Shown here in pieces: positions 1-64,000 of a stretch of DNA of 64,000 nucleotides. Position 1 is the first letter of the stretch; every line of letters begins with the position of its first letter. This DNA is from Porphyromonas cangingivalis (GTDB lineage: Bacteria > Bacteroidota > Bacteroidia > Bacteroidales > Porphyromonadaceae), in NCBI RefSeq assembly GCF_900638305.1, contig NZ_LR134506.1:496001-560000 (forward strand). The letters are read 5' to 3'. Both the position numbers and the translations under genes were made by a program. The notes below the pieces were generated by a model that was given only the letters and a program-made list of their open reading frames with translations, did no database searches and was not told the DNA's origin.

Positions 1-652
1 TAAACCCTCCGGCATCTCCACTCTCCTTGGTTATGATTGCCTGTGGTCGGATGCGTTGAAAGAGACTTCTGTCATCTCTTGTCTCATCATAGAAGAGGAT
101 ACGCTCTCTGGGAAAAGAGGCTTTGTCTACTTCTTCGAGAGACTCAGGGCGTTTCATTATACGGAAATAAGTCTCTTCGTGTCGCTGCCAAAAGTCCTTT
201 AGTGCTTTGATGGTATTGACTCCGGTAAGTGCCAATAGTCTTGTGATACCTTGTTTCTCCATATAACTTATGGCTTCAGTATAGGTGTCGAACCAGTGCA
301 TTTGGTCGTTACGTTCGGGAAACTTTCGTTCGATGCGCACGACCGGGATATCACATACATTGGCGGTCATTCCTATATTTCGATGTACATTCATCGCGAA
401 AGGATGAGCAGCATCGATGATAAGTCCGATATCATTTTGTCTACAAAAGTCTGTCATCTCCATGGCATCGAAGCCCCCTGAAATTCTTATACCATGGACA
501 CAATCGATCTTTTGAGAGTCGCTCTTGGTAGAGTAATAATAGGGTTTGTTGGCTTCGTCACAAGTCTGTACTGCGATTCTGCCTTCGGTTGTGCCTCCGA
601 TGATGAGAATTTTTGGAGGTACGACTGATGTGTCGTGGGAGACATTTGACAT
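1..652 (-). CDS. cbiJ: Precorrin-6A reductase CbiJ/CobK, partial (3' end outside window)
   Basis: Translating the minus strand from the ATG at 652 gives an open frame of 217 codons running off the window edge. It starts MSNVSHDTSVV and carries the nucleotide-binding motif GGTTEGR (residues 19-25) and DAAHPFA further on, both typical of the NAD(P)H-dependent cobalt-precorrin-6A reductase family. The start lies 8 bases after the cbiL stop, so it belongs to the same operon. In related bacteria this reductase is sometimes fused to CbiD; whether that holds here cannot be seen because the C-terminus is missing. Inferred role: reduction of the corrin macrocycle in cytoplasmic B12 synthesis. Confidence 0.85.
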   Translation of the reverse strand, partial: MSNVSHDTSVVPPKILIIGGTTEGRIAVQTCDEANKPYYYSTKSDSQKIDCVHGIRISGGFDAMEMTDFCRQNDIGLIIDAAHPFAMNVHRNIGMTANVCDIPVVRIERKFPERNDQMHWFDTYTEAISYMEKQGITRLLALTGVNTIKALKDFWQRHEETYFRIMKRPESLEEVDKASFPRERILFYDETRDDRSLFQRIRPQAIITKESGDAGGF

Positions 653-660
653 AGACGAAA

Positions 661-1365
661 CTATCTCTTGATGATCATTATGGCAAAGTAAGGAAACTTT
701 CGAGAGCGGATGAAATCCCTATCAGACGTGTAGATCTCCCTATCCGGTAGTCCGACATTTTCAAAGTAATGAAATGTGGCATCCGGGATGCTTTGCATCG
801 CTTTCTTGATGGCTTCTTCGTGCAGGGACAGCTTCATGATAACGACGGTTCCACCCTGACCCAAGATGGCTGAGATACGTTCGGTCGTGATATTTGTCGG
901 GATGACATTGAGCACTTCATCTTGGCTTACGATGTGTAGCCGTGCCAATGCACCACAAGCTATGAAGGCCGGTACGCCTGCCACACGTCCTGTGTCTATT
1001 CCCATCTCAAAGAGGTAATCCGAAATATAATGTGCTGATGAGTAAAACCCACAGTCGCCCTCTGCAACGAATGCGATTTCTTTGCCACTCTCATAATCTT
1101 CACGAATTCTTTTTGCAACTGTAAGGTAAGCCTCCTCAGCACCACTGCGTTCTCTGCTCATTGGGACATGAAAGAGCTCGATCTTTTGTTTGTCAATCCC
1201 AACTTCCAGCATGATGTCCAATGAACGAGAGACTACCTTTTCTTTGAGTATGGTTGCAGGGCAGTATATGGTATCAACCTTTTGTAATGTCCTTAGAGCC
1301 TTTAAGGTGATCAGTTCGGGATCTCCCGGGCCGAGGGAGACACAGATGGGTAAAGTTGTAGACAT
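661..1365 (-). CDS. cbiL: Precorrin-2 C20-methyltransferase CbiL/CobI
   Basis: A 234-residue SAM-dependent tetrapyrrole methylase, normal for the family. The N-terminal GPGDPEL motif (residues 12-18) is the family signature, and the second conserved loop appears as AEGDCGFYSS near residue 105, where many homologues have EGDP. It methylates C20 of (cobalt-)precorrin-2, the first committed corrin step. The gene sits 11 bases after the cbiG-cbiF stop and 8 bases before cbiJ, all on the minus strand, which indicates one transcript. CbiL is preferred over other tetrapyrrole methylases because the neighbouring genes already supply CbiF, CbiH and CbiE activities. Confidence 0.88.
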   Translation of the reverse strand: MSTTLPICVSLGPGDPELITLKALRTLQKVDTIYCPATILKEKVVSRSLDIMLEVGIDKQKIELFHVPMSRERSGAEEAYLTVAKRIREDYESGKEIAFVAEGDCGFYSSAHYISDYLFEMGIDTGRVAGVPAFIACGALARLHIVSQDEVLNVIPTNITTERISAILGQGGTVVIMKLSLHEEAIKKAMQSIPDATFHYFENVGLPDREIYTSDRDFIRSRKFPYFAIMIIKR

Positions 1366-1376
1366 ATGCTTGGGTA

Positions 1377-3230
1377 TTACTTTCGGAATAGGTGTTTGAA
1401 TTCGTCTGCATACAGGCGAGACAAGCCTTGTCGGTTGTCTATGGCATCACCCACTACGATCATTGTTGTAAGTGTGAGTCCATTTTCCTTTACAATTTTA
1501 GCTAAGTTCCGGAGTTGACCACGATAGATGCGCTCGTCCTTCCAAGTCAGTTTATAGCAGGCTGCAACAGGCGTCTGCGGTGGGTAGTGTTCGAGAAGTT
1601 GTTGTTGGACATCATCGACGATACCCGCACTTAGGAAGATGCACATTGTGCTGCGAGATCGAGCCAGTTGGTGCAGTTTTTCACCATCGGGCATCGGTGT
1701 GCGCCCTTCTCCTCGTGTTAGGATTATAGTTTGCACCTTTTCTGGTATGGTAAACTGACTGCGAAGTGCAGCTGCCGCAGCTTGAAATGAGGATATTCCG
1801 GGGGTGATATGATATGATATTCCGTGGGCGTCGAAGAGAGCCATTTGCTCTTGTATGGCTCCATAGATACAAGGGTCTCCTGTATGTAGGCGAACGATAA
1901 GTTTTCCTTTGTCGTAGAACTCCTTCATAATCTCGAACTGTTCTTCAAGACTCATTGATGCAGAGCTTCGTACGACTGCACCAGGCTTTGCATAGTGAGT
2001 CAGTTCGATGGGCACGAGACTACCCGCATATAGGATAAGATCCGCCCTCTCAAGGAAGTGCTTACCTCTCACCGAAACAAGTTCGGGATCTCCCGGGCCT
2101 GCACCTACTATTTCTATGTGACCGCTACGCAAAGCAGATCTGTCCATAGCTAATGCAAAGGTAAAGTCATTGCCCTCTGAGAGTTTCCCCTTTTGTTTTT
2201 CGAGGATGAGAAGTCCGAACTCCGATGATTGCAGAGCAGATGCTTCCGATACGCTCGGAGAGGATGTTACCTCTTCGACCTTTGCAGATGGGTTGGGAAT
2301 ATCTACCTTTTCCAATTCTTGTGCTGTATAGATGTTGGTTGGTACTCCCCATTGTTCGGCCAATGTGTGTAATAGAGGCTCCTCTTTTTTTAGTTCGATC
2401 GTCGAGATTGAGGCGATGGACTCCACCGCTATATTGTGCTCAGAGAGATACGAAGAAATATACTCGGGGATACCTGCCGGCGAACATAGACGTCTGCAAC
2501 CCAATCCAAGACGAAGCACTTTCGGATGGAAATATATTGTCGGGATAGTAGTCTCGGGATATTTGAAAGGCGAAACTGCAATCAATAGTTCATATCCTGC
2601 CAAGGGGATATCCTTATAGGTATAGAAGACGGTCACGTGATCGGGTGCAGTGCGTTCAAGGTAGTCCGTCCCTTTGTCTCTGATGTCGAGGAGCAGGGCC
2701 GTCTTTTTCCTATTGACAAACAAGGTTAGCGGAAGGTTGAAGTTTGACTCTGACGAGCGGGTGTTCCAACCAAAACGAGTCCCAAGTGTATCGAGTGCCC
2801 ATAGTCCCGTGCTGTCGCTCTTCGTTGAGATTACCTCCTCAGCTCCCAATATGCGAGCCAAGTGAGAGGTCAGGTCATTGGCTCCTCCCACGTGTCCTGA
2901 GAGGACCGAGACGACATAACGACCGGTGCTATCGATGTTGACGACAGCCGGGTCCGTATGTTTATCTTTTATGTGTGGTGCGATGCTACGGACACAGATA
3001 CCCATTGCACCGATGAATATCAGGCCTTCGACTTGGTCAAAGAGGTGGGCGACTGTCTCCGCAAGCGAAGAGACTACCTCACCACCTTCAATTGCTGACT
3101 TGGCAAAGATCTTGGCACTTGGAAGCTCTTTTTGTATCGTAAGAGCCAAATGTTTGCTATCCTCGGATACGAGGATTATAGCCAGTGTCGGTTCTGATGT
3201 TGTTGCCTTTGAAATAGGTTGACTGGGCAT
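1377..3230 (-). CDS. cbiGF: Fused cobalt-precorrin-5A hydrolase (CbiG) and precorrin-4 C11-methyltransferase (CbiF)
   Basis: A 617-residue fusion. The N-terminal part (about 1-340) is CbiG-like: IGAMGICVRSIAP, then SGHVGGANDLTSHLA, the conserved region of the enzyme that opens the ring-A lactone and releases acetaldehyde, a step specific to the anaerobic route. The C-terminal part (about 370-617) is a tetrapyrrole methylase with VGAGPGDPELVSVRG and YAGSLVP, characteristic of CbiF/CobM, which methylates C11. CbiF acts directly before CbiG, so the fusion joins consecutive steps. A stretch of low similarity around 320-370 is probably the linker. The gene lies 30 bases after cbiET on the same strand. 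Confidence 0.9.
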   Translation of the reverse strand: MPSQPISKATTSEPTLAIILVSEDSKHLALTIQKELPSAKIFAKSAIEGGEVVSSLAETVAHLFDQVEGLIFIGAMGICVRSIAPHIKDKHTDPAVVNIDSTGRYVVSVLSGHVGGANDLTSHLARILGAEEVISTKSDSTGLWALDTLGTRFGWNTRSSESNFNLPLTLFVNRKKTALLLDIRDKGTDYLERTAPDHVTVFYTYKDIPLAGYELLIAVSPFKYPETTIPTIYFHPKVLRLGLGCRRLCSPAGIPEYISSYLSEHNIAVESIASISTIELKKEEPLLHTLAEQWGVPTNIYTAQELEKVDIPNPSAKVEEVTSSPSVSEASALQSSEFGLLILEKQKGKLSEGNDFTFALAMDRSALRSGHIEIVGAGPGDPELVSVRGKHFLERADLILYAGSLVPIELTHYAKPGAVVRSSASMSLEEQFEIMKEFYDKGKLIVRLHTGDPCIYGAIQEQMALFDAHGISYHITPGISSFQAAAAALRSQFTIPEKVQTIILTRGEGRTPMPDGEKLHQLARSRSTMCIFLSAGIVDDVQQQLLEHYPPQTPVAACYKLTWKDERIYRGQLRNLAKIVKENGLTLTTMIVVGDAIDNRQGLSRLYADEFKHLFRK

Positions 3231-3260
3231 GATATCTATGCTTATTTTGTGTGATCAGAA

Positions 3261-4445
3261 TTAGTTCTTAATAGCTTTCATTACCTCTATCGGGTTGTGC
3301 TCGTCTACCTCAAGGCGGATTCCCGGTTGCATAAGTAATCCACACTCTTTGACCGCACTCTCGAAGAGCCGACGACTTTCTTCCGAAACCGAATTGAATA
3401 CGATCGGAGCACCCGAAGGCATCAGAGCACTCATCTTGCGTACGATCTCTGACATCCGTCCTCCATGACCTCCGATAAACACTGCATCCGGTGTAGGGTA
3501 TGCTGAGACATCCAAGTCTGCGAAGTCACCATACACTGCGACAATGCCCGGGGTGCCAAATCTTTGTGTGTTTTGTTCCATCAGACTATTGCCCTCCTCT
3601 CTACGTTCGAAAGAGATCACTTGAAGGTGAGGGAACTGTAGCTTGGCTTCTATGCTGACCGAGCCCGTGCAGAAGCCTATATCCCAAAATGTCTTAGCTT
3701 CACGAAGGTCCAGCATAGCGAGCGAGAGCAGGCGTATCGGCATCTTTGTGATCATTTTGGCACGTCCGTTGAGTAGATAGAACTCACTCTCCGGCAGTCC
3801 CAGTCTTCTGACCTTTTTGTAGGTGCGATGCAGGATGAGATTGTTTGGGTAAGCAAACTCCTTATCCAACACCTCTTGGAGAGTATGCGTCGATACTTGT
3901 TCGCACTCTGAGTTTCCCAAGAGTTCTCCTACGGTCATCGTGTAGTTGTCGTAGCCATAGTGAAGCATTCGTTGGGCTATGGTTCTTGGTGTATGTACAT
4001 TTTTGTCCGTCAGTACACCTATCTTTTCGTACCCCGTGATGAGAGCTTCGTCAAACTTATCCCATGGCCTGCCGGTCAGGGAGACGATGTGCATATCTTG
4101 ATAAGGCATCAAGAGACGGTGAGCCAAGAGTTGTAATGAGTTGAAGAATGGGTACACCTTGATTCCCCTCTCCGGTATCTCTCGTAAGAGTGTGTTAGCA
4201 AAGCCGAAGAACAGAGGATCACCTGAGGCAAATACGACCACATCCTCATGCTCGCGGTACGCATCCATAACCTTCGATAGCGGTACGATGATGGGTATCC
4301 ACTCGTGTTCGGAGGGGAGGTAGGGCTTTATGATCTCATAGTGTCTGGCTCCTCCCGAGAAGACACGATGCCTCTCAATGATCTCTAACACTGATGGAGC
4401 AAGGTGTTGCTCCCTATTATCGTCTATGCCTATAACGTAAAACAT
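3261..4445 (-). CDS. cbiET: Fused cobalt-precorrin-7 C5-methyltransferase (CbiE) and C15-methyltransferase/decarboxylase (CbiT)
   Basis: 394 residues, the usual length for a CobL-type CbiE-CbiT fusion. The N-terminal half begins MFYVIGIDDN and has ASGDPLFFG near residue 75, the tetrapyrrole methylase signature. The C-terminal half carries a Rossmann SAM site, DIGFCTGSVSIEA, near residue 255, preceded by GRAKMITKMPIRLL, a CbiT/CobL hallmark. The second glycine-rich position reads GFC rather than the common GAG, a small deviation. Together the halves methylate C5 and C15 and decarboxylate the ring-C acetate side chain. It lies 9 bases after cbiHC, so the two are almost certainly cotranscribed. 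Confidence 0.9.
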   Translation of the reverse strand: MFYVIGIDDNREQHLAPSVLEIIERHRVFSGGARHYEIIKPYLPSEHEWIPIIVPLSKVMDAYREHEDVVVFASGDPLFFGFANTLLREIPERGIKVYPFFNSLQLLAHRLLMPYQDMHIVSLTGRPWDKFDEALITGYEKIGVLTDKNVHTPRTIAQRMLHYGYDNYTMTVGELLGNSECEQVSTHTLQEVLDKEFAYPNNLILHRTYKKVRRLGLPESEFYLLNGRAKMITKMPIRLLSLAMLDLREAKTFWDIGFCTGSVSIEAKLQFPHLQVISFERREEGNSLMEQNTQRFGTPGIVAVYGDFADLDVSAYPTPDAVFIGGHGGRMSEIVRKMSALMPSGAPIVFNSVSEESRRLFESAVKECGLLMQPGIRLEVDEHNPIEVMKAIKN

Positions 4446-4454
4446 AAGCCAAAC

Positions 4455-5861
4455 TTACAGGTCTCTGCCGGGACGAAGCAGGTGAGCATCATCGTAAGAC
4501 AATATCGAATTGACGAGTGTCGCTGCGAGGTTGCTACCTCCCTTACGACCATCGACGATGATCTTAGGGACATTGACAAAGGGTTTGACCATATGCTTCG
4601 ACTCTCTTACATTGACAAAGCCCACCGGTGCAGCGATGATGCCTGACGGGTTGGCTTGTCCTTTGCGGACAAGTTCGCATAGCTCCATGAGAGCTGTCGG
4701 TGCATTGCCGAAAGCAAATAGGGCATCCGGATGCTCTTTCACTGCCAAACGGATACCGGCCTGTGTACGGGTTATACCCTTCTCTTTTGCCATCTCAGCC
4801 ACACGAGGATCATTGAGGTAACACTTCGCCTCTATGCCCATACGGTCGAGTGCTCCTTTTCGTATGCCTGATACCACCATAGTGACGTCTGTAATGATGT
4901 GTTTGAGACGACCCGATACGAAGGCCTCGTGTAGACCTTCGACCGCGCCCTCGTCCACGTACAGGATGTTCTCCATATCGAAGTCCGCCGTTGTATGTAT
5001 GGAGTGAAGCAGAGACCACTTTTTACCCAAAGGTATGTCTCTATTTTTTAGCTCGCTGTCTATCGTGCGGAAGCTCTTGATCATGATCTCCTGACCGATC
5101 TTGTCCGCTTCGATGTCCTCGTCTCGATAATAGCCTCTTGGTGTCACCATACGTCCCTCAGAGTTGTATGTCTGAGAATTACCGATAATCACTACCGTGA
5201 ACATATCTGTGGCCTCAGGTTCAAACTCTTTCAGTGTCGTCAGAGTCACCTCCTGATCCTCGCGTCCAGCTTGGCGTACATAGCCCACAGGAGTATTGGG
5301 ATCACGATCAAGGAGGAATAGTTCTTTGAGTCGGTTGAGTTGCCAGTAACGCCCCACACTGCGAGGATTATAAATGGCTGTCACGAAGTCCGCTTGTGCA
5401 GCTGCGATGATGCGTTTCTCTATCTTATCCCAAGGAGTCATGAGGTCCGACATCGAGATGACGCAGAAGTCGTGTCCCATGGGAGCACCCAAGAGGGATG
5501 CCGCCTTTTGAAATGCACTGATGCCCGGTAGGGCAACGACTTCGATGTCACTCTTCTTCTCATCCTTCATCTCGAAGATCAGAGGAGACATACCGTAGAT
5601 GCCTGCATCGCCCGAACTGATCACGCACACGACTTTTCCCTCCTCTGCATATCTGAAAGCCTCTTCGGCGCGTTCACGCTCCTTCTTCATCCCTGTGTCT
5701 ATACACACGGCATCGGGCTTGATGATATCTTCTACAAATGTGAAGTAATATTTATATCCGACAATGACATCCGACATCGCTACTGCTTCATATACGGCAG
5801 GGGTGATGTCTTCTTTGCCTCCCGGACCGAGCCCTGCGATGATTATCTTTCCTCTTGACAT
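4455..5861 (-). CDS. cbiHC: Fused precorrin-3B C17-methyltransferase (CbiH) and precorrin-8X methylmutase (CbiC)
   Basis: The open frame reaches back to 6026, but I choose the ATG at 5861: the protein then begins MSRGKIIIAGLGPGG, as CbiH proteins do, and the upstream extension would overlap the fadD terminator. That gives 468 residues. Residues 1 to about 245 are CbiH/CobJ (SSGDAGIYGM, NPRSVGR), the ring-contraction methylase. Residues about 265-468 are CbiC/CobH, with HSIHTTADFDM holding the expected catalytic histidine, then GNAPTAL and KGGSNLAA. CbiC moves the methyl group from C11 to C12. It is the first gene of the operon seen here; no B12 riboswitch box was found before it. Confidence 0.9.
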   Translation of the reverse strand: MSRGKIIIAGLGPGGKEDITPAVYEAVAMSDVIVGYKYYFTFVEDIIKPDAVCIDTGMKKERERAEEAFRYAEEGKVVCVISSGDAGIYGMSPLIFEMKDEKKSDIEVVALPGISAFQKAASLLGAPMGHDFCVISMSDLMTPWDKIEKRIIAAAQADFVTAIYNPRSVGRYWQLNRLKELFLLDRDPNTPVGYVRQAGREDQEVTLTTLKEFEPEATDMFTVVIIGNSQTYNSEGRMVTPRGYYRDEDIEADKIGQEIMIKSFRTIDSELKNRDIPLGKKWSLLHSIHTTADFDMENILYVDEGAVEGLHEAFVSGRLKHIITDVTMVVSGIRKGALDRMGIEAKCYLNDPRVAEMAKEKGITRTQAGIRLAVKEHPDALFAFGNAPTALMELCELVRKGQANPSGIIAAPVGFVNVRESKHMVKPFVNVPKIIVDGRKGGSNLAATLVNSILSYDDAHLLRPGRDL

Positions 5862-5992
5862 ATCTTTATATGAGGTGTTATGGTGGTAAAAACGGTTTTT
5901 AGGTAAAACCAATATATCTCTCTTTTGTTTGCACGGAGAATCGGATAACTCCGAGACTGTATGGGTGGATTCGTCCCAAACGAATTTTATCG
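5862..5992 (-). other. Leader region of the cobalamin operon, no B12 box seen
   Basis: These 131 bases separate the fadD terminator from the cbiHC start. On the minus strand I looked for the B12 box (GCCACTG-like) and other conserved parts of cobalamin riboswitches and saw none; the stretch is also short for that riboswitch class. A 6-bp inverted repeat, ATTCGT-N5-ACGAAT, lies near 5970-5990. No convincing TAnnTTTG promoter was found, so the operon may have a weak promoter here or be read through from fadD. Confidence 0.4.
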
Positions 5993-6036
5993 AAAAAAGA
6001 AGTGCCGGATGAAGGCAAGACTTCATTCAGCACTTC
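5993..6036 (-). terminator. Rho-independent terminator after the acyl-CoA synthetase gene
   Basis: On the minus strand a 16-bp stem (GAAGTGCTGAATGAAG paired with CTTCATCCGGCACTTC, two G-T pairs) closes a 6-base loop and is followed directly by six T residues. It lies about 30 bases after the stop of the gene at 6067-7740. The stem occupies 5999-6036 and the T-run 5993-5998. Confidence 0.9.
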
Positions 6037-6066
6037 AAGGTTCAAATATTATGTGTGTTGTGGAGA

Positions 6067-7740
6067 TCAGTCTGCTTTGTAGAGGTATCTCTTGATACTC
6101 TTTTTAGGCGTCTTTTCGAACTCCTGATCCATCAATCTGAACTCCGCGACACGCTCATACGCCGCAAGATTTTGGTTGAGTAAGGCACGGTTCTCTGACA
6201 TCACCTTTTGGATACCTTCGGGTGTCGTGATGTTGTCAGCCTTGAGGGTCGTCTCATCAGGATAAATGAGAGCGACGAGTTGATGGTCTTTTCTTTGTAG
6301 TACAAGAGACTCTGCTATGTAAGGGAGAAGATTGAGTTTTGCTTCGATCTCTTCAGGGTATATGTTCTGCCCTGAGGGTCCGAGTAGCATACTCTTACTG
6401 CGACCTTTGATGAAGATGTTGCCATGCTTGTCGATCATGCCGAGGTCGCCTGTGCGTAGCCACCCATCGGAAGTGAATAGAGCCATGGTTGCACTCTCAT
6501 TTTTGTAGTACCCTTTACACACATGTTCGCCACGTACTTGGATCTCACCCACACCGGGCTCTTGTGACTCCGGTACATCGGCTATGCGTACCTCCATCAG
6601 GCCGGGGAGTATCTTACCGCAAGAAAGTGGGGCATATTTTTTGTTGTTTTCGTAAGAGATCAGTGGGGCACACTCGGTCATGCCATAGCCGACGGTGTAT
6701 GGAAACTTGATCTTGTGTAAGAAGTGTGTCACTTCTTCACTCAGTGCCGCGCCTCCGACGATGAACTCTCTGAACTCTCCCCCCATGGCGTCGATGAGCT
6801 TTTTGCGAATCTTACCGTAGATGATACTCTTGACGATAGGCAGGCTGAGTAGAACTCTCATTGAGAACTTACGCAACGTGGGCACAAGGACATTCTTGTA
6901 CATCTTCTCAAGGATAAGAGGTACGCTGATGATGAGGTGTGGACGCACATCCGCAAAGGCTTTCATCAAGATGCGTGGAGTGGGGAGTGATCCCAGCATA
7001 TACACGTGCGCTCCGGCCTCGATCGGTGCAAGGAAGTTGAATGCACAGCCATAGGCATGTGCATTGGGGAGGAAGCTAAGGATGCGTTCCGATCTGCGAA
7101 TGATCCGATTGATCTTTGCAAACACAACGTTGCCCGCAAGATTGTTGGCTGTGATGATGACCCCCTTGCTGAATCCGGTTGTGCCTGAGGTGTAATTGAT
7201 GAGAAGGACTTCTTCGTTGCTTATCTCCTTGTATTTAACATCATCCTTGGTGAAGCCGTTGGGATATTTGTTGGCGAACAAAGCTTCGACATCAAGACTG
7301 CGAGCGACCTCGTTACGTGTAAGTCTCATGTCTGTCTTGAGTGTCTCTATATCTATTACTGTGTGGACTTGAGGCATTGCTTCGCTTTGAAGCATCTCCA
7401 TGTGAGTGCCGGTAGAGAAGACCACCTTCGAGTCACTGTGGGTGATGATGTTGTGGATGTCTTCGGGTTGGAAGTCCGGCAGGATAGGTACGATGATTGC
7501 TCCATAAGTGACCACACCCATATAAACCATACACCACTCCGAACTGTCTTTCGCTACGATGGTGACTTTGTCTCCATGTTCGACACCGATCTTTTCGAGT
7601 ATCAAGTGTACTTTAGCCGCCCACTTAGCCATGTCTGCATAGCTGTAAGTATTTCCGGTAGAGTAGTTTGTGTATGCTGGTAGAGACCAGTTTTCTTTGA
7701 AAGAAGTCTCGTATAGTTTGATAAAATTCTCTTTGACCAT
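6067..7740 (-). CDS. Long-chain acyl-CoA synthetase (AMP-binding family)
   Basis: 557 residues, a typical length. The AMP-binding P-loop INYTSGTTGFSKG lies near residue 180, YGMTECAPLISYE near 355, and GWLRTGDLG near 430; the C-terminus has the K-containing segment KTPKKSIKRYL that normally supplies the catalytic lysine. It activates a fatty acid through an acyl-adenylate and transfers it to CoA (or another acceptor) on the cytoplasmic side of the membrane. Chain-length preference cannot be read from sequence. It has its own terminator downstream and a possible -7 box upstream, so it is probably monocistronic. Confidence 0.85.
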   Translation of the reverse strand: MVKENFIKLYETSFKENWSLPAYTNYSTGNTYSYADMAKWAAKVHLILEKIGVEHGDKVTIVAKDSSEWCMVYMGVVTYGAIIVPILPDFQPEDIHNIITHSDSKVVFSTGTHMEMLQSEAMPQVHTVIDIETLKTDMRLTRNEVARSLDVEALFANKYPNGFTKDDVKYKEISNEEVLLINYTSGTTGFSKGVIITANNLAGNVVFAKINRIIRRSERILSFLPNAHAYGCAFNFLAPIEAGAHVYMLGSLPTPRILMKAFADVRPHLIISVPLILEKMYKNVLVPTLRKFSMRVLLSLPIVKSIIYGKIRKKLIDAMGGEFREFIVGGAALSEEVTHFLHKIKFPYTVGYGMTECAPLISYENNKKYAPLSCGKILPGLMEVRIADVPESQEPGVGEIQVRGEHVCKGYYKNESATMALFTSDGWLRTGDLGMIDKHGNIFIKGRSKSMLLGPSGQNIYPEEIEAKLNLLPYIAESLVLQRKDHQLVALIYPDETTLKADNITTPEGIQKVMSENRALLNQNLAAYERVAEFRLMDQEFEKTPKKSIKRYLYKAD

Positions 7741-7777
7741 ATAGTGTTAGTTATTGCACATCCTGTGTGTTAATGTG

Positions 7778-7785
7778 CAAAAGTA
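7778..7785 (-). promoter_or_regulatory. Possible -7 box for the acyl-CoA synthetase gene
   Basis: The minus strand reads TACTTTTG, an exact match to the Bacteroidota -7 consensus TAnnTTTG, about 37 bases before the ATG. No clear TTTG was seen at the -33 position, so this rests on the -7 box and location only. Confidence 0.4.
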
Positions 7786-7992
7786 TAAATTCTTTCTGAC
7801 ACATGGTGCATCATATCGATTAAAATCACAAATGATAACAATTTGTCTAAAGAGGGTATGGTATATGTTCTGAAATGATTTTAATGTGTTAAGCGATTAA
7901 TATACAGTTCTTTTTGGTGTGTGGTTCTTGTTTTATTTGGACGTGCTTTTCCTTGATTAGAGAATGACAAATGATACTTTTTTGTCCTTCAA

Positions 7993-8080
7993 TAGAATGT
8001 TTTCTGTCCTCAGACAGAAAACATTCTGTCGGCTGTCGGAGGATTTTCTGTCTTGCCTCAGATGAGTTTTGTCTTTGAGG
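7993..8080 (+). repeat. 22-bp repeat array, family A, locus 1 (four units)
   Basis: Units begin at 7993, 8015, 8037 and 8059, exactly 22 bases apart. Their first 16 bases are TAGAATGTTTTCTGTC, CAGAAAACATTCTGTC, CGGAGGATTTTCTGTC and CAGATGAGTTTTGTCT, matching the core CAGAA-N4-TTCTGTC with decay toward the end. Units 1 and 2 also form a 15-bp perfect hairpin (7994-8008 with 8013-8027). The array lies between divergent genes, ending 143 bases before fba. Confidence 0.8.
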
Positions 8081-8139
8081 CCGAACTTGTGGGCAACAAA
8101 ATACATTAAAAACCGGGCTCTAATCCGCGAATATTTGGT

Positions 8140-8147
8140 TATATTTG
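8140..8147 (+). promoter_or_regulatory. Possible -7 box for fba
   Basis: TATATTTG matches TAnnTTTG exactly and lies 76 bases before the fba ATG. No TTTG was seen about 20 bases upstream, so support is partial. Confidence 0.4.
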
Positions 8148-8223
8148 TCAGAAAGTAGTAGTTGCCAAGTTGCTTTAGTGCTAAAGGTGACTCGAATGTC
8201 AAACGTTTTTAACTTCATTCTAT

Positions 8224-9219
8224 ATGGTAAGTTACAAAGAATTAGGGCTTGTCAATACCCGAGAAATGTTTGAAAAGGCAATGGCGGGAAAGTATGCTAT
8301 CCCTGCGTTCAACTTCAATAACTTGGAGCAGATGCAAGCCATCATTCAGGCTATAGTCGAGACCAAGTCTCCGGTGATCTTGCAGGTCTCCAGTGGAGCT
8401 CGTAAGTATGCCAATCAGACTCTCCTACGCTATATGGCTCAAGGTGCGGTTGAATATGCCAAGGAATTGGGGTGTGAGAATCCGCAGATATGTCTTCACT
8501 TGGACCACGGAGATACATTCGAACTATGCAAGAGTTGTATCGACATGGGGTTCTCTTCCGTGATGATCGATGGGTCTCACTTGCCTTATGAGGAGAATAT
8601 CAAACTCACTAAGCAGGTCGTGGAGTATGCTCACCAACACGATGTCACCGTCGAGGGTGAACTCGGTGTGCTCGCCGGAGTCGAAGACGATGTCGTCGCA
8701 GAATCACACACATACACTCGTCCTGAAGAAGTCGTCGACTTCGTGACACGTACAGGTGTGGACTCTTTGGCTATTTCGATCGGTACATCTCATGGTGCAA
8801 ATAAGTTTACACCTGAGCAGTGCACACGTAATGAAAAGGGACAGCTCATCCCTCCTCCTCTTCGTTTTGATATTCTCGAAGAGATCGAAAAGCGTATCCC
8901 CGGTTTTCCTATCGTCCTTCATGGCTCTTCTTCTGTGCCACAGGACAAGGTCGATACAATAAACCAGTATGGTGGTAAACTCAAAGATGCCATCGGTATT
9001 CCTGAAGATCAGCTTCGAAGAGCTGCAAGTTCGGCAGTGTGTAAGATCAATATCGACTCAGACGGTCGTCTCGCAATGACTGCTGCGGTGCGTAAGGTCT
9101 TCCATGACAGCCCTGCCGAGTTTGACCCTCGTAAGTATTTGGGTCCTGCACGTGACAGCTTGAAGGAACTTTACAAACATAAAGTGAACAACGTCCTCGG
9201 ATCCAACGACAAGATCTGA
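8224..9219 (+). CDS. fba: Class II fructose-1,6-bisphosphate aldolase
   Basis: 331 residues beginning MVSYKELGLVNTREMFEKAM. The zinc-binding loop HLDHGDTFE lies near residue 90, EGELGVLAGVEDD near 140 and the second metal-binding histidine in VLHGSSSVP near 235. These are the motifs of zinc-dependent class II aldolases, which split fructose-1,6-bisphosphate into dihydroxyacetone phosphate and glyceraldehyde-3-phosphate in glycolysis and run the reverse reaction in gluconeogenesis. The substrate could in principle be tagatose-1,6-bisphosphate, but no tagatose or galactitol genes are nearby. It stands alone between a repeat array and trmB. Confidence 0.92.
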   Translation: MVSYKELGLVNTREMFEKAMAGKYAIPAFNFNNLEQMQAIIQAIVETKSPVILQVSSGARKYANQTLLRYMAQGAVEYAKELGCENPQICLHLDHGDTFELCKSCIDMGFSSVMIDGSHLPYEENIKLTKQVVEYAHQHDVTVEGELGVLAGVEDDVVAESHTYTRPEEVVDFVTRTGVDSLAISIGTSHGANKFTPEQCTRNEKGQLIPPPLRFDILEEIEKRIPGFPIVLHGSSSVPQDKVDTINQYGGKLKDAIGIPEDQLRRAASSAVCKINIDSDGRLAMTAAVRKVFHDSPAEFDPRKYLGPARDSLKELYKHKVNNVLGSNDKI

Positions 9220-9376
9220 TATGCTTGTCCTCTTGTGATGATGACTTTTTATCTCATCGAGAGGGGGCTTTATCGACTTGATAATATACTACCTCAAAGG
9301 GTGTGTCGGCAGGTGTCAATTCTTACCGATGCACCCTGATTATCTTATCTTCTCCAAGAGGGGAACATATACTTTT

Positions 9377-10144
9377 ATGTCCAAAAATAAATTAGAAAAG
9401 TTTGCAGAGATGGCTGCTCTTCCCAATGTCTTAGAGTATCCTTTTGGGGTGCTCAGAGAGGGGGCGGCTTTCCCTTACAAGGGACGTTGGCATTCGGAAG
9501 TCTTCGGAAATAATAATCCCATAATCCTTGAACTCGGATGTGGTAGAGGCGAATATACGGTGGGGCTTGGGCGTCTCTATCCTGATAAGAACTTTATCGG
9601 GATAGACATCAAGGGAAATCGTATGTGGACCGGGGCAACCACAGCGCACCGTGAGGGGCTTGACAATGTCAGATTTCTACGTACACACATCGAGATGCTC
9701 ACTGAGTTTTTCGCACACGAAGAAGTAGCTGAAATCTGGATTACATTTCCCGATCCACAGATGAAGAAAGTGCGCAAGAGACTTACTTCCGTGAGGTTCT
9801 TACAGATGTATAAGAGTATCCTTGATACTGACAGCGGAGTATTGCATCTTAAGAGCGACAGCCCTTTTCTTTATACTTTCACTAAGGCTTTGGCTGAGCA
9901 CAATGGCTTGACCATAATTGAGGACATACAAGACATTCACAACAATGTGCCGGAGGACTCCGTGCTCAGGATGATCCGTACCTACTACGAGTCTCAGTGG
10001 GTCAATAGAGGACTCACGATTAACTATCTGGCTCTGAGGTTGGACAACCTTTCTGAGGCTTCTACCGATCCTGACATCGAGATCGAGCATGATTCATACC
10101 GGAGCTACGGCCGTCAGAGACGAAGCGAAATAAACTTACTGTAA
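9377..10144 (+). CDS. trmB: tRNA (guanine-N7-)-methyltransferase TrmB
   Basis: The frame opens at 9278, but I choose the ATG at 9377 (MSKNKLEKFAEMAALP), giving 255 residues; the 33-residue extension has no family resemblance. The SAM motif LELGCGRGEYTVGL, then GIDIKGNRMW, and the later IWITFPDPQMKK are the classic TrmB motifs, the last binding tRNA and catalysing transfer. The enzyme makes m7G46 in the tRNA variable loop. Mrp follows 58 bases later on the same strand and may be cotranscribed. Confidence 0.92.
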   Translation: MSKNKLEKFAEMAALPNVLEYPFGVLREGAAFPYKGRWHSEVFGNNNPIILELGCGRGEYTVGLGRLYPDKNFIGIDIKGNRMWTGATTAHREGLDNVRFLRTHIEMLTEFFAHEEVAEIWITFPDPQMKKVRKRLTSVRFLQMYKSILDTDSGVLHLKSDSPFLYTFTKALAEHNGLTIIEDIQDIHNNVPEDSVLRMIRTYYESQWVNRGLTINYLALRLDNLSEASTDPDIEIEHDSYRSYGRQRRSEINLL

Positions 10145-10202
10145 CACTTGTTGGTTATCTTCACGTACATAACACATTCATCATATAAACTCTAAATTAA
10201 CA

Positions 10203-11315
10203 ATGTCACTAAAATTATATCCAAACCTTATCCTTGATACACTGCGTAATGTCCGCTATCCGGGTAGCTCGGAAGACATCGTCAGTGCAGGGATGGTCGA
10301 AGATGATATTCGTATCGATGGGAATAAGGTCTCCTTCTCAATACGATTTCCGAAGCATAATGACCCTTTTGCAAAGTCTGTCATCAAGGCAGCTGAAAGT
10401 ACACTCGAAACATTTATCAGCCCCGAGATAGAGGTCAAAGGGAATATCCAGGCCTTATTTCCTGAGCCAAAGGCACCCGAAAAAGCTCCCATACTACCCA
10501 ATGTTAAAAATATCATTGCAGTATCATCCGGTAAGGGTGGGGTCGGAAAGAGTACCATCACTGCTAACCTTGCCGTTGCTCTCGCCATGCAAGGGTATAG
10601 GGTGGGATTGCTTGATGCTGATATATTCGGCCCTTCTGTGCCAAAGATGTTCAGATGCGAAGATGCTCGTCCTCTGCTTGCGGATGTCGAGGGGCGTGAA
10701 CTCATCGAGCCTGTCGAAAGATATGGGGTTAAGCTTCTTTCGATTGGCTTTTTTGTCAATCCTGAGGATCCTATCTTATGGAGAGGTGCGATGGCGACAA
10801 ACGCATTAAACCAACTTATTACTCAAGGGAACTGGGGCGAGCTTGACTTCTTGCTCCTCGATTTGCCTCCGGGTACAAGTGACATTCACTTGAGTTTGAT
10901 ACAGACCATAGGCATCACAGGTGCGGTCATCGTGACTACGCCACAAGAAGTGGCATTGGCAGATGCTCGTAAGGGTGTAAATATGTTCTTGGATCCGAAG
11001 GTCAATGTCCCGGTCTTGGGGGTGGTTGAGAACATGGCTTGGTTTACACCGGCCGAGCTTCCGGAGAATAAATATTATATCTTTGGAAAAGATGGTGGTA
11101 AGCGTCTCGCAGAGGAGATGAATACATATCTCTTGGCTCAAGTACCTTTGGTGCAGAGTGTGCGTGAAGCCGGTGATGACGGTGAGCCGATAGCTCACAA
11201 TACTGAGACCATCATGGGACTTGCTTTCCATCAGTTGGCAAACAGTGTTATCCAGCGTACCAATGTCCGCAATGAAACCATGGCTCCCACCCAAAAGGTA
11301 GAAGTAACTTCATAA
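10203..11315 (+). CDS. mrp: Mrp/NBP35-type iron-sulfur carrier ATPase
   Basis: 370 residues. Residues 1 to about 85 resemble the MIP18/DUF59 domain, and the P-loop GKGGVGKST (110-118) opens a deviant-Walker ATPase domain of the MinD/ParA superfamily with DADIFGPSVPKMF and LLLDLPPGTSD. Such proteins bind a 4Fe-4S cluster between subunits and pass it to target enzymes. The CxxC pair that binds the cluster in many homologues is not visible: the corresponding region reads ENMAWFTPAELPENKYY, so cluster binding here is uncertain. nhaA starts 12 bases after the stop, suggesting one transcript. Confidence 0.88.
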   Translation: MSLKLYPNLILDTLRNVRYPGSSEDIVSAGMVEDDIRIDGNKVSFSIRFPKHNDPFAKSVIKAAESTLETFISPEIEVKGNIQALFPEPKAPEKAPILPNVKNIIAVSSGKGGVGKSTITANLAVALAMQGYRVGLLDADIFGPSVPKMFRCEDARPLLADVEGRELIEPVERYGVKLLSIGFFVNPEDPILWRGAMATNALNQLITQGNWGELDFLLLDLPPGTSDIHLSLIQTIGITGAVIVTTPQEVALADARKGVNMFLDPKVNVPVLGVVENMAWFTPAELPENKYYIFGKDGGKRLAEEMNTYLLAQVPLVQSVREAGDDGEPIAHNTETIMGLAFHQLANSVIQRTNVRNETMAPTQKVEVTS

Positions 11316-11327
11316 ATAATCTAATAT

Positions 11328-12691
11328 ATGGTTCAGACAAAGACACTTCATCGACTTGGTAGCGTAGTGAAGGGGGTAAATCCTTCAGTATTACTTTTCG
11401 TCGCTGCCATCATAGCAATCATCTTGGCGAATAGCCCACTGAAGGATATGTATTTTACGATCCTTGACTCTCCTGTCAATGTGAAGATAGGCGAATACAG
11501 CTTATTCTCTCATCATGGACAGACTATGTCTTTACAGCATTTTGTCAATGACGCATTGATGGCAATCTTCTTCTTTGTCATTGGACTGGAGATCAAGAAG
11601 GAGATCATGATAGGCGAGCTGTCTTCCGCTCGTAAGGCTCTCTTGCCAATTATCGCTGCGCTCGGAGGGATTGTGATGCCTGTACTATTCTTTTTCCTTG
11701 TCGCTCACGAGGCTCCTGCCGTCAGGGGGCTGCCATCCCTATGGCTACCGACATTGCATTTGCCTTGGCTGTGCTCTCTCTCCTTGGTAGGCGAGTACCC
11801 GTGGCACTAAAGATCTTCTTGACTGCGTTAGCTGTCGTGGATGATATCGGTGGCATCTTGGTCATTGCTATATTTTACACTTCACATATCGCTTGGACAC
11901 CACTGCTATTGGGCTTTTTGCTCTTGGGTATTTGTTATCTCCTTGGGCGTAAGGGGCTGGATAAGAGTTATATCTACTATCTTATCGGCTTTGGGGTCTG
12001 GACTCTTTTCTTGAGCAGTGGGGTGCATACCACAATCTCGGGCGTACTTTTGGCCTTGACTATACCAGCCAGGGCAACGGTAAGGTTGCCTGAACTCATG
12101 TCCAGCATGAAGGAGATGGTCTCCAAGTTTGAGCCCACGTATGAGGGGGGTGTAGGGTCCGACTTTATCTCACATGAAAAGTTGATTACCCTACGTAAGA
12201 TGGAAAAGAGGGTCGAGCGTACCATCAGTCCGGTGCAGTTCATGGAGCACGACCTGCATCCACTCGTCAACTATCTTATCTTGCCCTTGTTTGCTTTTGT
12301 CAACTCAGGTGTGACTTTCGGAGGTATCACGCTTTCGGAATTGGCAAGTGTGCCTTTTGCTATATTCTTGGGATTGTTCTTCGGAAAGACATTAGGTATC
12401 TTTGGCTTTACCTACGCATTTCTACGTATGGGGGTAGTTCGTCTCCCTTCAGGTATGACCAGGAGGAATCTTTTCGGGGTATCGATCTTTGGAGGTATTG
12501 GTTTCACGGTATCTTTGTTTATCGCCAATCTGTCTTACGGACCTCTTGGGGAAGTTGGAACAGCTCTCCTTAATCAAGCTAAGATCGGAGTCTTTGCCGG
12601 TACTTTTGTTTCCGGTGTCGTGGGATACTTTGTCCTTGCAAAGATATTGAAGAAGGAAGAACGTATCCGTATGACGCACTTGAAGTATTGA
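11328..12691 (+). pseudogene. nhaA: Na+/H+ antiporter NhaA, interrupted by a one-base frameshift
   Basis: Two overlapping frames encode the two parts of one NhaA. The first (11328-11810) gives MVQTKTLHRLGS through GGIVMPVLFFF and then loses similarity after HEAPAVRG. The second resumes at 11741 with MATDIAFALAVLSLLG and contains ALAVVDDIGG, the conserved Asp pair for ion exchange. The break is at the G-run 11725-11729: adding one G gives RGAAIPMATDIAFA, the normal family sequence. Repaired, the protein would be about 454 residues, full length, with about 12 membrane helices. Possible explanations are a real inactivating or phase-variable deletion, or a homopolymer sequencing error. A strong hairpin follows the stop. 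Confidence 0.88.
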
Positions 12692-12711
12692 TTAGGTGCA
12701 TCCATGCTTAT

Positions 12712-12766
12712 GCAAAAGCAGAAAAGGAGTATCATCTTAGTGGTGGTACTCCTTTTCTGCTTTTGT
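12712..12766. terminator. Bidirectional terminator between nhaA and the peptidase E gene
   Basis: An 18-bp perfect stem, AAAAGCAGAAAAGGAGTA with its complement, closes a 15-base loop, and one or two outer pairs extend it. It lies 20 bases after the nhaA stop and 49 bases beyond the end of the convergent gene, with A-rich and T-rich outer flanks, so it can serve both strands. Confidence 0.88.
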
Positions 12767-12814
12767 CAGTTATTGCCACCATTTATGTGCTTGTATGCAA
12801 AAATCATGATCTTC

Positions 12815-13441
12815 TCAATCTTCTAAAGTCAGTGTCGATACCTTCTTATCTCTGATAGCGATAGCTTGTAAGTTGCTGATCGGGCGTAGTGGCAACGAAC
12901 TGTCATATTTTTGGATGATCTTCCGGACGGCTTTTACAAATGGAAAATTGGTATGATGTGGCACTGTGTAAAAGTCTACAATGCCAAGCCCCTCCAGATC
13001 TGATAGATCCGGTGCATACTCGATATCGTCCATTAGACGGACATATTCGATGTCTGGTGACAATATCATAGCTCCGGCAGACTCTCCGATGTATGTCTTG
13101 CCGTTCAATACTTCGGATGTGATCACCCTGTCTGCTCCTGACTTCCTTAGCTCTTGGAGAAGAAAGAAGGTATTTCCTCCCGTAATGTAGATGATGTCGT
13201 TTGTCCTCAGCTTACTTTCTATCTCCTCTATGTGTGCAGAGGAGATGTCCAGCTCTTCAACGATACACTCCATCTCTTCAAGTGCTTTTTTGCCCGCTTT
13301 TACGTAGAATGTTACCTTTTCTGTAAGGCTGGCAGTGGGAATGAAGGTGACAGTCTTTCCTTTAAGTTCTTCAGCGGTGACAAAGTCTGTAAATAGCGGC
13401 ACCACTTGACTGAATGATGAACAGAGAAAAATATGCTTCAT
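12815..13441 (-). CDS. Peptidase E-like serine peptidase (family S51)
   Basis: The frame opens at 13483, but the ATG at 13441 (MKHIFLCSSFSQ) matches the usual start, giving 208 residues. TGGNTFFLLQELRKSG near residue 80 and GESAGAMILS near 115 fit dipeptidase E/cyanophycinase-type S51 peptidases, the serine in ESAGA being the expected nucleophile. PepE cleaves dipeptides with N-terminal aspartate in the cytoplasm; the exact substrate here is inferred. The gene is convergent with nhaA, and a 22-bp repeat array (family B) lies upstream. Confidence 0.75.
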   Translation of the reverse strand: MKHIFLCSSFSQVVPLFTDFVTAEELKGKTVTFIPTASLTEKVTFYVKAGKKALEEMECIVEELDISSAHIEEIESKLRTNDIIYITGGNTFFLLQELRKSGADRVITSEVLNGKTYIGESAGAMILSPDIEYVRLMDDIEYAPDLSDLEGLGIVDFYTVPHHTNFPFVKAVRKIIQKYDSSLPLRPISNLQAIAIRDKKVSTLTLED

Positions 13442-13843
13442 GACTAAATTATATCTTTGATTATGAGATTCTTTTTTGTTCAAGTGACAAAGTTAGAAAA
13501 AACACTCAGGGCACAATTATACATATCATATTTATGCGAGAAGATAGTTGTATACCCTTAATTTGGAGTAACGAAAGCACCCATGCAAAAACAGGCTTGA
13601 TTATGAGCGAGATAAATGATGTAAATAAAGTCTTACGACTTGATATAACGAATCGTACGAATCGATACAACGAATCTTACGACTTTTATCGTTAAGTCTT
13701 ACGACTTGATTTGTCATCAAATCTATCTTGTTACCTTCTGAGGGAAGAATGTGATCAAAGCAATCCATATTTGTTTCCGATCTTGTTTATCCTCCGACAA
13801 AATTAAAAAGTCTGATAGATATAAAATTGTACAAATACGACAT
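13442..13843. other. Intergenic region with a 22-bp array, no gene seen
   Basis: This 402-base region lies between the start of the peptidase E gene and the end of the AraC gene, both on the minus strand. It has a four-unit family B array at 13628-13715. The remainder is AT-rich, with no open frame that looks coding, no recognised RNA gene and no clear terminator for the AraC gene. Confidence 0.5.
13628..13715 (+). repeat. 22-bp repeat array, family B, locus 1 (four units)
   Basis: Units begin at 13628, 13650, 13672 and 13694, exactly 22 bases apart. Their first 14 bases are AAGTCTTACGACTT, GAATCGTACGAATC, GAATCTTACGACTT and AAGTCTTACGACTT. The core AAGTC-TTAC-GACTT is an inverted repeat inside each unit. 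The array lies about 190 bases upstream of the peptidase E start. Confidence 0.8.
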
Positions 13844-14665
13844 TCACTCTTCGGCATACATCAGGGAGGCTACTTTCATCGAAGGGGCTTCAAAGAACGA
13901 CTTAGGGGTAAGGCCGGTGAACTGCTTAAAGTCTCTTATGAAGTGAGCTTGATCATAGTATTCGGCATCGTATGATATCCGATAACTTTTCTCTTCCGGC
14001 TGATTCAACAGCATGTGTAGAGCGGTCTGAAATCTGATTACTTTTCCCATCTGTTTGGGAGATAAGCCGATGTGTTGGGTAAATTTACGTTCGAGTTGAC
14101 GCCTGAATGTATTGTTTTCTTTTGTCAGCACGTTGATCGAGGGACTCCCTTTTGAGATCATCATGGTGTCGATCGTATTTTTGATGATATGGTTGACCAT
14201 TTGTGGGGTAGTTATCCTCTTGAAAAGTAAGCTTTCTATCATAGCGATACGACTTTGTGTACTCTCAGCTTGGGTAATCAGGTGTATAGCCTGATGGGCA
14301 AATTCCTGACCGAAAAGTTCCTCAAGTGGCAGGACTTTATCCGTTATCTCTTTCAAAGGAAGATCGATGAGATTGGAAAAACCATAGGGGTGAAATCGTA
14401 CAGAAAACGTATCTACAGTCCCTGTGGGCTCGAAGAAGAATGGTTTTACCGGATGACCGAGTATCATCGCACGTGGCTGTATGGTATAGCCTTTGTCTTC
14501 GGTGTATGTCCTGACATCATCTGCAAGGTGAAATATCATCTCAATGTATCCATCTGCTATAGCTTTTTGCTTCTGTGGATTAGGCTCTGCGGGTACTTGT
14601 AGTATCCAATAGCATTTTATGAAACCTTGTAGATCCGGATGTGGCTTAAATGTCTGATAAATCAT
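13844..14665 (-). CDS. AraC-family transcriptional regulator
   Basis: 273 residues. The N-terminal part (1 to about 150) resembles the DUF6597 sensor domain common in AraC-type regulators (CYWILQVPAEPN, RFHPYGFSNLIDLPL). The C-terminal part has the helix-turn-helix region, LSPKQMGKVIRFQTALHML then YYDQAHFIRDFKQFTGLTP, the second HTH signature of the family. It binds DNA in the cytoplasm; its ligand and targets are unknown, and no obvious target gene is adjacent. A TACCTTTG box lies about 55 bases before the ATG. Confidence 0.82.
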   Translation of the reverse strand: MIYQTFKPHPDLQGFIKCYWILQVPAEPNPQKQKAIADGYIEMIFHLADDVRTYTEDKGYTIQPRAMILGHPVKPFFFEPTGTVDTFSVRFHPYGFSNLIDLPLKEITDKVLPLEELFGQEFAHQAIHLITQAESTQSRIAMIESLLFKRITTPQMVNHIIKNTIDTMMISKGSPSINVLTKENNTFRRQLERKFTQHIGLSPKQMGKVIRFQTALHMLLNQPEEKSYRISYDAEYYDQAHFIRDFKQFTGLTPKSFFEAPSMKVASLMYAEE

Positions 14666-14718
14666 ATTTCGTGGTGGGGGAGCTTGGGGGATAACTGATT
14701 TTTCCGAAACCGCTTATG

Positions 14719-14726
14719 CAAAGGTA
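14719..14726 (-). promoter_or_regulatory. Possible -7 box for the AraC gene
   Basis: The minus strand reads TACCTTTG, an exact TAnnTTTG match 54 bases before the ATG. No matching -33 element was seen. Confidence 0.45.
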
Positions 14727-14853
14727 TGTTTTTTAGTCTTGGAAGGCTTCTTTTTCACTTCTACTACAACATGATTTGAAGAAATGGAATTTATCAAATT
14801 GCTCTTGTTACACACTTCGCTCTATTGTGTATGCTGTATTTAGGATAAATACG

Positions 14854-14861
14854 TATCTTTG
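14854..14861 (+). promoter_or_regulatory. Possible -7 box for the mlaE-mlaF operon
   Basis: TATCTTTG matches TAnnTTTG, 115 bases before the mlaE ATG. A TTG lies upstream, but at 26 bases rather than the usual 19-21. Confidence 0.35.
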
Positions 14862-14976
14862 TTTATCTATGCTGTAGATTTACCTATGAGTGGAGCCGAG
14901 CCTTGTGTTTCAATGAGATTGTGGTTTGACTCTTGGGGACAGAAATGTAATTCAGATAAGAGTTCAATGAGTTTTT

Positions 14977-15726
14977 ATGATACTACGCAATAAACTTGAA
15001 ACATTCGGTGAATATACGATGATCCTCAGGGAGGTCTTTCGTAAGCCGGGACGTTGGCGGATGTTTTTCCGAGAGTTGAGGCGTGAAATGTATAGTCTTG
15101 GGGTAGATTCACTGTGGATCGTACTTGTTATTTCGTTTTTTATCGGATCCGTCATTACGATACAGTTGGGGATCAATATGTCCTCTCCTTTGATTCCAAA
15201 GTTTACCATCGGTTTTACGGCCAGAGAGGTCATCCTTTTGGAGTTCTCTTCCACTATTATGGGGCTCATCCTTGCCGGTAAAGTCGGGAGTAGTATTGCC
15301 AGTGAGATTGGTACAATGAGGGTGACGGAGCAGATAGATGCCATGGACATCATGGGTGTAAACTCAGCTAATTACCTCATCCTTCCAAAGATCATGGGGC
15401 TGATGTTGATGATTCCCTTCCTTGTCATTTTGAGTATGTTTATCGGTATTGGTGGGGGATATATGGCCTGCATTCTTTCGGGAGATGTACCCCCGTCCGA
15501 GTTTGTGAGAGGTATTCAGTTCAACTTTAATACCTTCTATGTCTTCTACTCGATCATTAAGGCCGTCGTGTATGCCTTCCTTATCACCAGCATCGCTGCC
15601 TACTATGGGTACACTGTCAAGGGTGGAGCCCTACAAGTGGGTAAGGCAAGCACAAAGGCTGTGGTAAGTAGTAGTATTTCCATACTTGTGGCAGACTTGA
15701 TATTGACACAGCTGCTATTGGTCTAA
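14977..15726 (+). CDS. mlaE: Phospholipid ABC transporter permease MlaE
   Basis: 249 residues with about five hydrophobic segments. The conserved core LEFSSTIMGLILAGKVGSSIASEIGTMRVTEQIDAM matches the MlaE/YrbE/TGD1 permease family (shown here by its parts LILAGKVGSSIA and EIGTMRVTEQIDA). These permeases work with MlaF to move phospholipids between inner and outer membranes and so preserve outer-membrane asymmetry. The ATPase gene follows after 21 bases. The substrate-binding MlaD partner is not in the window, so it is either outside or encoded elsewhere. Confidence 0.88.
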   Translation: MILRNKLETFGEYTMILREVFRKPGRWRMFFRELRREMYSLGVDSLWIVLVISFFIGSVITIQLGINMSSPLIPKFTIGFTAREVILLEFSSTIMGLILAGKVGSSIASEIGTMRVTEQIDAMDIMGVNSANYLILPKIMGLMLMIPFLVILSMFIGIGGGYMACILSGDVPPSEFVRGIQFNFNTFYVFYSIIKAVVYAFLITSIAAYYGYTVKGGALQVGKASTKAVVSSSISILVADLILTQLLLV

Positions 15727-15747
15727 CGGAGGAAAATCGACAACGCT

Positions 15748-16476
15748 ATGATTGAGGTAAAATCTGTAGAGAAGAAGTTTGATACCAAGGAGGTCTTGAG
15801 AGGGATTGATGCTTCATTTAAGGAAGGAGAGTGCTCCCTTGTAATCGGTAAGAGTGGGGCAGGTAAGACTGTGCTGCTCAAGACTGTGGTGGGGTTGATA
15901 CCGCCCGATAAGGGGGAAGTATTGTACAATAATACCTCTTTGTATGACCTTAGTTCGGAAGAACTTAAGACACTTCGTCAGCAGGTGGGGATGCTTTTCC
16001 AAGGCTCTGCACTGTTCGACAGTATGACCATATTTGAGAACATCATGTTTCCCCTTGATATGTTCTCGACATATAAACCGGCACAACGCATCCAGATAGC
16101 CAAGGATTGTATAGAGCGCGTCAAACTCTATGATGCGAGATACAAATATCCTGCAGAGGTCAGTGGTGGGATGATGAAGCGTGCAGCCATTGCAAGGGCA
16201 ATAGCTCTGGGACCAAAGTATTTGTTTTGTGATGAGCCTAACTCCGGCCTTGACCCTGAGACATCAAGGCATATCGATGAGCTCATTCATTCGATCACAA
16301 AGGAGTCCAATATCACAACGATCATCAATACCCATGACATGAAGTCCGTCACAAATATAGGGGATCATGTCATCTTTGTCAATAAAGGACGTATAGCTTG
16401 GGAGGGTAAAGGTGCCGATATACACTCTTCGGACAACGAAAAGCTTAAGAACTTTGTCTTCGTGAGTGAACTATAA
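15748..16476 (+). CDS. mlaF: Phospholipid ABC transporter ATPase MlaF
   Basis: 242 residues forming one ABC ATPase domain. Walker A is GKSGAGKTVLLK (near residue 35), the signature is VSGGMMKRAAIARA, and Walker B is YLFCDEPNSGLDPET; the SGGMMKR form of the signature is typical of MlaF rather than sugar or peptide importers. It powers the MlaE permease encoded immediately upstream. glnS starts 52 bases later on the same strand and may be read from the same transcript. Confidence 0.88.
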   Translation: MIEVKSVEKKFDTKEVLRGIDASFKEGECSLVIGKSGAGKTVLLKTVVGLIPPDKGEVLYNNTSLYDLSSEELKTLRQQVGMLFQGSALFDSMTIFENIMFPLDMFSTYKPAQRIQIAKDCIERVKLYDARYKYPAEVSGGMMKRAAIARAIALGPKYLFCDEPNSGLDPETSRHIDELIHSITKESNITTIINTHDMKSVTNIGDHVIFVNKGRIAWEGKGADIHSSDNEKLKNFVFVSEL

Positions 16477-16528
16477 GCTCAAAAGCACCTAAGGATAAGG
16501 AATAACAATACATAAGAGAAAATAAAAT

Positions 16529-18226
16529 ATGAGTATCGAAAAAGACACAAAAGAGGTTGCTGAAAAGTCACTAAACTTCATAGAACAAATCGTCGAGCAG
16601 GATCTGAAAAATGGTCTTAATGATGGGCGGATACAGACTCGTTTTCCACCTGAACCCAATGGATACTTGCACATCGGACATGCCAAGGCTGTGTGCATAG
16701 ACTTTGGTATAGCTCAAAAGTATGGTGGTACTTGTAACTTGCGTTTTGACGATACCAATCCTGTCAAAGAGGATGTAGAGTATGTAGATGCCATCAAGGA
16801 AGATATCAACTGGCTTGGCTTTCAATGGGAAAATGTTTACTATGCTTCGGACTACTTTCATCAGTTGTATGACTTTGCTGTAGACCTTATCAAGAGAGGG
16901 TATGCTTATGTCGACGAACAGACATCCGAGCAAATAGCTCAGCAAAAAGGAACTCCCACTATTCCGGGGACTAACAGCCCCTATCGCGATAGACCTGTTG
17001 AAGAGAGTCTTGATCTCTTCCGTCGTATGAAGGAGGGAGAATTTCCTGATGGAGCTATGACTCTCCGTGCCAAGATCGACATGGCGAGCTCCAATATGCA
17101 TTTCCGTGACCCGATTATCTACCGTATCATACATCATCCCCATCACCGCACAGGCAATGAGTGGTGTATCTATCCGATGTATGACTTTGCACATGGACAG
17201 AGTGATTATTTCGAGGGTGTGACACACTCTATATGTACTTTGGAGTTCGTTGTACATCGTCCTTTGTATGACTATCTTGTCGAGCTTCTCAAGAAGGACG
17301 ATTACAGACCTCACCAATATGAGTTCAATCGACTTAACCTTACTTACACTATGATGAGTAAGCGCAAATTGCTTGAATTGGTACAACGTAACCTCGTTCA
17401 TGGCTGGGATGACCCTCGTATGCCGACCCTCTGCGGGCTTCGTCGTCGTGGATATACGCCTCGCTCCATCCGCAATTTTGTAGATAAGATAGGTTATACC
17501 AAATATGATGGAACTATAGACATAGCACTACTTGAGCATGCGGTTCGTGATGACCTTAATGACGTGGCTGAGCGTGCGAGCGTTGTCGTCGATCCGATCA
17601 AACTCATCATTACCAACTATCCCGAAGGCAAGGTGGAGTATATGCCAAGTGTAAATAATCCTCAGGATGAGAACAGTGGCACGCATGACATCGCATTTTC
17701 ACGTGAGCTATATATCGAACGAGAGGACTTCATGGAGGATGCACCCAAGAAGTACTTCCGTCTGACACCCGGTCAGGAGGTAAGACTTCGTTGTGCCTAC
17801 ATTGTTAAGTGCACGGGCTGCAAGAAGGATGCCGATGGTAACATCGTTGAGGTATATGCCGAGTATGATGAGCAGACTCGCAGTGGTATGCCTGAAAGCA
17901 ACCGTAAGGTAAAGGGTACTATCCATTGGGTGTCTGTTGCCCATGCTTTGCCGGTAGAGGTCAGACTGTACGATCGTCTCTTTACTGTAGAAGATCCTTC
18001 GGGTGCAGATGTCAATGATATTGCCGAACTCCTCAACCCAGAGTCTGAGACCATCATCCCTACAGCCTATGCTGAAGAGTGGTTGGCAAAGGCAAAACCG
18101 GGTGAACACTATCAGTTCCAACGTGTAGGTTACTTCACTGTTGATAAGGATTCAACGCCTGATCACATCGTGTTTAACCGTACCGTCTCTCTCAAGGATA
18201 CTTGGAGCAAGGTAAAAGACAAATAA
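16529..18226 (+). CDS. glnS: Glutaminyl-tRNA synthetase
   Basis: 565 residues, the length of bacterial GlnRS. The class I HIGH motif appears in PPEPNGYLHIGHAKA (HIGH at 48-51), and the KMSKS equivalent is MMSKRKL near residue 276. The text around it, RFDDTNPVKE and DPRMPTLCGLRRRGY, distinguishes GlnRS from GluRS. It charges tRNA-Gln with glutamine, so this organism need not rely on the Glu-tRNA-Gln amidotransferase for that tRNA. The next gene begins 28 bases after the stop. Confidence 0.95.
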   Translation: MSIEKDTKEVAEKSLNFIEQIVEQDLKNGLNDGRIQTRFPPEPNGYLHIGHAKAVCIDFGIAQKYGGTCNLRFDDTNPVKEDVEYVDAIKEDINWLGFQWENVYYASDYFHQLYDFAVDLIKRGYAYVDEQTSEQIAQQKGTPTIPGTNSPYRDRPVEESLDLFRRMKEGEFPDGAMTLRAKIDMASSNMHFRDPIIYRIIHHPHHRTGNEWCIYPMYDFAHGQSDYFEGVTHSICTLEFVVHRPLYDYLVELLKKDDYRPHQYEFNRLNLTYTMMSKRKLLELVQRNLVHGWDDPRMPTLCGLRRRGYTPRSIRNFVDKIGYTKYDGTIDIALLEHAVRDDLNDVAERASVVVDPIKLIITNYPEGKVEYMPSVNNPQDENSGTHDIAFSRELYIEREDFMEDAPKKYFRLTPGQEVRLRCAYIVKCTGCKKDADGNIVEVYAEYDEQTRSGMPESNRKVKGTIHWVSVAHALPVEVRLYDRLFTVEDPSGADVNDIAELLNPESETIIPTAYAEEWLAKAKPGEHYQFQRVGYFTVDKDSTPDHIVFNRTVSLKDTWSKVKDK

Positions 18227-18254
18227 ATAGGATTGTCATATAAATCAAACAGAT

Positions 18255-19640
18255 ATGAAACATAATTATATTAAGATATTTGCGCTGCTTGTCTGCTCTT
18301 TTATGGTGGGTGTTTCTTCTTTTGCACAAAAGAAGAATGTTATCGATCAAGTAGCTTGGATTGTCGGAGATGAGCCGATCTTATTATCCGATATTGAGAA
18401 GCAAAGGATATATTACGAAGCAGAGGGGCAGAAGTTCGATCTCAATGCAAGGTGTGTTATCTCTGAACGCTTGGCAATCCAGAAGCTCTTCCTTAATCAA
18501 GCCAAGATCGACAGTATCCAACCTAATGAACTTGCAATCTCTCAAGAGGTAAATAGTCGCATAGAGAAAGCGATTAAGGATATAGGTAGTGTTGAAAATC
18601 TTGAGTCTTATCTCGGGAAGAGTGTGTCTCAGTTCAGAGAAGAGCTTCGCAAGATCATGCGTGAGGAGTTCACCGTACAGCAAGTGCAACACAAACTTGT
18701 TGCAGACATCAAGCTCTCTCCATCAGAAGTAACTCGTTTTTATAACGAAATTGAAAAGGATAGTCTTCCTTTCGTCCCAACGACGGTAGAAACACAGATC
18801 ATCACTGTAGCTCCAAAGATCTCTCCAAAGGAAATAGATGACATCAAGGCTCGTCTCAGAGACTTTAGTAATGAGATCAGTGCGGGGACAAAGAGTTTTT
18901 CTACCCTCGCTCGTCTGTATTCACAAGACAATGCCACAGCTCTTTCAGGTGGTGATATGGGATTTGTCAGTAAGGCCGAACTTGAGCCGGAGTTTGCTCA
19001 CGTCGCTTTTGGACTTGGTAACAACACAAAAGTTTCTCGTATCGTCAAGACCGCTAAGGGATACCATATCATGCAGCTTATAGAGAAAAGAGGCGATCGC
19101 ATCAATCTTCGTCATATTATGCTTAAGCCTGAAGTTTCAGATGAAAATATACAAAAGGCTCAGGCTCAACTCGACTCTATCGTCGGACTTATCCGTGCCG
19201 ACTCTGTCTCTTTTGAGGTTGCGGCCAACTATGTCTCTCATGACGAAGATACTCGTAACAGCAATGGACAGATGGTCAATCTGTATGCCTCGGGTGCTAG
19301 TCCACTTTATGGGACATCTAAGTTTGAGATGGGGCATCTTCCACAAGAGATTGCTGCAAAGGTTGTCAATTTGAGGGAAGGAGAGATCTCTGCTCCATTC
19401 ATCATGAAGGATAAGAACAATAACACTGTGGTCGCTGTGGTGAAGCTCAAGCGTCGTATAGATGGACATAGAGCAAATATCACAGAGGACTATCAGACGG
19501 TCAAGGAAATTGTGTTGAATAAAAAGCGTGCTGAGGTCATTGACAAATGGATCAAGCAAAAGCAGAAAGAGACATTTGTGAAGATCAGTCCTGAATATCA
19601 ACAATGTCAATTTAACTATCCGGGATGGATAAAAAGATAA
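18255..19640 (+). CDS. SurA-like periplasmic peptidyl-prolyl isomerase (two parvulin domains)
   Basis: 461 residues. The N-terminus MKHNYIKIFALLVCSFMVG...SFAQ is a signal peptide with probable cleavage after SFA. A SurA-like N-terminal chaperone domain follows, then two PpiC/parvulin domains (about 175-275, with SGGDMGFVSKAEL, and 280-385, with a degenerate second domain). Proteins of this type fold outer-membrane beta-barrel proteins in the periplasm. The stop overlaps the start of the OstA-like gene by 16 bases, linking the two in outer-membrane assembly. Confidence 0.85.
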   Translation: MKHNYIKIFALLVCSFMVGVSSFAQKKNVIDQVAWIVGDEPILLSDIEKQRIYYEAEGQKFDLNARCVISERLAIQKLFLNQAKIDSIQPNELAISQEVNSRIEKAIKDIGSVENLESYLGKSVSQFREELRKIMREEFTVQQVQHKLVADIKLSPSEVTRFYNEIEKDSLPFVPTTVETQIITVAPKISPKEIDDIKARLRDFSNEISAGTKSFSTLARLYSQDNATALSGGDMGFVSKAELEPEFAHVAFGLGNNTKVSRIVKTAKGYHIMQLIEKRGDRINLRHIMLKPEVSDENIQKAQAQLDSIVGLIRADSVSFEVAANYVSHDEDTRNSNGQMVNLYASGASPLYGTSKFEMGHLPQEIAAKVVNLREGEISAPFIMKDKNNNTVVAVVKLKRRIDGHRANITEDYQTVKEIVLNKKRAEVIDKWIKQKQKETFVKISPEYQQCQFNYPGWIKR

Positions 19641-21325
19641 AGACTCTATATACATTACTCATCCTTGGAGCCTTTATCCTGCTTTCTCGGGCAGGAATGC
19701 CTTCTTATGTCGACGAACTGCCGGATTATATCATTCAGTCGATAGATCAGGTAAGAGATTCTGTTGCTCGTAGCTCCGGTAAGGAGCGTATTTTCATAGA
19801 GAATGTCGATGTCTGGTCTTACGATAAGGAGATCAACCCTGATGCTCAGGTCTTGAGGGGTAACGTTATCTTTAAGCACAACAACGGTTATATGTACTGT
19901 GACAGTGCATTGTTGTATGAGCAACAAAACTCTTTCGAGGCTTTTGGGGAGGTGCGATTTACCCAAGGAGATACCCTCAATGTTTATTGTCGATATATGA
20001 GATACAATGGGGGGACTATGCTTGCCGAACTGAGAGAAAACGTAAGAATGGAGCATCGGGGAACGACTTTATACACAGATAGTTTTGACTACGACCGCAT
20101 CGGTGGAGTAGGATATTACTTTGACAATGGAACGATTGTCGATACATTGAATACTCTCTATTCGGTCTATGGCGAATACCGTACGGACACCAAAAAAGCT
20201 ATATTCAATGAAAATGTAAAGTTGGAGAATCCTAACTTCACTCTTTACTCCGATACTCTGCACTACGATACCACGACAAAAATTGCGACCATCTTGGGAC
20301 CTACACGTATTGTAGGAGACAGTGGACATATAGAGACGAATAGGGGTGTATATGATACGGAGCAAGATCGGGCATATCTCCTTGATCGCTCAAGGATGTA
20401 TTCCGGTTCGAGGTTCATGACCAGCGATTCGCTCTACTATGATCGCAAAAATGGTTTTGCAGAGATGTATCGAGATGTGGTCTTGCGAGATACTGCCGAC
20501 AAAGTAGAGTTGAGAGGAGGATATGCTGAATACTACGAACACAAAGAATATGGTAAGGCCAAGGATAATGCTTATCTTTTGGAGTACTCTTCCAAAGACA
20601 CTCTTTATGCTCATGCTCTACTTATGGAGATGATCAAGACTGACTCTCTCACCAAATTGATCAAGGGGTTGGGGAATGTACGTGTCTATCGTCAGGATGT
20701 CCAAGCTGTTTGTGATACAATGGTCTACAACTCAAAAGACTCGATCATGAAGTGTCTCGGCTCTCCATTCATGTGGAACGGTAAAACTCAAATTACAGGT
20801 GACTCCGCAACCATGTTTATGAGAAATGGTGCCCTGAAGGAAGCTGTCATTGAGGAAAATGCTATTGTTGCTCAAGAACTCGACAGAGTACACTACAATC
20901 AAATGAAAGGAAACTCCATCAAGGCGTACTTCAGCAACAACAACTTGGACTCCATTCGCACAGAAGGTAATGCCGAGACAATCTATTACAGTATGGAAAA
21001 GGATAGTACACTAAGCTCTCATATCAAAACACAGAGTAGTGCGATCTTCATGAAATTTAAGGACGAAAATATAGAGTTTATCAAACTTCTTGAGCAGACC
21101 AAGGGGCTCATGAAGCCGGTTCCAATGCTGATAGACACAGATAAGTTCTTCCCTAACTTTATTTGGTTTTCGGAGGGGCGTCCCAGAAACTTCTCGGACA
21201 TTTTCCGTAAAACACCACGTCCTAAGTCACCGGGAGCTACTACATCGGAGGAGCCCCAAGAAAGACAAAATGATAGTCAATCATCTATGACCAATGCTAC
21301 ACTTTCGACGAATAAGGAAGAGTGA
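19625..21325 (+). CDS. OstA-like/LptA-family periplasmic protein
   Basis: 566 residues with an N-terminal hydrophobic segment (LYTLLILGAFILLSRAG) that is a likely signal peptide or anchor. The body is made of repeated beta-strand blocks such as VLRGNVIFKHNNGYMYCDSA and VYGEYRTDTKKAIFNENVKL, the pattern of the OstA/LptA/LptD-N jellyroll. Proteins with this fold bridge lipopolysaccharide across the periplasm. The length is much greater than E. coli LptA (185 residues) and fits the longer Bacteroidota OstA-like proteins. The C-terminus is rich in Pro, Ser and Gln and probably disordered. It overlaps the SurA-like gene by 16 bases. Confidence 0.78.
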   Translation: MDKKIKTLYTLLILGAFILLSRAGMPSYVDELPDYIIQSIDQVRDSVARSSGKERIFIENVDVWSYDKEINPDAQVLRGNVIFKHNNGYMYCDSALLYEQQNSFEAFGEVRFTQGDTLNVYCRYMRYNGGTMLAELRENVRMEHRGTTLYTDSFDYDRIGGVGYYFDNGTIVDTLNTLYSVYGEYRTDTKKAIFNENVKLENPNFTLYSDTLHYDTTTKIATILGPTRIVGDSGHIETNRGVYDTEQDRAYLLDRSRMYSGSRFMTSDSLYYDRKNGFAEMYRDVVLRDTADKVELRGGYAEYYEHKEYGKAKDNAYLLEYSSKDTLYAHALLMEMIKTDSLTKLIKGLGNVRVYRQDVQAVCDTMVYNSKDSIMKCLGSPFMWNGKTQITGDSATMFMRNGALKEAVIEENAIVAQELDRVHYNQMKGNSIKAYFSNNNLDSIRTEGNAETIYYSMEKDSTLSSHIKTQSSAIFMKFKDENIEFIKLLEQTKGLMKPVPMLIDTDKFFPNFIWFSEGRPRNFSDIFRKTPRPKSPGATTSEEPQERQNDSQSSMTNATLSTNKEE

Positions 21326-21362
21326 TATCGGAACAAGCCCAAGAAGCCTATATTAAACCACT

Positions 21363-21400
21363 AGGGGGTGTGTCAAAAAAGATTTTTTGACACACCCCCT
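21363..21400. terminator. Very strong hairpin, probable bidirectional terminator
   Basis: An 18-bp perfect palindromic stem (AGGGGGTGTGTCAAAAAA and its complement) with only a GA loop, starting 37 bases after the OstA-like stop. Its inner arm gives a T-run on both strands. It immediately precedes the family B array at 21406. Confidence 0.75.
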
Positions 21401-21405
21401 GTGGT

Positions 21406-21494
21406 TATTGAAAAAGTCGTAAGATGTGAAAAAATCAAATCTTACAACTTAGTGATGAGGGGTGTAAGATTTGATCCTGAACTTGTCCTTAAGT
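21406..21494 (-). repeat. 22-bp repeat array, family B, locus 2 (degenerate, minus orientation)
   Basis: Read on the minus strand, units start near 21494 (weak), 21472 (AAATCTTACACC), 21450 (AAGTTGTAAGATTT) and 21427 (ACATCTTACGACTT). Steps are 22, 22 and 23 bases. It is the most decayed of the family B arrays. It lies between the OstA-like gene and udk, ending about 40 bases before a candidate udk -7 box. Confidence 0.55.
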
Positions 21495-21533
21495 TGATAT
21501 CGAGATTTGAACACTTATCTTGCCCCTTTTCAC

Positions 21534-21541
21534 TATCTTTG
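21534..21541 (+). promoter_or_regulatory. Possible -7 box for udk-hflX
   Basis: TATCTTTG matches TAnnTTTG, 36 bases before the first udk ATG. TTTG at 21506-21509 is present, but its spacing (24) exceeds the usual 19-21. Confidence 0.5.
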
Positions 21542-21577
21542 TGTTTAGCACAGTGAAATCATTACGAAAAATAACAT

Positions 21578-22225
21578 ATGCAAGAAGGATATAAATGTAT
21601 GGTGATAGGTGTTGCAGGAGGCACAGCCTCTGGCAAGTCTACGCTTGTAAAAAGACTCCATGAAACTTTTGCCAGAGAAGAGGTGGTGGGGTTGTGTCAC
21701 GACTTTTACTATAAAGCTCATGATGAGCTCACTTTTGAAGAGCGTACTAAGCTGAACTATGATCATCCCGAGTCTTTTGATACGGATATGATGATCGAAG
21801 ATATCAAAAGATTGAAGTCCGGCCTACCGATACATCATCCGGTTTATTCCTTTGTGGATCATAATAGGACTAAGGAGACAGTACTTGTGAAACCTGCCAA
21901 GGTGATCATCATTGATGGGGTATTGATTCTTGAAAACAAGGAGTTGAGAGACCTGATGGATGTTAAGATCTTTGTCGATACCGCAGCCGATGTACGCTTG
22001 GGACGTCGTTTGCTAAGGGATGTGGAAGAGCGTGGTAGAGATATGAATTCGGTATTGAATCAGTACTTTTCTACTGTGAAGCCAATGCATGACCAGTTTG
22101 TCGAACCATCAAAGAAATATGCCAACCTCATCATTCCCGAAGGTGGATTTAATTCTGTGGGACTCAAACTTCTTATAGATAATATCAAGACGATGCTTCA
22201 GGAACTTAACAGCGGAAACGAATGA
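21578..22225 (+). CDS. udk: Uridine kinase
   Basis: 215 residues from the first ATG; the ATG at 21599 (MVIGVAGG) is an alternative, with AAGGA at a plausible distance before it. The P-loop GVAGGTASGKSTLVKR and CHDFYYKAHDEL, then NYDHPESFDTD and GRRLLRDVEERGR, are uridine/cytidine kinase motifs. It phosphorylates uridine and cytidine to UMP and CMP in pyrimidine salvage. Its stop overlaps the hflX start (ATGA), so the two are translationally coupled. Confidence 0.9.
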   Translation: MQEGYKCMVIGVAGGTASGKSTLVKRLHETFAREEVVGLCHDFYYKAHDELTFEERTKLNYDHPESFDTDMMIEDIKRLKSGLPIHHPVYSFVDHNRTKETVLVKPAKVIIIDGVLILENKELRDLMDVKIFVDTAADVRLGRRLLRDVEERGRDMNSVLNQYFSTVKPMHDQFVEPSKKYANLIIPEGGFNSVGLKLLIDNIKTMLQELNSGNE

Positions 22226-23451
22226 AAGATTTTATCATTACAGATATTGGCTCAGAGAAGGCATTTCTGGTAGGCCTTATCACACAAGGGCAGTCTGAGG
22301 CAGAGGTCAGTGAATATCTGGATGAACTGGCATTTCTCGCAGACACTGCTGGGGTGACTGCAGTGCGTCGTTTTACACAGAAGCTGGAGCATCCTCAGCC
22401 TGATACCTTTGTGGGTAAGGGGAAATTACAAGAGATAAAGGAGGCTATTGAGGATGAAGAAGTCGGTGTTGTCATCTTTGATGATGAGTTGTCTCCAAAG
22501 CAGTTACGCAACATAGAGAATGAGCTCAAGGTCAAGATACTCGACCGTACAAGACTTATCCTTGATATATTTGCATCACGAGCTCAGACAGCTCATGCTA
22601 AGGTACAAGTTGAGTTGGCTCTATATAACTATATGTTGCCCAGACTGACAGGGCTGTGGACACACCTCGAACGTCAACGAGGTGGGGTAGGTATGAGAGG
22701 TCCGGGGGAGACTCAGTTGGAGACAGACAGACGTATCATCCTTGATAAGATCGCACGTCTCAAGGAACAACTCAAAGCCATCGATCGTCAGATGAACGTG
22801 CAACGGCAAAATCGGGGGAAGATGGTGCGTGTCGCACTTGTCGGTTATACCAATGTCGGGAAATCGACGATGATGAATCTCCTCAGTAAGAGTGAGGTCT
22901 TTGCCGAGAATAAACTCTTCGCGACGCTTGACACCACTGTCCGTAAGGTAATAATACATAACCTGCCATTTTTGCTAAGTGACACAGTAGGATTTATTCG
23001 AAAGTTGCCCACACAGTTGATCGAGTCGTTCAAGTCCACTCTGGATGAAGTTCGTGAAGCTGATCTTTTGGTACATGTAGTGGATGTTTCTCACCCTTCT
23101 TTCGAGGAGCAAATCGAGGTCGTAAATAGCACCCTCAGGGAGATCTTGGGCGATGAAGAAAAGCCTGTTATATTGGTTTTTAATAAGGTTGATGCTTTTA
23201 CTTATACACCTAAGGCCGACGATGATCTTACACCGATGACAAGAGAGAATATCTCTCTCGAGGAACTCCAAAAGACTTGGATGAACCATTCTTCGCAGAC
23301 AGATGTACGATTTGTATCTGCAAAGACCGGAGATGGTATCAATGAGTTGAAGAGCCTTTTCTATGATCGGATCAAAACGATACATATGTCTCGGTTCCCC
23401 TACAATGATTTTTTGTTTGATACTTATGAACATCTTAATGAAGAAGAATGA
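22222..23451 (+). CDS. hflX: Ribosome-associated GTPase HflX
   Basis: 409 residues. The N-terminal HflX domain has KLEHPQPDTFVGKGKLQEI and the glycine-rich signature GGVGMRGPGETQLETDRR, and the GTPase domain has G1 GYTNVGKST (near 210), G3 DTVGFIRKLP and G4 NKVD. HflX binds 50S subunits and splits or rescues stalled ribosomes under stress. It overlaps udk by four bases and is followed by a hairpin terminator. Confidence 0.93.
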   Translation: MKDFIITDIGSEKAFLVGLITQGQSEAEVSEYLDELAFLADTAGVTAVRRFTQKLEHPQPDTFVGKGKLQEIKEAIEDEEVGVVIFDDELSPKQLRNIENELKVKILDRTRLILDIFASRAQTAHAKVQVELALYNYMLPRLTGLWTHLERQRGGVGMRGPGETQLETDRRIILDKIARLKEQLKAIDRQMNVQRQNRGKMVRVALVGYTNVGKSTMMNLLSKSEVFAENKLFATLDTTVRKVIIHNLPFLLSDTVGFIRKLPTQLIESFKSTLDEVREADLLVHVVDVSHPSFEEQIEVVNSTLREILGDEEKPVILVFNKVDAFTYTPKADDDLTPMTRENISLEELQKTWMNHSSQTDVRFVSAKTGDGINELKSLFYDRIKTIHMSRFPYNDFLFDTYEHLNEEE

Positions 23452-23470
23452 CACAACTCTCTGAAATAGG

Positions 23471-23508
23471 TCAAGGCTACCTCCATCGGGGTAGCCTTGA
23501 TGATTTCT
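23471..23508 (+). terminator. Terminator after hflX
   Basis: An 11-bp perfect stem, TCAAGGCTACC with GGTAGCCTTGA, and an 8-base loop lie 20 bases after the hflX stop, followed by a T-rich tail. Confidence 0.8.
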
Positions 23509-23576
23509 TGTCAGGATGAGTGGAAGATGACCGTTTTTTTAACTCTGTGGTTAAACTTTATGTAACATAAATCGTC

Positions 23577-23584
23577 TACCTTTA
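23577..23584 (+). promoter_or_regulatory. Possible -7 box for the efflux operon
   Basis: TACCTTTA matches seven of eight positions of TAnnTTTG, 60 bases before the TolC-like ATG. The sequence 20 bases upstream is TTAAAC rather than TTTG, so it is a weak match. Confidence 0.3.
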
Positions 23585-23643
23585 CGTACAGAAGACCCGA
23601 AAGATATATTAGCATATACAAAACAAGTTATTTTATACCTATA

Positions 23644-25014
23644 ATGAATTCTTTTTGGAAAACCTCAATTATCGGGGTCATTGTTTGTTCAGCCGTTTCA
23701 GTTTCCTCCTTGGCACAAGAGGCTCAGAATGGTGTGTCACAGAGGCTATCACTCACTTTGGAGGAGGCACTTGAAGTCGCTTTGACAAAGGGCAACCAAG
23801 TAAAGATTGCAGATATCGATGTCTCCAAGGCCAAGTATGATCGTAAAGCAACAATTGCAAAATTATTCCCTTCGGTGAGCCTTACCGGAGACTATAACTA
23901 CACCCTCAAGAAGCAGATCATGTATCTTGGAGGAGGATTTTCATTTCCGGGTATGCCTGATATAAGTGACAAAGGTATCGAGGTGGGTAAAAACTTCTCT
24001 GTCACGGGAGGTGTCGTGGTTGGACTTCCGCTTGTCAATGCTTCGCTCTGGTCTTCGATCACCCTTTCGGCCGAAGCTGTGAATTTGGCACTTCTACAAG
24101 CCGAGGAGTCCAGAGAGTCTCTGTTTAATCAGGTGACCAAAGCATACTATGGTGCTCTTCTTGCCCAAGAGTCTCTGAAGGTATTACAACAGACTTACGA
24201 CAATGCAAAGAATAGCTACAATGACATCAAGAGTAAATATGAGCAGGGGATGGTTGCCGAGTTTGACTTGATCCGTGCAGATGTCGCTGTGAAAAGTATC
24301 GAACCCGGGTTGCAGCAGGCGGTTAACGGTGTGGGAGCTACCAGAAGGCAGCTTTTGATCTTGCTCTCGTTGGATGTTGATCAAGAGATCGAACTTTCGG
24401 GAGCACTTCGAGATCAGGAAGGGCGTATCTATGAGTCTTACTTTTCGGAACATGTCTTACCTGCAAATAATGTCCAACTAAAACTTGCAAACAAACAGGT
24501 GGATATGCTCAAGGTACAGGAAAGGCTTGCAAAAAGTGCATTCTTACCTACACTAAACGTGAGTGGCTTCTACAGATATAGTGCCATGGATGACAAGTTC
24601 TCATGGAAGGACTATCAATGGACTCCTTTCTCTGTTATTGCCGTTTCGCTCAATATACCGGTCTTTAGCGGTGGTGAAAAGCTCTTTAAGGTGAAGCAGG
24701 CCAAGCAGGCTGTGACTCAAGCCGAACTTAGACGTGCCGACCTTACCAACGTATTGAAGGCTCAGGTAAAGCAGTTCAAGGATGGAATGACGGCTGCTGT
24801 CCGAAAGTTGGCTTCGGCTAAGGAAGCCATAATTCAAGCCGAAAAAGGGTACGAGATTGCCCGCAAGCGTTATGATGTGGGGATGTCGACACTCATTGAA
24901 CTCAACGATGCCAATCTCACCTTGCTACAGTCTCGTCTCAACTACTTTGAGGCGATCTATGACTTCCTGTCCAACGAGGCTGACTACAAAAAGACTTTAG
25001 GAGGAAATATCTGA
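23644..25014 (+). CDS. TolC-family outer membrane efflux protein
   Basis: 456 residues with a signal peptide (SIIGVIVCSAVSVSSLAQ type, cleavage near residue 26). It has two similar halves rich in Ala, Gln and Lys that form long coiled-coil hairpins, for example TKAYYGALLAQESLKVLQQ in the first half and RKRYDVGMSTLIELNDAN in the second, a characteristic TolC/OEP pattern. It forms the outer-membrane exit duct of a tripartite pump. The adaptor and RND genes follow in order after 28 and 23 bases, so the three form one operon. Confidence 0.9.
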   Translation: MNSFWKTSIIGVIVCSAVSVSSLAQEAQNGVSQRLSLTLEEALEVALTKGNQVKIADIDVSKAKYDRKATIAKLFPSVSLTGDYNYTLKKQIMYLGGGFSFPGMPDISDKGIEVGKNFSVTGGVVVGLPLVNASLWSSITLSAEAVNLALLQAEESRESLFNQVTKAYYGALLAQESLKVLQQTYDNAKNSYNDIKSKYEQGMVAEFDLIRADVAVKSIEPGLQQAVNGVGATRRQLLILLSLDVDQEIELSGALRDQEGRIYESYFSEHVLPANNVQLKLANKQVDMLKVQERLAKSAFLPTLNVSGFYRYSAMDDKFSWKDYQWTPFSVIAVSLNIPVFSGGEKLFKVKQAKQAVTQAELRRADLTNVLKAQVKQFKDGMTAAVRKLASAKEAIIQAEKGYEIARKRYDVGMSTLIELNDANLTLLQSRLNYFEAIYDFLSNEADYKKTLGGNI

Positions 25015-25042
25015 ATAAGAAACATAATAGCTTACTAATAAT

Positions 25043-26074
25043 ATGAAATTGAAAGAATTAACGATCTCTACTCTCAGCCTTGTTTTCGTAACCGGTTTGA
25101 CTGCCTTGTCGAGCTGTTCATCAAAATCGCAGGCTAAGACCGAAGAAACACAGGAGATAAAAAGGGTGAATGTGGTGTCACCACGCATTGATGTGGTAGA
25201 CATAGTGGATTCTTATACGGCTAATGTTGAAGCCTTTGTGAAGAATAATATTGCTCCACAGACTCCAAATCGTATCGGACGAATGCTTGTGGAAGTAGGA
25301 CAACGTGTGCAGAAGGGACAGGTCGTTGCAACCCTTGATGACTCGTCTCTCAAGCAACAGGAGCTTCGTTTGCAGAATATTCGCGCAGACTTCCAACGCA
25401 TTGAAGAACTCTACAAGGTAGGAGGGATATCCAAGTCTCAGTACGAAGCTCAGAAGATGAACTACGAGGTGACAGCCAGTGCTTACAATAACCTGAAGGA
25501 CAATACCCTGCTGAAAAGCCCTATTTCCGGAATCATTACTCAACGTAACTATGACAGTGGAGATATGTACTCTCCTACGATGCCTCTATTAGTTGTCGAG
25601 CAAATAGCACCCCTCAAGATCATCATCAATGCCAGCGAGAAGTACTTCACACGAGTGAAAAAGGGTATGGAGGTGGATGTGACATTGGATGTGTTTCCGG
25701 GTGAAGTATTCAAAGGTCAGGTCGCACTCTTATATCCGACTATAGACCCCAATACTCGTACATTCAAGATCGAAATACACCTAAAAAATGCCGATAACAG
25801 AGTGCGTCCGGGGATGTATGCCAGTGTGAAAATGCACATCAATACCGAGGAAGTCATGCTTTTAGCAGATGTTGCTGTACTTACCTTACCAGGGACAAAC
25901 CAGAAGTATGTATATGTCTTAGAGGACGGAAAAGCCGTGCATCGAGTGATCAAGACAGGAGATATGGTTGGGCAAGATATCGTCATCATAGAGGGGCTTT
26001 CAAGCTCAGATAAAGTTATCACCACCGGTCTTGCTTCGATGAAGAACGGAGAGACTGTACAAGTTGCAATGTAA
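25043..26074 (+). CDS. RND efflux periplasmic adaptor (membrane fusion lipoprotein)
   Basis: 343 residues. The N-terminus ends in LTALSSCSSKS, a lipobox, so the protein is probably a lipoprotein. It has a short biotinyl-lipoyl domain (GRMLVEVGQRVQKGQVVATLDD), a coiled-coil hairpin (about 100-140), the second lipoyl half (SPISGIITQRNYDSGDMYSP) and a beta-barrel with DVFPGEVFKGQV. It connects the inner-membrane RND pump to the TolC-like duct. Confidence 0.9.
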   Translation: MKLKELTISTLSLVFVTGLTALSSCSSKSQAKTEETQEIKRVNVVSPRIDVVDIVDSYTANVEAFVKNNIAPQTPNRIGRMLVEVGQRVQKGQVVATLDDSSLKQQELRLQNIRADFQRIEELYKVGGISKSQYEAQKMNYEVTASAYNNLKDNTLLKSPISGIITQRNYDSGDMYSPTMPLLVVEQIAPLKIIINASEKYFTRVKKGMEVDVTLDVFPGEVFKGQVALLYPTIDPNTRTFKIEIHLKNADNRVRPGMYASVKMHINTEEVMLLADVAVLTLPGTNQKYVYVLEDGKAVHRVIKTGDMVGQDIVIIEGLSSSDKVITTGLASMKNGETVQVAM

Positions 26075-26097
26075 TATCATCGTTTATTTCGAAAGTT

Positions 26098-29000
26098 ATG
26101 AGTCTATATCAATCAGCTGTCCGAAGACCCGTCACCACTGCGCTTATCTTTGTCGCAATCGTGATTATCGGGCTCTTCTCACTGACAAAACTATCAACGG
26201 ACTTGTATCCCAAGATCGACATGAATTCGATCATGGTCATTACGACCTACAATGGGGCAAGTGCCGAGGATATTGAAAATACCGTCTCTCGCTCGGTCGA
26301 AAATGTCCTTAACACGGTTTCGAATGTCAAGCACATTAAGTCAAACTCAATGGACAACTTCTCGACGGTCTCACTGGAATTCGAGTCAGGCTCAAATATG
26401 GATGTCGCGACGAACGACGTCCGTGATAAGTTGGATCGTATCACGAGTGCTCTTCCGAAAGAAGCGAGTAAGCCACTGATATTCAAGTTCAGCATGGATG
26501 ATATCCCTATCATGGTCATCTCAGCACAAGCAGTAGAGAGTGCCAAGGGACTTGATAAGATCATCGATGACAACTTGACCAACAGGATTGCTCGTCTTGA
26601 CGGAGTCGGTTCTGTACAAGTCGTGGGTGCTCCCATACGAGAGATAAACATCTACTGCAATCCTGAGAAACTCGAAGCTTATCACCTCACCGTAGAGCAG
26701 ATATCTCAAGCCGTTCAGATGTCCAACCGTAATATCCCCATCGGTTCAATAGATATCGGTAGTAAGACTGCGTCTTTCAGACTTCAGGGAGAGTTCGAAA
26801 ATGTAAAGGATGTCGAGGATATCGTTGTCGGCGGCTTCCAAGGGCGCAATGTCTACCTCAGAGATGTGGCAGAGGTGCACGATGGAGATAAGGAGCGCAT
26901 GCAGGAATCGTACAATAATGGCATCCCCGGAGGATATATCATAATCCGTAAGCAGTCCGGAGCAAACAGTGTCGCTATATGCAACTCTATCAACAAGATC
27001 CTTCCTGAGATCCAGGCATCAATGCCTTCAGACGTCAAGCTGATCAAGGTCATGGACACATCAGAGTATATCACAAATACGATCAATAGTCTTTTGAAGA
27101 CGATTTTGATCATCTTTGTTGTGGTTATCTTGGTCGTGCTGTTCTTCCTTGGGCGATGGCGAGCCACATTTATTATTATTCTCACAATTCCGATATCACT
27201 GATTGCAGCCTTTATTTATCTGATGGAATCAGGCAATACTCTCAACGTCATATCATTGAGTGCGCTATCCATTGCCATAGGTATGGTTGTGGATGATGCT
27301 ATTGTGGTATTGGAGAATATCACCACACACATTGAACGAGGGAGTTTTCCGAAGCAAGCGGCTATATACGCTACAAACGAAGTGGCTCTATCCGTGATTG
27401 CATCTACCCTGACTATGCTTGCGGTGTTTTTGCCTCTGACGATGGTCACAGGATTTACCGGGGTGATGTTCAGACAGCTTGGCTGGGTGGTGAGTATAGT
27501 GATGATCATCTCAACCATTTCTGCACTTACACTTACACCGATGTTAAGTTCGCAGATGCTCAGACGTACAGCGCGTAACAGTCGTGTTTATGACAAGATC
27601 TTTGATCCTATCAAGCATCTGTTGGACAAACTGGATAAGGCTTACGCAAAGGCCTTGGCTTGGTGTGTATATCACCGTAAGACCGTTATTGTTGGAGCGA
27701 CATTGATCTTTTTGGGCTCACTCATGTTGATGCCTTTTGTGAAGACTGAATTTCTTCCCGATAACGATCAAGGCTATATTACAGGTACGATAGAGCTTCC
27801 GCAGGGGTACAGTAAAGATAAGGCTCTTGACTTTGCAAATATGTTTTCAGAGGAAATGCGTGCCAAGTATCCCGAGGACTTGACCTCATTTAGTTTTACT
27901 GTCGGTCAGGCTGATGATGATAACATCTTTGCTGCTTTTCAAGGATCAGGAAGTAACATCATCTCGATTAATGTACTGATGCCTCCTTTTGATCAACGCA
28001 CGATGACCACGACTCAACTCACTCAGACTTTGAGAGAGGAATTGTCACAATATCCCGTTGTTGAGAGCTATAACATCAAGGCCGGAGAAGGTTTTGGTGG
28101 AAGTCCTTACGCTGTTCAGCTTGAGATTTATGGGCATAGCTTTGATAAAACCAATAAGGTCGCAGAGCAGTTTGTCGAAAAGATAAAGAGCAAACCTGCT
28201 TGTTCTGAGGTCAACCTATCTCGCAAACCATCTTCTCCGGAATATAATGTTGTATTCGATGACGAAAAGTTGGCAATGTATGGGCTTACCAAGACCACTG
28301 CGGCCACTTCGTTGCGTAATGCCATTACCGGGATAACTTCCTCTTATTTTAGGGAAGATGGTAAAGAGTACACAATCAAGGTACGGTATGCACAACAATA
28401 TCGAGAGAGCCTTGAGTCGATCGAGAACATTCTCATCACCACTCCAAGAGGTGCTACGATACGTCTCAGAGATCTTGGTGAAATCCGAATGAGAGAGACA
28501 CCTCCCACGATCGAACGAAAAGACCGAGAGCGTTATATGAGTATAGGTATGACGACAGCTTCAGGCTATGCGATGAGTGACCTTGTCACACAATGTCGTG
28601 AGGTTATGAAGGAGATTGAGCTCCCGGAGGGTGCTTCGTGGAAGCTTGCCGGACAGTTTGAGACACAGCAAGAGTCTTTCGGAGATCTCTTTGCACTGAT
28701 GATTCTTATCATTCTTCTTGTTTTTATTGTGATGGCAGCAGAGTTTGAGTCTTTAGTGGATCCATTTGTCATTATGTTCTCCGTTCCATTTGCCTTCAGT
28801 GGAGTTATCCTCGGGCTCGTCATCACAGGTACACCAATGGGGGTCATGGCACTTATCGGTGCTATCATGCTTATTGGTATTGTGGTCAAAAATGGTATTG
28901 TGCTCATCGATTATACCATACTCTGTCGCGAGAGAGGTAATGGCATACTTGCGAGTGTCGTTATGGCCGGTAAGTCTCGTCTACGCCCTGTACTTATGAC

Positions 29001-29223
29001 CACTGCGACAACGGTGCTTGGTATGCTTCCGCTTGCTTTTGGTCGTGGTGAGGGTGCTGAGCTATGGAGATCCATGGGTATGACCGTAGCCTTTGGACTT
29101 ACGGTTTCGACCCTGATTACCTTAGTTATTGTTCCTACAGTGTATGCGATATTTGCAGGTAATGGAATCAAACGCAAACGTAGAAAGTTTCACAAAAAGA
29201 GAGTTCAAGAACTCGCTCAATAA
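26098..29223 (+). CDS. RND-family inner membrane efflux pump
   Basis: 1041 residues, full length for an AcrB-like transporter. The first membrane helix (TTALIFVAIVIIGLFSLTKLSTDLYPKID) and the core GMVVDDAIVVLENI, with the paired aspartates used for proton relay, are clear. The second half repeats the pattern (LIGIVVKNGIVLIDY, MLPLAFGRGEGAELWRSMG). The Asp pair favours a hydrophobe/amphiphile (HAE) exporter over a heavy-metal pump, where the motif differs. It trades protons for substrates taken from periplasm or membrane. Substrates are not predictable from sequence. Confidence 0.92.
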   Translation: MSLYQSAVRRPVTTALIFVAIVIIGLFSLTKLSTDLYPKIDMNSIMVITTYNGASAEDIENTVSRSVENVLNTVSNVKHIKSNSMDNFSTVSLEFESGSNMDVATNDVRDKLDRITSALPKEASKPLIFKFSMDDIPIMVISAQAVESAKGLDKIIDDNLTNRIARLDGVGSVQVVGAPIREINIYCNPEKLEAYHLTVEQISQAVQMSNRNIPIGSIDIGSKTASFRLQGEFENVKDVEDIVVGGFQGRNVYLRDVAEVHDGDKERMQESYNNGIPGGYIIIRKQSGANSVAICNSINKILPEIQASMPSDVKLIKVMDTSEYITNTINSLLKTILIIFVVVILVVLFFLGRWRATFIIILTIPISLIAAFIYLMESGNTLNVISLSALSIAIGMVVDDAIVVLENITTHIERGSFPKQAAIYATNEVALSVIASTLTMLAVFLPLTMVTGFTGVMFRQLGWVVSIVMIISTISALTLTPMLSSQMLRRTARNSRVYDKIFDPIKHLLDKLDKAYAKALAWCVYHRKTVIVGATLIFLGSLMLMPFVKTEFLPDNDQGYITGTIELPQGYSKDKALDFANMFSEEMRAKYPEDLTSFSFTVGQADDDNIFAAFQGSGSNIISINVLMPPFDQRTMTTTQLTQTLREELSQYPVVESYNIKAGEGFGGSPYAVQLEIYGHSFDKTNKVAEQFVEKIKSKPACSEVNLSRKPSSPEYNVVFDDEKLAMYGLTKTTAATSLRNAITGITSSYFREDGKEYTIKVRYAQQYRESLESIENILITTPRGATIRLRDLGEIRMRETPPTIERKDRERYMSIGMTTASGYAMSDLVTQCREVMKEIELPEGASWKLAGQFETQQESFGDLFALMILIILLVFIVMAAEFESLVDPFVIMFSVPFAFSGVILGLVITGTPMGVMALIGAIMLIGIVVKNGIVLIDYTILCRERGNGILASVVMAGKSRLRPVLMTTATTVLGMLPLAFGRGEGAELWRSMGMTVAFGLTVSTLITLVIVPTVYAIFAGNGIKRKRRKFHKKRVQELAQ

Positions 29224-29247
29224 TGCAGAAAGGAGTAATATACAACT

Positions 29248-29550
29248 ATGAATAAATCAAAAGCTGTATTTATATCATGCAATCAGGCTTTCTATGAGCA
29301 TGTCCTCGAACTTCTTGACAGACTCAACATTCGAGGTATGACATCATGGGAGCAGGTCAAGGGTCGGGGATCTTTCACCGGGGAACCACATTATGGGACG
29401 CACACTTGGCCTACATTAAATTCGGCTATGCTGACCATTGTTCCGGAAGACAAAGTCGAGATATTGCTCGACGGGCTTCGAAAGCTTGACCAAAGAGCCG
29501 AGCAACAAGGTCTCCGCGCCTTCGTATGGGACATCACCGGAGGTCTCTGA
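29248..29550 (+). CDS. PII-like small protein at the end of the RND efflux operon
   Basis: 100 residues, MNKSKAVFISCNQ at the start. The middle EQVKGRGSFTGEPHYGTHTWP resembles the PII T-loop region (shown by parts VKGRG and GTHTWP), and LTIVPEDKVEILLDGLRKLDQ followed by RAFVWDI resembles the PII beta-alpha-beta C-terminal half. PII-fold proteins are cytoplasmic trimers that sense small ligands and often regulate transporters. The gene follows the RND pump by 24 bases and precedes a strong terminator, so it is the last gene of the efflux operon. A regulatory role for the pump is inference. Confidence 0.6.
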   Translation: MNKSKAVFISCNQAFYEHVLELLDRLNIRGMTSWEQVKGRGSFTGEPHYGTHTWPTLNSAMLTIVPEDKVEILLDGLRKLDQRAEQQGLRAFVWDITGGL

Positions 29551-29562
29551 CAGCAGGCTTTG

Positions 29563-29613
29563 ATAGTAAATCCCCCTACAAATCAGATTCCGATTTGTAG
29601 GGGGATTTACTAT
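29563..29613. terminator. Bidirectional terminator between the efflux operon and the MATE gene
   Basis: A 22-bp perfect stem (arms 29563-29584 and 29592-29613, core AAATCCCCCTACAAATC) closes a 7-base loop. It starts 12 bases after the stop of the PII-like gene and lies between convergent genes. Confidence 0.9.
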
Positions 29614-29658
29614 TCATAAACTCATATTATTTCAATGGATGGAGCACTATTTGATATG

Positions 29659-29704
29659 TTTCTGAAAAGGTAAAGTCAGGAGAAAAGATTTTACTCTTCA
29701 GAAA
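29659..29704 (-). terminator. Second hairpin at the 3' end of the MATE gene
   Basis: Arms TTTCTGAA and TTCAGAAA, with inner pairing GTAAA/TTTAC, overlap the last codons of the MATE gene on the minus strand. The stem has mismatches; it may contribute to termination together with the stronger hairpin at 29563. Confidence 0.35.
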
Positions 29705-31043
29705 GTATTTGTTTGCGTACTCTAAGATACCATATCATTGCGATTGTACCTTTTAGTATTGTTGATAGGGATATGACCCACCAAATGGTTTCGACCGAAG
29801 GGTAGTATTCCAGAGCTATGAGGCAGGCAGGGATCCGCAAGAGATTGCCTCCGATACTTATAATTGCGGGAGGGACGGTTTTCCGTATGCCATAGAAGAA
29901 GCCTTGAGATGTGATCTCCAAGATCATAAAGAGCTGTGAGTAGCCACTGATCTTGAGATATATGCCACCTGCTTTGAATGCGATAGGATCGGGGACTATG
30001 ATGCTGAATAGAGCTTCACCTCCGAAGACATACAACATCGTCGAGGCCAAGCCAAAGATGACAGTCATTCGTAGTGTGAATTTATAAGCATCCAGGAGAC
30101 GTAATATCTTTTTTGCACCATAATTCTGAGAAATGAATGTACTCAGAGCCGTCGCAAAACCTTGGGCTGTGTTCCAAGAAATGGCCTCGAGTTGTCCTCC
30201 TGTTGTAAGCGTCAAGACCCCTATATGTCCGCCGGCCAATGATGCCAGTCGTCCGAGATACATATTGATGAATGCAAAGAGGCTATTGAACAGAGCTACC
30301 GGTACTCCGATTTTAAATATCGTATAGCACGTATCCCATGATAATTTGGAGAAGAGAGATACACCTCCAAACAAACGGTCTTTGTACCTTATCTGAATGA
30401 TAAACAGCAGGCAGACGACTCCTTGGGCTATAATCGTCGCAACGCCTGCTCCTTCCAATCCCATGCTGAACACATAGATGAACAAGGGATCAAGTATCAT
30501 ATTTAAGACAAGTCCTATCGTACTGATTACAAATGGAATCTTACTGTGCCCGGCTGCGTTGTAGATGCCTGTAAGGGCTCCACAACTGAATACAAAAGGA
30601 AGTCCCAGAGAGGTAATCCTCAGATAATTGAGTGCTCCTTTGTGGATGTGTGGTTCAAGCTCATAGAAGTTGAGTAACGGTGATCCGAAGAGGAGATAAA
30701 TCCCTCCGAGAAGTAGCCCGATGATCAGAGATAGGTGTAGGTTGTGATTTGCGAAGTGCAGTCCGGAGCCTTCGTCTCGCTTACCTATTGCATGAGCAAC
30801 AGTCACCTCACTACCTACCTTATTGATCAAGGAGATGGAGCTGGCCAGCCACATGAATACCGACGCCGCACCTACGGCGGCTATGGCTTCACTGTTGAGT
30901 CGCCCCAACCATGCCATATCCGTGAAGTTGTACAGCATCTGTACAAATGAGGTGCCGAGTATGGGGAGGGCAAGCTTGAAGAGGTGCTTGGGGATACTGC
31001 CTTCGGTGAGTATTTTTGCTTCTCTTATTGCTCCGTTGGACAT
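29691..31043 (-). CDS. MATE-family multidrug efflux transporter
   Basis: The frame opens at 31091 but I choose the ATG at 31043 (MSNGAIREAKILTEGSIPK), giving 450 residues; this start lies 4 bases after the rlmN stop. About 12 hydrophobic segments and the opening LFKLALPILGTSFVQMLYNFTDMAWLGRLN (shown by parts ALPILGT and LYNFTDMAWLG) are typical of the MATE family. These carriers export cationic compounds in exchange for Na+ or H+. Tandem arrangement with rlmN and the helicase gene suggests one transcript. Confidence 0.88.
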   Translation of the reverse strand: MSNGAIREAKILTEGSIPKHLFKLALPILGTSFVQMLYNFTDMAWLGRLNSEAIAAVGAASVFMWLASSISLINKVGSEVTVAHAIGKRDEGSGLHFANHNLHLSLIIGLLLGGIYLLFGSPLLNFYELEPHIHKGALNYLRITSLGLPFVFSCGALTGIYNAAGHSKIPFVISTIGLVLNMILDPLFIYVFSMGLEGAGVATIIAQGVVCLLFIIQIRYKDRLFGGVSLFSKLSWDTCYTIFKIGVPVALFNSLFAFINMYLGRLASLAGGHIGVLTLTTGGQLEAISWNTAQGFATALSTFISQNYGAKKILRLLDAYKFTLRMTVIFGLASTMLYVFGGEALFSIIVPDPIAFKAGGIYLKISGYSQLFMILEITSQGFFYGIRKTVPPAIISIGGNLLRIPACLIALEYYPSVETIWWVISLSTILKGTIAMIWYLRVRKQILSEE

Positions 31044-31047
31044 GGTA

Positions 31048-32076
31048 TCAATTTTCGTCTTTTTTCGTAGATAGCATACCACAAGCAGCAAAGATGTCCT
31101 CCCCTCTCGATCGACGAGTGGTACATCTTACTCCATGATCATTGAGATAGTCCTCAAAGGCTTGTACAGCGCGTGGTGACGGTGATTGCAAGTCTACACC
31201 GGGGATGGAGTGATATCTGATGAGGTTGACTCTGCAATCGAGTGGAGCAAGCAGTTTGCATAGTGCTTCTGCATGCTGGAGAGAGTCATTGAATCCATCG
31301 AATAAGATGTATTCGAAAAAGAGTCTTCTCTGTCCCGAGAAGTCATACCCCTTGAGGGTCTCAATGATGCTCTGTATTGGGAACGCTTTTTCTACCGGCA
31401 TGAGTGACAGTCGCTCCCGGGCGAATGGACTATGGATGCTTATTGCCAAGTGGGCTTGTTGTTCCGAGAGGAAACGAGTGAGACCGACCTTAGGACCGAT
31501 TGTGCTTACTGTGATCCTTTTGGGGCTCCATGCCAAGCCCCAAGATGCTGTCATGATTTCCAGAACCTTAGCTACGGCTTCGTAGTTGTCCAACGGTTCT
31601 CCCATCCCCATAAATACGATGTTTGTCAGTTTCTCATGGTGCGGTACGCTGAGTATCTGATTGATGATGTCTGAGGGGTTGAGGTTGGATTTGAAGCCCA
31701 TCTTACCTGTGTGGCAAAAGGAGCAATTCATCTTACAACCCACCTGACTGGATACACACAGTGTGGCTCTGTCCGCTTCGGGGATATAAACAGTCTCGAC
31801 GGCTTGATCAGGGCTATGCTGTACTTTGAAGAGATACTTCTCTGTACCATCTTTCGATATCTGGCGAGTGATCACATCGTGTCTGCCGATCTCATACGAC
31901 TCATTCAGCTTTTCTCTTAAAGCCTTCGGGAGGTTGCTCATGTCATCGAACGACTTTACTCTCTTCTGATAAAGCCATTCGATGACTTGCTTTGCCCTAT
32001 ATTTCGGTTCTCCTATTTCGGCGATGATACCATACATCTCATCAAGGGTCGTGCCTAATAATATCTTTTTGCTCAT
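31048..32076 (-). CDS. rlmN: Dual-specificity rRNA/tRNA methyltransferase RlmN
   Basis: 342 residues. The radical-SAM cluster motif CX3CX2C is seen in CKMNCSFCHTGKMG (near 115), NIVFMGMGEPLDNYE follows, and the C-terminal cysteine that carries the methyl intermediate lies in EDIFAACGML. It methylates C2 of A2503 in 23S rRNA and of A37 in some tRNAs. Cfr, the resistance homologue, is less likely given this housekeeping context. The start overlaps the helicase stop by four bases (ATGA). Confidence 0.93.
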   Translation of the reverse strand: MSKKILLGTTLDEMYGIIAEIGEPKYRAKQVIEWLYQKRVKSFDDMSNLPKALREKLNESYEIGRHDVITRQISKDGTEKYLFKVQHSPDQAVETVYIPEADRATLCVSSQVGCKMNCSFCHTGKMGFKSNLNPSDIINQILSVPHHEKLTNIVFMGMGEPLDNYEAVAKVLEIMTASWGLAWSPKRITVSTIGPKVGLTRFLSEQQAHLAISIHSPFARERLSLMPVEKAFPIQSIIETLKGYDFSGQRRLFFEYILFDGFNDSLQHAEALCKLLAPLDCRVNLIRYHSIPGVDLQSPSPRAVQAFEDYLNDHGVRCTTRRSRGEDIFAACGMLSTKKDEN

Positions 32077-35000
32077 TGCTTCAGTGTTACTGTATCTATA
32101 TCGTTGTCAAGATTGTACCATATATATCCTGTAGGGGACTCGTAACCCATCTTTTCCAAGAGGTTCAGGTACTGTCTTACTTGTTTTCTGTACTTGCCGT
32201 CATTGTGTGCCCCGAACTTGTAGTCGATCACCACAGCTTTACCATCCTTGATGAGGACTTTGTCGGGACGATACAGACCTTCTTTGGTCAATATGTCTTG
32301 TTCTGTAAGTGCATCCGTAGAGTACGCCCTATTGAACCAAGTACCTATGATCGGGTGCTTCAGAGCTTCTTTCAACTTTTCAGTGTAGTTCTCTCGCTCT
32401 TCCTCCGTCAGTCTTCCCAAGGTCACCTCTTTGTCTATATGATGGGTGAAGTCATCGAGAGTCGTAGTGCGAGACATGATCTCATGAAGGATGATACCCT
32501 TCCGGCGGTCAGCTTCGGCTTCGAATGAGAGCGCATAGCCCCTTCGACTGAGCAACAAGTCCTCATAGCGAGGGGTTGCAGTGATCCCTTTGAGCACTCT
32601 TTGCTGATCATGTTGTTGGGAAGTTATTTTTGTCGCATTTTTGTGTGTAGGGTCACCATAATGAGAGATGATCACACCTGTGTCAGGGTCCTCTTCGATG
32701 TCTATCATGAGATGTTGATTTATAACATCAAGTCTATTGAGGATGATGTCAGCAGAGTTATTTTTTGTGTTTGTGTGGGTGTACACGTGCAACTCCTCCG
32801 AAGCTCGGGTGAACGCAACATACAGCAAGTTCAGAGTATCTGTATAGTCTGTCTCAAACTGTGTCTCAGCCATATCAGCCAAGTAGCTTTGTGCGAACTT
32901 GGAGTAAGATGTCGGAATAATATAAAATGGCAAGAACCCAAATTTTTTGGGGAGTTGCTCTGCTGTGATGATACGAGGTGAGGCAAGACTTTTCCTCGTT
33001 ATTTGCCACGAAGCGAAAGGTAGCATGACTACCGGATACTCCAACCCTTTGGATTTGTGTATGGTCGTTATGGTGATACTGTTGGTCCGACTTTCACCCA
33101 TGTTGATCATGGCAGAGTCTTTGTGCTCTTCCCACCATTCGACAAAGAGTCCGTAAGATCCTATCTTCTGCGACGAGAAAGAGAAGATTATGTCCAAAAA
33201 CGAACTGACATAAGTCTCATCCTCTTGCGGAATGTACCCAATGATCTCCACTGCTTTTGATATGGCTTCGTAGACCGTAAGACCATAAGAGATGATCTTC
33301 AAAAGTCGTTGAGAAAGTGCATCGACATTGATCTCTTTCAGATATCTTCCGTACATCCTTACGTATCGTTCGATATGCAGAGCCAACTCTTTCTCGTATT
33401 CTTCACGACCAGGATAAGCGAAGCACCTGATCAGACACATCAAGAAACGTACGATAATGGAGTTGTTGATCAATAAGGCGTCGTCCGATAAGAAATTGAA
33501 TGACAGTTTATCATCATCTGCATACATCTCTTCCAGTTTGGACAATAAGCCTGCGATCAGCATTCCTTCCGCTCTGTTGCGCACAAGGAAAGCTATGTCA
33601 GACGGAGAGTATCCTTGTTCCTTTTGTAGTTGAATCAACTTTGCCTCTATCGATCCTGCGATATCTTCGAGATTTATTTCCTTTCCCTCGATTTGTGTAA
33701 TTGTTATGTAACCTCTTTCTTCACGTCCGTCGGGTAACTTTTGTGTTGCATCGATGTACGAATGTTCATGTGCTTGGATGTCATCTGTCTTCTCCGTGAT
33801 TTGTTGGCCATATTGCTCTTGATAGAATCGTTCGAAGTCGTAGGCTTTGTCGAAGAATGCGTTGTTGAAGTCCACTATATTCTTTTGACTACGCCAGTTG
33901 TATTCCAAGTTGCTTTCCGAAATAAAGCCGTCAAATTCTCTGTTTATCTTGTATCCGAGCAGTGAGCTATCCGTCCCACGGAAGCGATAGATACTTTGTT
34001 TGACATCACCTACGAGCAGATTACGATTCCCATTATCAAGGCTTTCGCGGAGTAGGGGGTTGAAGTTGGCCCATTGCAGGGGGCTTGTATCCTGAAACTC
34101 ATCGATCATGTAGTGCTTGATACGAGTCCCTACCTTTTCATAGACAAAGGGTAGCTCCGAGTCATTGATGATTGTGTTGAGGAGTTGGTTGATGTCTGAG
34201 ATGATGAGACAGTTATGCTCTATGCGGTACTCTTCGATGTCATGGATGAGTTCGATCATCCCGGGGATGGCATTGATGTACTTGAGAAGAAGCTGAGAGG
34301 TGATGACATCCTGCTTATTTTGCTTGTATGTTTCAAGTACGTTCTTTACCTTCTCCCTGATTGCAAGTTCGTTTGAGTCAAAGAGTGCTTTTACAGAAGC
34401 ATTTACACTTTTGGCATAGAGAGGCCCATCTTCGTAGCCGATTGCGATGATAGAGGCATTGAAGCCCTTCTTCTCGTCTTCCAAAAATGTCTTTGCGACT
34501 TCTCCATCTTCCGTAAGTAGTTCGCCAAATTTGCTCAGATACTTCCGATAACTATCTTGAGGGTTTATGCCATGATGAGCAAAGAATGCAACAATATCCG
34601 AACACGCATCGGTGAATGACCGTAAGGCCTCTTCGATAATCACTTTTAGGCCCTGCTTGGCTTCATCTATCTTGTCTGCCGTGATCTCTGTGATATCTTT
34701 GAGGATCGGACTATTACTTTCCGAAAAGAGCAGAGCACTTGCCAGACGTTTGATGTCCTCGAACGTGCTCGTATGACTTTCGTTCTCGAGGTTTTCTTGG
34801 TACACCTTACTGATCCACTTTCTCAGTGAGGCGATGTTCGGAGACTGTCCGTCCAACCGCTCGATGAGACTTTCGAGCGATAGGGTTATCACATTCTCCG
34901 AGTCCATCTCTATACCGAATGCACTCTGACGGTTCATTTCCATGGCAAAGCTTCTCACAATCTCTTGAAAGAAGGAGTCTATCGTCTGGACTTTGAAAGC

Positions 35001-35312
35001 CGAGTAGTCTTCCAGTATGTTTTTGAGGATCTGTCGAGCCTTGCGGGAGATATCGTTTTCTGTCAGGCTTGTACTGCTCTTCACAAGATCATATACACCG
35101 CCCTTGTCTCCGATACTTATCTTATAGAGTTCAGAGAGGATGCGTTGTTTCATCTCTGCCGTTGCCTTATTCGTAAAGGTTACGGCCAATATCTTTCGGA
35201 AGGCATAGGGATCATCAGCATTCTCAAAAAGGAGCTTGAGGTACTCTGCTGTGAGGGTAAATGTCTTTCCGGATCCTGCGGAAGCCTTGTATATCTTGAG
35301 TGAAGAGTTCAT
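32073..35312 (-). CDS. AddA/RecB-like UvrD-family helicase-nuclease
   Basis: 1079 residues. Walker A is ASAGSGKTFTL (10-20), motif II is DEFQDTSPLQW (near 400), then GDVKQSIYRFRGTD, and HKSKGLEYPVV (near 750) is motif V. The C-terminus (from about 935) has LHEIMSR and then KVLIKDGKAVVIDYKFG, the D...DYK core of a PD-(D/E)XK nuclease of the RecB/AddA type. Such enzymes resect double-strand ends for recombination. The usual AddB partner is not adjacent. The gene overlaps rlmN by four bases. Confidence 0.85.
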   Translation of the reverse strand: MNSSLKIYKASAGSGKTFTLTAEYLKLLFENADDPYAFRKILAVTFTNKATAEMKQRILSELYKISIGDKGGVYDLVKSSTSLTENDISRKARQILKNILEDYSAFKVQTIDSFFQEIVRSFAMEMNRQSAFGIEMDSENVITLSLESLIERLDGQSPNIASLRKWISKVYQENLENESHTSTFEDIKRLASALLFSESNSPILKDITEITADKIDEAKQGLKVIIEEALRSFTDACSDIVAFFAHHGINPQDSYRKYLSKFGELLTEDGEVAKTFLEDEKKGFNASIIAIGYEDGPLYAKSVNASVKALFDSNELAIREKVKNVLETYKQNKQDVITSQLLLKYINAIPGMIELIHDIEEYRIEHNCLIISDINQLLNTIINDSELPFVYEKVGTRIKHYMIDEFQDTSPLQWANFNPLLRESLDNGNRNLLVGDVKQSIYRFRGTDSSLLGYKINREFDGFISESNLEYNWRSQKNIVDFNNAFFDKAYDFERFYQEQYGQQITEKTDDIQAHEHSYIDATQKLPDGREERGYITITQIEGKEINLEDIAGSIEAKLIQLQKEQGYSPSDIAFLVRNRAEGMLIAGLLSKLEEMYADDDKLSFNFLSDDALLINNSIIVRFLMCLIRCFAYPGREEYEKELALHIERYVRMYGRYLKEINVDALSQRLLKIISYGLTVYEAISKAVEIIGYIPQEDETYVSSFLDIIFSFSSQKIGSYGLFVEWWEEHKDSAMINMGESRTNSITITTIHKSKGLEYPVVMLPFASWQITRKSLASPRIITAEQLPKKFGFLPFYIIPTSYSKFAQSYLADMAETQFETDYTDTLNLLYVAFTRASEELHVYTHTNTKNNSADIILNRLDVINQHLMIDIEEDPDTGVIISHYGDPTHKNATKITSQQHDQQRVLKGITATPRYEDLLLSRRGYALSFEAEADRRKGIILHEIMSRTTTLDDFTHHIDKEVTLGRLTEEERENYTEKLKEALKHPIIGTWFNRAYSTDALTEQDILTKEGLYRPDKVLIKDGKAVVIDYKFGAHNDGKYRKQVRQYLNLLEKMGYESPTGYIWYNLDNDIDTVTLKQ

Positions 35313-35324
35313 CTATGAATTGTT

Positions 35325-35690
35325 TCAGCCTTTTCGTTTGGTTTTGGTGTACCCCCACTCATTCAAGTAAGATAGGACCTTATCTACACAAGAGCCTTGT
35401 ACAATGATCTGTCCATCCTTGGCACTGCCTCCGACACCACAAGCCGTCTTGAGACGCTTACCCAGTTCTTCCAAGTCTTTTTCTTGTCCCTCGAAGCCTG
35501 AGATCAGTGTCACTATCTTGCCCTTTCGAGCTTTGGTATCGAGCTGTACAGTCAGCCTTTGTTTTTCGGGGGCAAGGGTCTCCACAGAGAGAAGGTTGCC
35601 GAGTTGTATCTTTTGTAGCAGTTCAGAATTGGTCGAGAATACCAATCCATCCGATGTGTCATCGTGTGTATATTTATTGCTTTTAGCCAT
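35325..35690 (-). CDS. SUI1/eIF1-family translation factor-like protein (YciH type)
   Basis: 121 residues from the ATG at 35690 (MAKSNKYTHDDTSDG); an ATG three codons upstream is an alternative. The C-terminal two-thirds match the SUI1 fold: KIVTLISGFEGQEKDLEEL and GGSAKDGQIIVQGSCVDKV. Bacterial YciH-type proteins resemble eukaryotic eIF1 and influence initiation fidelity; the role here is inference. The stop lies 13 bases before the helicase ATG, and a family A array begins 40 bases upstream of its start. Confidence 0.8.
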   Translation of the reverse strand: MAKSNKYTHDDTSDGLVFSTNSELLQKIQLGNLLSVETLAPEKQRLTVQLDTKARKGKIVTLISGFEGQEKDLEELGKRLKTACGVGGSAKDGQIIVQGSCVDKVLSYLNEWGYTKTKRKG

Positions 35691-35729
35691 TGTTTTCAAT
35701 CTATTATGAATTGCTCTTCTTTCAGATGA

Positions 35730-35817
35730 CAGAATGCGTTCTGTCAGGCTTCAGAAACAATTCTGTCGAGCATCAGAAACGTATCTGAAGTCCGACAGAA
35801 CCCGTATCGATCAGATA
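35730..35817 (+). repeat. 22-bp repeat array, family A, locus 2 (four units)
   Basis: Units start at 35730, 35752, 35774 and 35796, exactly 22 bases apart. The first 16 bases read CAGAATGCGTTCTGTC, CAGAAACAATTCTGTC, CAGAAACGTATCTGAA and CAGAACCCGTATCGAT. The first unit is part of the dyad GACAGAA-N4-TTCTGTC. The array lies between the ctpA end and the SUI1 gene start, both on the minus strand. Confidence 0.85.
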
Positions 35818-35862
35818 TTGTCAGATCTTACTTGCCACTTGTGTGACCCGGTCAAGCGGACA

Positions 35863-37596
35863 TCATGCGGCAGTCTCTTCAGCTTTTTTGTCGGCCTTTT
35901 GCGGAGAGAGGACTTTGCGGTACTCGTCTTTGTCAGAGAGGACTTCAAGGGCTTTTTTCAAAGATGCATCCGTTTCTAACCCGATGACGTATTGTCCACT
36001 CATACCGAAGTAATGGACAGCCAGAGAGCTCCTGATTTGGTTGATGATTATGGTCTTGTGTCGGATGACATCTTTACGAAGATCGGGGGTGATACTCTGC
36101 TCAAGGGCAGCTATGGCCTCACTGCTTTGATCCTTGTATCCTTCGAACTTGATGAGCTCTTTGAGACTCTTGAGGGCATTCAGACTCATTTTGCCATAAG
36201 TAAACTTTTCGTTCTCCAAGTAAGTCAGGAAGTCTTCGAAATCTTTTTCTGTGATCTTGATGTCAGAGATACTCTTAGGGGCAGGGAGCCCCTTGCCTTT
36301 GAGGTACAATTTGTTTGCAAAGTCGAAGATGTACCCTCCTCTTATCATGTTGAATACCGATACGGGTAGAGTCTCGTCCTCTATCGTGATGTCCGGACGT
36401 ATGCCACCACCATCCTTCACCAACCTTCCGCTCTTGGTCTTGAAGGTATTGGCGAGACTGTCGGGTATGGCTGCTACCGATCCGTCCGGATTTCGATGCG
36501 AATAGTCGAGCTGCTGGATACATCTTCCGCTGGGGATATAGTATCGCGCGATGGTCAGCTTGAGGATCCCATTGTGAGGTAGGGGACGAGTGGACTGTAC
36601 CAACCCTTTCCCAAAGCTCTTACTGCCGATGATTACTCCCCTGTCAAAGTCTTGTATCGCACCTGCTACGATCTCCGATGCCGATGCCGATCCACCATTG
36701 ATGAGCACAGCGATGGGTAGATTGGGTGCGATGGGCTTTTCTGTAGTGTAATACTTTTGGGTTGTTTCCGGAAGTTTTCCTTCGGTATAGACGACAAGCG
36801 TCTTCTCGGGGACAAACATACTGAGTATCTTGATGGCATCTTCCATCACTCCTCCTCCATTGCTTCGTAGGTCAAGGATGAGACCTTTGAGTTTACGATC
36901 TCGGTTAAGCTCGTTGAAGGCATTACGCACATCGCTTGCACTTCTGTTGGTGAACGAGATCAGATTGATATAGCCTATATTGTCGCCGTAGATCCCTCGG
37001 TGAACGACCTGATCGACAACGACACTTTCTCTTGTAAGTGTTACCTCTCTCTCCTTTTCCTCTCCGAGCCTTAGGACTTTGACTTTGACTTTTGTCCCTA
37101 CGGGGCCTTTGAGGAGGTCACTGACTTTAGATACATTGCCCGGAATCACAGATACCCCCTCGATGATCACGAACTTGTCACCTCTCTTGAGGCCACTCTT
37201 CTCGGCGGGACTGCCCGGCATCGGATTTTGGACATATACAGCCGAATCTTTCTCTTGTATGTATGCACCGATACCACCGTATATCCCTGTTGTCATGAAC
37301 TCAAAGTCCTTACTCTCAGTGTCTGTCATGTACTCGGTATAAGGGTCCAACTGAGAGAGCATCGCATTGATTCCCCTCGAGGTCATGTCTTTGATGTTCA
37401 AGGTGTCCACATATAAGGACTCTACCCCCGAGAGCACGTATTGAAAGACCTGTGTAGAGCGTCTTATCTCCATTTGGTTGTCGACCTTTTTCTCCTTTTT
37501 TGTTTGGGCATAAATTCTTGGAGCACTTACTCCCAAAGTAAGAGTCAGTGATGATAAGAGTATCGTGGATTTGATTATCTGTCGTAAGTATTTCAT
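35863..37596 (-). CDS. C-terminal processing peptidase (S41 family, CtpA/Prc-like)
   Basis: 577 residues. A signal peptide (about 1-30) precedes a helical region, a PDZ domain (AVYVQNPMPGSPAEKSGLKRGD, shown by SPAEKSGLKRGD) and the S41 catalytic domain. The nucleophile lies in NGGSASASEIVAGA (near 302) and the catalytic lysine in KSFGKGLVQ (near 328). Such periplasmic proteases remove C-terminal tails or degrade misfolded envelope proteins. The C-terminus ends in a short Ala/Glu/Lys tail. The 5' end is 75 bases from nadK on the same strand. Confidence 0.9.
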   Translation of the reverse strand: MKYLRQIIKSTILLSSLTLTLGVSAPRIYAQTKKEKKVDNQMEIRRSTQVFQYVLSGVESLYVDTLNIKDMTSRGINAMLSQLDPYTEYMTDTESKDFEFMTTGIYGGIGAYIQEKDSAVYVQNPMPGSPAEKSGLKRGDKFVIIEGVSVIPGNVSKVSDLLKGPVGTKVKVKVLRLGEEKEREVTLTRESVVVDQVVHRGIYGDNIGYINLISFTNRSASDVRNAFNELNRDRKLKGLILDLRSNGGGVMEDAIKILSMFVPEKTLVVYTEGKLPETTQKYYTTEKPIAPNLPIAVLINGGSASASEIVAGAIQDFDRGVIIGSKSFGKGLVQSTRPLPHNGILKLTIARYYIPSGRCIQQLDYSHRNPDGSVAAIPDSLANTFKTKSGRLVKDGGGIRPDITIEDETLPVSVFNMIRGGYIFDFANKLYLKGKGLPAPKSISDIKITEKDFEDFLTYLENEKFTYGKMSLNALKSLKELIKFEGYKDQSSEAIAALEQSITPDLRKDVIRHKTIIINQIRSSLAVHYFGMSGQYVIGLETDASLKKALEVLSDKDEYRKVLSPQKADKKAEETAA

Positions 37597-37671
37597 CGTT
37601 ATGTGTATTTATGTTTTGATTTTGTGATGTTGAAAAGGAATTGCACAAGGGAGAGATATTCGTGCTTATTC

Positions 37672-38583
37672 TTACGATTTTGTGCAGTGTTTTGGTTGAC
37701 CGTTGCCTCTCACATCTTGCCCCCACATCAGTTTGTTGCGAAGGGTATCGTAGAAGGTGTGGATAGGATGGCGGACGATACGTACCTCCTTGTCCGATCT
37801 CCATACTTTTATTTTTGCTGAGCCAGGCAGTGGGGTGCTGTAACCATCCGAAGAGAGAAGGATCGCATCATTGCGAGTCGTCACACTCATCTCCAATACC
37901 ACATCATCAGGAATGACGATCGGACGCATATTGAGCGTATGAGGTGCGATGGGTGCCAATAGTAGAGTGGGGCAGTGAGGGTGGATGATAGGGCCACCGA
38001 CGCTGAGCGAGTATGCTGTCGAGCCCGTGGGGGTGGCTATAAGGAGTCCATCTCCCTCAAATGTCGCCACTCTTTCGCCATCGACAAGAGTATGGACGCC
38101 TATCATGCTCGCTGTGTCACGCTTGAGTATCGCCACTTCATTAAGTACAGGAGGATAGTGCTGCACCTCCCCATTGATCTCCGTTGATATGGCAAGCATA
38201 CTCCTGACTTCTGTTTCGTAACGCCCCTCGATGATGTCCTCCCACATCTGCCGGAGTTCATTGGGGCAAGTCCCCGTAAGGAAACCTAAGCTCCCTGTAT
38301 TGATGCCAAGTATTGTTGCCGAAGTCCCTGCGATCAACTTTGCCGCCCGTAAGAACGTACCGTCTCCTCCAAGGCTGATCAAGAGGTCTGTCTTCGGATC
38401 ATCTTTGACGTTGGAGCTCAACTCATAAGGTAACTTTATACCCATACGTCCCAAGTAACTGAAGAACCCCTTGTCAATCCTCAGTCTATGTCCTTTACTT
38501 CCTTCTATGATGTTGTTCATGAGGTCTTTGAGATCCTCTTGAGAACACTTTTGGTGTATCGATCCGATTACAGAAACAATCAT
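37672..38583 (-). CDS. nadK: NAD kinase
   Basis: I choose the ATG at 38583 (MIVSVIGSIHQKCSQ), giving 303 residues; the frame extends to 38667, but that would include a likely -7 box. GGDGTFLRAAKL (near 68) holds the conserved catalytic GGDG, NTGSLGFL follows, and TGSTAYSLSVGGPI is the C-terminal substrate loop. It phosphorylates NAD to NADP. It could be cotranscribed with ctpA. Confidence 0.92.
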   Translation of the reverse strand: MIVSVIGSIHQKCSQEDLKDLMNNIIEGSKGHRLRIDKGFFSYLGRMGIKLPYELSSNVKDDPKTDLLISLGGDGTFLRAAKLIAGTSATILGINTGSLGFLTGTCPNELRQMWEDIIEGRYETEVRSMLAISTEINGEVQHYPPVLNEVAILKRDTASMIGVHTLVDGERVATFEGDGLLIATPTGSTAYSLSVGGPIIHPHCPTLLLAPIAPHTLNMRPIVIPDDVVLEMSVTTRNDAILLSSDGYSTPLPGSAKIKVWRSDKEVRIVRHPIHTFYDTLRNKLMWGQDVRGNGQPKHCTKS

Positions 38584-38890
38584 TCTATCTGATATGGTTT
38601 TATGTACTACGATTTGATCCGAAGACATCTCTGTGGCTGAGATATACTTATCAGAGTAAAGGTACATATTATTTCAGAAAGAACGGTGTACCTGAAAAGG
38701 TAATTGTTATGAAATCTCGACTGGTCTCTATTGAGCACTCTTGATTAAATCAGTATCTTGGATGATGTGAAACCTTTCCTTGAGAGGGGAATCCTTTAGG
38801 CTTCGCATCGCTATTATATTGTTACATTCAGGTGGGGATATTTCTCTTTTTTTAGTACCTTTCGAAACAAAACACATAGAACAAAACGTT
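38584..38890. other. Divergent intergenic region between nadK and the HAD-thioesterase gene
   Basis: 307 bases with no gene or repeat array seen. It contains candidate -7 boxes for each flanking gene: TACCTTTA on the minus strand (38657-38664) and TACCTTTC on the plus strand (38856-38863), each matching seven of eight consensus positions. Confidence 0.35.
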
Positions 38891-40129
38891 ATGACAGATA
38901 AATACAAAATTATGGCCCTTGACTTGGATGATACCTTGCTTGATGACGACAAGAAGATATCTCCTATGACTCTCAACGCTTTGCTTGATATCCAAAAGGC
39001 AGGGATGAAAATCGTGTTGGCATCGGGTCGTCCTACCTATGGTCTGGAGAAATATGCCAAGGAGTTGCAGTTGTCGACTTATGGGGGGTATCTCGCTTCT
39101 TATAGCGGAGGGAAAGTCACATCTTGTTTGGATAATACGATTCTTGTGCGTAATACCATTGACTTAAACTTAATTCCAAGAATCTATGATATTGTCAAGT
39201 CGTTTGACTTGCCACTGCTTTCTTATAAACGTAATGCGATCATTACCGAAGATGATACCAACGAGGCTGTACTTCAGGAAAGTATGATCAATAATGGTAT
39301 GAAGATTGAGGGAGTACGGGACTTTGTGTCTGCCGTCGATCGTCCTCCATTCAAATGTGTGGTTATGGGCTCTCCGGTAGAGATAGCTCAGGTGAGGCAC
39401 GCACTTGAGTGTGAGTTCCCTAATCAATTGAGTTTTCATAACCCTGCTCCATTTTTGTTGGATATTGTACCATTCAATGTGGATAAAGCCAATGCCTTGG
39501 ATTTTCTGCTCAAGGATCTTGATCTCGACAAGTCTCAACTTGTAGCTGTCGGAGATAGCTATAATGATGTCGGTATGATCCAGATGGCTGGTTTGGGAGT
39601 CGCCATGGCAAATGCCACGGAGGCAGTCAAGCAATGTGCATCTTATGTGACCAAGTCCAATAATGAAGACGGTATCGTCCATCTGATCAATAAGCATATT
39701 CTTGGTGAAGAGGGAGGGCAGACTTTTACTCCGGAGGCTCTCAATGCCCTCATGCACAACACACTGATGTCTTCAATAGGGATACAGTGTACTCTACTGC
39801 AGAGAGGGCGTGTGGAGGCTACAATGCCGGTAGATATTCGTACGCGACAGCCTATGGGGATCTTGCATGGTGGGGCATCTTTGGCTCTTGCCGAGACGGT
39901 CGCCGGGATCGGCTCGATACTCCTGTTGGATGAGAATGAGATCCAGGTCGGTATGCAGGTCAGTGGCAATCATATCTCCTCAGCCCATGAAGGAGAGGTA
40001 GTCAAGGCTATAGCAACCATCATACATCAAGGACGTAGTTCGCACGTATGGAATGTGGATGTCGTGACTCAAAGTCAGAAGCTGATCTCCAGTGTAAGGG
40101 TGGTTAATAGTATCCTTAAAAAGCGTTGA
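38891..40129 (+). CDS. Fusion of Cof-type HAD phosphatase and PaaI/MenI-like hotdog thioesterase
   Basis: The frame opens at 38780 but the ATG at 38891 (MTDKYKIMALDLDDTLL) is the natural start: 412 residues. Residues 1 to about 275 are a Cof-type HAD-IIB phosphatase, with nucleophile motif DLDDT (11-15) and GDSYNDVGMI near 220. Residues about 290-412 are a hotdog thioesterase with the PaaI-type core GILHGGASLALAET near 325. The thioesterase half resembles enzymes that release acyl groups from CoA, including 1,4-dihydroxy-2-naphthoyl-CoA hydrolases of menaquinone synthesis. Substrates of either half are not known from the sequence. Confidence 0.8.
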   Translation: MTDKYKIMALDLDDTLLDDDKKISPMTLNALLDIQKAGMKIVLASGRPTYGLEKYAKELQLSTYGGYLASYSGGKVTSCLDNTILVRNTIDLNLIPRIYDIVKSFDLPLLSYKRNAIITEDDTNEAVLQESMINNGMKIEGVRDFVSAVDRPPFKCVVMGSPVEIAQVRHALECEFPNQLSFHNPAPFLLDIVPFNVDKANALDFLLKDLDLDKSQLVAVGDSYNDVGMIQMAGLGVAMANATEAVKQCASYVTKSNNEDGIVHLINKHILGEEGGQTFTPEALNALMHNTLMSSIGIQCTLLQRGRVEATMPVDIRTRQPMGILHGGASLALAETVAGIGSILLLDENEIQVGMQVSGNHISSAHEGEVVKAIATIIHQGRSSHVWNVDVVTQSQKLISSVRVVNSILKKR

Positions 40130-40200
40130 ATTTTAGATTTTGTGTCAAGATATAGGCATTTTAATATTTCTTTTGTAATATAAGTGCTATCTTTACCGAA

Positions 40201-40223
40201 CGTATGATGCATTTGTTCATACG
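40201..40223. repeat. Small inverted repeat before mscL
   Basis: CGTATGA and TCATACG are 7-bp perfect arms separated by 9 bases, 37 bases before the mscL start. It could be a regulatory dyad or a leader hairpin; nothing further can be said. Confidence 0.35.
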
Positions 40224-40259
40224 ATAGGTACTTAGGTATAATACATAATTTTATTGATT

Positions 40260-40679
40260 ATGGGACTAATTAAAGAATTCAAAGAGTTTGCAGTAAAGGG
40301 TAATGTCGTTGATATGGCTGTCGGTATCATCATCGGTGGTGCTTTCGGTAAGATTGTGTCTTCGTTGGTCAATGATGTCATCATGCCACCCATCGGTAAG
40401 CTCATCGGTGGTGTCAATTTCACAGACCTCAAGATTGTGCTCACTGATGCTGTGGTCGCAAACGGAGAGGTGGTCACTCCTGAGGTGGCAATCCTCTATG
40501 GTAGCTTCATCCAGACTGTGATTGACTTCTTGATCATCGCATTTGTCATCTTCATGGCTATCAAGGCTATAAATAAGATGAAACGTGAGAAGCCTGCAGA
40601 GCCCGAAGCTCCGGCTGCTCCGCCTGCAGATGTTCAACTTTTGACAGAGATTCGTGATCTTCTCAAGAAACAACAGTAA
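40260..40679 (+). CDS. mscL: Large-conductance mechanosensitive channel MscL
   Basis: 139 residues from the ATG at 40260 ([18 protein letters not shown]). The N-terminal helix and first membrane helix, [27 protein letters not shown] (shown by [12 protein letters not shown] and DVIMPPIG), are diagnostic, and the second membrane helix is [19 protein letters not shown]. The C-terminal bundle is preceded by a Pro/Ala-rich linker. A homopentamer opens under membrane tension to prevent lysis on hypo-osmotic shock. It stands alone and is followed by a terminator. Confidence 0.95.
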
Positions 40680-40710
40680 GGTCTGTTGCGATATTCCTAG
40701 TGATGGATAA

Positions 40711-40756
40711 AGAGGAGCCTTGAGTCATCAAAAGACTCAAGGCTTCTCTTTATACC
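40711..40756 (+). terminator. Terminator after mscL
   Basis: A 16-bp stem (AGAGGAGCCTTGAGTC with GACTCAAGGCTTCTCT, one mismatch) and a 7-base loop are followed by a T-rich tail, 31 bases after the mscL stop. Confidence 0.85.
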
Positions 40757-40913
40757 TTGTAGATGGAAGATCGCAAATCTTTATGGTCATTGCTAAATTC
40801 ATATATTTTCTCTATTTTAGCGGTGTTTTATACGATACAAAGCGGCGTGTAGAGGATCGTATAACCTTTTTTGAACTAAGAGTGAAAACCCTAATTTTTT
40901 TCTTTCAGAGAAC

Positions 40914-41258
40914 ATGGAAGTACGTATCAGTCGTATAGTAAGTGAGCATTACGACTACACGCGAAAAGAAGCAGAAGAATACATCCGTCAAGGAAGAATT
41001 ACTCGTAATGGCGAAGTCATAACCATAGGAGACAAAGCCTCTGTCAATGATGAAATCGAACTCGACGGTGTACGCATTCCTCTCAAAGGTATATTCAAAA
41101 AACTCGAACGTGAAGCTGCAGGTAAAGAGACCGGAAGCAAGTTCAGGCAAAATGATGACGAATACAAAGATGCGTTCAATCCCAAGAGTCGAGAATTGAG
41201 AAAAGGGCGCAAGAATGAGTTCGCCCCCAAAAGAAAGGGGAAGAACAGTATGTATTAA
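40914..41258 (+). CDS. S4-domain RNA-binding protein
   Basis: 114 residues. The S4 RNA-binding fold is seen in YTRKEAEEYIRQGRITRNGEVI and the segment NDEIELDGVRIPL. The last 50 residues are strongly basic with no second domain (KGRKNEFAPKRKGKN), so it is neither a full pseudouridine synthase nor a typical HslR. It probably binds rRNA or tRNA. It lies 22 bases before the phosphatase gene on the same strand. Confidence 0.7.
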   Translation: MEVRISRIVSEHYDYTRKEAEEYIRQGRITRNGEVITIGDKASVNDEIELDGVRIPLKGIFKKLEREAAGKETGSKFRQNDDEYKDAFNPKSRELRKGRKNEFAPKRKGKNSMY

Positions 41259-41280
41259 GACAAAACTTTAAAACCCATTT

Positions 41281-41853
41281 ATGCTTATAATAGACTGGAT
41301 CAGACATACTTCTCTCCAGATAGATGGTAGCTACTCTTATGGTCAGACGGATGTACAGGTCTCTGACAACTTTGAGGTCGAGGCTGCTGCCGTCAAGGAT
41401 CGGCTGGATGGCATTGGCTATGATGCCATCTATACCAGCCCACTCAGTCGTGCCAAGAAGTTGGCACACTATTGTGGTTATACCGATGCTATTGAGGATC
41501 CTCGGATCAAGGAAATCTTCCTCGGGGAGTGGGAGATGAAAAAGTGGGCAGATATCATCATGTATGATAATCTTGATGATTGGTTTGCCAACTTCCACAA
41601 CCTTACTGCTCCCGGTGGCGAAAACCTTCAAAATCTCCTCGATAGAGTCAAGGAGTTCATTCAGGATGCACGCCTCAAGAGACACTCAAGAATAGCAGTC
41701 TTTTGTCACGGTGGTGTGATCAACTGTGCCAGATACATGAACTCTGAAATCAGCAAGGCTCTTATATTCAGGGAGGTACCCATGTATGGCTCGATCAATA
41801 CGATAAAGTATTCGTATTTGGACCAACATGATAGAGTCAAGAGGGATATTTGA
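41281..41853 (+). CDS. cobC: Histidine-phosphatase protein, probable alpha-ribazole phosphatase CobC
   Basis: 190 residues of the histidine phosphatase superfamily. The catalytic RHT motif is in IDWIRHTSLQ, with YTSPLSRAKKLAHYCGY and CHGGVINCARY completing the active site; the acidic segment FLGEWEM is also conserved. The combination RHTS...YGQTD...SPLSR is that of Bacteroidota alpha-ribazole phosphatases, which remove phosphate from the lower-ligand precursor in B12 assembly. The alternative is a general phosphoglycerate mutase-like phosphatase. The B12 ring operon lies at the left end of the window, not adjacent. Confidence 0.6.
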   Translation: MLIIDWIRHTSLQIDGSYSYGQTDVQVSDNFEVEAAAVKDRLDGIGYDAIYTSPLSRAKKLAHYCGYTDAIEDPRIKEIFLGEWEMKKWADIIMYDNLDDWFANFHNLTAPGGENLQNLLDRVKEFIQDARLKRHSRIAVFCHGGVINCARYMNSEISKALIFREVPMYGSINTIKYSYLDQHDRVKRDI

Positions 41854-41897
41854 GCTCTTTTGCTGTGACTTACTTTAGGATAAGGATACCCAAATAG

Positions 41898-41938
41898 AGG
41901 GGAAAGTTTCGAAGTAAACGGAATTCTTCCCCTTTTAT
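41898..41938 (+). terminator. Probable terminator after cobC
   Basis: Arms AGGGGAA and TTCCCCTT with partial inner pairing are followed by TTTTATTATAT. The stem is imperfect. Confidence 0.55.
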
Positions 41939-42007
41939 TATATCCGTGCCAGTGAGTGTTTTATCGACTTTTTGAGATTCGGGGATGCCTTCTTCCGAGG
42001 TTGTGAG

Positions 42008-42095
42008 CAGAATGCATTCTGGTACGGGACAGAATGCATTCTGGCGGATGACATCGTCTGTTCCGCTCTCCGACAGAACAGATCGATACGTTTAT
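42008..42095 (+). repeat. 22-bp repeat array, family A, locus 3 (two perfect and two weak units)
   Basis: CAGAATGCATTCTG, a perfect 14-base palindrome, occurs at 42008 and 42030, 22 bases apart. The third position (42052) is highly decayed, and CAGAACAG appears at 42074, keeping the 22-base phase. The array ends 79 bases before the rhomboid start. Confidence 0.8.
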
Positions 42096-42174
42096 TGTGG
42101 GTTAGGATGTTGAAGGCTCCTTAATGATGTAGATACCAATGTATCCTTTTCCTTTCTCACTGAATGATAAAAGT

Positions 42175-43710
42175 ATGATGGAAGATAAATTGAAGTTTGT
42201 TTTTAGACCCTTTATATCGGCCCTTATAGGGTTGGTGGTGGGGTACTCTTTTTTACACTGGGTCGTGGTGATCAAGTTTGGACTCTTACAACCTAAAGAT
42301 AAGGTTGTCGAACTTGTTGTGCCGGCTTTGCTTTCAATTCTTTTGGTTATATTTTATATCTATCCGAGGGTCAAGGTACTACGCTTACGAGATCATTTTT
42401 TCTATGCTGTTGTAGCTTGGGTCGGGCTGGTGATTCCGACTGCGATTGCGCAGGACTATATGGTGACAGTCACAGGTACATTGACAGAGCTTACTTCTGT
42501 CAGAGAGATGGATCGGCATAAACCTACAAGGTTTTATAAATTGAGATCATATCATCCGGACAAGGAGATATCCCCCTCTTATGCTACTTATGATGTTAGT
42601 GGACGAAACTCTGAGGATTTCAATATGCATCTTTATGTCGTCTGTCCGATCCGAGAGACTCCGAATGTCCCTTATGCCGATACCCCCTCTGTGTGGTTGG
42701 GAGAGCATTATAAAGAGCGGATAAGTAATAGGATGAAGCACGAGAAAAAGGAGAAGGCATACACTCTCTTTGTTGAGCAAGGGCGAATAAAGTTTGCGGA
42801 GACTGTGACATCTTTCTCTGTCTATTTCGAAAGGATCGATAGTCGCTCGAAGTATCATGATGGATTTATGAAGGCCATCTCGTTGTATCCCGGTGCTGTA
42901 TCCGACCCCATCATTCTGATGAGGATGAGTGAGTCTCTTTACTCCAAGAACGAGAGCAACAAGCAACGGCTACTGATTGCTCTGCTCATTGTGACGGTGC
43001 TGTGGTTCCTGATGTCTGCCATCCCTAAGATCGATCCAAACGAACTGAAAAGGGTGAAAGCTGGCAAACCCGATATGGATGCAAGACGAGAGTGGCACGA
43101 ATGGAGGACTTTTGTCCTACCTCACAAGGGATTTTTTGTCACCCCGATACTTGTTTACATCAATGTAGGTGTTTTCTTGTTGATGACAGTTTTGGGGCAT
43201 GGATTTATCTATGTCTCCCCTCAGGTATTGCTGGACTGGGGGGCATGTTATGCTCCTATGGTAATGGAAGGTCAGTGGTGGCGACTATTGACAGCGATAT
43301 TCCTTCATGGAGGTGTTGCACATTTGTGTGCCAACATGGTTTGGCTCGTCCTTGTGGGGATAGATTTGGAGCATAAGATGAGTCGAATGATGTACTTGCT
43401 CATATATTTTCTCTCAGGGCTTTTGGGAAGCCTTACAAGCATCTTGTGGAACGGAGAAGCTGTCGGAGTCGGTGCTTCTGGTGCCATAATGGGATTGTTC
43501 GGAGCATTTATAGCCTTACTTATCACCGGAGTATATCCCAAAGGGTTTGTAAAGTCTCTTTTGATAAATGCAGGTGTCTTTGTGGGGATGAACTTACTCA
43601 TGGGGCTTGCCGGGGGGATTGACAATGCAGCTCATATAGGTGGACTTTTGTGTGGGTTTGTGCTGGGAATCGGTTGTTCGCCATTTCTCAAAAGAGCCCA
43701 TCATAGGTAG
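42175..43710 (+). CDS. Rhomboid-family intramembrane serine protease with extended N-terminal region
   Basis: 511 residues from the ATG at 42175 (the adjacent ATG at 42178 is equally possible). The rhomboid core lies in the C-terminal 200 residues: WWRLLTAIFLHGGVAHL, GVGASGAIMGLFGAF with the catalytic serine (near 435), and the histidine in NAAHIGGLLCGF (near 487). N-terminal to it are three predicted membrane helices (about 10-110), a soluble region of about 150 residues and another helix (about 272-290). The extension has no family I recognise. Substrates are unknown. Confidence 0.82.
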   Translation: MMEDKLKFVFRPFISALIGLVVGYSFLHWVVVIKFGLLQPKDKVVELVVPALLSILLVIFYIYPRVKVLRLRDHFFYAVVAWVGLVIPTAIAQDYMVTVTGTLTELTSVREMDRHKPTRFYKLRSYHPDKEISPSYATYDVSGRNSEDFNMHLYVVCPIRETPNVPYADTPSVWLGEHYKERISNRMKHEKKEKAYTLFVEQGRIKFAETVTSFSVYFERIDSRSKYHDGFMKAISLYPGAVSDPIILMRMSESLYSKNESNKQRLLIALLIVTVLWFLMSAIPKIDPNELKRVKAGKPDMDARREWHEWRTFVLPHKGFFVTPILVYINVGVFLLMTVLGHGFIYVSPQVLLDWGACYAPMVMEGQWWRLLTAIFLHGGVAHLCANMVWLVLVGIDLEHKMSRMMYLLIYFLSGLLGSLTSILWNGEAVGVGASGAIMGLFGAFIALLITGVYPKGFVKSLLINAGVFVGMNLLMGLAGGIDNAAHIGGLLCGFVLGIGCSPFLKRAHHR

Positions 43711-43759
43711 CCTTTTTCGATCATAAAGAGATGAGAGCGGCTGGAGAACTGCCACCTCT

Positions 43760-44365
43760 TTAGAGTGGTTGATGCTTCAGTTGATCGATGAGCTCGATGT
43801 AGAGAGGGTGGGTTACCTCCATGTTCAAGAAGTAGGGGAGGCGATGACCTTGGTGGAGGAGACTTCGAATCTCAGTCGCAGAGATGTCAAAGATGGGGGC
43901 GTCGATAACTGTTATGTTTTTCGGTAGGGGCGACAAGGAGCGTGGTACATCGTGACCAAGACGAGGATAGATGAGAATGTTTTCGTCTTTTATCAAGCGT
44001 TCTCCCTCATACCATCGGGGGAGAGTCTCAAGGCTGTCCATACCCATGAGCAAGGTAAACTTGTAATCTGGATACTGCTCTCGCAAATGCTTCAAGGTAT
44101 GGAACGTATAACTTGGTCTCGGTAGAGACAACTCTATCGTGGAAACCTTGAGCTTCGGGTGTTTTCCGATCTGATGAGACGCCCAGCGTACTCTGAAGTC
44201 TTCATCGAGGAGGTGTGTGTGTGACTTGAAAGGATTGGCCGGAGTGACCATAAGCCACACTTCATCTACATCCGGATGTAGCTCTGCAACATAGTTGGCA
44301 AGGCATAAGTGCCCTATATGCATAGGATTGAACGAGCCTGAAAATAGGACGATATGCTTTGCCAT
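43760..44365 (-). CDS. nadD: Nicotinate-nucleotide adenylyltransferase
   Basis: 201 residues. The nucleotidyltransferase motif FSGSFNPMHIGHL is at the N-terminus and SATEIRSLL near the C-terminus, the two ATP-binding segments of NadD. It adenylates nicotinate mononucleotide in NAD synthesis; NAD kinase lies elsewhere in the window. It starts 18 bases after the gmk stop. Confidence 0.92.
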   Translation of the reverse strand: MAKHIVLFSGSFNPMHIGHLCLANYVAELHPDVDEVWLMVTPANPFKSHTHLLDEDFRVRWASHQIGKHPKLKVSTIELSLPRPSYTFHTLKHLREQYPDYKFTLLMGMDSLETLPRWYEGERLIKDENILIYPRLGHDVPRSLSPLPKNITVIDAPIFDISATEIRSLLHQGHRLPYFLNMEVTHPLYIELIDQLKHQPL

Positions 44366-44383
44366 GATGTGCCGGAGTTTATT

Positions 44384-44953
44384 TTAGTTGTTGATAAAGT
44401 CATTGATAAGCGTAAAGGCTTCACCACAAGCTTGAGACAAGTCATCGTTGATCACTGTCTTGTCGAAGTGTGGGGCGTGAGAGATTTCGAACTCAGCCTT
44501 CGCGAGCCTCTTCTCGATGACCTCTTCGCTGTCTGTACCTCTGCTCGTGAGTCTGTCTCTGAGAGTGTTTAAGCTTGGAGGCATGATGAATACCGTGAGA
44601 GCTTGCTCTCCGTAAACTTTCTTCACGTTGAGGGCACCCACAACGTCTATGTCGAGGATGACATGCTTGCCATGGCTGACTTTATCGTCTACTTCGCTCT
44701 TGAGTGTTCCGTAAAAACAACCGGAGTAGACTTCCTCGTATTCCAAAAATCCACCCTCCGAGATACGTTCTCTGAACTCCTCCTCAGTGAGGAAATAGTA
44801 CTCCTTACCATTGACCTCTGCTCCTCTCGGTGCACGAGAAGTCGCTGATACGGAGAACTCCAGAGGTAGCCCTTGAGCGATGAGGTGGTTGATGATCGTA
44901 GACTTCCCGGTGCCTGAGGGGGCAGAGAAGATGATGACCTTGCCTTGCTTCAT
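44384..44953 (-). CDS. gmk: Guanylate kinase
   Basis: 189 residues. The P-loop is APSGTGKSTIINHL; SATSRAPRGAEVNGKEYYFL is the GMP-binding segment, and the lid region RDRLTSRGTDSEE follows. It converts GMP to GDP. It lies 3 bases after the yicC stop; that pairing is common in bacteria. Confidence 0.95.
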   Translation of the reverse strand: MKQGKVIIFSAPSGTGKSTIINHLIAQGLPLEFSVSATSRAPRGAEVNGKEYYFLTEEEFRERISEGGFLEYEEVYSGCFYGTLKSEVDDKVSHGKHVILDIDVVGALNVKKVYGEQALTVFIMPPSLNTLRDRLTSRGTDSEEVIEKRLAKAEFEISHAPHFDKTVINDDLSQACGEAFTLINDFINN

Positions 44954-44956
44954 TGC

Positions 44957-45838
44957 TTACAGTACGTTTAAGACCTGTTCTTTGATTTGCTCCAACTCAT
45001 CTTTCATCTTCACCACAATCTTTTGTAGTTCGGCATGATTTGATTTCGAGCCTAGTGTATTTATTTCACGACCGATCTCTTGGGCGATAAAACCGAGTTT
45101 TCGCCCTTCTCCTTCTTCGTTGCTATCCATCGTTTTGATGAAATAGTCAAGGTGGTTGGAGAGTCGGCTCTTCTCCTCATTGATGTCGAGCTTCTCGATG
45201 TAATAAATGAGTTCTTGCTCCAGCCTATTCTTGTCATAATCAGTCTCGATGTACTTCTGAAGACCTTCTTCGAGACGAGTACGCACATTGTCGATGCGTT
45301 CTTTTTCGTAGGGCTCAACTTCTGAAAGAAGACTGCGTATCTTTTCTATGTTGTTGCGGAAGCCTTGTGCCAGAGCCAGTCCCTCCTGCACTCTGAAACT
45401 GATATGAGCCTTGATGGCATTGTCCAACGCTTCCATCGTGATGGCTTCATACGTTGCTTCTTCTGTCTCTTCGGTGTTGTTTGAGATATAGACATTGGGC
45501 ATAGAGAGTAGGGTACGCATAGGGTCTTCAGGCATAGGGATACCGATCTCTTCAGAGAGGTTCTTGAGTATTTCCCAGTACTGTCCGACCAGCTGTGTAT
45601 CTACTTGAGTTTTGGGAAGATTCGAAAGGTCTTCAAGGGTGAGAAAGACATCGATCTTGCCTCTTAGGAGAGCCTGATTGATACGCTTACGCATCTCCAT
45701 TTCCAGCGGGCGAAGTGCTGCTGGCACACGTAAGGAGATATCTGACTGTTTGCCATTGACAGATCGTATCTCTATGGTTACACGTTTGTTGTTGGCTTCG
45801 ACCACGGACTTTCCGAAGCCTGTCATAGATAGTATCAT
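44957..45838 (-). CDS. YicC-family endoribonuclease-like protein
   Basis: 293 residues. It opens MILSMTGFGKSVVEANNKRV and ends with the conserved KIVVKMKDELEQIKEQVLNV, as in the YicC/YloC family, whose members have been reported as endoribonucleases acting on small RNAs and structured mRNA ends. The coupling with gmk is widespread. The function here is inferred from the family. Confidence 0.9.
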   Translation of the reverse strand: MILSMTGFGKSVVEANNKRVTIEIRSVNGKQSDISLRVPAALRPLEMEMRKRINQALLRGKIDVFLTLEDLSNLPKTQVDTQLVGQYWEILKNLSEEIGIPMPEDPMRTLLSMPNVYISNNTEETEEATYEAITMEALDNAIKAHISFRVQEGLALAQGFRNNIEKIRSLLSEVEPYEKERIDNVRTRLEEGLQKYIETDYDKNRLEQELIYYIEKLDINEEKSRLSNHLDYFIKTMDSNEEGEGRKLGFIAQEIGREINTLGSKSNHAELQKIVVKMKDELEQIKEQVLNVL

Positions 45839-45978
45839 AATGGAAAAACTTCTTTTTTATTTTCTGTTGAAATAATGCTGATTGTGTGAGGTTTACTTCA
45901 CTCTACCCTTCTTTTGCACTTCTCGATCTATTAAGATGTCCAAAGAGAAGAGGAGGACCCCAATGTCCCTGATGAAAT

Positions 45979-46032
45979 AAGGCATCCTCCTCCTGGCTGA
46001 CTTTGTATAGCCCTGAGGAAGGATGCCTTTAT
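45979..46032 (-). terminator. Terminator after secA
   Basis: On the minus strand AAGGCATCCTTCCTC pairs with GAGGAGGATGCCTT (one bulge), with some inner pairing (GGCT/AGCC), about 15 bases after the secA stop. The downstream side is A/T-rich rather than a pure T-run. Confidence 0.75.
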
Positions 46033-46046
46033 TGGATTCTGTTTAA

Positions 46047-49000
46047 TTAGAGATTTTTACCATGGCAACTCTTGAATTTCTTGCCACTGCCACAAGGACA
46101 TGGGTCATTGCGTCCGATACGTTCACCTGCGACATAAGGTTGTTGTTTCTCGGCTTTACCTGCCTGACTCGCAGCAAGGCCTGCTTGATGTCTGGCTTCT
46201 TGAGCTTCTTGATACTCGTCTTTGCGCTCTTGATAACGTCTGCGATTGTCTTTTAGTCTTGGGTCTTCGTGAGCCTCCCTCACATCAACGCCTTTTTGTT
46301 CTTCGCTTTCTTGCTGAACGACAGGGATCTGACCTCTCATGATGATCGAAGTTGCTTTCTTATTCATCCTTTCGACCATGGTACGGAAGAGTTCAAAAGA
46401 TTCGACCTTGAAGATAACGAGAGGATCCTTGTTTTCGTAAGAAACATTGCGTACTGCATTTTGCAGTTCATCCATATCTCTGAGGTGCTCTTCCCATGCT
46501 TCGTCGATAGTGTAGAGAAGGATCGTCTTTTGGAACGAACGCGCTACACTCTTTGAGTGACTCTCCACTGCCTCTTTGAGATTACATGGGATGTTGTACA
46601 TCAACTTACCATCAGTGACAGGGACATAGACCGTCTCGATGACATTGCCTTGCTGTTCAAACATATTTTGAAGTACAGGGTCTGCAATAGTGACGATGCG
46701 TTCCATACGACGTTTGAGGGTCTCTGTCGCCACGTCCATGATCTTGTCTGTCAATGCATCGGCATTGAGATGCTTGAACTCTTCTTCCGTGACGGGGACT
46801 TCCATCGCAAAGACAGTGAAAAGCTCCATCTTGAAGGCTGAGAAATCCCCCTGAGCATACTCTTGGGCAATGGACTCCGCACACTGAGATATTGTATTGA
46901 GGACATCAAGACCGATACGTTCGCCCTTCAGAGCGTGGTTGCGACGTGTGTATATGACCTTACGTTGAGCGTTCTTGACGTCATCGTATTCGAGAAGATG
47001 TTTACGGATACCGAAGTTGTTTTCTTCGACTTTCTTTTGAGCATTTTCTACAGACTTGCTGAGCTGGCGTCCTTCGAGCATGTCTTCTTCTTTGAAGCCG
47101 AGTTTATCCAACATGCTGGAGATACGCTCAGAACCGAAGAGACGCATCAACCTGTCTTCGAGAGAGACAAAGAATACCGATGATCCCGGGTCTCCCTGAC
47201 GACCGGCACGCCCACGTAGCTGTCTGTCTACACGACGAGACTCATGACGCTCTGTACCGATGATGGCAAGACCTCCTGCAGCCTTGACTTCAGGGGTGAG
47301 CTTGATGTCCGTACCACGACCTGCCATGTTGGTGGCTATGGTAACCGTTCCGGTTCGACCGGCGAGGGCGACGATCTCAGCTTCCTTTTGGTGAAGTTTT
47401 GCATTGAGTACATTGTGCTCGATTTTCCTCATCGATAGCATACGGCTGAGTAACTCTGAGATCTCGACGGAAGTCGTACCCACGAGGACGGGACGCCCTT
47501 TTTCCACGAGAGAGACAATCTCTTCAATGACAGCAGAATATTTGGCTCTGTTGGTCTTATAGATACGGTCGTTCTCATCCTTACGAGCGATGGGTCGGTT
47601 GGTTGGGATGACTACCACGTCAAGCTTATAGATGTCCCAGAACTCCTTGGCTTCTGTTTCTGCCGTACCTGTCATCCCGGCCAACTTATGGTACATACGG
47701 AAATAGTTCTGGAGGGTGATGGTAGCCTTGGTCTGCGATGCAGACTCGACGGTGACACGCTCCTTGGCTTCGATCGCTTGATGGAGACCGTCGGAGTAGC
47801 GACGACCATCCATGATACGACCTGTCTGCTCATCGACAATCATTACCTTATTATCCATCACCACATACTGGTCATCTCGCTCAAAGAGGGTATAAGCCTT
47901 GAGCAACTGGTGTATGGTGTGTACACGTTCACTCTTGATGGAGTAGTTGGCAAGGAGTTCGTCCTTCTTTGCGGTCTTCTCTTCTTGGCTGAGATCCATG
48001 TTCTCAAGCTCAGACATCTGTGTGGTGATGTCAGGGAGGACGAAGAATTGAGGGTCATCTGTCTTACCGGTTAGCAAGTCGATCCCTTTGTCTGTCAATT
48101 CGATTGAGTTGTTCTTCTCATCGATGACAAAGTAGAGTTCGTCTGTCGCGATATGCATATTTCGCATATTGTCCTGCATATAGAACTCTTCAGTCTTTAG
48201 AAGTCCGGTCTTGATGCCTTCTTCACTCAGGAACTTGATCAGAGCCTTATTCTTGGGTAGCCCTTTATAGCTTCGGAATAGAAGTAGGAATCCTTCTTCC
48301 TGCTCTTTTTTGTCTTCGCTTTTAATCTTTTGTCTTGCCTCTGAGAGTAGGCGTGTTGCCAATGTCTTTTGCGCATTTACCACGACTTCGACGTTGCCTC
48401 TGAAGTCTTCGAACATTTGATCTCCCGAAGATTCGATAGGCCCTGAGATGATCAGAGGTGTACGTGCATCATCCACGAGGACAGAGTCGACCTCATCCAC
48501 GATGGCATAGTTATGTTTGCGCTGCACAAGATCCTTGGGAGATCTTGCCATATTATCACGGAGATAGTCGAAGCCAAACTCGTTATTTGTGCCGAAGGTG
48601 ATGTCGCAGTTGTATGCACGTCTACGTGCTTCGGAGTTAGGCTCATATTTGTCTATACAGTCTACCGAAAGTCCATGGAACATGTAAAGAGGACCCATCC
48701 ACTCCGAGTCACGTTTGGAGAGATAGTCGTTTACGGTGACCACGTGTACACCGTTACCGGTCAAGGCATTTAGAAATACGGGCAAAGTAGCCACGAGAGT
48801 TTTACCTTCACCTGTTGCCATTTCAGCGATCTTACCTTTGTGAAGGACGACACCACCGAAAAGCTGTACATCATAGTGTATCATGTCCCAGGTGATCTCG
48901 TTACCTCCGGCCATCCAATGATTTTGGTAGACGGCCTGATCTCCCTCTATTTTTACGAAGTCATGAGATACGGAGAGATCTCTGTCAAACTGAGTGGCAG

Positions 49001-49388
49001 AAACTCTTATCTCTGTATTTTCAGCGAAACGACGTGCAGTATCTTTGACGATGGCAAAGACTTGTGGCATGAGCTCATCCAGCTTCTTCTCCATCTTATC
49101 CATGATGGTCTCTTCGAGCTTATCGATCTTAGCCCATATGCCTTCTCTTTCTTGTAGCTCAAGGTCTTCGATACCCACCTTCAGATTTGCGATCTCGTCC
49201 CTTTCTACTTGGACAAATGCTTGTATCTCATCTCTGAACTGTTGTGTCCGAGCTCTGAGTTCGTCATCAGAAAGGTTAACGATAGTCTTATAAGCCTCTT
49301 TGACTTGATCCACAAAAGGAGTGATCTCCTTCAGGTCTCGTTGTGATTTGTTCCCAAAAAGCTTGGTAAGTAGGTTGTTAATTCCCAT
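46047..49388 (-). CDS. secA: Preprotein translocase ATPase SecA
   Basis: 1113 residues, longer than E. coli SecA (901) as expected for Bacteroidota. The N-terminal ATPase has [15 protein letters not shown] (near 190), [15 protein letters not shown] is the DEAD-like motif, [11 protein letters not shown] and [13 protein letters not shown] form the second ATPase half. A zinc-binding tail [17 protein letters not shown] holds C1097, C1099, C1108 and H1109. It drives export of unfolded precursors through SecYEG. It is preceded by a phosphatase-like gene with a 52-base gap. Confidence 0.95.
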
Positions 49389-49440
49389 TAGGTATGTATT
49401 GTCTTTTTATTATTTATTCTTTCTTTTAAGGTCTTTAGTC

Positions 49441-51039
49441 TCAATGACTGCCGAGAGCAGGGAGTCTACCCGAAGTCGGAGGGCGTATACGCAGTATGTG
49501 GCAAATAGTTGCCGACACATCCCTTATGTCTAAAGGGGTTGTGATTTTGGCAGACTTGGGATTGGGGTACCTGACAATAAATGTCGTTTGAATGGCATTT
49601 TGTTTATAGAGTCCCGAATCCGTTAGATGTTCGGCGCGGATGAATGCCCAATTTGGAAGAAGGTCGAATACTACGTCTCCGCGCTCCTTATGTATCGCGC
49701 GGTTGAGACAACTCTGAAATAGGGCATTTTCTCTACTTTCGAGTGTCGCACGCTGTCTCAATTCATAGTCCGTGACGACATACTGTACACCACTGAAGTC
49801 CTGCAAAAAGCCTGCTGCTTTCTGCTGAACCTCACGAAGATCCAACTTCTGCGACTCGATCAACTTCCTATTTAGGAAGATCTGTCCATCATTGGTGACT
49901 TCTTCGATCCAATTTCCTTGACCATACTGAGCCATGATGAATACGTTCATCAAAGCCTTGCATCTATCGTTGTGGAAATACCCTATGATGTCATCCTGGG
50001 TATAAAGCTCACGACCCATGCCATTGCCGACAAGGGCGATAAGCGTCTGAGATAAGCCTGAGCAGATTTCGATTTGTTTCAATATGGAGGCGACCGCTCT
50101 GTCCAGTCTGTAATAGGTGTCCAACAACTCCGGTGTCACATCCTGATCCGCATCCGCATGATTTCCGGCAAAGAGGTTGAGGCTCACAAGATCGGGGATC
50201 TCATCCTTCCCGATCTCTGTATTGGCAAAGATGAGATCGACAGCCTTTGATAGCTCCTCATTGATGAGAGCGGATTGTTTGAACTTTGTTATCCCTTCTC
50301 CATTTTGGGAGAATGAGTGCTTGAAGTTCTGATTTACTCCTTTTCTTAAGAGATAGGGCAACTTATAAAGTTGTCCGTACGCAGGAGACCAAATTGTACT
50401 TTTGAGACGTTGGTATATGCCATTCTCACCATCATTGAGGCGGTAGATGTATGGCGGATAGCCATCCTTGTAGTAAGTGGAGGATACCCACTTTCCATTG
50501 TAATCATCTATCCAGAATACGCCATCGGCGTGTTGTCCACCACCGATTATTGCCTCTTCCGCATTTGGAGCCAAGCTGTAGATAAGACTTTCTCCTTTGC
50601 TTGCTTGCCATAGTTTGTCTGCTATCGTCGGTGCAGAGAGCCGTTTGGGCGAAAGGCGAGACGACGTCGCATATCCGATATACTGCTCGTCGTGAAATAC
50701 AGAGTTGTGTGCCGATACCTTCCCGTCTGATGCTCTGACAAAAGGTCTGCGGGTGGCTATGCCATTGCCAAGGGCTGTTGTCCCGGTATGTAGTAAGGCT
50801 TGGCTTGCAGTGCTGTTGGGCGATAGTAGAGGGTTGTTTACATTATTGTAAACCTGTCCCTCTTCGAGGAGCCTTTTGAGTCCGTCTTCGGGTAGAAGAG
50901 GAAATATCTCATCCAACAAATCTGATCGTAGCTCATCGACAGACAACAGCACCACAAGTCGAGGTATACCGGCCTCTACTTGTTGGGTCTGGCACATTGC
51001 CAGCAATGCTATGATGGGTACTATCAGTTTGTTCATCAA
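49441..51039 (-). CDS. Alkaline-phosphatase-fold protein with altered metal site
   Basis: 532 residues with a signal peptide (about 1-25). VVLLSVDELRSDLLDE is the first metal-ligand region of the alkaline phosphatase superfamily, and SPNSTASQALLHTGTT sits where the nucleophile loop is expected. Further on, where active enzymes have an SDHG motif, the sequence reads VGNGMGRE, and NLFAGNHADADQ occupies the DxxxH region. These departures suggest it may be catalytically weak or inactive; comparable Bacteroidota proteins are known as 'alkaline phosphatase family'. It lies 15 bases after the DUF4105 gene. Confidence 0.65.
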   Translation of the reverse strand: MMNKLIVPIIALLAMCQTQQVEAGIPRLVVLLSVDELRSDLLDEIFPLLPEDGLKRLLEEGQVYNNVNNPLLSPNSTASQALLHTGTTALGNGIATRRPFVRASDGKVSAHNSVFHDEQYIGYATSSRLSPKRLSAPTIADKLWQASKGESLIYSLAPNAEEAIIGGGQHADGVFWIDDYNGKWVSSTYYKDGYPPYIYRLNDGENGIYQRLKSTIWSPAYGQLYKLPYLLRKGVNQNFKHSFSQNGEGITKFKQSALINEELSKAVDLIFANTEIGKDEIPDLVSLNLFAGNHADADQDVTPELLDTYYRLDRAVASILKQIEICSGLSQTLIALVGNGMGRELYTQDDIIGYFHNDRCKALMNVFIMAQYGQGNWIEEVTNDGQIFLNRKLIESQKLDLREVQQKAAGFLQDFSGVQYVVTDYELRQRATLESRENALFQSCLNRAIHKERGDVVFDLLPNWAFIRAEHLTDSGLYKQNAIQTTFIVRYPNPKSAKITTPLDIRDVSATICHILRIRPPTSGRLPALGSH

Positions 51040-51054
51040 CGTTATCTCGTAGAT

Positions 51055-52263
51055 TTACTGTCGTTTACTCTTGATATAATTCAATACTCCGGAGTAAAGT
51101 GCATGATCCACACAGATCAGACCGAACAGTATCGTCATCCCTTCCGGCAGTGTCTGGTAACCGAAGATCACCCCTACGGCACAGAGGAATACCCCTACAA
51201 AGTTAATAAAATAGAGCCAATTATTAATCCTCTTACATTGTGAGAACCATATAGTTATTGCCAGGGGTAAATAGAGTGGGGTGAATAGCAGCATATTCAG
51301 GTTGGGAAATGTGTGTGGGTGATGAGAGATGAGTCCCAAGAACCAAAGTATTATCCCACATACCGAGATGGTTATGAAGAGCAGACTCCTATACACACTG
51401 AGAGCATGAGGTATTCGAGGCTTTAGCATCACGAGAAGGGCATAGACCAATAGTATCCCGATGATCATCGTCGTAGGTGTGATAGGAGAATCTTTCTTTG
51501 TGCCCACGGGGCGTGTTTCCTGTACCAAGACCGTCTTTGCTCGCACCAAAGGCTCATTGTTGTCACTTCGGACGGCATGATCCAATTCCTTTTCTAACAT
51601 GAGTGGTAGAAATGCTGCTTCCGAGAGACTCATTACCTTGTCTGTCTGCGCTCCAAGGGGAAGTTCACACAAGAATGTGTACCAACGATCAGTCCTTGTG
51701 TAGTGTCGCAAGATAGACCTGAAGGTCGGCATTTCCTCCATTCCAACGATTTTCATCCCTTTGCTGAACTGTTCGATCAAATCCCTTGGTTTGGTCGAGC
51801 AGTTATCGAAATAGAAGTTGTAGATGTAGTCTCTGTTTTCGGGCAAGGCATTCCACCGCAAGAAGTCGTACATCTCTTTTATCTCGGATTGAGAGAGGTT
51901 CAAGACTTGTTGGCTCACACTTCTACCCTCGTATCTGTATGCATCAATGAAGTCAGACATGGGGCTTATCCCCAAAGCATAGAGGGGCTTCCCAAGTGCA
52001 AAGTTCATCAAGAAATTGGGCTGATCAAACGAAAACAACCCATAATTGAAGACATAATCCTCTTCTCCATTGGTATCCCATATCCTTATGGCCGTATGCC
52101 CATAGAGCATGAATGTCTCCAAATCCGATGGCCCACATGTAAGTAGTGCGGCTTTGTATTCAGGGATATCGATGGACTCTTGTGCCCATACCTTTGTGGC
52201 CCATGGAGAGTAGCTCGATAGCGATAAGGAGAGGAGTATAAGTAGTGTTCTCAGATGTTTCAT
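51055..52263 (-). CDS. DUF4105/Lnb-N-like membrane protein
   Basis: 402 residues: a signal segment, a DUF4105 domain (about 35-215, with GHTAIRI, FNYGLFSFD and the conserved DNCSTKPRDLIE), then five hydrophobic segments (about 270-400). The His and the Cys in this domain suggest a cysteine-hydrolase-like fold, but the function of DUF4105 proteins is not established here. The domain probably faces the periplasm. It lies 9 bases after the RNA methyltransferase stop. Confidence 0.7.
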   Translation of the reverse strand: MKHLRTLLILLSLSLSSYSPWATKVWAQESIDIPEYKAALLTCGPSDLETFMLYGHTAIRIWDTNGEEDYVFNYGLFSFDQPNFLMNFALGKPLYALGISPMSDFIDAYRYEGRSVSQQVLNLSQSEIKEMYDFLRWNALPENRDYIYNFYFDNCSTKPRDLIEQFSKGMKIVGMEEMPTFRSILRHYTRTDRWYTFLCELPLGAQTDKVMSLSEAAFLPLMLEKELDHAVRSDNNEPLVRAKTVLVQETRPVGTKKDSPITPTTMIIGILLVYALLVMLKPRIPHALSVYRSLLFITISVCGIILWFLGLISHHPHTFPNLNMLLFTPLYLPLAITIWFSQCKRINNWLYFINFVGVFLCAVGVIFGYQTLPEGMTILFGLICVDHALYSGVLNYIKSKRQ

Positions 52264-52272
52264 TTCTTCTTT

Positions 52273-53676
52273 TTAGAATAGTTTGGGGAGTTCTTCCGAC
52301 ACGGCATTTCGATTTCGTATCACAAGTTCTTTGGGATAGAGATTGTTTACCCTGTTACCTATGTTTTTTATCCAGCCAAGAGGGACGCCTTTGTATGTGA
52401 TGCACTCGAAACCCTTATGGGGAGCAAGATTGATGGTATCTCTTTTGAGATAAGCGAGGGCTGTATCTTCATCCACCTCGATATGAGGATAAGGAGCCTG
52501 ATCAGCTATCATATTACTCATCGCCCATGAATGATGGGGGACGAAATCCTTGCCTTTGACACTACCTAAGATGATACCTTTAGACAGTACACGTACCCTC
52601 GCTTTTATTAAGAGGTCTGCGATGACTTTTCCTTGAGGTGAGAGATAGACAAACTCATCCCCCTCGTTCGTGATGTTCACTTGTTCTCTGATGGAATCTT
52701 TCAGTATAGAGGGGATCTGAGAGTTTTGGGTCTCTCTTTTTCGATTTCTTTGCTCCTGAGATACCTTTTGTTTCTTACCGGCTTTTTGTAACGCAAATAT
52801 AGTAAATCCCTCTCCTACTGTATGGTGTGGGAAAAATCTGTACACACCGTCTCGCTCGCCTTTTGAGATCCCCATGGCTTCAGGTGTTTTGAGATCTGGA
52901 AAGATGATCTTCGCCACATCATAATGCTCTGAGAGGTACTCAAGCTGAGCCTCGTTCTCTTCTTTATTGTAGGTGCAAGTACTGTATATGAGGATTCCTC
53001 CTTGATGTAGCATACGCCATGCCTCATCCAGGATCTCTTTTTGTTTTATACTACATGATGCGACACTACCCATAGACCACTCGTTGCGACTGTTGGGGTC
53101 TTTTCGGAACATCCCTTCGCCGGAGCAAGGGGCATCCACGAGTATCATATCGCACATCAGCCCGGATTTTCTAAGTTCGTTCGGATAGGCATTGGTGACA
53201 ATGACTTCGTCACTGCCAAATCTTGTGAGGTTTTCGTGCAAGGCAGACACACGACCTCTATCCGGTTCATTTGCAATGAGGACACAGGTCTTTGGCAGAA
53301 GGCTTCTCAGTAGAGTACTTTTGCCTCCGGGAGCAGCACAGAGGTCGAGGGCAATTTTTGTGTCATCGGACAGCTCCGATAGATACTGTGAGACAAACAT
53401 GCTTGAAGCTTCTTGGACATAGTACGCTCCGGCATGCCAAAGAGGGTCGATGCCGAAAGTAGGACGAGTGTCAAGGTAATACCCAAGACTGCACCATGGT
53501 ACGATCTTACCTCCGATGGGAGGGGTGTTCAGTTTGTAAGGATTGACGCGAATGCTTACGGGGGAGGGCTGATTCACAGAGCGACAGAAAGCATCTGCCT
53601 CCTGCTGACCGAACGTTGATCCAAACGCCTCCAAAAATGCCTCGGGTATCTTGTAGCCTTGCTCTTCTGTCGCCAT
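52273..53676 (-). CDS. RNA cytosine-C5 methyltransferase (RsmF/NSUN family)
   Basis: 467 residues. The SAM motif DLCAAPGGKSTLLRS, VDAPCSGEGMFRKDP (with the PCSG cysteine) and STCTYNKEENE (the second, catalytic cysteine) are the family signature. A C-terminal domain of about 150 residues resembles that of RsmF. The target is probably 16S rRNA, as for RsmF. It is the first gene of the run leading to secA. Confidence 0.88.
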   Translation of the reverse strand: MATEEQGYKIPEAFLEAFGSTFGQQEADAFCRSVNQPSPVSIRVNPYKLNTPPIGGKIVPWCSLGYYLDTRPTFGIDPLWHAGAYYVQEASSMFVSQYLSELSDDTKIALDLCAAPGGKSTLLRSLLPKTCVLIANEPDRGRVSALHENLTRFGSDEVIVTNAYPNELRKSGLMCDMILVDAPCSGEGMFRKDPNSRNEWSMGSVASCSIKQKEILDEAWRMLHQGGILIYSTCTYNKEENEAQLEYLSEHYDVAKIIFPDLKTPEAMGISKGERDGVYRFFPHHTVGEGFTIFALQKAGKKQKVSQEQRNRKRETQNSQIPSILKDSIREQVNITNEGDEFVYLSPQGKVIADLLIKARVRVLSKGIILGSVKGKDFVPHHSWAMSNMIADQAPYPHIEVDEDTALAYLKRDTINLAPHKGFECITYKGVPLGWIKNIGNRVNNLYPKELVIRNRNAVSEELPKLF

Positions 53677-53763
53677 ATCTTCGGGTATTATATAATCAGG
53701 TACAAAGATAAGATAATCCTATCAATGCTTTTAGGTAAATATGAGATATTGACTCAACGCAAA

Positions 53764-53829
53764 AAGGATGGGGGATAAGTCTGTCGGCTTGCAGTGGATA
53801 ACTGCCCGTTTGACTCACCCCCCATCCTT
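53764..53829. terminator. Hairpin downstream of the porin gene
   Basis: AAGGATGGGGG pairs with CCCCCATCCTT over 11 bases, with an inner stem GCAGT/ACTGC. The tail to the left on the minus strand is TTTTTGCG. It is more than 200 bases beyond the porin stop, past the array. Confidence 0.5.
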
Positions 53830-53873
53830 GAGGTATCGTCTTGTCCAAGTTCAGAGCTTGAACATAAAAAATG

Positions 53874-53961
53874 AAGTTATACGACCTTCGTCATCAAGTC
53901 AAACGACCTTTGTCATCAAGTCAAACGACTCTCGTAATTAAGTCAAACGACTTTTTTATCG
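53874..53961 (+). repeat. 22-bp repeat array, family B, locus 3 (four units)
   Basis: Units start at 53874, 53896, 53918 and 53940, exactly 22 bases apart. Their first 14 bases are AAGTTATACGACCT, AAGTCAAACGACCT, AAGTCAAACGACTC and AAGTCAAACGACTT. The dyad AAGTC-AAAC-GACTT parallels the TTAC-centred form of locus 1. Confidence 0.82.
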
Positions 53962-54049
53962 CGTTCTACAACCTGATTTCGTGGCCAAAATGCTTCTGTG
54001 CTGGTCGTCGGTTGCTTTCATGACAACCTTTCGGCTTGAATATGATGTA

Positions 54050-55315
54050 TCAGAACTTATACTGAACCATCAAGGTAAGGACATTGTCCTTCAGGTTGCT
54101 CTGATAGCCGGCCAAGTTTTTGCTCGTCTCGTTCGTCACGATGTCATAATAGCCTTGTAGCTTCATGCTCTTATTGATGTACCAAATGAGCCCCATACCA
54201 AGCGTATTGTACGATAGATCTACGACTCCGGAGTTAGCCTTACCGATTTGATCTCCTGAGAGATTGGTGTTTGGATCGTAGCTATCATATCTGATCACAG
54301 CTGAAAAGGGCAGTGTGCCGAAATCTTGTACAAATGTAGCGTACCAGCCATTGAAGTTGCGAATATAAGTGTCTCCGACATAGAGAGTAGAAGAGTTTGG
54401 ACTTCTTGAACTTAAGGCTGTCCCGGGTTGTACCCCCCAAAGGTATTCGCCCAAGAGCTGAGTCTTGCCAAGTGGTGAAACAACGCTAAATCTCCCCTCT
54501 ACCCCGAAGTATTCTCTCTTAGCAAAGGCGCCTTTGTTATTTTCGGAAGAACTGAGCTTAAACTCACCATTTTCGACCTGATAAACGTCTTTAGAACCCT
54601 GATAAACACCACCGTTGTAGTAAGAGAAGCCGATAGCTCCTTGGAGATTTTCTCCAAACTTCTTGTCTGCTACTATGCGACCAATGAAGTCTTTGCGGCT
54701 GTCTGTCTCTCTCTTGATCCCATTACCTGCAATGATGGCAAGATCGAGTTTTAGGAAATCAAGGGCAGAGCCTTTGGAGCTCTGTAGCGAGAGCTTCACC
54801 CCAAGGTCTCTCTCTTCGGGGAAGAGTGTCGGGAAGATCTTTGCACGCTCGAGGGTCTCTCTCATGGATGTCGAAGCCTCGATGTCGTATCCGAAAGGTC
54901 TCAGAAATAAACCAGTGGTCACACTGCTCTGTCCCATTTTAGGGAGATGAGCATTGAGATAGATGTCCTTGATGGCTATACCCTTCTCAGAGAGATCGAC
55001 CTGAAAGACTCCGGACATATAACGTTCGGTATAAGCAAGTTTCAGACGACCTCTGCGGACTCCGATTCTGTTCCAATTTTCGGGATCTGCGTCTGTACGC
55101 TTTTCTCCGACTCTGAGGGTACTGTTTTCTTCCCCCCACTGCATTTGGGTTTGGATGTAACCGGATATTTTCAGTTTTTTGAGTGCAGAGATCTCTTCTT
55201 CGTTCTTTTGCACCTGTGTTTTGTGATCGCTGCACTTTTTGCACTTAGATCCCTCTTGTGCTTGCAGTGTCATGGCTATACCGAGAAAGCCCAATGTGTA
55301 GATGATTTTTCTCAT
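54050..55315 (-). CDS. Outer-membrane porin, phosphate-selective porin O/P-like
   Basis: 421 residues. A signal peptide (about 1-19, ending LQAQ) is followed by a short coiled-coil with paired cysteines (KCKKC) and then many alternating strands typical of a 16-strand barrel; the C-terminus ends in the aromatic VQYKF that marks outer-membrane barrels. KISGYIQTQMQWGEEN and RIGVRRGRLKLAYTE resemble OprO/OprP-type porins. The transported anion is not predictable. The large inverted repeat at 55352 lies upstream. Confidence 0.78.
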   Translation of the reverse strand: MRKIIYTLGFLGIAMTLQAQEGSKCKKCSDHKTQVQKNEEEISALKKLKISGYIQTQMQWGEENSTLRVGEKRTDADPENWNRIGVRRGRLKLAYTERYMSGVFQVDLSEKGIAIKDIYLNAHLPKMGQSSVTTGLFLRPFGYDIEASTSMRETLERAKIFPTLFPEERDLGVKLSLQSSKGSALDFLKLDLAIIAGNGIKRETDSRKDFIGRIVADKKFGENLQGAIGFSYYNGGVYQGSKDVYQVENGEFKLSSSENNKGAFAKREYFGVEGRFSVVSPLGKTQLLGEYLWGVQPGTALSSRSPNSSTLYVGDTYIRNFNGWYATFVQDFGTLPFSAVIRYDSYDPNTNLSGDQIGKANSGVVDLSYNTLGMGLIWYINKSMKLQGYYDIVTNETSKNLAGYQSNLKDNVLTLMVQYKF

Positions 55316-55351
55316 TCCTTGATGTTACGTTTATGGAGGTGATTAAATGAC

Positions 55352-55434
55352 ATTGCAAAGCTATACAAAGGATATTACAATCTTGTTTAATTTTGATTGT
55401 TCTTCTGTTAAATATCCTTGTATGGCTTTGCAAT
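55352..55434. repeat. Large nested inverted repeat before the porin gene
   Basis: Arms 55352-55376 and 55411-55434 (starting ATTGCAAAGC on each strand) are near-perfect complements over about 24 bases, with one mismatch and one bulge. Inside, ACAATC (55377-55382) and GATTGT (55395-55400) form a second stem. The feature lies between the S9 peptidase end and the porin start. It includes a minus-strand TAGCTTTG box (55356-55363). It may be a terminator for the peptidase gene, an operator, or both. Confidence 0.7.
55356..55363 (-). promoter_or_regulatory. Possible -7 box for the porin gene, inside the inverted repeat
   Basis: The minus strand reads TAGCTTTG, an exact TAnnTTTG match 41 bases before the porin ATG. 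No properly spaced -33 TTTG was seen. Confidence 0.4.
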
Positions 55435-55459
55435 ATCAAGCCAAAGGGCATAATGCTTT

Positions 55460-58021
55460 TTATAAGTTCACTTTAGGATGCATATCATCCCACCATGTGG
55501 GATCGTCCTTGAGCCATTTTGCAAACCATGCAAAGATCGAATTGGTCCACTCGATGCGTTTGGGCTCTTCGAGGATGAAGTGGTCTTGGTTGTGAATACG
55601 TATAAATTCGACCTCCTTGCCCAAGATCTTGAGAGCATTGTACATCTGTACGCTCTCTCCGTCGGGGACATTGGTGTCTACCGTACCGTGAAGAAGTAGG
55701 AGAGGGGTTTTGATCTTATCCGCATTGAAAAGAGGACTTTGGCGCACATACAGATCGGGGTTGTTCCAAGGATAACTGTCGGCACTTGCAACGGTACTGT
55801 AACCTACACCCCAGAAGCCTTCACCCCAATAGGAGGAAAGTGCGCTGATCCCTGCATGGCTTATCGCTGCTGCAAAGATGTCTGTTATGGTCTGAAGGTA
55901 TTGGGTCATGAAGCCTCCGTAGCTGGCACCCATACAACCGATCTTTTTGTCGTTTACAAATGAATGAGCAGCACAGAAGCCCTTGACCGAAGCGACGATC
56001 TCATCTGCTGTGCGCTTACCCCAGGCATTGACGTGACGAGATGCATACTCCTGTCCATAGCCGGTCGTGCCGCTTGGGTTGACGATATATACGACATAGT
56101 CTTGAGATGTATAGAGGTGAGGAGAGTATGCATTTTCAAATATTCTTGATGTCGGAGCTGTCCCACCATAGTAATAAACAATGAGTGGATATTTTTTATT
56201 GGCATCAAAGTTGGGAGGGAGATAAAATCTTCCGGGTACCACATCTCCATTAGGCATTGTGAAGTCCCATACCTTTCCGACTCCCACTTTGTAATCCTTC
56301 AGCTTTAGTGCAGAGAGGTCGTAGACAAGCTCTTCTTTATTATTTCTTCCTGAGATGAGGTACATACGGTCGGAATTATTCATACTTTGACCGATGTATG
56401 CCATTATCTTACCATCCTCGGAGACTCCGAAAGAACGTACATAATCCTCCTTGTGAGATAGTTTGGTAATCTTTCCGCTCCCTAAGTCACAGCTATATAG
56501 GGTCATCCTATCCTCATCTTCGGCTGTGAAGTAAATGTTGAAGAGCTTGGGTGAGATGTAAACGTTGTTTATGGATGGGTTGAAGTCCTTGGTCAGAGTG
56601 GACGTTTTTTTACTGTTCGCATTGTACAGATACATCTGCTTGTCATAGGTGTTGGCGATAGCTCCTTCAGGGAGGTTACGACCGATGCCTCCGAAAGCAT
56701 CTGCAGTGCCTTGAACAAGCAGGATACCGGGCTTCGATGTGTAAGAGACCTCGGAGATCTCGGAGGTCTTTTTGAACAAGGTGTCTGCCTTCATGGTACG
56801 GAGATCCAACTCGATAAAGTCTGAGGTATAGAAGGGTCTCTTTGTCGTTATCTCGGATACAGAGAAGATCAACTTGCTGTCATCCATCGACATGTCTTGT
56901 AGTGCAGTTGTCCTAAATCCGTATGTGATGGGATTGTAAAGTCCGGTCTGTAGGTCAAACAAAGAGATAAAGTATCTGTGTCTGAAGTTTTGCTCTCTGT
57001 CTCCTCTGCCGAGTACTCTTGTGGAGTGCTTTCCTGCTTTTGGGCCTTGTTTGTGATCAAAGAATATCAAATATCTGCCTGAGGGGGACATCGAGAAGTT
57101 GCCCTGAGGGATAGAGCTGTGGATGATTTCCTCTTGCTCTGTTTCAGGGTCCAAAGCCACGAGGGCTCTATTTCCATTTTTTTCTCGTGTGAAGTAGAGT
57201 TTGTCTTTTCCCGGAAGCCAAGATTCACTTCCGACTTGTCCCAGTGTACGGATCTTTTTGTTGCCTTTATAGAGAGAATACTCGACATTGTGCTTCCCGC
57301 CGAAGTAAGTCCTTTTTCCCATGATCATGTACTTGCCCGAAGGAGACACTGAGACTCTCGTGAGGTTGTCTCCATGAAGCATAAAATCGAGATCGATATA
57401 TCTCGTATCATCCGTCGTGGCCGATATGCCGGTCTCATCGTGTGGGCTCACGTATCTGACACGTATCCCCATATCTATTGTGTCCTTCGAGGTCTCTATG
57501 GTACGGATGACGAGTTGGTGCGCTGTAGGTGTGATTGTGACAGATGCTTTTTGGGGTGTCTTTATGGAGTCTTTGTGTACGGCCTTGTCTGATTGGGCAA
57601 TCATCTTACCATCCAAGAATGCTCTGAAAGGCAATGTGCTCTCGATGAGGATACTGCCTTTTTCATACCTGGAGCTGTTGATGTTGGTCGCATAGGTCGT
57701 GATGTACGAAACGTTTTCATCAGCCTTATTCTTTTTCTCTGTAGTAATAAATCCTGACTTGTCCGCAGAGACTATCCGAGCCGATTTGTCTTTGGTGTTC
57801 ATGAAAGTACTACTACCCAGCAGGCTGTTAGCATCGTATTTTTCTCCATTTATACCGATGCTGTCACTCATGAATGGCGAACGAAAAGCCACTGTCTTAA
57901 ACGCTCTGAAGTTACTTATGCTGAGCGTGTCAGGAGAGGTCTTTTTAGCTTCTTGTGCCGATGCCATCGTCATACTCGAAGAAGCCAGACCAAGGATTAG
58001 AAACTTGGAAAATGAATTCAT
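55460..58021 (-). CDS. S9-family prolyl oligopeptidase, secreted
   Basis: 853 residues with a signal peptide (about 1-22, ending SAQ). The N-terminal part forms a beta-propeller. The C-terminal alpha/beta-hydrolase domain has GASYGGFM (serine near 702), HGTVDTNVP (aspartate near 777) and NQDHFILEE (histidine near 810), the full catalytic triad. It probably hydrolyses peptides in the periplasm; several such enzymes feed peptide-fermenting Porphyromonas. Its cleavage specificity is unknown. It is 21 bases before ispE's stop. Confidence 0.85.
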   Translation of the reverse strand: MNSFSKFLILGLASSSMTMASAQEAKKTSPDTLSISNFRAFKTVAFRSPFMSDSIGINGEKYDANSLLGSSTFMNTKDKSARIVSADKSGFITTEKKNKADENVSYITTYATNINSSRYEKGSILIESTLPFRAFLDGKMIAQSDKAVHKDSIKTPQKASVTITPTAHQLVIRTIETSKDTIDMGIRVRYVSPHDETGISATTDDTRYIDLDFMLHGDNLTRVSVSPSGKYMIMGKRTYFGGKHNVEYSLYKGNKKIRTLGQVGSESWLPGKDKLYFTREKNGNRALVALDPETEQEEIIHSSIPQGNFSMSPSGRYLIFFDHKQGPKAGKHSTRVLGRGDREQNFRHRYFISLFDLQTGLYNPITYGFRTTALQDMSMDDSKLIFSVSEITTKRPFYTSDFIELDLRTMKADTLFKKTSEISEVSYTSKPGILLVQGTADAFGGIGRNLPEGAIANTYDKQMYLYNANSKKTSTLTKDFNPSINNVYISPKLFNIYFTAEDEDRMTLYSCDLGSGKITKLSHKEDYVRSFGVSEDGKIMAYIGQSMNNSDRMYLISGRNNKEELVYDLSALKLKDYKVGVGKVWDFTMPNGDVVPGRFYLPPNFDANKKYPLIVYYYGGTAPTSRIFENAYSPHLYTSQDYVVYIVNPSGTTGYGQEYASRHVNAWGKRTADEIVASVKGFCAAHSFVNDKKIGCMGASYGGFMTQYLQTITDIFAAAISHAGISALSSYWGEGFWGVGYSTVASADSYPWNNPDLYVRQSPLFNADKIKTPLLLLHGTVDTNVPDGESVQMYNALKILGKEVEFIRIHNQDHFILEEPKRIEWTNSIFAWFAKWLKDDPTWWDDMHPKVNL

Positions 58022-58042
58022 TTTTAGTTGAAAATATGATTG

Positions 58043-58855
58043 TTATAAAATAAAATGTCTGACGGTGTACATCTTCGACAGTTCGGAGAGATCTAATGCC
58101 TCACGGCTGAGACAGTACAGAGCCGATCCTGAACCACTCATTGAGGCATAGACTGCTCCTCTGGCATAAAGTTCTTGCTTGATCTCTCCGAGGATGGGAT
58201 GAAGTCCGAACACTCCTGCCTCGAAATCATTTGTGACTGTGTCTTTCCATGTCTCTATGGGAGCCTGAAGCACGGTGCGAAGGTCATATCGAGCCGGTTG
58301 GGGCTTGATGCCCGCATAAGCGTCCTTGGTGGATACATGGATGTCCGGTAATACAAGATGTAGATGGATGCCCGAAAGATCAAGATCTATGGGAGACAAT
58401 ATATCTCCGATCCCTTCGGCAAAGTGAGGGGAGGGGGCTATAAAGAATGGACAGTCTGCTCCGAGTTGCTTCGATAAGGCTCTCAACTCGTCATCGCTCA
58501 GCGGAAGATTGTACATCTCTCTCAGCATAAGGAGTGCTGTCGAGGCGTCAGAAGAGCCTCCTCCCAGTCCCGCCCCCGAAGGTATCTGCTTACGTAGTAT
58601 GATCTCCACAGGTGGAAGTGTACCGCCAACATGATTGTTGAGCAAGTCGTAGGCTCTCCATACGAGGTTGTCTCGGGGAGGGCACAAGCGGTCGCAGTGA
58701 CCGAAGTCTGTCCTCATCTCCTCAGACTCAATGATCTCAAGTGCATCACAGAGAGGAATCGCATGGAAGACAGTCTCAAGGTCATGATAACCGTCACTTC
58801 GTTTGTTCACAACATTCAGCCCGATATTTATCTTGGCTTGAGGAAATCTTAGCAT
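58043..58855 (-). CDS. ispE: 4-diphosphocytidyl-2-C-methyl-D-erythritol kinase
   Basis: The ATG at 58855 (MLRFPQAKINIGLNVVNKRS) gives 270 residues; the frame continues to 58912, but the family start is here. The GHMP-kinase phosphate loop PSGAGLGGGSSDAST and the opening KINIGLNV are typical, and SMSGSGSALYCL lies near the C-terminus. It acts in the non-mevalonate isoprenoid pathway. The gene is divergent from glycogen synthase. Confidence 0.92.
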   Translation of the reverse strand: MLRFPQAKINIGLNVVNKRSDGYHDLETVFHAIPLCDALEIIESEEMRTDFGHCDRLCPPRDNLVWRAYDLLNNHVGGTLPPVEIILRKQIPSGAGLGGGSSDASTALLMLREMYNLPLSDDELRALSKQLGADCPFFIAPSPHFAEGIGDILSPIDLDLSGIHLHLVLPDIHVSTKDAYAGIKPQPARYDLRTVLQAPIETWKDTVTNDFEAGVFGLHPILGEIKQELYARGAVYASMSGSGSALYCLSREALDLSELSKMYTVRHFIL

Positions 58856-59187
58856 CCTTAATATATTAAATGATTTATTTGGACTACGATACGGATGTGC
58901 TTGTGAGCACATCCCTATTCCACAAAAATACAGATAATATTCAAGAAATCTTCTGTAAAATTAATTTGAAAATATGCTTTGGGATGATGTGTATATGGCT
59001 CTTTAGGGGTCTTTGACAGAAAGTGTTCTGTCTCGGGGCAGAATACTTTCTGTCGAACATTGGAAATATTTCTGTCGAGATACAGATACTCTCTGTATCC
59101 TATGCAACTTTTTGTGTCATTTGAGGGTTTTACAAGAAGGGAGACCTCCATGAGAGAGAGCCCATGAATAAAAGATTATAGAGAGTG
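58856..59187. other. Divergent intergenic region with a 22-bp array
   Basis: 332 bases between ispE and the GT3 gene. It holds the family A array at 59017-59104. No gene and no clear TAnnTTTG box were seen. Confidence 0.45.
59017..59104 (+). repeat. 22-bp repeat array, family A, locus 4 (four units)
   Basis: Units start at 59017, 59039, 59061 and 59083, exactly 22 bases apart. Their first 16 bases are CAGAAAGTGTTCTGTC, CAGAATACTTTCTGTC, TGGAAATATTTCTGTC and CAGATACTCTCTGTAT. Three units keep the TTCTGTC arm. The array ends 83 bases before the GT3 start. Confidence 0.85.
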
Positions 59188-60813
59188 ATGATACAACCTG
59201 ATTTTATATTTGAGACTTCGTGGGAAGTGTGCAATAAAGTAGGGGGCATATATACTGTCCTAAGTACTCGTGCTGCAGTGATGTTGAAGGACCTTTCGGA
59301 TGAAGAACGCCTGCTATTTATAGGGCCTTGGATCAAGGGGCGAGAGCTCACAGACTTTGAGCAGGACACAGACTTGACCGAAAAGTGGGGGAAGCCTATA
59401 TCTGAGATGATACAATTGCCTGTCAAGGTGGGATATTGGAGCATTCCAGGTCGTCCGATGTGTGCCCTTGTGGACTTTAGCAGCCTTTTTGAACAGAAAG
59501 GAGACTTATACTTCGAGATGTGGGAGAAGTACGGTGTCCGTAGCGAACTCGGGTATGGTGATTATGATGAGGCATGTATGTTCAGCATTGCCGCGGCCAA
59601 GGTGATGATGGCTTGGAAGGAACTGAGTGATCTTGATGGCAAGGTCATATCGATTTTCAATGAGTGGACTACAGGTATGGGGCTTCTGTACCTCCGATCT
59701 CACTGTCCCATGATAAGGACAGTATTCATTACCCATGCGACGACAGTCGGGCGTTCGATAGCAGGAAATGGCAAACCTCTGTATGACAATATGCAGTACT
59801 TCGATGGTAATCAGATGGCTGAAGAACTGAATGTGCAGGCAAAGCATACCCTTGAACGACTTGCAGCTTATCGTTCGGCAGCCTTTGGGACTGTAAGTGA
59901 GGTGACGAATGTGGAGTGTGCCCAACTCTTGGAGAAGCCTGCAGATGTGATAGTACCGAATGGTTTTGAACCCGGTTTTGTACCATCTCCTCCTGATATG
60001 AAGAAGATCAGAGAAAAGGCTCGTCATCGGATACTCGACATCACCCATGCGTTGTATGGCAAAGAGTTGGGTAAGGATGCTGTGGTTGTGGCCACTTCCG
60101 GACGAAGTGAGTATCGCAACAAGGGCTTGGATGCCTATATCGAAGCCATGGCTCAGGTGGCAGAAGATGAGACGATACAGAAGGATGTCATTGCACTCAT
60201 CCTTGTGCCCGGCTGGATCAGTGGTGCAAGGGAAGATCTTGCTCATGCTTTGGATATCGGTGGGACTTTTTCCAAGTCTATGAGAGACCCCGTCTTATCT
60301 CATAGGCTTAATGCTCCTCATCACGATCCTATCCTTAATCATCTCATGTCTTACAGAGACAAATGGGGAGTAAGGGTGTATCCTCTGTATATCCCTTCGT
60401 ATTTGGATGGTAGGGATGGGATCGTTGGTATGACATACTATGAACTCTTGTCCGGTGTCGATCTCACTCTCTTCCCGTCGTACTACGAGCCCTGGGGTTA
60501 TACGCCTCTTGAGAGTATCGCATTCGGAGTCCCCACAGTGACGACAGATAAGTCCGGATTTGGGATGTGGGTAAAGGGACTGTATGAGACACCATCGATC
60601 CGGAACTGTGGGGTGGAGGTTCTTCATCGTAATGATCACAATATGAAGACCGTTGCGGAGGATTTAGCTCTCACTATATCGTCGTTCGTCGCTCTACCTG
60701 ACAAGACACGCAGCGGTGTGTCTGAGATAGCAAAGGGATTGTCTGAGGAAGCCTATTGGGATAAGTTCTACATCCACTATAAGCAGTTGTTTGATCAGGC
60801 TCTGAAGCCTTGA
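59188..60813 (+). CDS. Eukaryote-type (GT3) glycogen synthase
   Basis: 541 residues from ATG 59188 (GTG at 59185 is also possible). The opening FETSWEVCNKVGGIYTVLST is characteristic of the GT3 family of fungal and animal glycogen synthases. FPSYYEPWGYTPLESIAFGVPTVTTD (shown by YYEPWGYTPLES) is the C-terminal acceptor/donor motif with the catalytic glutamates. The usual bacterial GT5 synthase is distinct. It extends alpha-1,4-glucan using a nucleotide sugar; UDP-glucose is the donor for family members. Confidence 0.85.
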   Translation: MIQPDFIFETSWEVCNKVGGIYTVLSTRAAVMLKDLSDEERLLFIGPWIKGRELTDFEQDTDLTEKWGKPISEMIQLPVKVGYWSIPGRPMCALVDFSSLFEQKGDLYFEMWEKYGVRSELGYGDYDEACMFSIAAAKVMMAWKELSDLDGKVISIFNEWTTGMGLLYLRSHCPMIRTVFITHATTVGRSIAGNGKPLYDNMQYFDGNQMAEELNVQAKHTLERLAAYRSAAFGTVSEVTNVECAQLLEKPADVIVPNGFEPGFVPSPPDMKKIREKARHRILDITHALYGKELGKDAVVVATSGRSEYRNKGLDAYIEAMAQVAEDETIQKDVIALILVPGWISGAREDLAHALDIGGTFSKSMRDPVLSHRLNAPHHDPILNHLMSYRDKWGVRVYPLYIPSYLDGRDGIVGMTYYELLSGVDLTLFPSYYEPWGYTPLESIAFGVPTVTTDKSGFGMWVKGLYETPSIRNCGVEVLHRNDHNMKTVAEDLALTISSFVALPDKTRSGVSEIAKGLSEEAYWDKFYIHYKQLFDQALKP

Positions 60814-60853
60814 GTCTATCTCTGTCTGATGTATGTATATGGAGGAAAAGAGT

Positions 60854-60861
60854 TAAATTTG
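60854..60861 (+). promoter_or_regulatory. Possible -7 box before the PlsC-like gene
   Basis: TAAATTTG matches TAnnTTTG, 32 bases before the ATG. No TTTG is found at -33, and the gene might instead be read from the glycogen synthase transcript. Confidence 0.35.
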
Positions 60862-60892
60862 CGACTGATTTATAAACAGAATATACTATAGT

Positions 60893-61441
60893 ATGATAGA
60901 ATATAAGCCCTTTTGGGGCAAACTCCTTAAAATGTTTGGGTGGAAGCCTATTTATCCCGAACGTGTGTCTCGTAAGTCTGTAATCTGTGTCGCTCCTCAT
61001 ACAAGTAACTGGGACTTCCCTTTGGGACTCTGCTACTATCTTTCGATGGGACGCAAGCCTCGTTTTTTGATCAAAAAGGAATGGTTTGTATTCCCTCTGA
61101 ATCTTTTCTTCAAGATGGTTGGCGGTCTTGCTGTGGATAGGAGCAAAAAGACCTCTACAGTGGATCAGATCATCGAGGGGTTGGCAACAAAAGTAGACTA
61201 TAATATCGCTGTCACTCCCGAAGGGACTCGTTCAAAGAGAAAAGAGTGGAAGACGGGGTTTTGGCGGATTGCTTCAGGTGCCGGCATCGTGATAGAGTTG
61301 GCAAGGATTGATTATAAAAAAAAGGAGCTTGGGATTTTTGAGATCTTCACACCCACCGGTGATATGGAGGCGGACATTGCTTACATTCGATCGAAGTACA
61401 GAGCGGATATGGCAAAGTTTCCCGAAAAGTATGCGGAGTAA
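60893..61441 (+). CDS. PlsC-like 1-acylglycerol-3-phosphate acyltransferase
   Basis: 182 residues, short for the family. The HX4D catalytic motif is in CVAPHTSNWDFPLG, and TPEGTRSKRKEWKTGFWRIA is the second PlsC motif (shown by PEGTRSKRKEWKTGFW). It probably acylates lysophosphatidate or another lipid on the cytoplasmic face. The small size resembles the acyltransferases sometimes active on other lipids. The nitrilase gene follows after 5 bases. Confidence 0.8.
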   Translation: MIEYKPFWGKLLKMFGWKPIYPERVSRKSVICVAPHTSNWDFPLGLCYYLSMGRKPRFLIKKEWFVFPLNLFFKMVGGLAVDRSKKTSTVDQIIEGLATKVDYNIAVTPEGTRSKRKEWKTGFWRIASGAGIVIELARIDYKKKELGIFEIFTPTGDMEADIAYIRSKYRADMAKFPEKYAE

Positions 61442-61446
61442 GCAGT

Positions 61447-62247
61447 ATGAGAACTAAAGATAGGATTAATGTTGCCCTCATCCAGATGCAGCAAGTACAG
61501 TGTGATATCGATCAAAATATCTCTCACTTGCAGTCGATCATAGAGCGAGAGTCTATCGATGGGGTGGATTTGATCCTTTTGCCTGAGATGTGGACAACGG
61601 GCTTCGTGACAAAGATGGAGGATGGGCTCTCAGATGCTTACACTCGTGGTCTAAAAACAATGAGAGAGCTCTCTCTGAGATATGGTTGTGCCGTCTACGG
61701 CAGCCTGCTCAAACTCTTGGACAATGGACGACTTGCCAATGCCGGTGTCTTCGTAGATGTCTCTGAGGGTATAGAAGAGGAGTATCACAAGGTACATCTC
61801 TTCGGTCCCGGTGGTGAAGCTAAGTTTTTTGAGCCGGGAGAACGACGATGTCTCGTGGATTGGAGAGGATGGAAGATCTTTTTGTCTATTTGCTATGATT
61901 TGAGGTTTCCGGTGTGGATGAGGTATAGCCAAGAGATGCCATATGATATGCTTCTTTGTACGGCCAATTGGCCTTATCCACGCCAGGAGGCTTGGAAAAT
62001 GCTCCTTCGTGCAAGGGCGATCGATAATCAAGCCTATGTTTTGGGTTGTAACAGGGTGGGGCAGGGACCGAAGACTTTGATCTATCCCGGGGACTCTGTC
62101 ATTGCCGGACCTAAAGGAGATTTACTTCACGAAATAGTCAATGATGAGGAGCGTGTGATGAGAGTAACTTTGGATAAAAGCGAACTTTCTAGTTTTAGAG
62201 AAGTGTTTCCGGTACTTCAAGATGCTGATCCTTTCGAGTTGCTATGA
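61447..62247 (+). CDS. Nitrilase-superfamily amidase, omega-amidase-like
   Basis: 266 residues. The catalytic triad is visible: glutamate in LLPEMWTTGF (near 47), lysine in EYHKVHLFG (near 115) and cysteine in SICYDLRFPVW (near 147). The closest pattern is the YafV/NIT2 omega-amidase type, which hydrolyses alpha-ketoglutaramate or ketosuccinamate; other carbon-nitrogen hydrolases are possible. It is the last gene of the glycogen synthase-PlsC-like run. Confidence 0.8.
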   Translation: MRTKDRINVALIQMQQVQCDIDQNISHLQSIIERESIDGVDLILLPEMWTTGFVTKMEDGLSDAYTRGLKTMRELSLRYGCAVYGSLLKLLDNGRLANAGVFVDVSEGIEEEYHKVHLFGPGGEAKFFEPGERRCLVDWRGWKIFLSICYDLRFPVWMRYSQEMPYDMLLCTANWPYPRQEAWKMLLRARAIDNQAYVLGCNRVGQGPKTLIYPGDSVIAGPKGDLLHEIVNDEERVMRVTLDKSELSSFREVFPVLQDADPFELL

Positions 62248-62260
62248 CTTTTTTTCTAAG

Positions 62261-62290
62261 CCTATCTTCCTGATAGGTATTTTGTTAGCT
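62261..62290 (+). terminator. Possible weak terminator after the nitrilase gene
   Basis: CCTATC-N5-GATAGG, a 6-bp stem, is followed by TATTTTGTT, 13 bases after the stop. Confidence 0.4.
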
Positions 62291-62341
62291 TATCGATGTG
62301 AAAAGTTGTGATAAAAAATACAAGAAAAAACGCTCTAAATG

Positions 62342-62373
62342 TTTGGAAGGTCTGAAATAAATACCTAACTTTG
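62342..62373 (+). promoter_or_regulatory. Promoter of tRNA-Pro, full Bacteroidota type
   Basis: TTTG (62342-62345), a 20-base spacer and TAACTTTG (62366-62373) match the -33/-7 consensus TTTG-N19-21-TAnnTTTG exactly. The tRNA begins 19 bases after the -7 box. Confidence 0.85.
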
Positions 62374-62392
62374 CAGAGCAAAAGAGAAAAGA

Positions 62393-62467
62393 CGGGGTGT
62401 AGCGCAGTCCGGTTAGCGCACCTGCTTTGGGAGCAGGGGGTCCCAGGTTCGAATCCTGGTACCCCGA
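62393..62467 (+). tRNA. tRNA-Pro, anticodon TGG
   Basis: 75 bases form a complete cloverleaf. The acceptor stem is CGGGGTG with TACCCCG, the anticodon stem CCTGC/GCAGG encloses TTTGGGA with anticodon TGG, and the T-arm is CCAGG-TTCGAATC-CTGG. CCA is not encoded; the gene ends with discriminator A, followed by CTT. The 3' end may be the integration site for the recombinase encoded just downstream. Confidence 0.96.
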
Positions 62468-62474
62468 CTTAAAA

Positions 62475-62528
62475 CAAAGGCGTTGATAATCAACATGATA
62501 AGTTTGGTTATTAGCGCCTTTTCTTATT
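62475..62528 (+). terminator. Terminator after tRNA-Pro
   Basis: AAAGGCGTTGATAATCAA pairs with TTGGTTATTAGCGCCTTT over about 18 bases including a few G-T pairs, and TTTTCTTATT follows. It ends about 100 bases before the recombinase gene. Confidence 0.82.
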
Positions 62529-62586
62529 GTGTTGTCACTTAAACCTCGGGGTTGTTAACAGTTTTTATGTCGAAAAGTATGCTTTT

Positions 62587-62618
62587 CTGCATAAAACATC
62601 TGCAAAATCCCTGCAAAT
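62587..62618 (+). repeat. Short CTGCA repeats before the recombinase gene
   Basis: CTGCATAAA (62587), CTGCAAAA (62600) and CTGCAAAT (62611) are spaced 13 and 11 bases apart in the 45 bases before the recombinase ATG. They could be recombinase arm-type sites; this is inference. Confidence 0.35.
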
Positions 62619-62627
62619 GAATTCAAG

Positions 62628-63842
62628 ATGGCAACGACTAAATTTTACCTTGATACACGAGCAGATAAGCTCAATGGCACGTTCCCTCTCACTATATCAA
62701 TCAGTCACAATGGAACCTCAGCTCTTTTACCCGTTGGAATAAACCTGAAACAGGAAGAATGGGACCCACGTGCAGAAAAAATAGTGAAGCATCCGCAGCG
62801 CCAAACACTAAACACTCTTATATTGAAACGTAAGTTTGAGATTGATATTGAGCTGTTAAGCATGGTCTCTGACAAGCGCATGAAATCATATAAGGCTACC
62901 GATCTAAAGCAGCTTATATTGAACCCAAGAGATGCAGGAAAAGAGGATGTTTTCTTCATGGAGCAATTCAGGCGATCTATAGATATGCGCCTCAAGGCAA
63001 GCACAAGAGAGGTGTACGAACACACATACAAGAGGATCAAAGCATTTGATCCAAACTATGAGGATATTCGTTTTGAAGACATCAATAAAGAATGGCTATT
63101 GAAGTTCGAAGCTTTTTTGGCTCAAACATCACCATCAAAGAACGCACGCAACATCCACCTCCGTAATATTCGAGCTGTATTTAATGATGCTATAGATAAT
63201 GACTACACAAGTCACTATCCATTCCGGAGATTTAAGATCAGACCTGTCCCGACCGCTAAAAGGTCATTGCCTGTTGAGGACCTCAGAATCCTTTTCAATT
63301 ATCCAGTATCCGACTCTCAGGTAAAGTATTTGGACATGTTCAAACTCACATTTTTCCTCATTGGGATCAATACAGTGGATCTTGCAGGGTTGCGATATAC
63401 AGACCTAAGGCACGATCGTATCGAGTATACTAGAGCAAAAACGAGTCGGCTGTATAGCGTGAAAGTAGAGCCGGAAGCAAGAGCCATTATTGATCGATAC
63501 AGAGGTATTAAATATCTGGTGGATATATCGGATCATTACAAAGACTACCAGAACTACCAAAAGAAGCTCAATAAAGCCCTTAAAAGGATAGGGGAGATTG
63601 ATGTATATGGAAGGGGTGGTAAATATCATTATAAAGCACTACACCCTGATATATCCATATATTGGGCACGTCATACCTGGGCAACCATAGCAGCAAGCCT
63701 CGACATACCACGAGATACCATTGCTCATGCTTTGGGGCATGGTAACAACACGGTTACGGATATATACATCGACTTCGATAGATCTAAGGTTGACGATGCT
63801 AACCGCAGGGTCATTGATTGGGTTCTATACGGTAAGAAATAA
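62628..63842 (+). CDS. Tyrosine recombinase (integrase)
   Basis: 404 residues, with an N-terminal Arm domain (1 to about 90), a SAM-like core-binding domain (about 105-205) and the catalytic domain. The catalytic residues are the arginine in DLAGLRYTDL, lysine in RAKTSRLYSV, the pair in WARHTWATIA, the histidine in HALGHGNNT, and the nucleophile tyrosine in TDIYIDFD. The first histidine of the usual HxxR is replaced (IYWAR). The arrangement matches Bacteroidota integrases of conjugative and other integrative elements. It lies 160 bases downstream of tRNA-Pro, and its codon use is more A/T-rich than the genes to the left. Confidence 0.92.
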   Translation: MATTKFYLDTRADKLNGTFPLTISISHNGTSALLPVGINLKQEEWDPRAEKIVKHPQRQTLNTLILKRKFEIDIELLSMVSDKRMKSYKATDLKQLILNPRDAGKEDVFFMEQFRRSIDMRLKASTREVYEHTYKRIKAFDPNYEDIRFEDINKEWLLKFEAFLAQTSPSKNARNIHLRNIRAVFNDAIDNDYTSHYPFRRFKIRPVPTAKRSLPVEDLRILFNYPVSDSQVKYLDMFKLTFFLIGINTVDLAGLRYTDLRHDRIEYTRAKTSRLYSVKVEPEARAIIDRYRGIKYLVDISDHYKDYQNYQKKLNKALKRIGEIDVYGRGGKYHYKALHPDISIYWARHTWATIAASLDIPRDTIAHALGHGNNTVTDIYIDFDRSKVDDANRRVIDWVLYGKK

Positions 63843-63883
63843 CACTAATACAGACTATCTTTCGACCGTCTTGTATTAGTGTT
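63841..63883 (+). terminator. Terminator at the recombinase stop
   Basis: AACACTAATACA (63841-63852) and its complement TGTATTAGTGTT (63872-63883) form a 12-bp perfect stem that overlaps the stop codon. Confidence 0.7.
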
Positions 63884-63947
63884 AATCCCATCGTCTTATC
63901 TCTTTTATTCCATTACTTTATCATCTTGGATTTGCAAGTGTTTTGGG

Positions 63948-64000
63948 CTAGAAATCTTCACTTGATTTTTTCTTTACCTCATCATCCTTTGCTTTTTGTT
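63948..64000 (-). CDS. Possible C-terminal end of a minus-strand gene
   Basis: The minus strand reads ...QKAKDDEVKKKSSEDF and a TAG stop at 63948. Only 16 residues are visible; the hydrophilic, charged composition looks coding, but no family can be assigned. It would be convergent with the recombinase. Confidence 0.3.
   Translation of the reverse strand, partial: QKAKDDEVKKKSSEDF

Follow-up and report, generated by a model that had tools for sequence, protein, structure and literature searches.

The arrays at 13628-13715 and 53874-53961 of the window (the whole 64-kb stretch analysed, bases 496001-560000 of the 2,404,857-base, ~2.40-Mb single-contig genome G000) are two of at least 85 loci of one repeat family, family B, which shares its architecture with a second family of unrelated sequence, family A. 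These elements are dispersed, are copied whole in a sister species, turn over between species and exclude members of their own family over several kilobases. We propose, with a probability of just under one half, that A and B are high-copy, non-autonomous intergenic elements of ~88 bp, composed of putative protein-binding dyads and kept apart by an exclusion resembling transposon target immunity.

Direct reading of the window confirmed that both B arrays consist of four units at an exact 22-bp step, built on the dyad AAGTC-N4-GACTT. On the plus strand, the units of the first array lie at 13628 (AAGTCTTACGACTT), 13650 (GAATCGTACGAATC), 13672 (GAATCTTACGACTT) and 13694 (AAGTCTTACGACTT), two of the four departing from the B consensus. 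The second, also on the plus strand, comprises AAGTTATACGACCT, AAGTCAAACGACCT, AAGTCAAACGACTC and AAGTCAAACGACTT with a T tract at its end, and a further weak outer unit may lie at ~53962-53985. The dyad centres had been given as TTAC or AAAC; both are present, together with one GTAC at 13628 and ATAC at 53874. The feature placed by the original prediction at 21406 is indeed a decayed B array, but its extent is 21414-21472 and its units (AAGTCGTAAGATGT, AAATCTTACAACTT and GGGGTGTAAGATTT, read directly) follow at steps of 23 and then 22 bp; it is absent among the matches listed for the B sequence model. Directly adjoining this decayed copy, at 21363-21404, is a strong inverted repeat, AGGGGGTGTGTCAAAAAA...TTTTTTGACACACCCCCT, which is likely a terminator. 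A segment of ~165-200 bp by the 13628 array (window 13464-13627) is duplicated, inverted and at ~81% identity, beside another B array at ~605.9 kb (G000:C1; L116:5048-5207), upstream of unrelated genes; it is the only such pair in our sample. Family A, with 22-bp units of the form CAGAA-N4-TTCTG in arrays of 3-4, occupies 7971-8072 (five units including weak ends), 35730-35809 and 42008-42087 (four units each) and 59017-59074 (three units). Autocorrelation of the window gave period 22 as its four best signals (0.82, 0.67, 0.64 and 0.62), and nothing else at periods 12-40 exceeded 0.61. The claim that two unrelated sequence classes follow one architecture was borne out: in both, a 14-bp dyad with a four-base centre (N4) and an 8-bp spacer makes up a 22-bp period repeated in 3-4 units.

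We studied G000 by sampled stretches together with whole-genome searches. A two-unit B pattern allowing at most 3 mismatches returned 74 matches per strand genome-wide, with 0 for the reversed control, and the two-unit pattern of family A returned 96. The sequence model search for B, in which the best 150 candidates were scored, yielded the 85 loci, a number that is therefore a lower bound. In a 560-kb sample made up of the window and 50 stretches fetched around B hits, and so mostly chosen around hits, autocorrelation gave 52 peaks at period 22, against 0-7 at other periods except the multiple 44; the 22-base signal is not restricted to a few loci. We mapped 52 B arrays in this sample, and all 16 of the remaining period-22 arrays belong to family A.

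The standard B element is ~88 bp long and contains three strong 22-bp dyads and a degenerate fourth, with A/T tracts as caps. In the aligned consensus an A tract precedes an inverted unit, two forward units and a T tract; the degenerate unit lies outside the A tract, has a consensus near AAAAAAGTCGTAGAAGG-N-GACAAAA and is clear at 25 array ends. Array ends in G000 fade through the weak unit with no sharp stop. The predicted four-unit layout is usual if this degenerate outer unit is counted, but of the 52 arrays 34 have three strong units and 9 have four. Array length does not vary freely, with 3-4 units in 47 of 53 arrays when the degenerate unit is included. A nine-unit, almost perfect B array at G000:812817 (L122:4918-5107) is the only long expansion in the genome. 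The arrays noticed earlier are thus real, but their copying as whole elements, their fixed unit order, their caps and their same-family exclusion had been missed. Across 169 B units the arms of the dyad vary independently, with mismatches that are not compensated, and a GT extension (AAGTCGT) occurs on exactly one arm in 156 units and on both in only 4; the arms of family A are likewise independent. Because the arms vary independently and the extension is one-sided, the dyads appear to act like protein half-sites and not like an RNA stem. Many G000 spacers contain CGTC, which is absent from the consensus of the sister species G001.

G001 carries its own orthologue of B, an 88-bp element whose letters have changed and whose units are AAGTTAGACAACTT; we found at least 149 copies of it. 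This element has a strict length and a fixed order (one inverted unit, then two forward units, then the weak unit), and conservation extends to its spacers as well as its dyads; the B consensus of G000 has the same order and caps. Pairs of G001 copies reach 97-98.7% identity over 69-75 bp with unrelated flanks, and the likeness between copies ends at the element ends (~88 bp). Since near-identical copies sit in unrelated flanks, the G001 elements have spread by copying. The starts of eleven G001 contigs lie no more than 330 bp from an element, which is what assembly breaks at near-identical copies would produce. Most of the ~33 G001 copies tested lie at loci without a B array in G000, and for one the matching G000 locus holds family A instead. 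Conserved position between the sister species was considered and rejected, with ~3 of 33 copies sharing a neighbour gene, roughly what we estimate for chance placement in eligible gaps. The difference between G001 and G000 is one of turnover, not of vertical retention of sites.

Copies of the same family are never close together. No two of the 85 B loci are separated by less than 6.5 kb, whereas the smallest gap in random sets has a median of 0.23 kb; no gap falls below 5 kb, where 13.6 +/- 3.1 were expected, and the coefficient of variation of the spacing is 0.65 compared with 0.98 for random placement. The G001 elements have a smallest gap of 3.6 kb, with 0 gaps below 3 kb against 15 expected; both locus lists contain the best-scoring candidates of the model search, and a few weak copies may be missing from them. 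A stricter null drew positions at random from intergenic gaps no shorter than 130 bp; it predicts 12 second B arrays within 5 kb of the mapped ones, and 0 were observed (P ~2e-6). Family A is present in 8 of 79 of those eligible gaps near B arrays and lies 77, 100 and 163 bp from B at three loci, and none of the 57 known A loci lies nearer than 4.5 kb to another. That A sits close to B when same-family copies never do indicates that the exclusion acts within the family. Three approaches, namely pattern search, direct scanning of the sampled stretches and the model search, gave concordant results, which makes an artefact of a single tool unlikely. As in target-immune transposons, then, the same element is excluded over kilobases (at least 3.6-6.5 kb) and other elements are not. 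Purging of close direct repeats by recombination was judged an unlikely cause of the spacing, because close same-family pairs are lacking in any orientation.

All 52 mapped B arrays are intergenic. By simple longest-frame gene calls, 26 lie between tandem, 13 between divergent and 13 between convergent genes, compared with 77, 26 and 18 of 121 background gaps. Convergent gaps should be poor in promoter operators, and divergent gaps poor in terminators, so placement in every orientation speaks against promoter operators, and also against terminators as the chief function. Tandem dyads two helical turns apart do resemble cooperative operators, and the arrays could in principle be promoter operators of a global regulator; yet the arrays are not rare in convergent gaps (13 of 52, background 18 of 121), their neighbours are mixed with only scattered ABC ATPases recurring, and related species either lack the family or carry it in altered form, all of which makes this reading very improbable. 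The original prediction also invoked paralogous DNA-binding proteins reading the families, a proposal that gained no support: no cognate gene was found beside the arrays, no gene family recurs beside them apart from the ABC ATPases, and we could match no count of paralogues to the number of families. If instead the elements acted at the RNA level, as hairpins or intrinsic terminators, an inverted unit paired with a forward unit beside a T tract would end transcription. Such a unit pair is present in many B arrays, a T tract can follow the G001 hairpins, and folding is far stronger than in shuffled sequences for the G001 elements and for the 13628 array (z -4.2 to -7.0 overall; -4.2 to -4.7 for 13628). 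However, folding is inconsistent between arrays, that at 53874 being no better than chance (z -0.5 and -0.8), ~42% of arrays have no opposed pair, the arms within units show no compensatory pairing, and divergent gene pairs flank arrays and background gaps at similar rates (13 of 52 and 26 of 121). We regard this explanation as improbable for the class, although some elements may act as terminators where they land.

Replication slippage producing ordinary minisatellites would account for local expansions such as the nine-unit array and the long array of G009 described below, and for centres that agree more within arrays (0.53) than between them (0.215), but it is already contradicted by exclusion within families and by a unit number, order, caps and period that stay fixed from one unrelated sequence to another, leaving it hardly credible. 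In the chief rival, selection maintains the arrays as binding sites, set at regular distances, for a nucleoid or chromosome-organising protein; each family would have its own protein, with which its set of sites co-evolves. The regular same-family spacing, the intergenic placement in every orientation, the independent half-sites and a species-wide concerted consensus with retained architecture are all in keeping with it, and selection for spaced sites would yield exclusion equally well. Against it, positions are mostly not conserved between the sister species, the family letters change fast, and spacers and unit order are copied along with the dyads, with near-identical copies in unrelated flanks; turnover and copied spacers fit spaced organising sites less well than mobile elements, and we consider such sites rather unlikely. 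For mobile elements with target-immunity-like exclusion, the following scheme can be envisaged. Each dyad would bind a protein dimer, and the 22-bp period, equal to two helical turns, would set successive dimers on one face of the DNA. Copies would be made by an enzyme acting in trans on the elements, its specificity shifting together with the element to give each species its own consensus, and a bound copy may keep others of its kind from inserting nearby, by analogy with the target immunity of transposons.

We searched for candidates for such an enzyme. Mobilisation by a RAYT was rejected: Y1_Tnp (PF01797) has 0 matches in G000 and G001, and neither genome holds a RAYT gene. No DDE_Tnp_1 gene and no integrase or tyrosine recombinase gene lies within 3 kb of any of the 52 mapped B arrays. 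The rve matches of G000 are few, in frames of 285-391 aa, and include no transposase of Mu or Tn7 size; G009, a genome with period-22 arrays, has no rve-domain gene of any size. Some congeners (G003:C99, G010:C4, G006:C21 and G007:C4) have rve-domain frames of 722-731 aa that may be Mu-like transposases, and in G001 an rve-domain gene of 253 aa (G001:C67:109342-109650) lies ~400 bp from an element. The ends of B are imperfectly inverted and A/T-capped, and no target-site duplication was demonstrated for the elements. No copies of the 53874 array were found in phages or plasmids.

Exact B or A arrays are almost absent from sixty relatives, but the plan common to A and B recurs in related species with other sequences. 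Eleven other sampled genomes of the family bear period-22 arrays of their own and a twelfth has period 23; in G004 the period is mainly 23. In sampled stretches, the period-22 units are GGTATTAG/CTATTACC in G006, GCAACTAAGC in G002, AAACGTGTTT and others in G009, CCACGTGG and GTTCC-N6-GGAAC in G014 and G021, and of several kinds in G024. Pooled over the genus (363 kb), period 22 gave 23 peaks and any other period at most 3, whereas six genomes from other families of the order (~374 kb) gave two period-22 peaks. Of 52 period-22 arrays, 13 showed significant dyad symmetry of the whole consensus unit; no other period tested had more than 2 such arrays. Some Prevotellaceae genomes also bear multi-copy 22-bp AAGTC arrays, and the class is therefore not confined to one family. 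One uncultured Prevotellaceae genome, CAMVDU01, has many copies of such an array with conserved flanks (contigs L046, L049, L053, L055, L061, L063, L070, L072, L078, L081, L087 and L094). G009 contains a far longer run (L164:1067-1800), with over 20 near-palindromic units of 22 bp in place of the usual 3-4. G014 (L167:5496-5679 and L171:6144-6376) and G021 (L172-L176) contain composite elements, palindromic overall, in which 22-bp CCACGTGG units flank 21-bp TTCCTCCGAAG units, as well as TTAGAGA minisatellites of 7, 14 and 21 bp.

The usual explanation for short repeats between bacterial genes is a RAYT or IS transposase. In the present case, high-copy elements that share one architecture and change their letters fast are carried by a whole bacterial family, and no enzyme of RAYT or IS type was found. 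We found no description of this class in the literature searched, and we would give even odds to a view of it as family-wide miniature elements, fixed rows of four 22-bp dyads whose same-family copies are held kilobases apart by a mechanism specific to the family, that form either a target-immune mobile system or a fast-evolving system of spaced chromosome-organising sites. The family-specific exclusion is a quantitative and directly testable signature, from which one would predict an undescribed transposition system endowed with immunity or, alternatively, a chromosomal binding system with spaced sites. Phage Mu and Tn7 have rows of 22-bp protein-binding end sites and exclude nearby insertion of the same element. 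A and B resemble them in their 22-bp rows and exclusion; however, their units are dyads and they have no coding part, and the MuA/TnsB-type transposase of Mu and Tn7 has no counterpart found in G000. With REP/BIME and CGTC palindromic repeats the elements share high copy number, short length, extragenic position, several families per genome and species specificity (PMC3733652, PMC2817692), and CGTC-tagged repeats too have no known transposase (PMC3733652, PMC2817692). REPs, though, are single hairpins or dimers with GTAG/CGTC tags, whereas A and B are strict 22-bp tandem units, untagged as a class, that exclude their own family in a genome without a RAYT. The class works like REP/BIME or MITE families, yet it failed the REP tests made here, B elements being neither single stem-loops with GTAG/CGTC tags nor accompanied by a RAYT. 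The nearest described element that we found is BrickBuilt, a MITE of Porphyromonas gingivalis that is intergenic, dispersed in 19 copies and internally tandemly repeated (PMC4596501). BrickBuilt has 1 to 23 copies of a 23-nt repeat, a leader, a tail and IS5-type inverted ends (PMC4596501), whereas A and B have 3-4 units of 22 bp in ~88 bp, with no conserved leader or tail. Parts of the class may have been seen before, because the BrickBuilt paper cites earlier, unlocated 22-nt tandem repeats in P. gingivalis W83 (PMC4596501).
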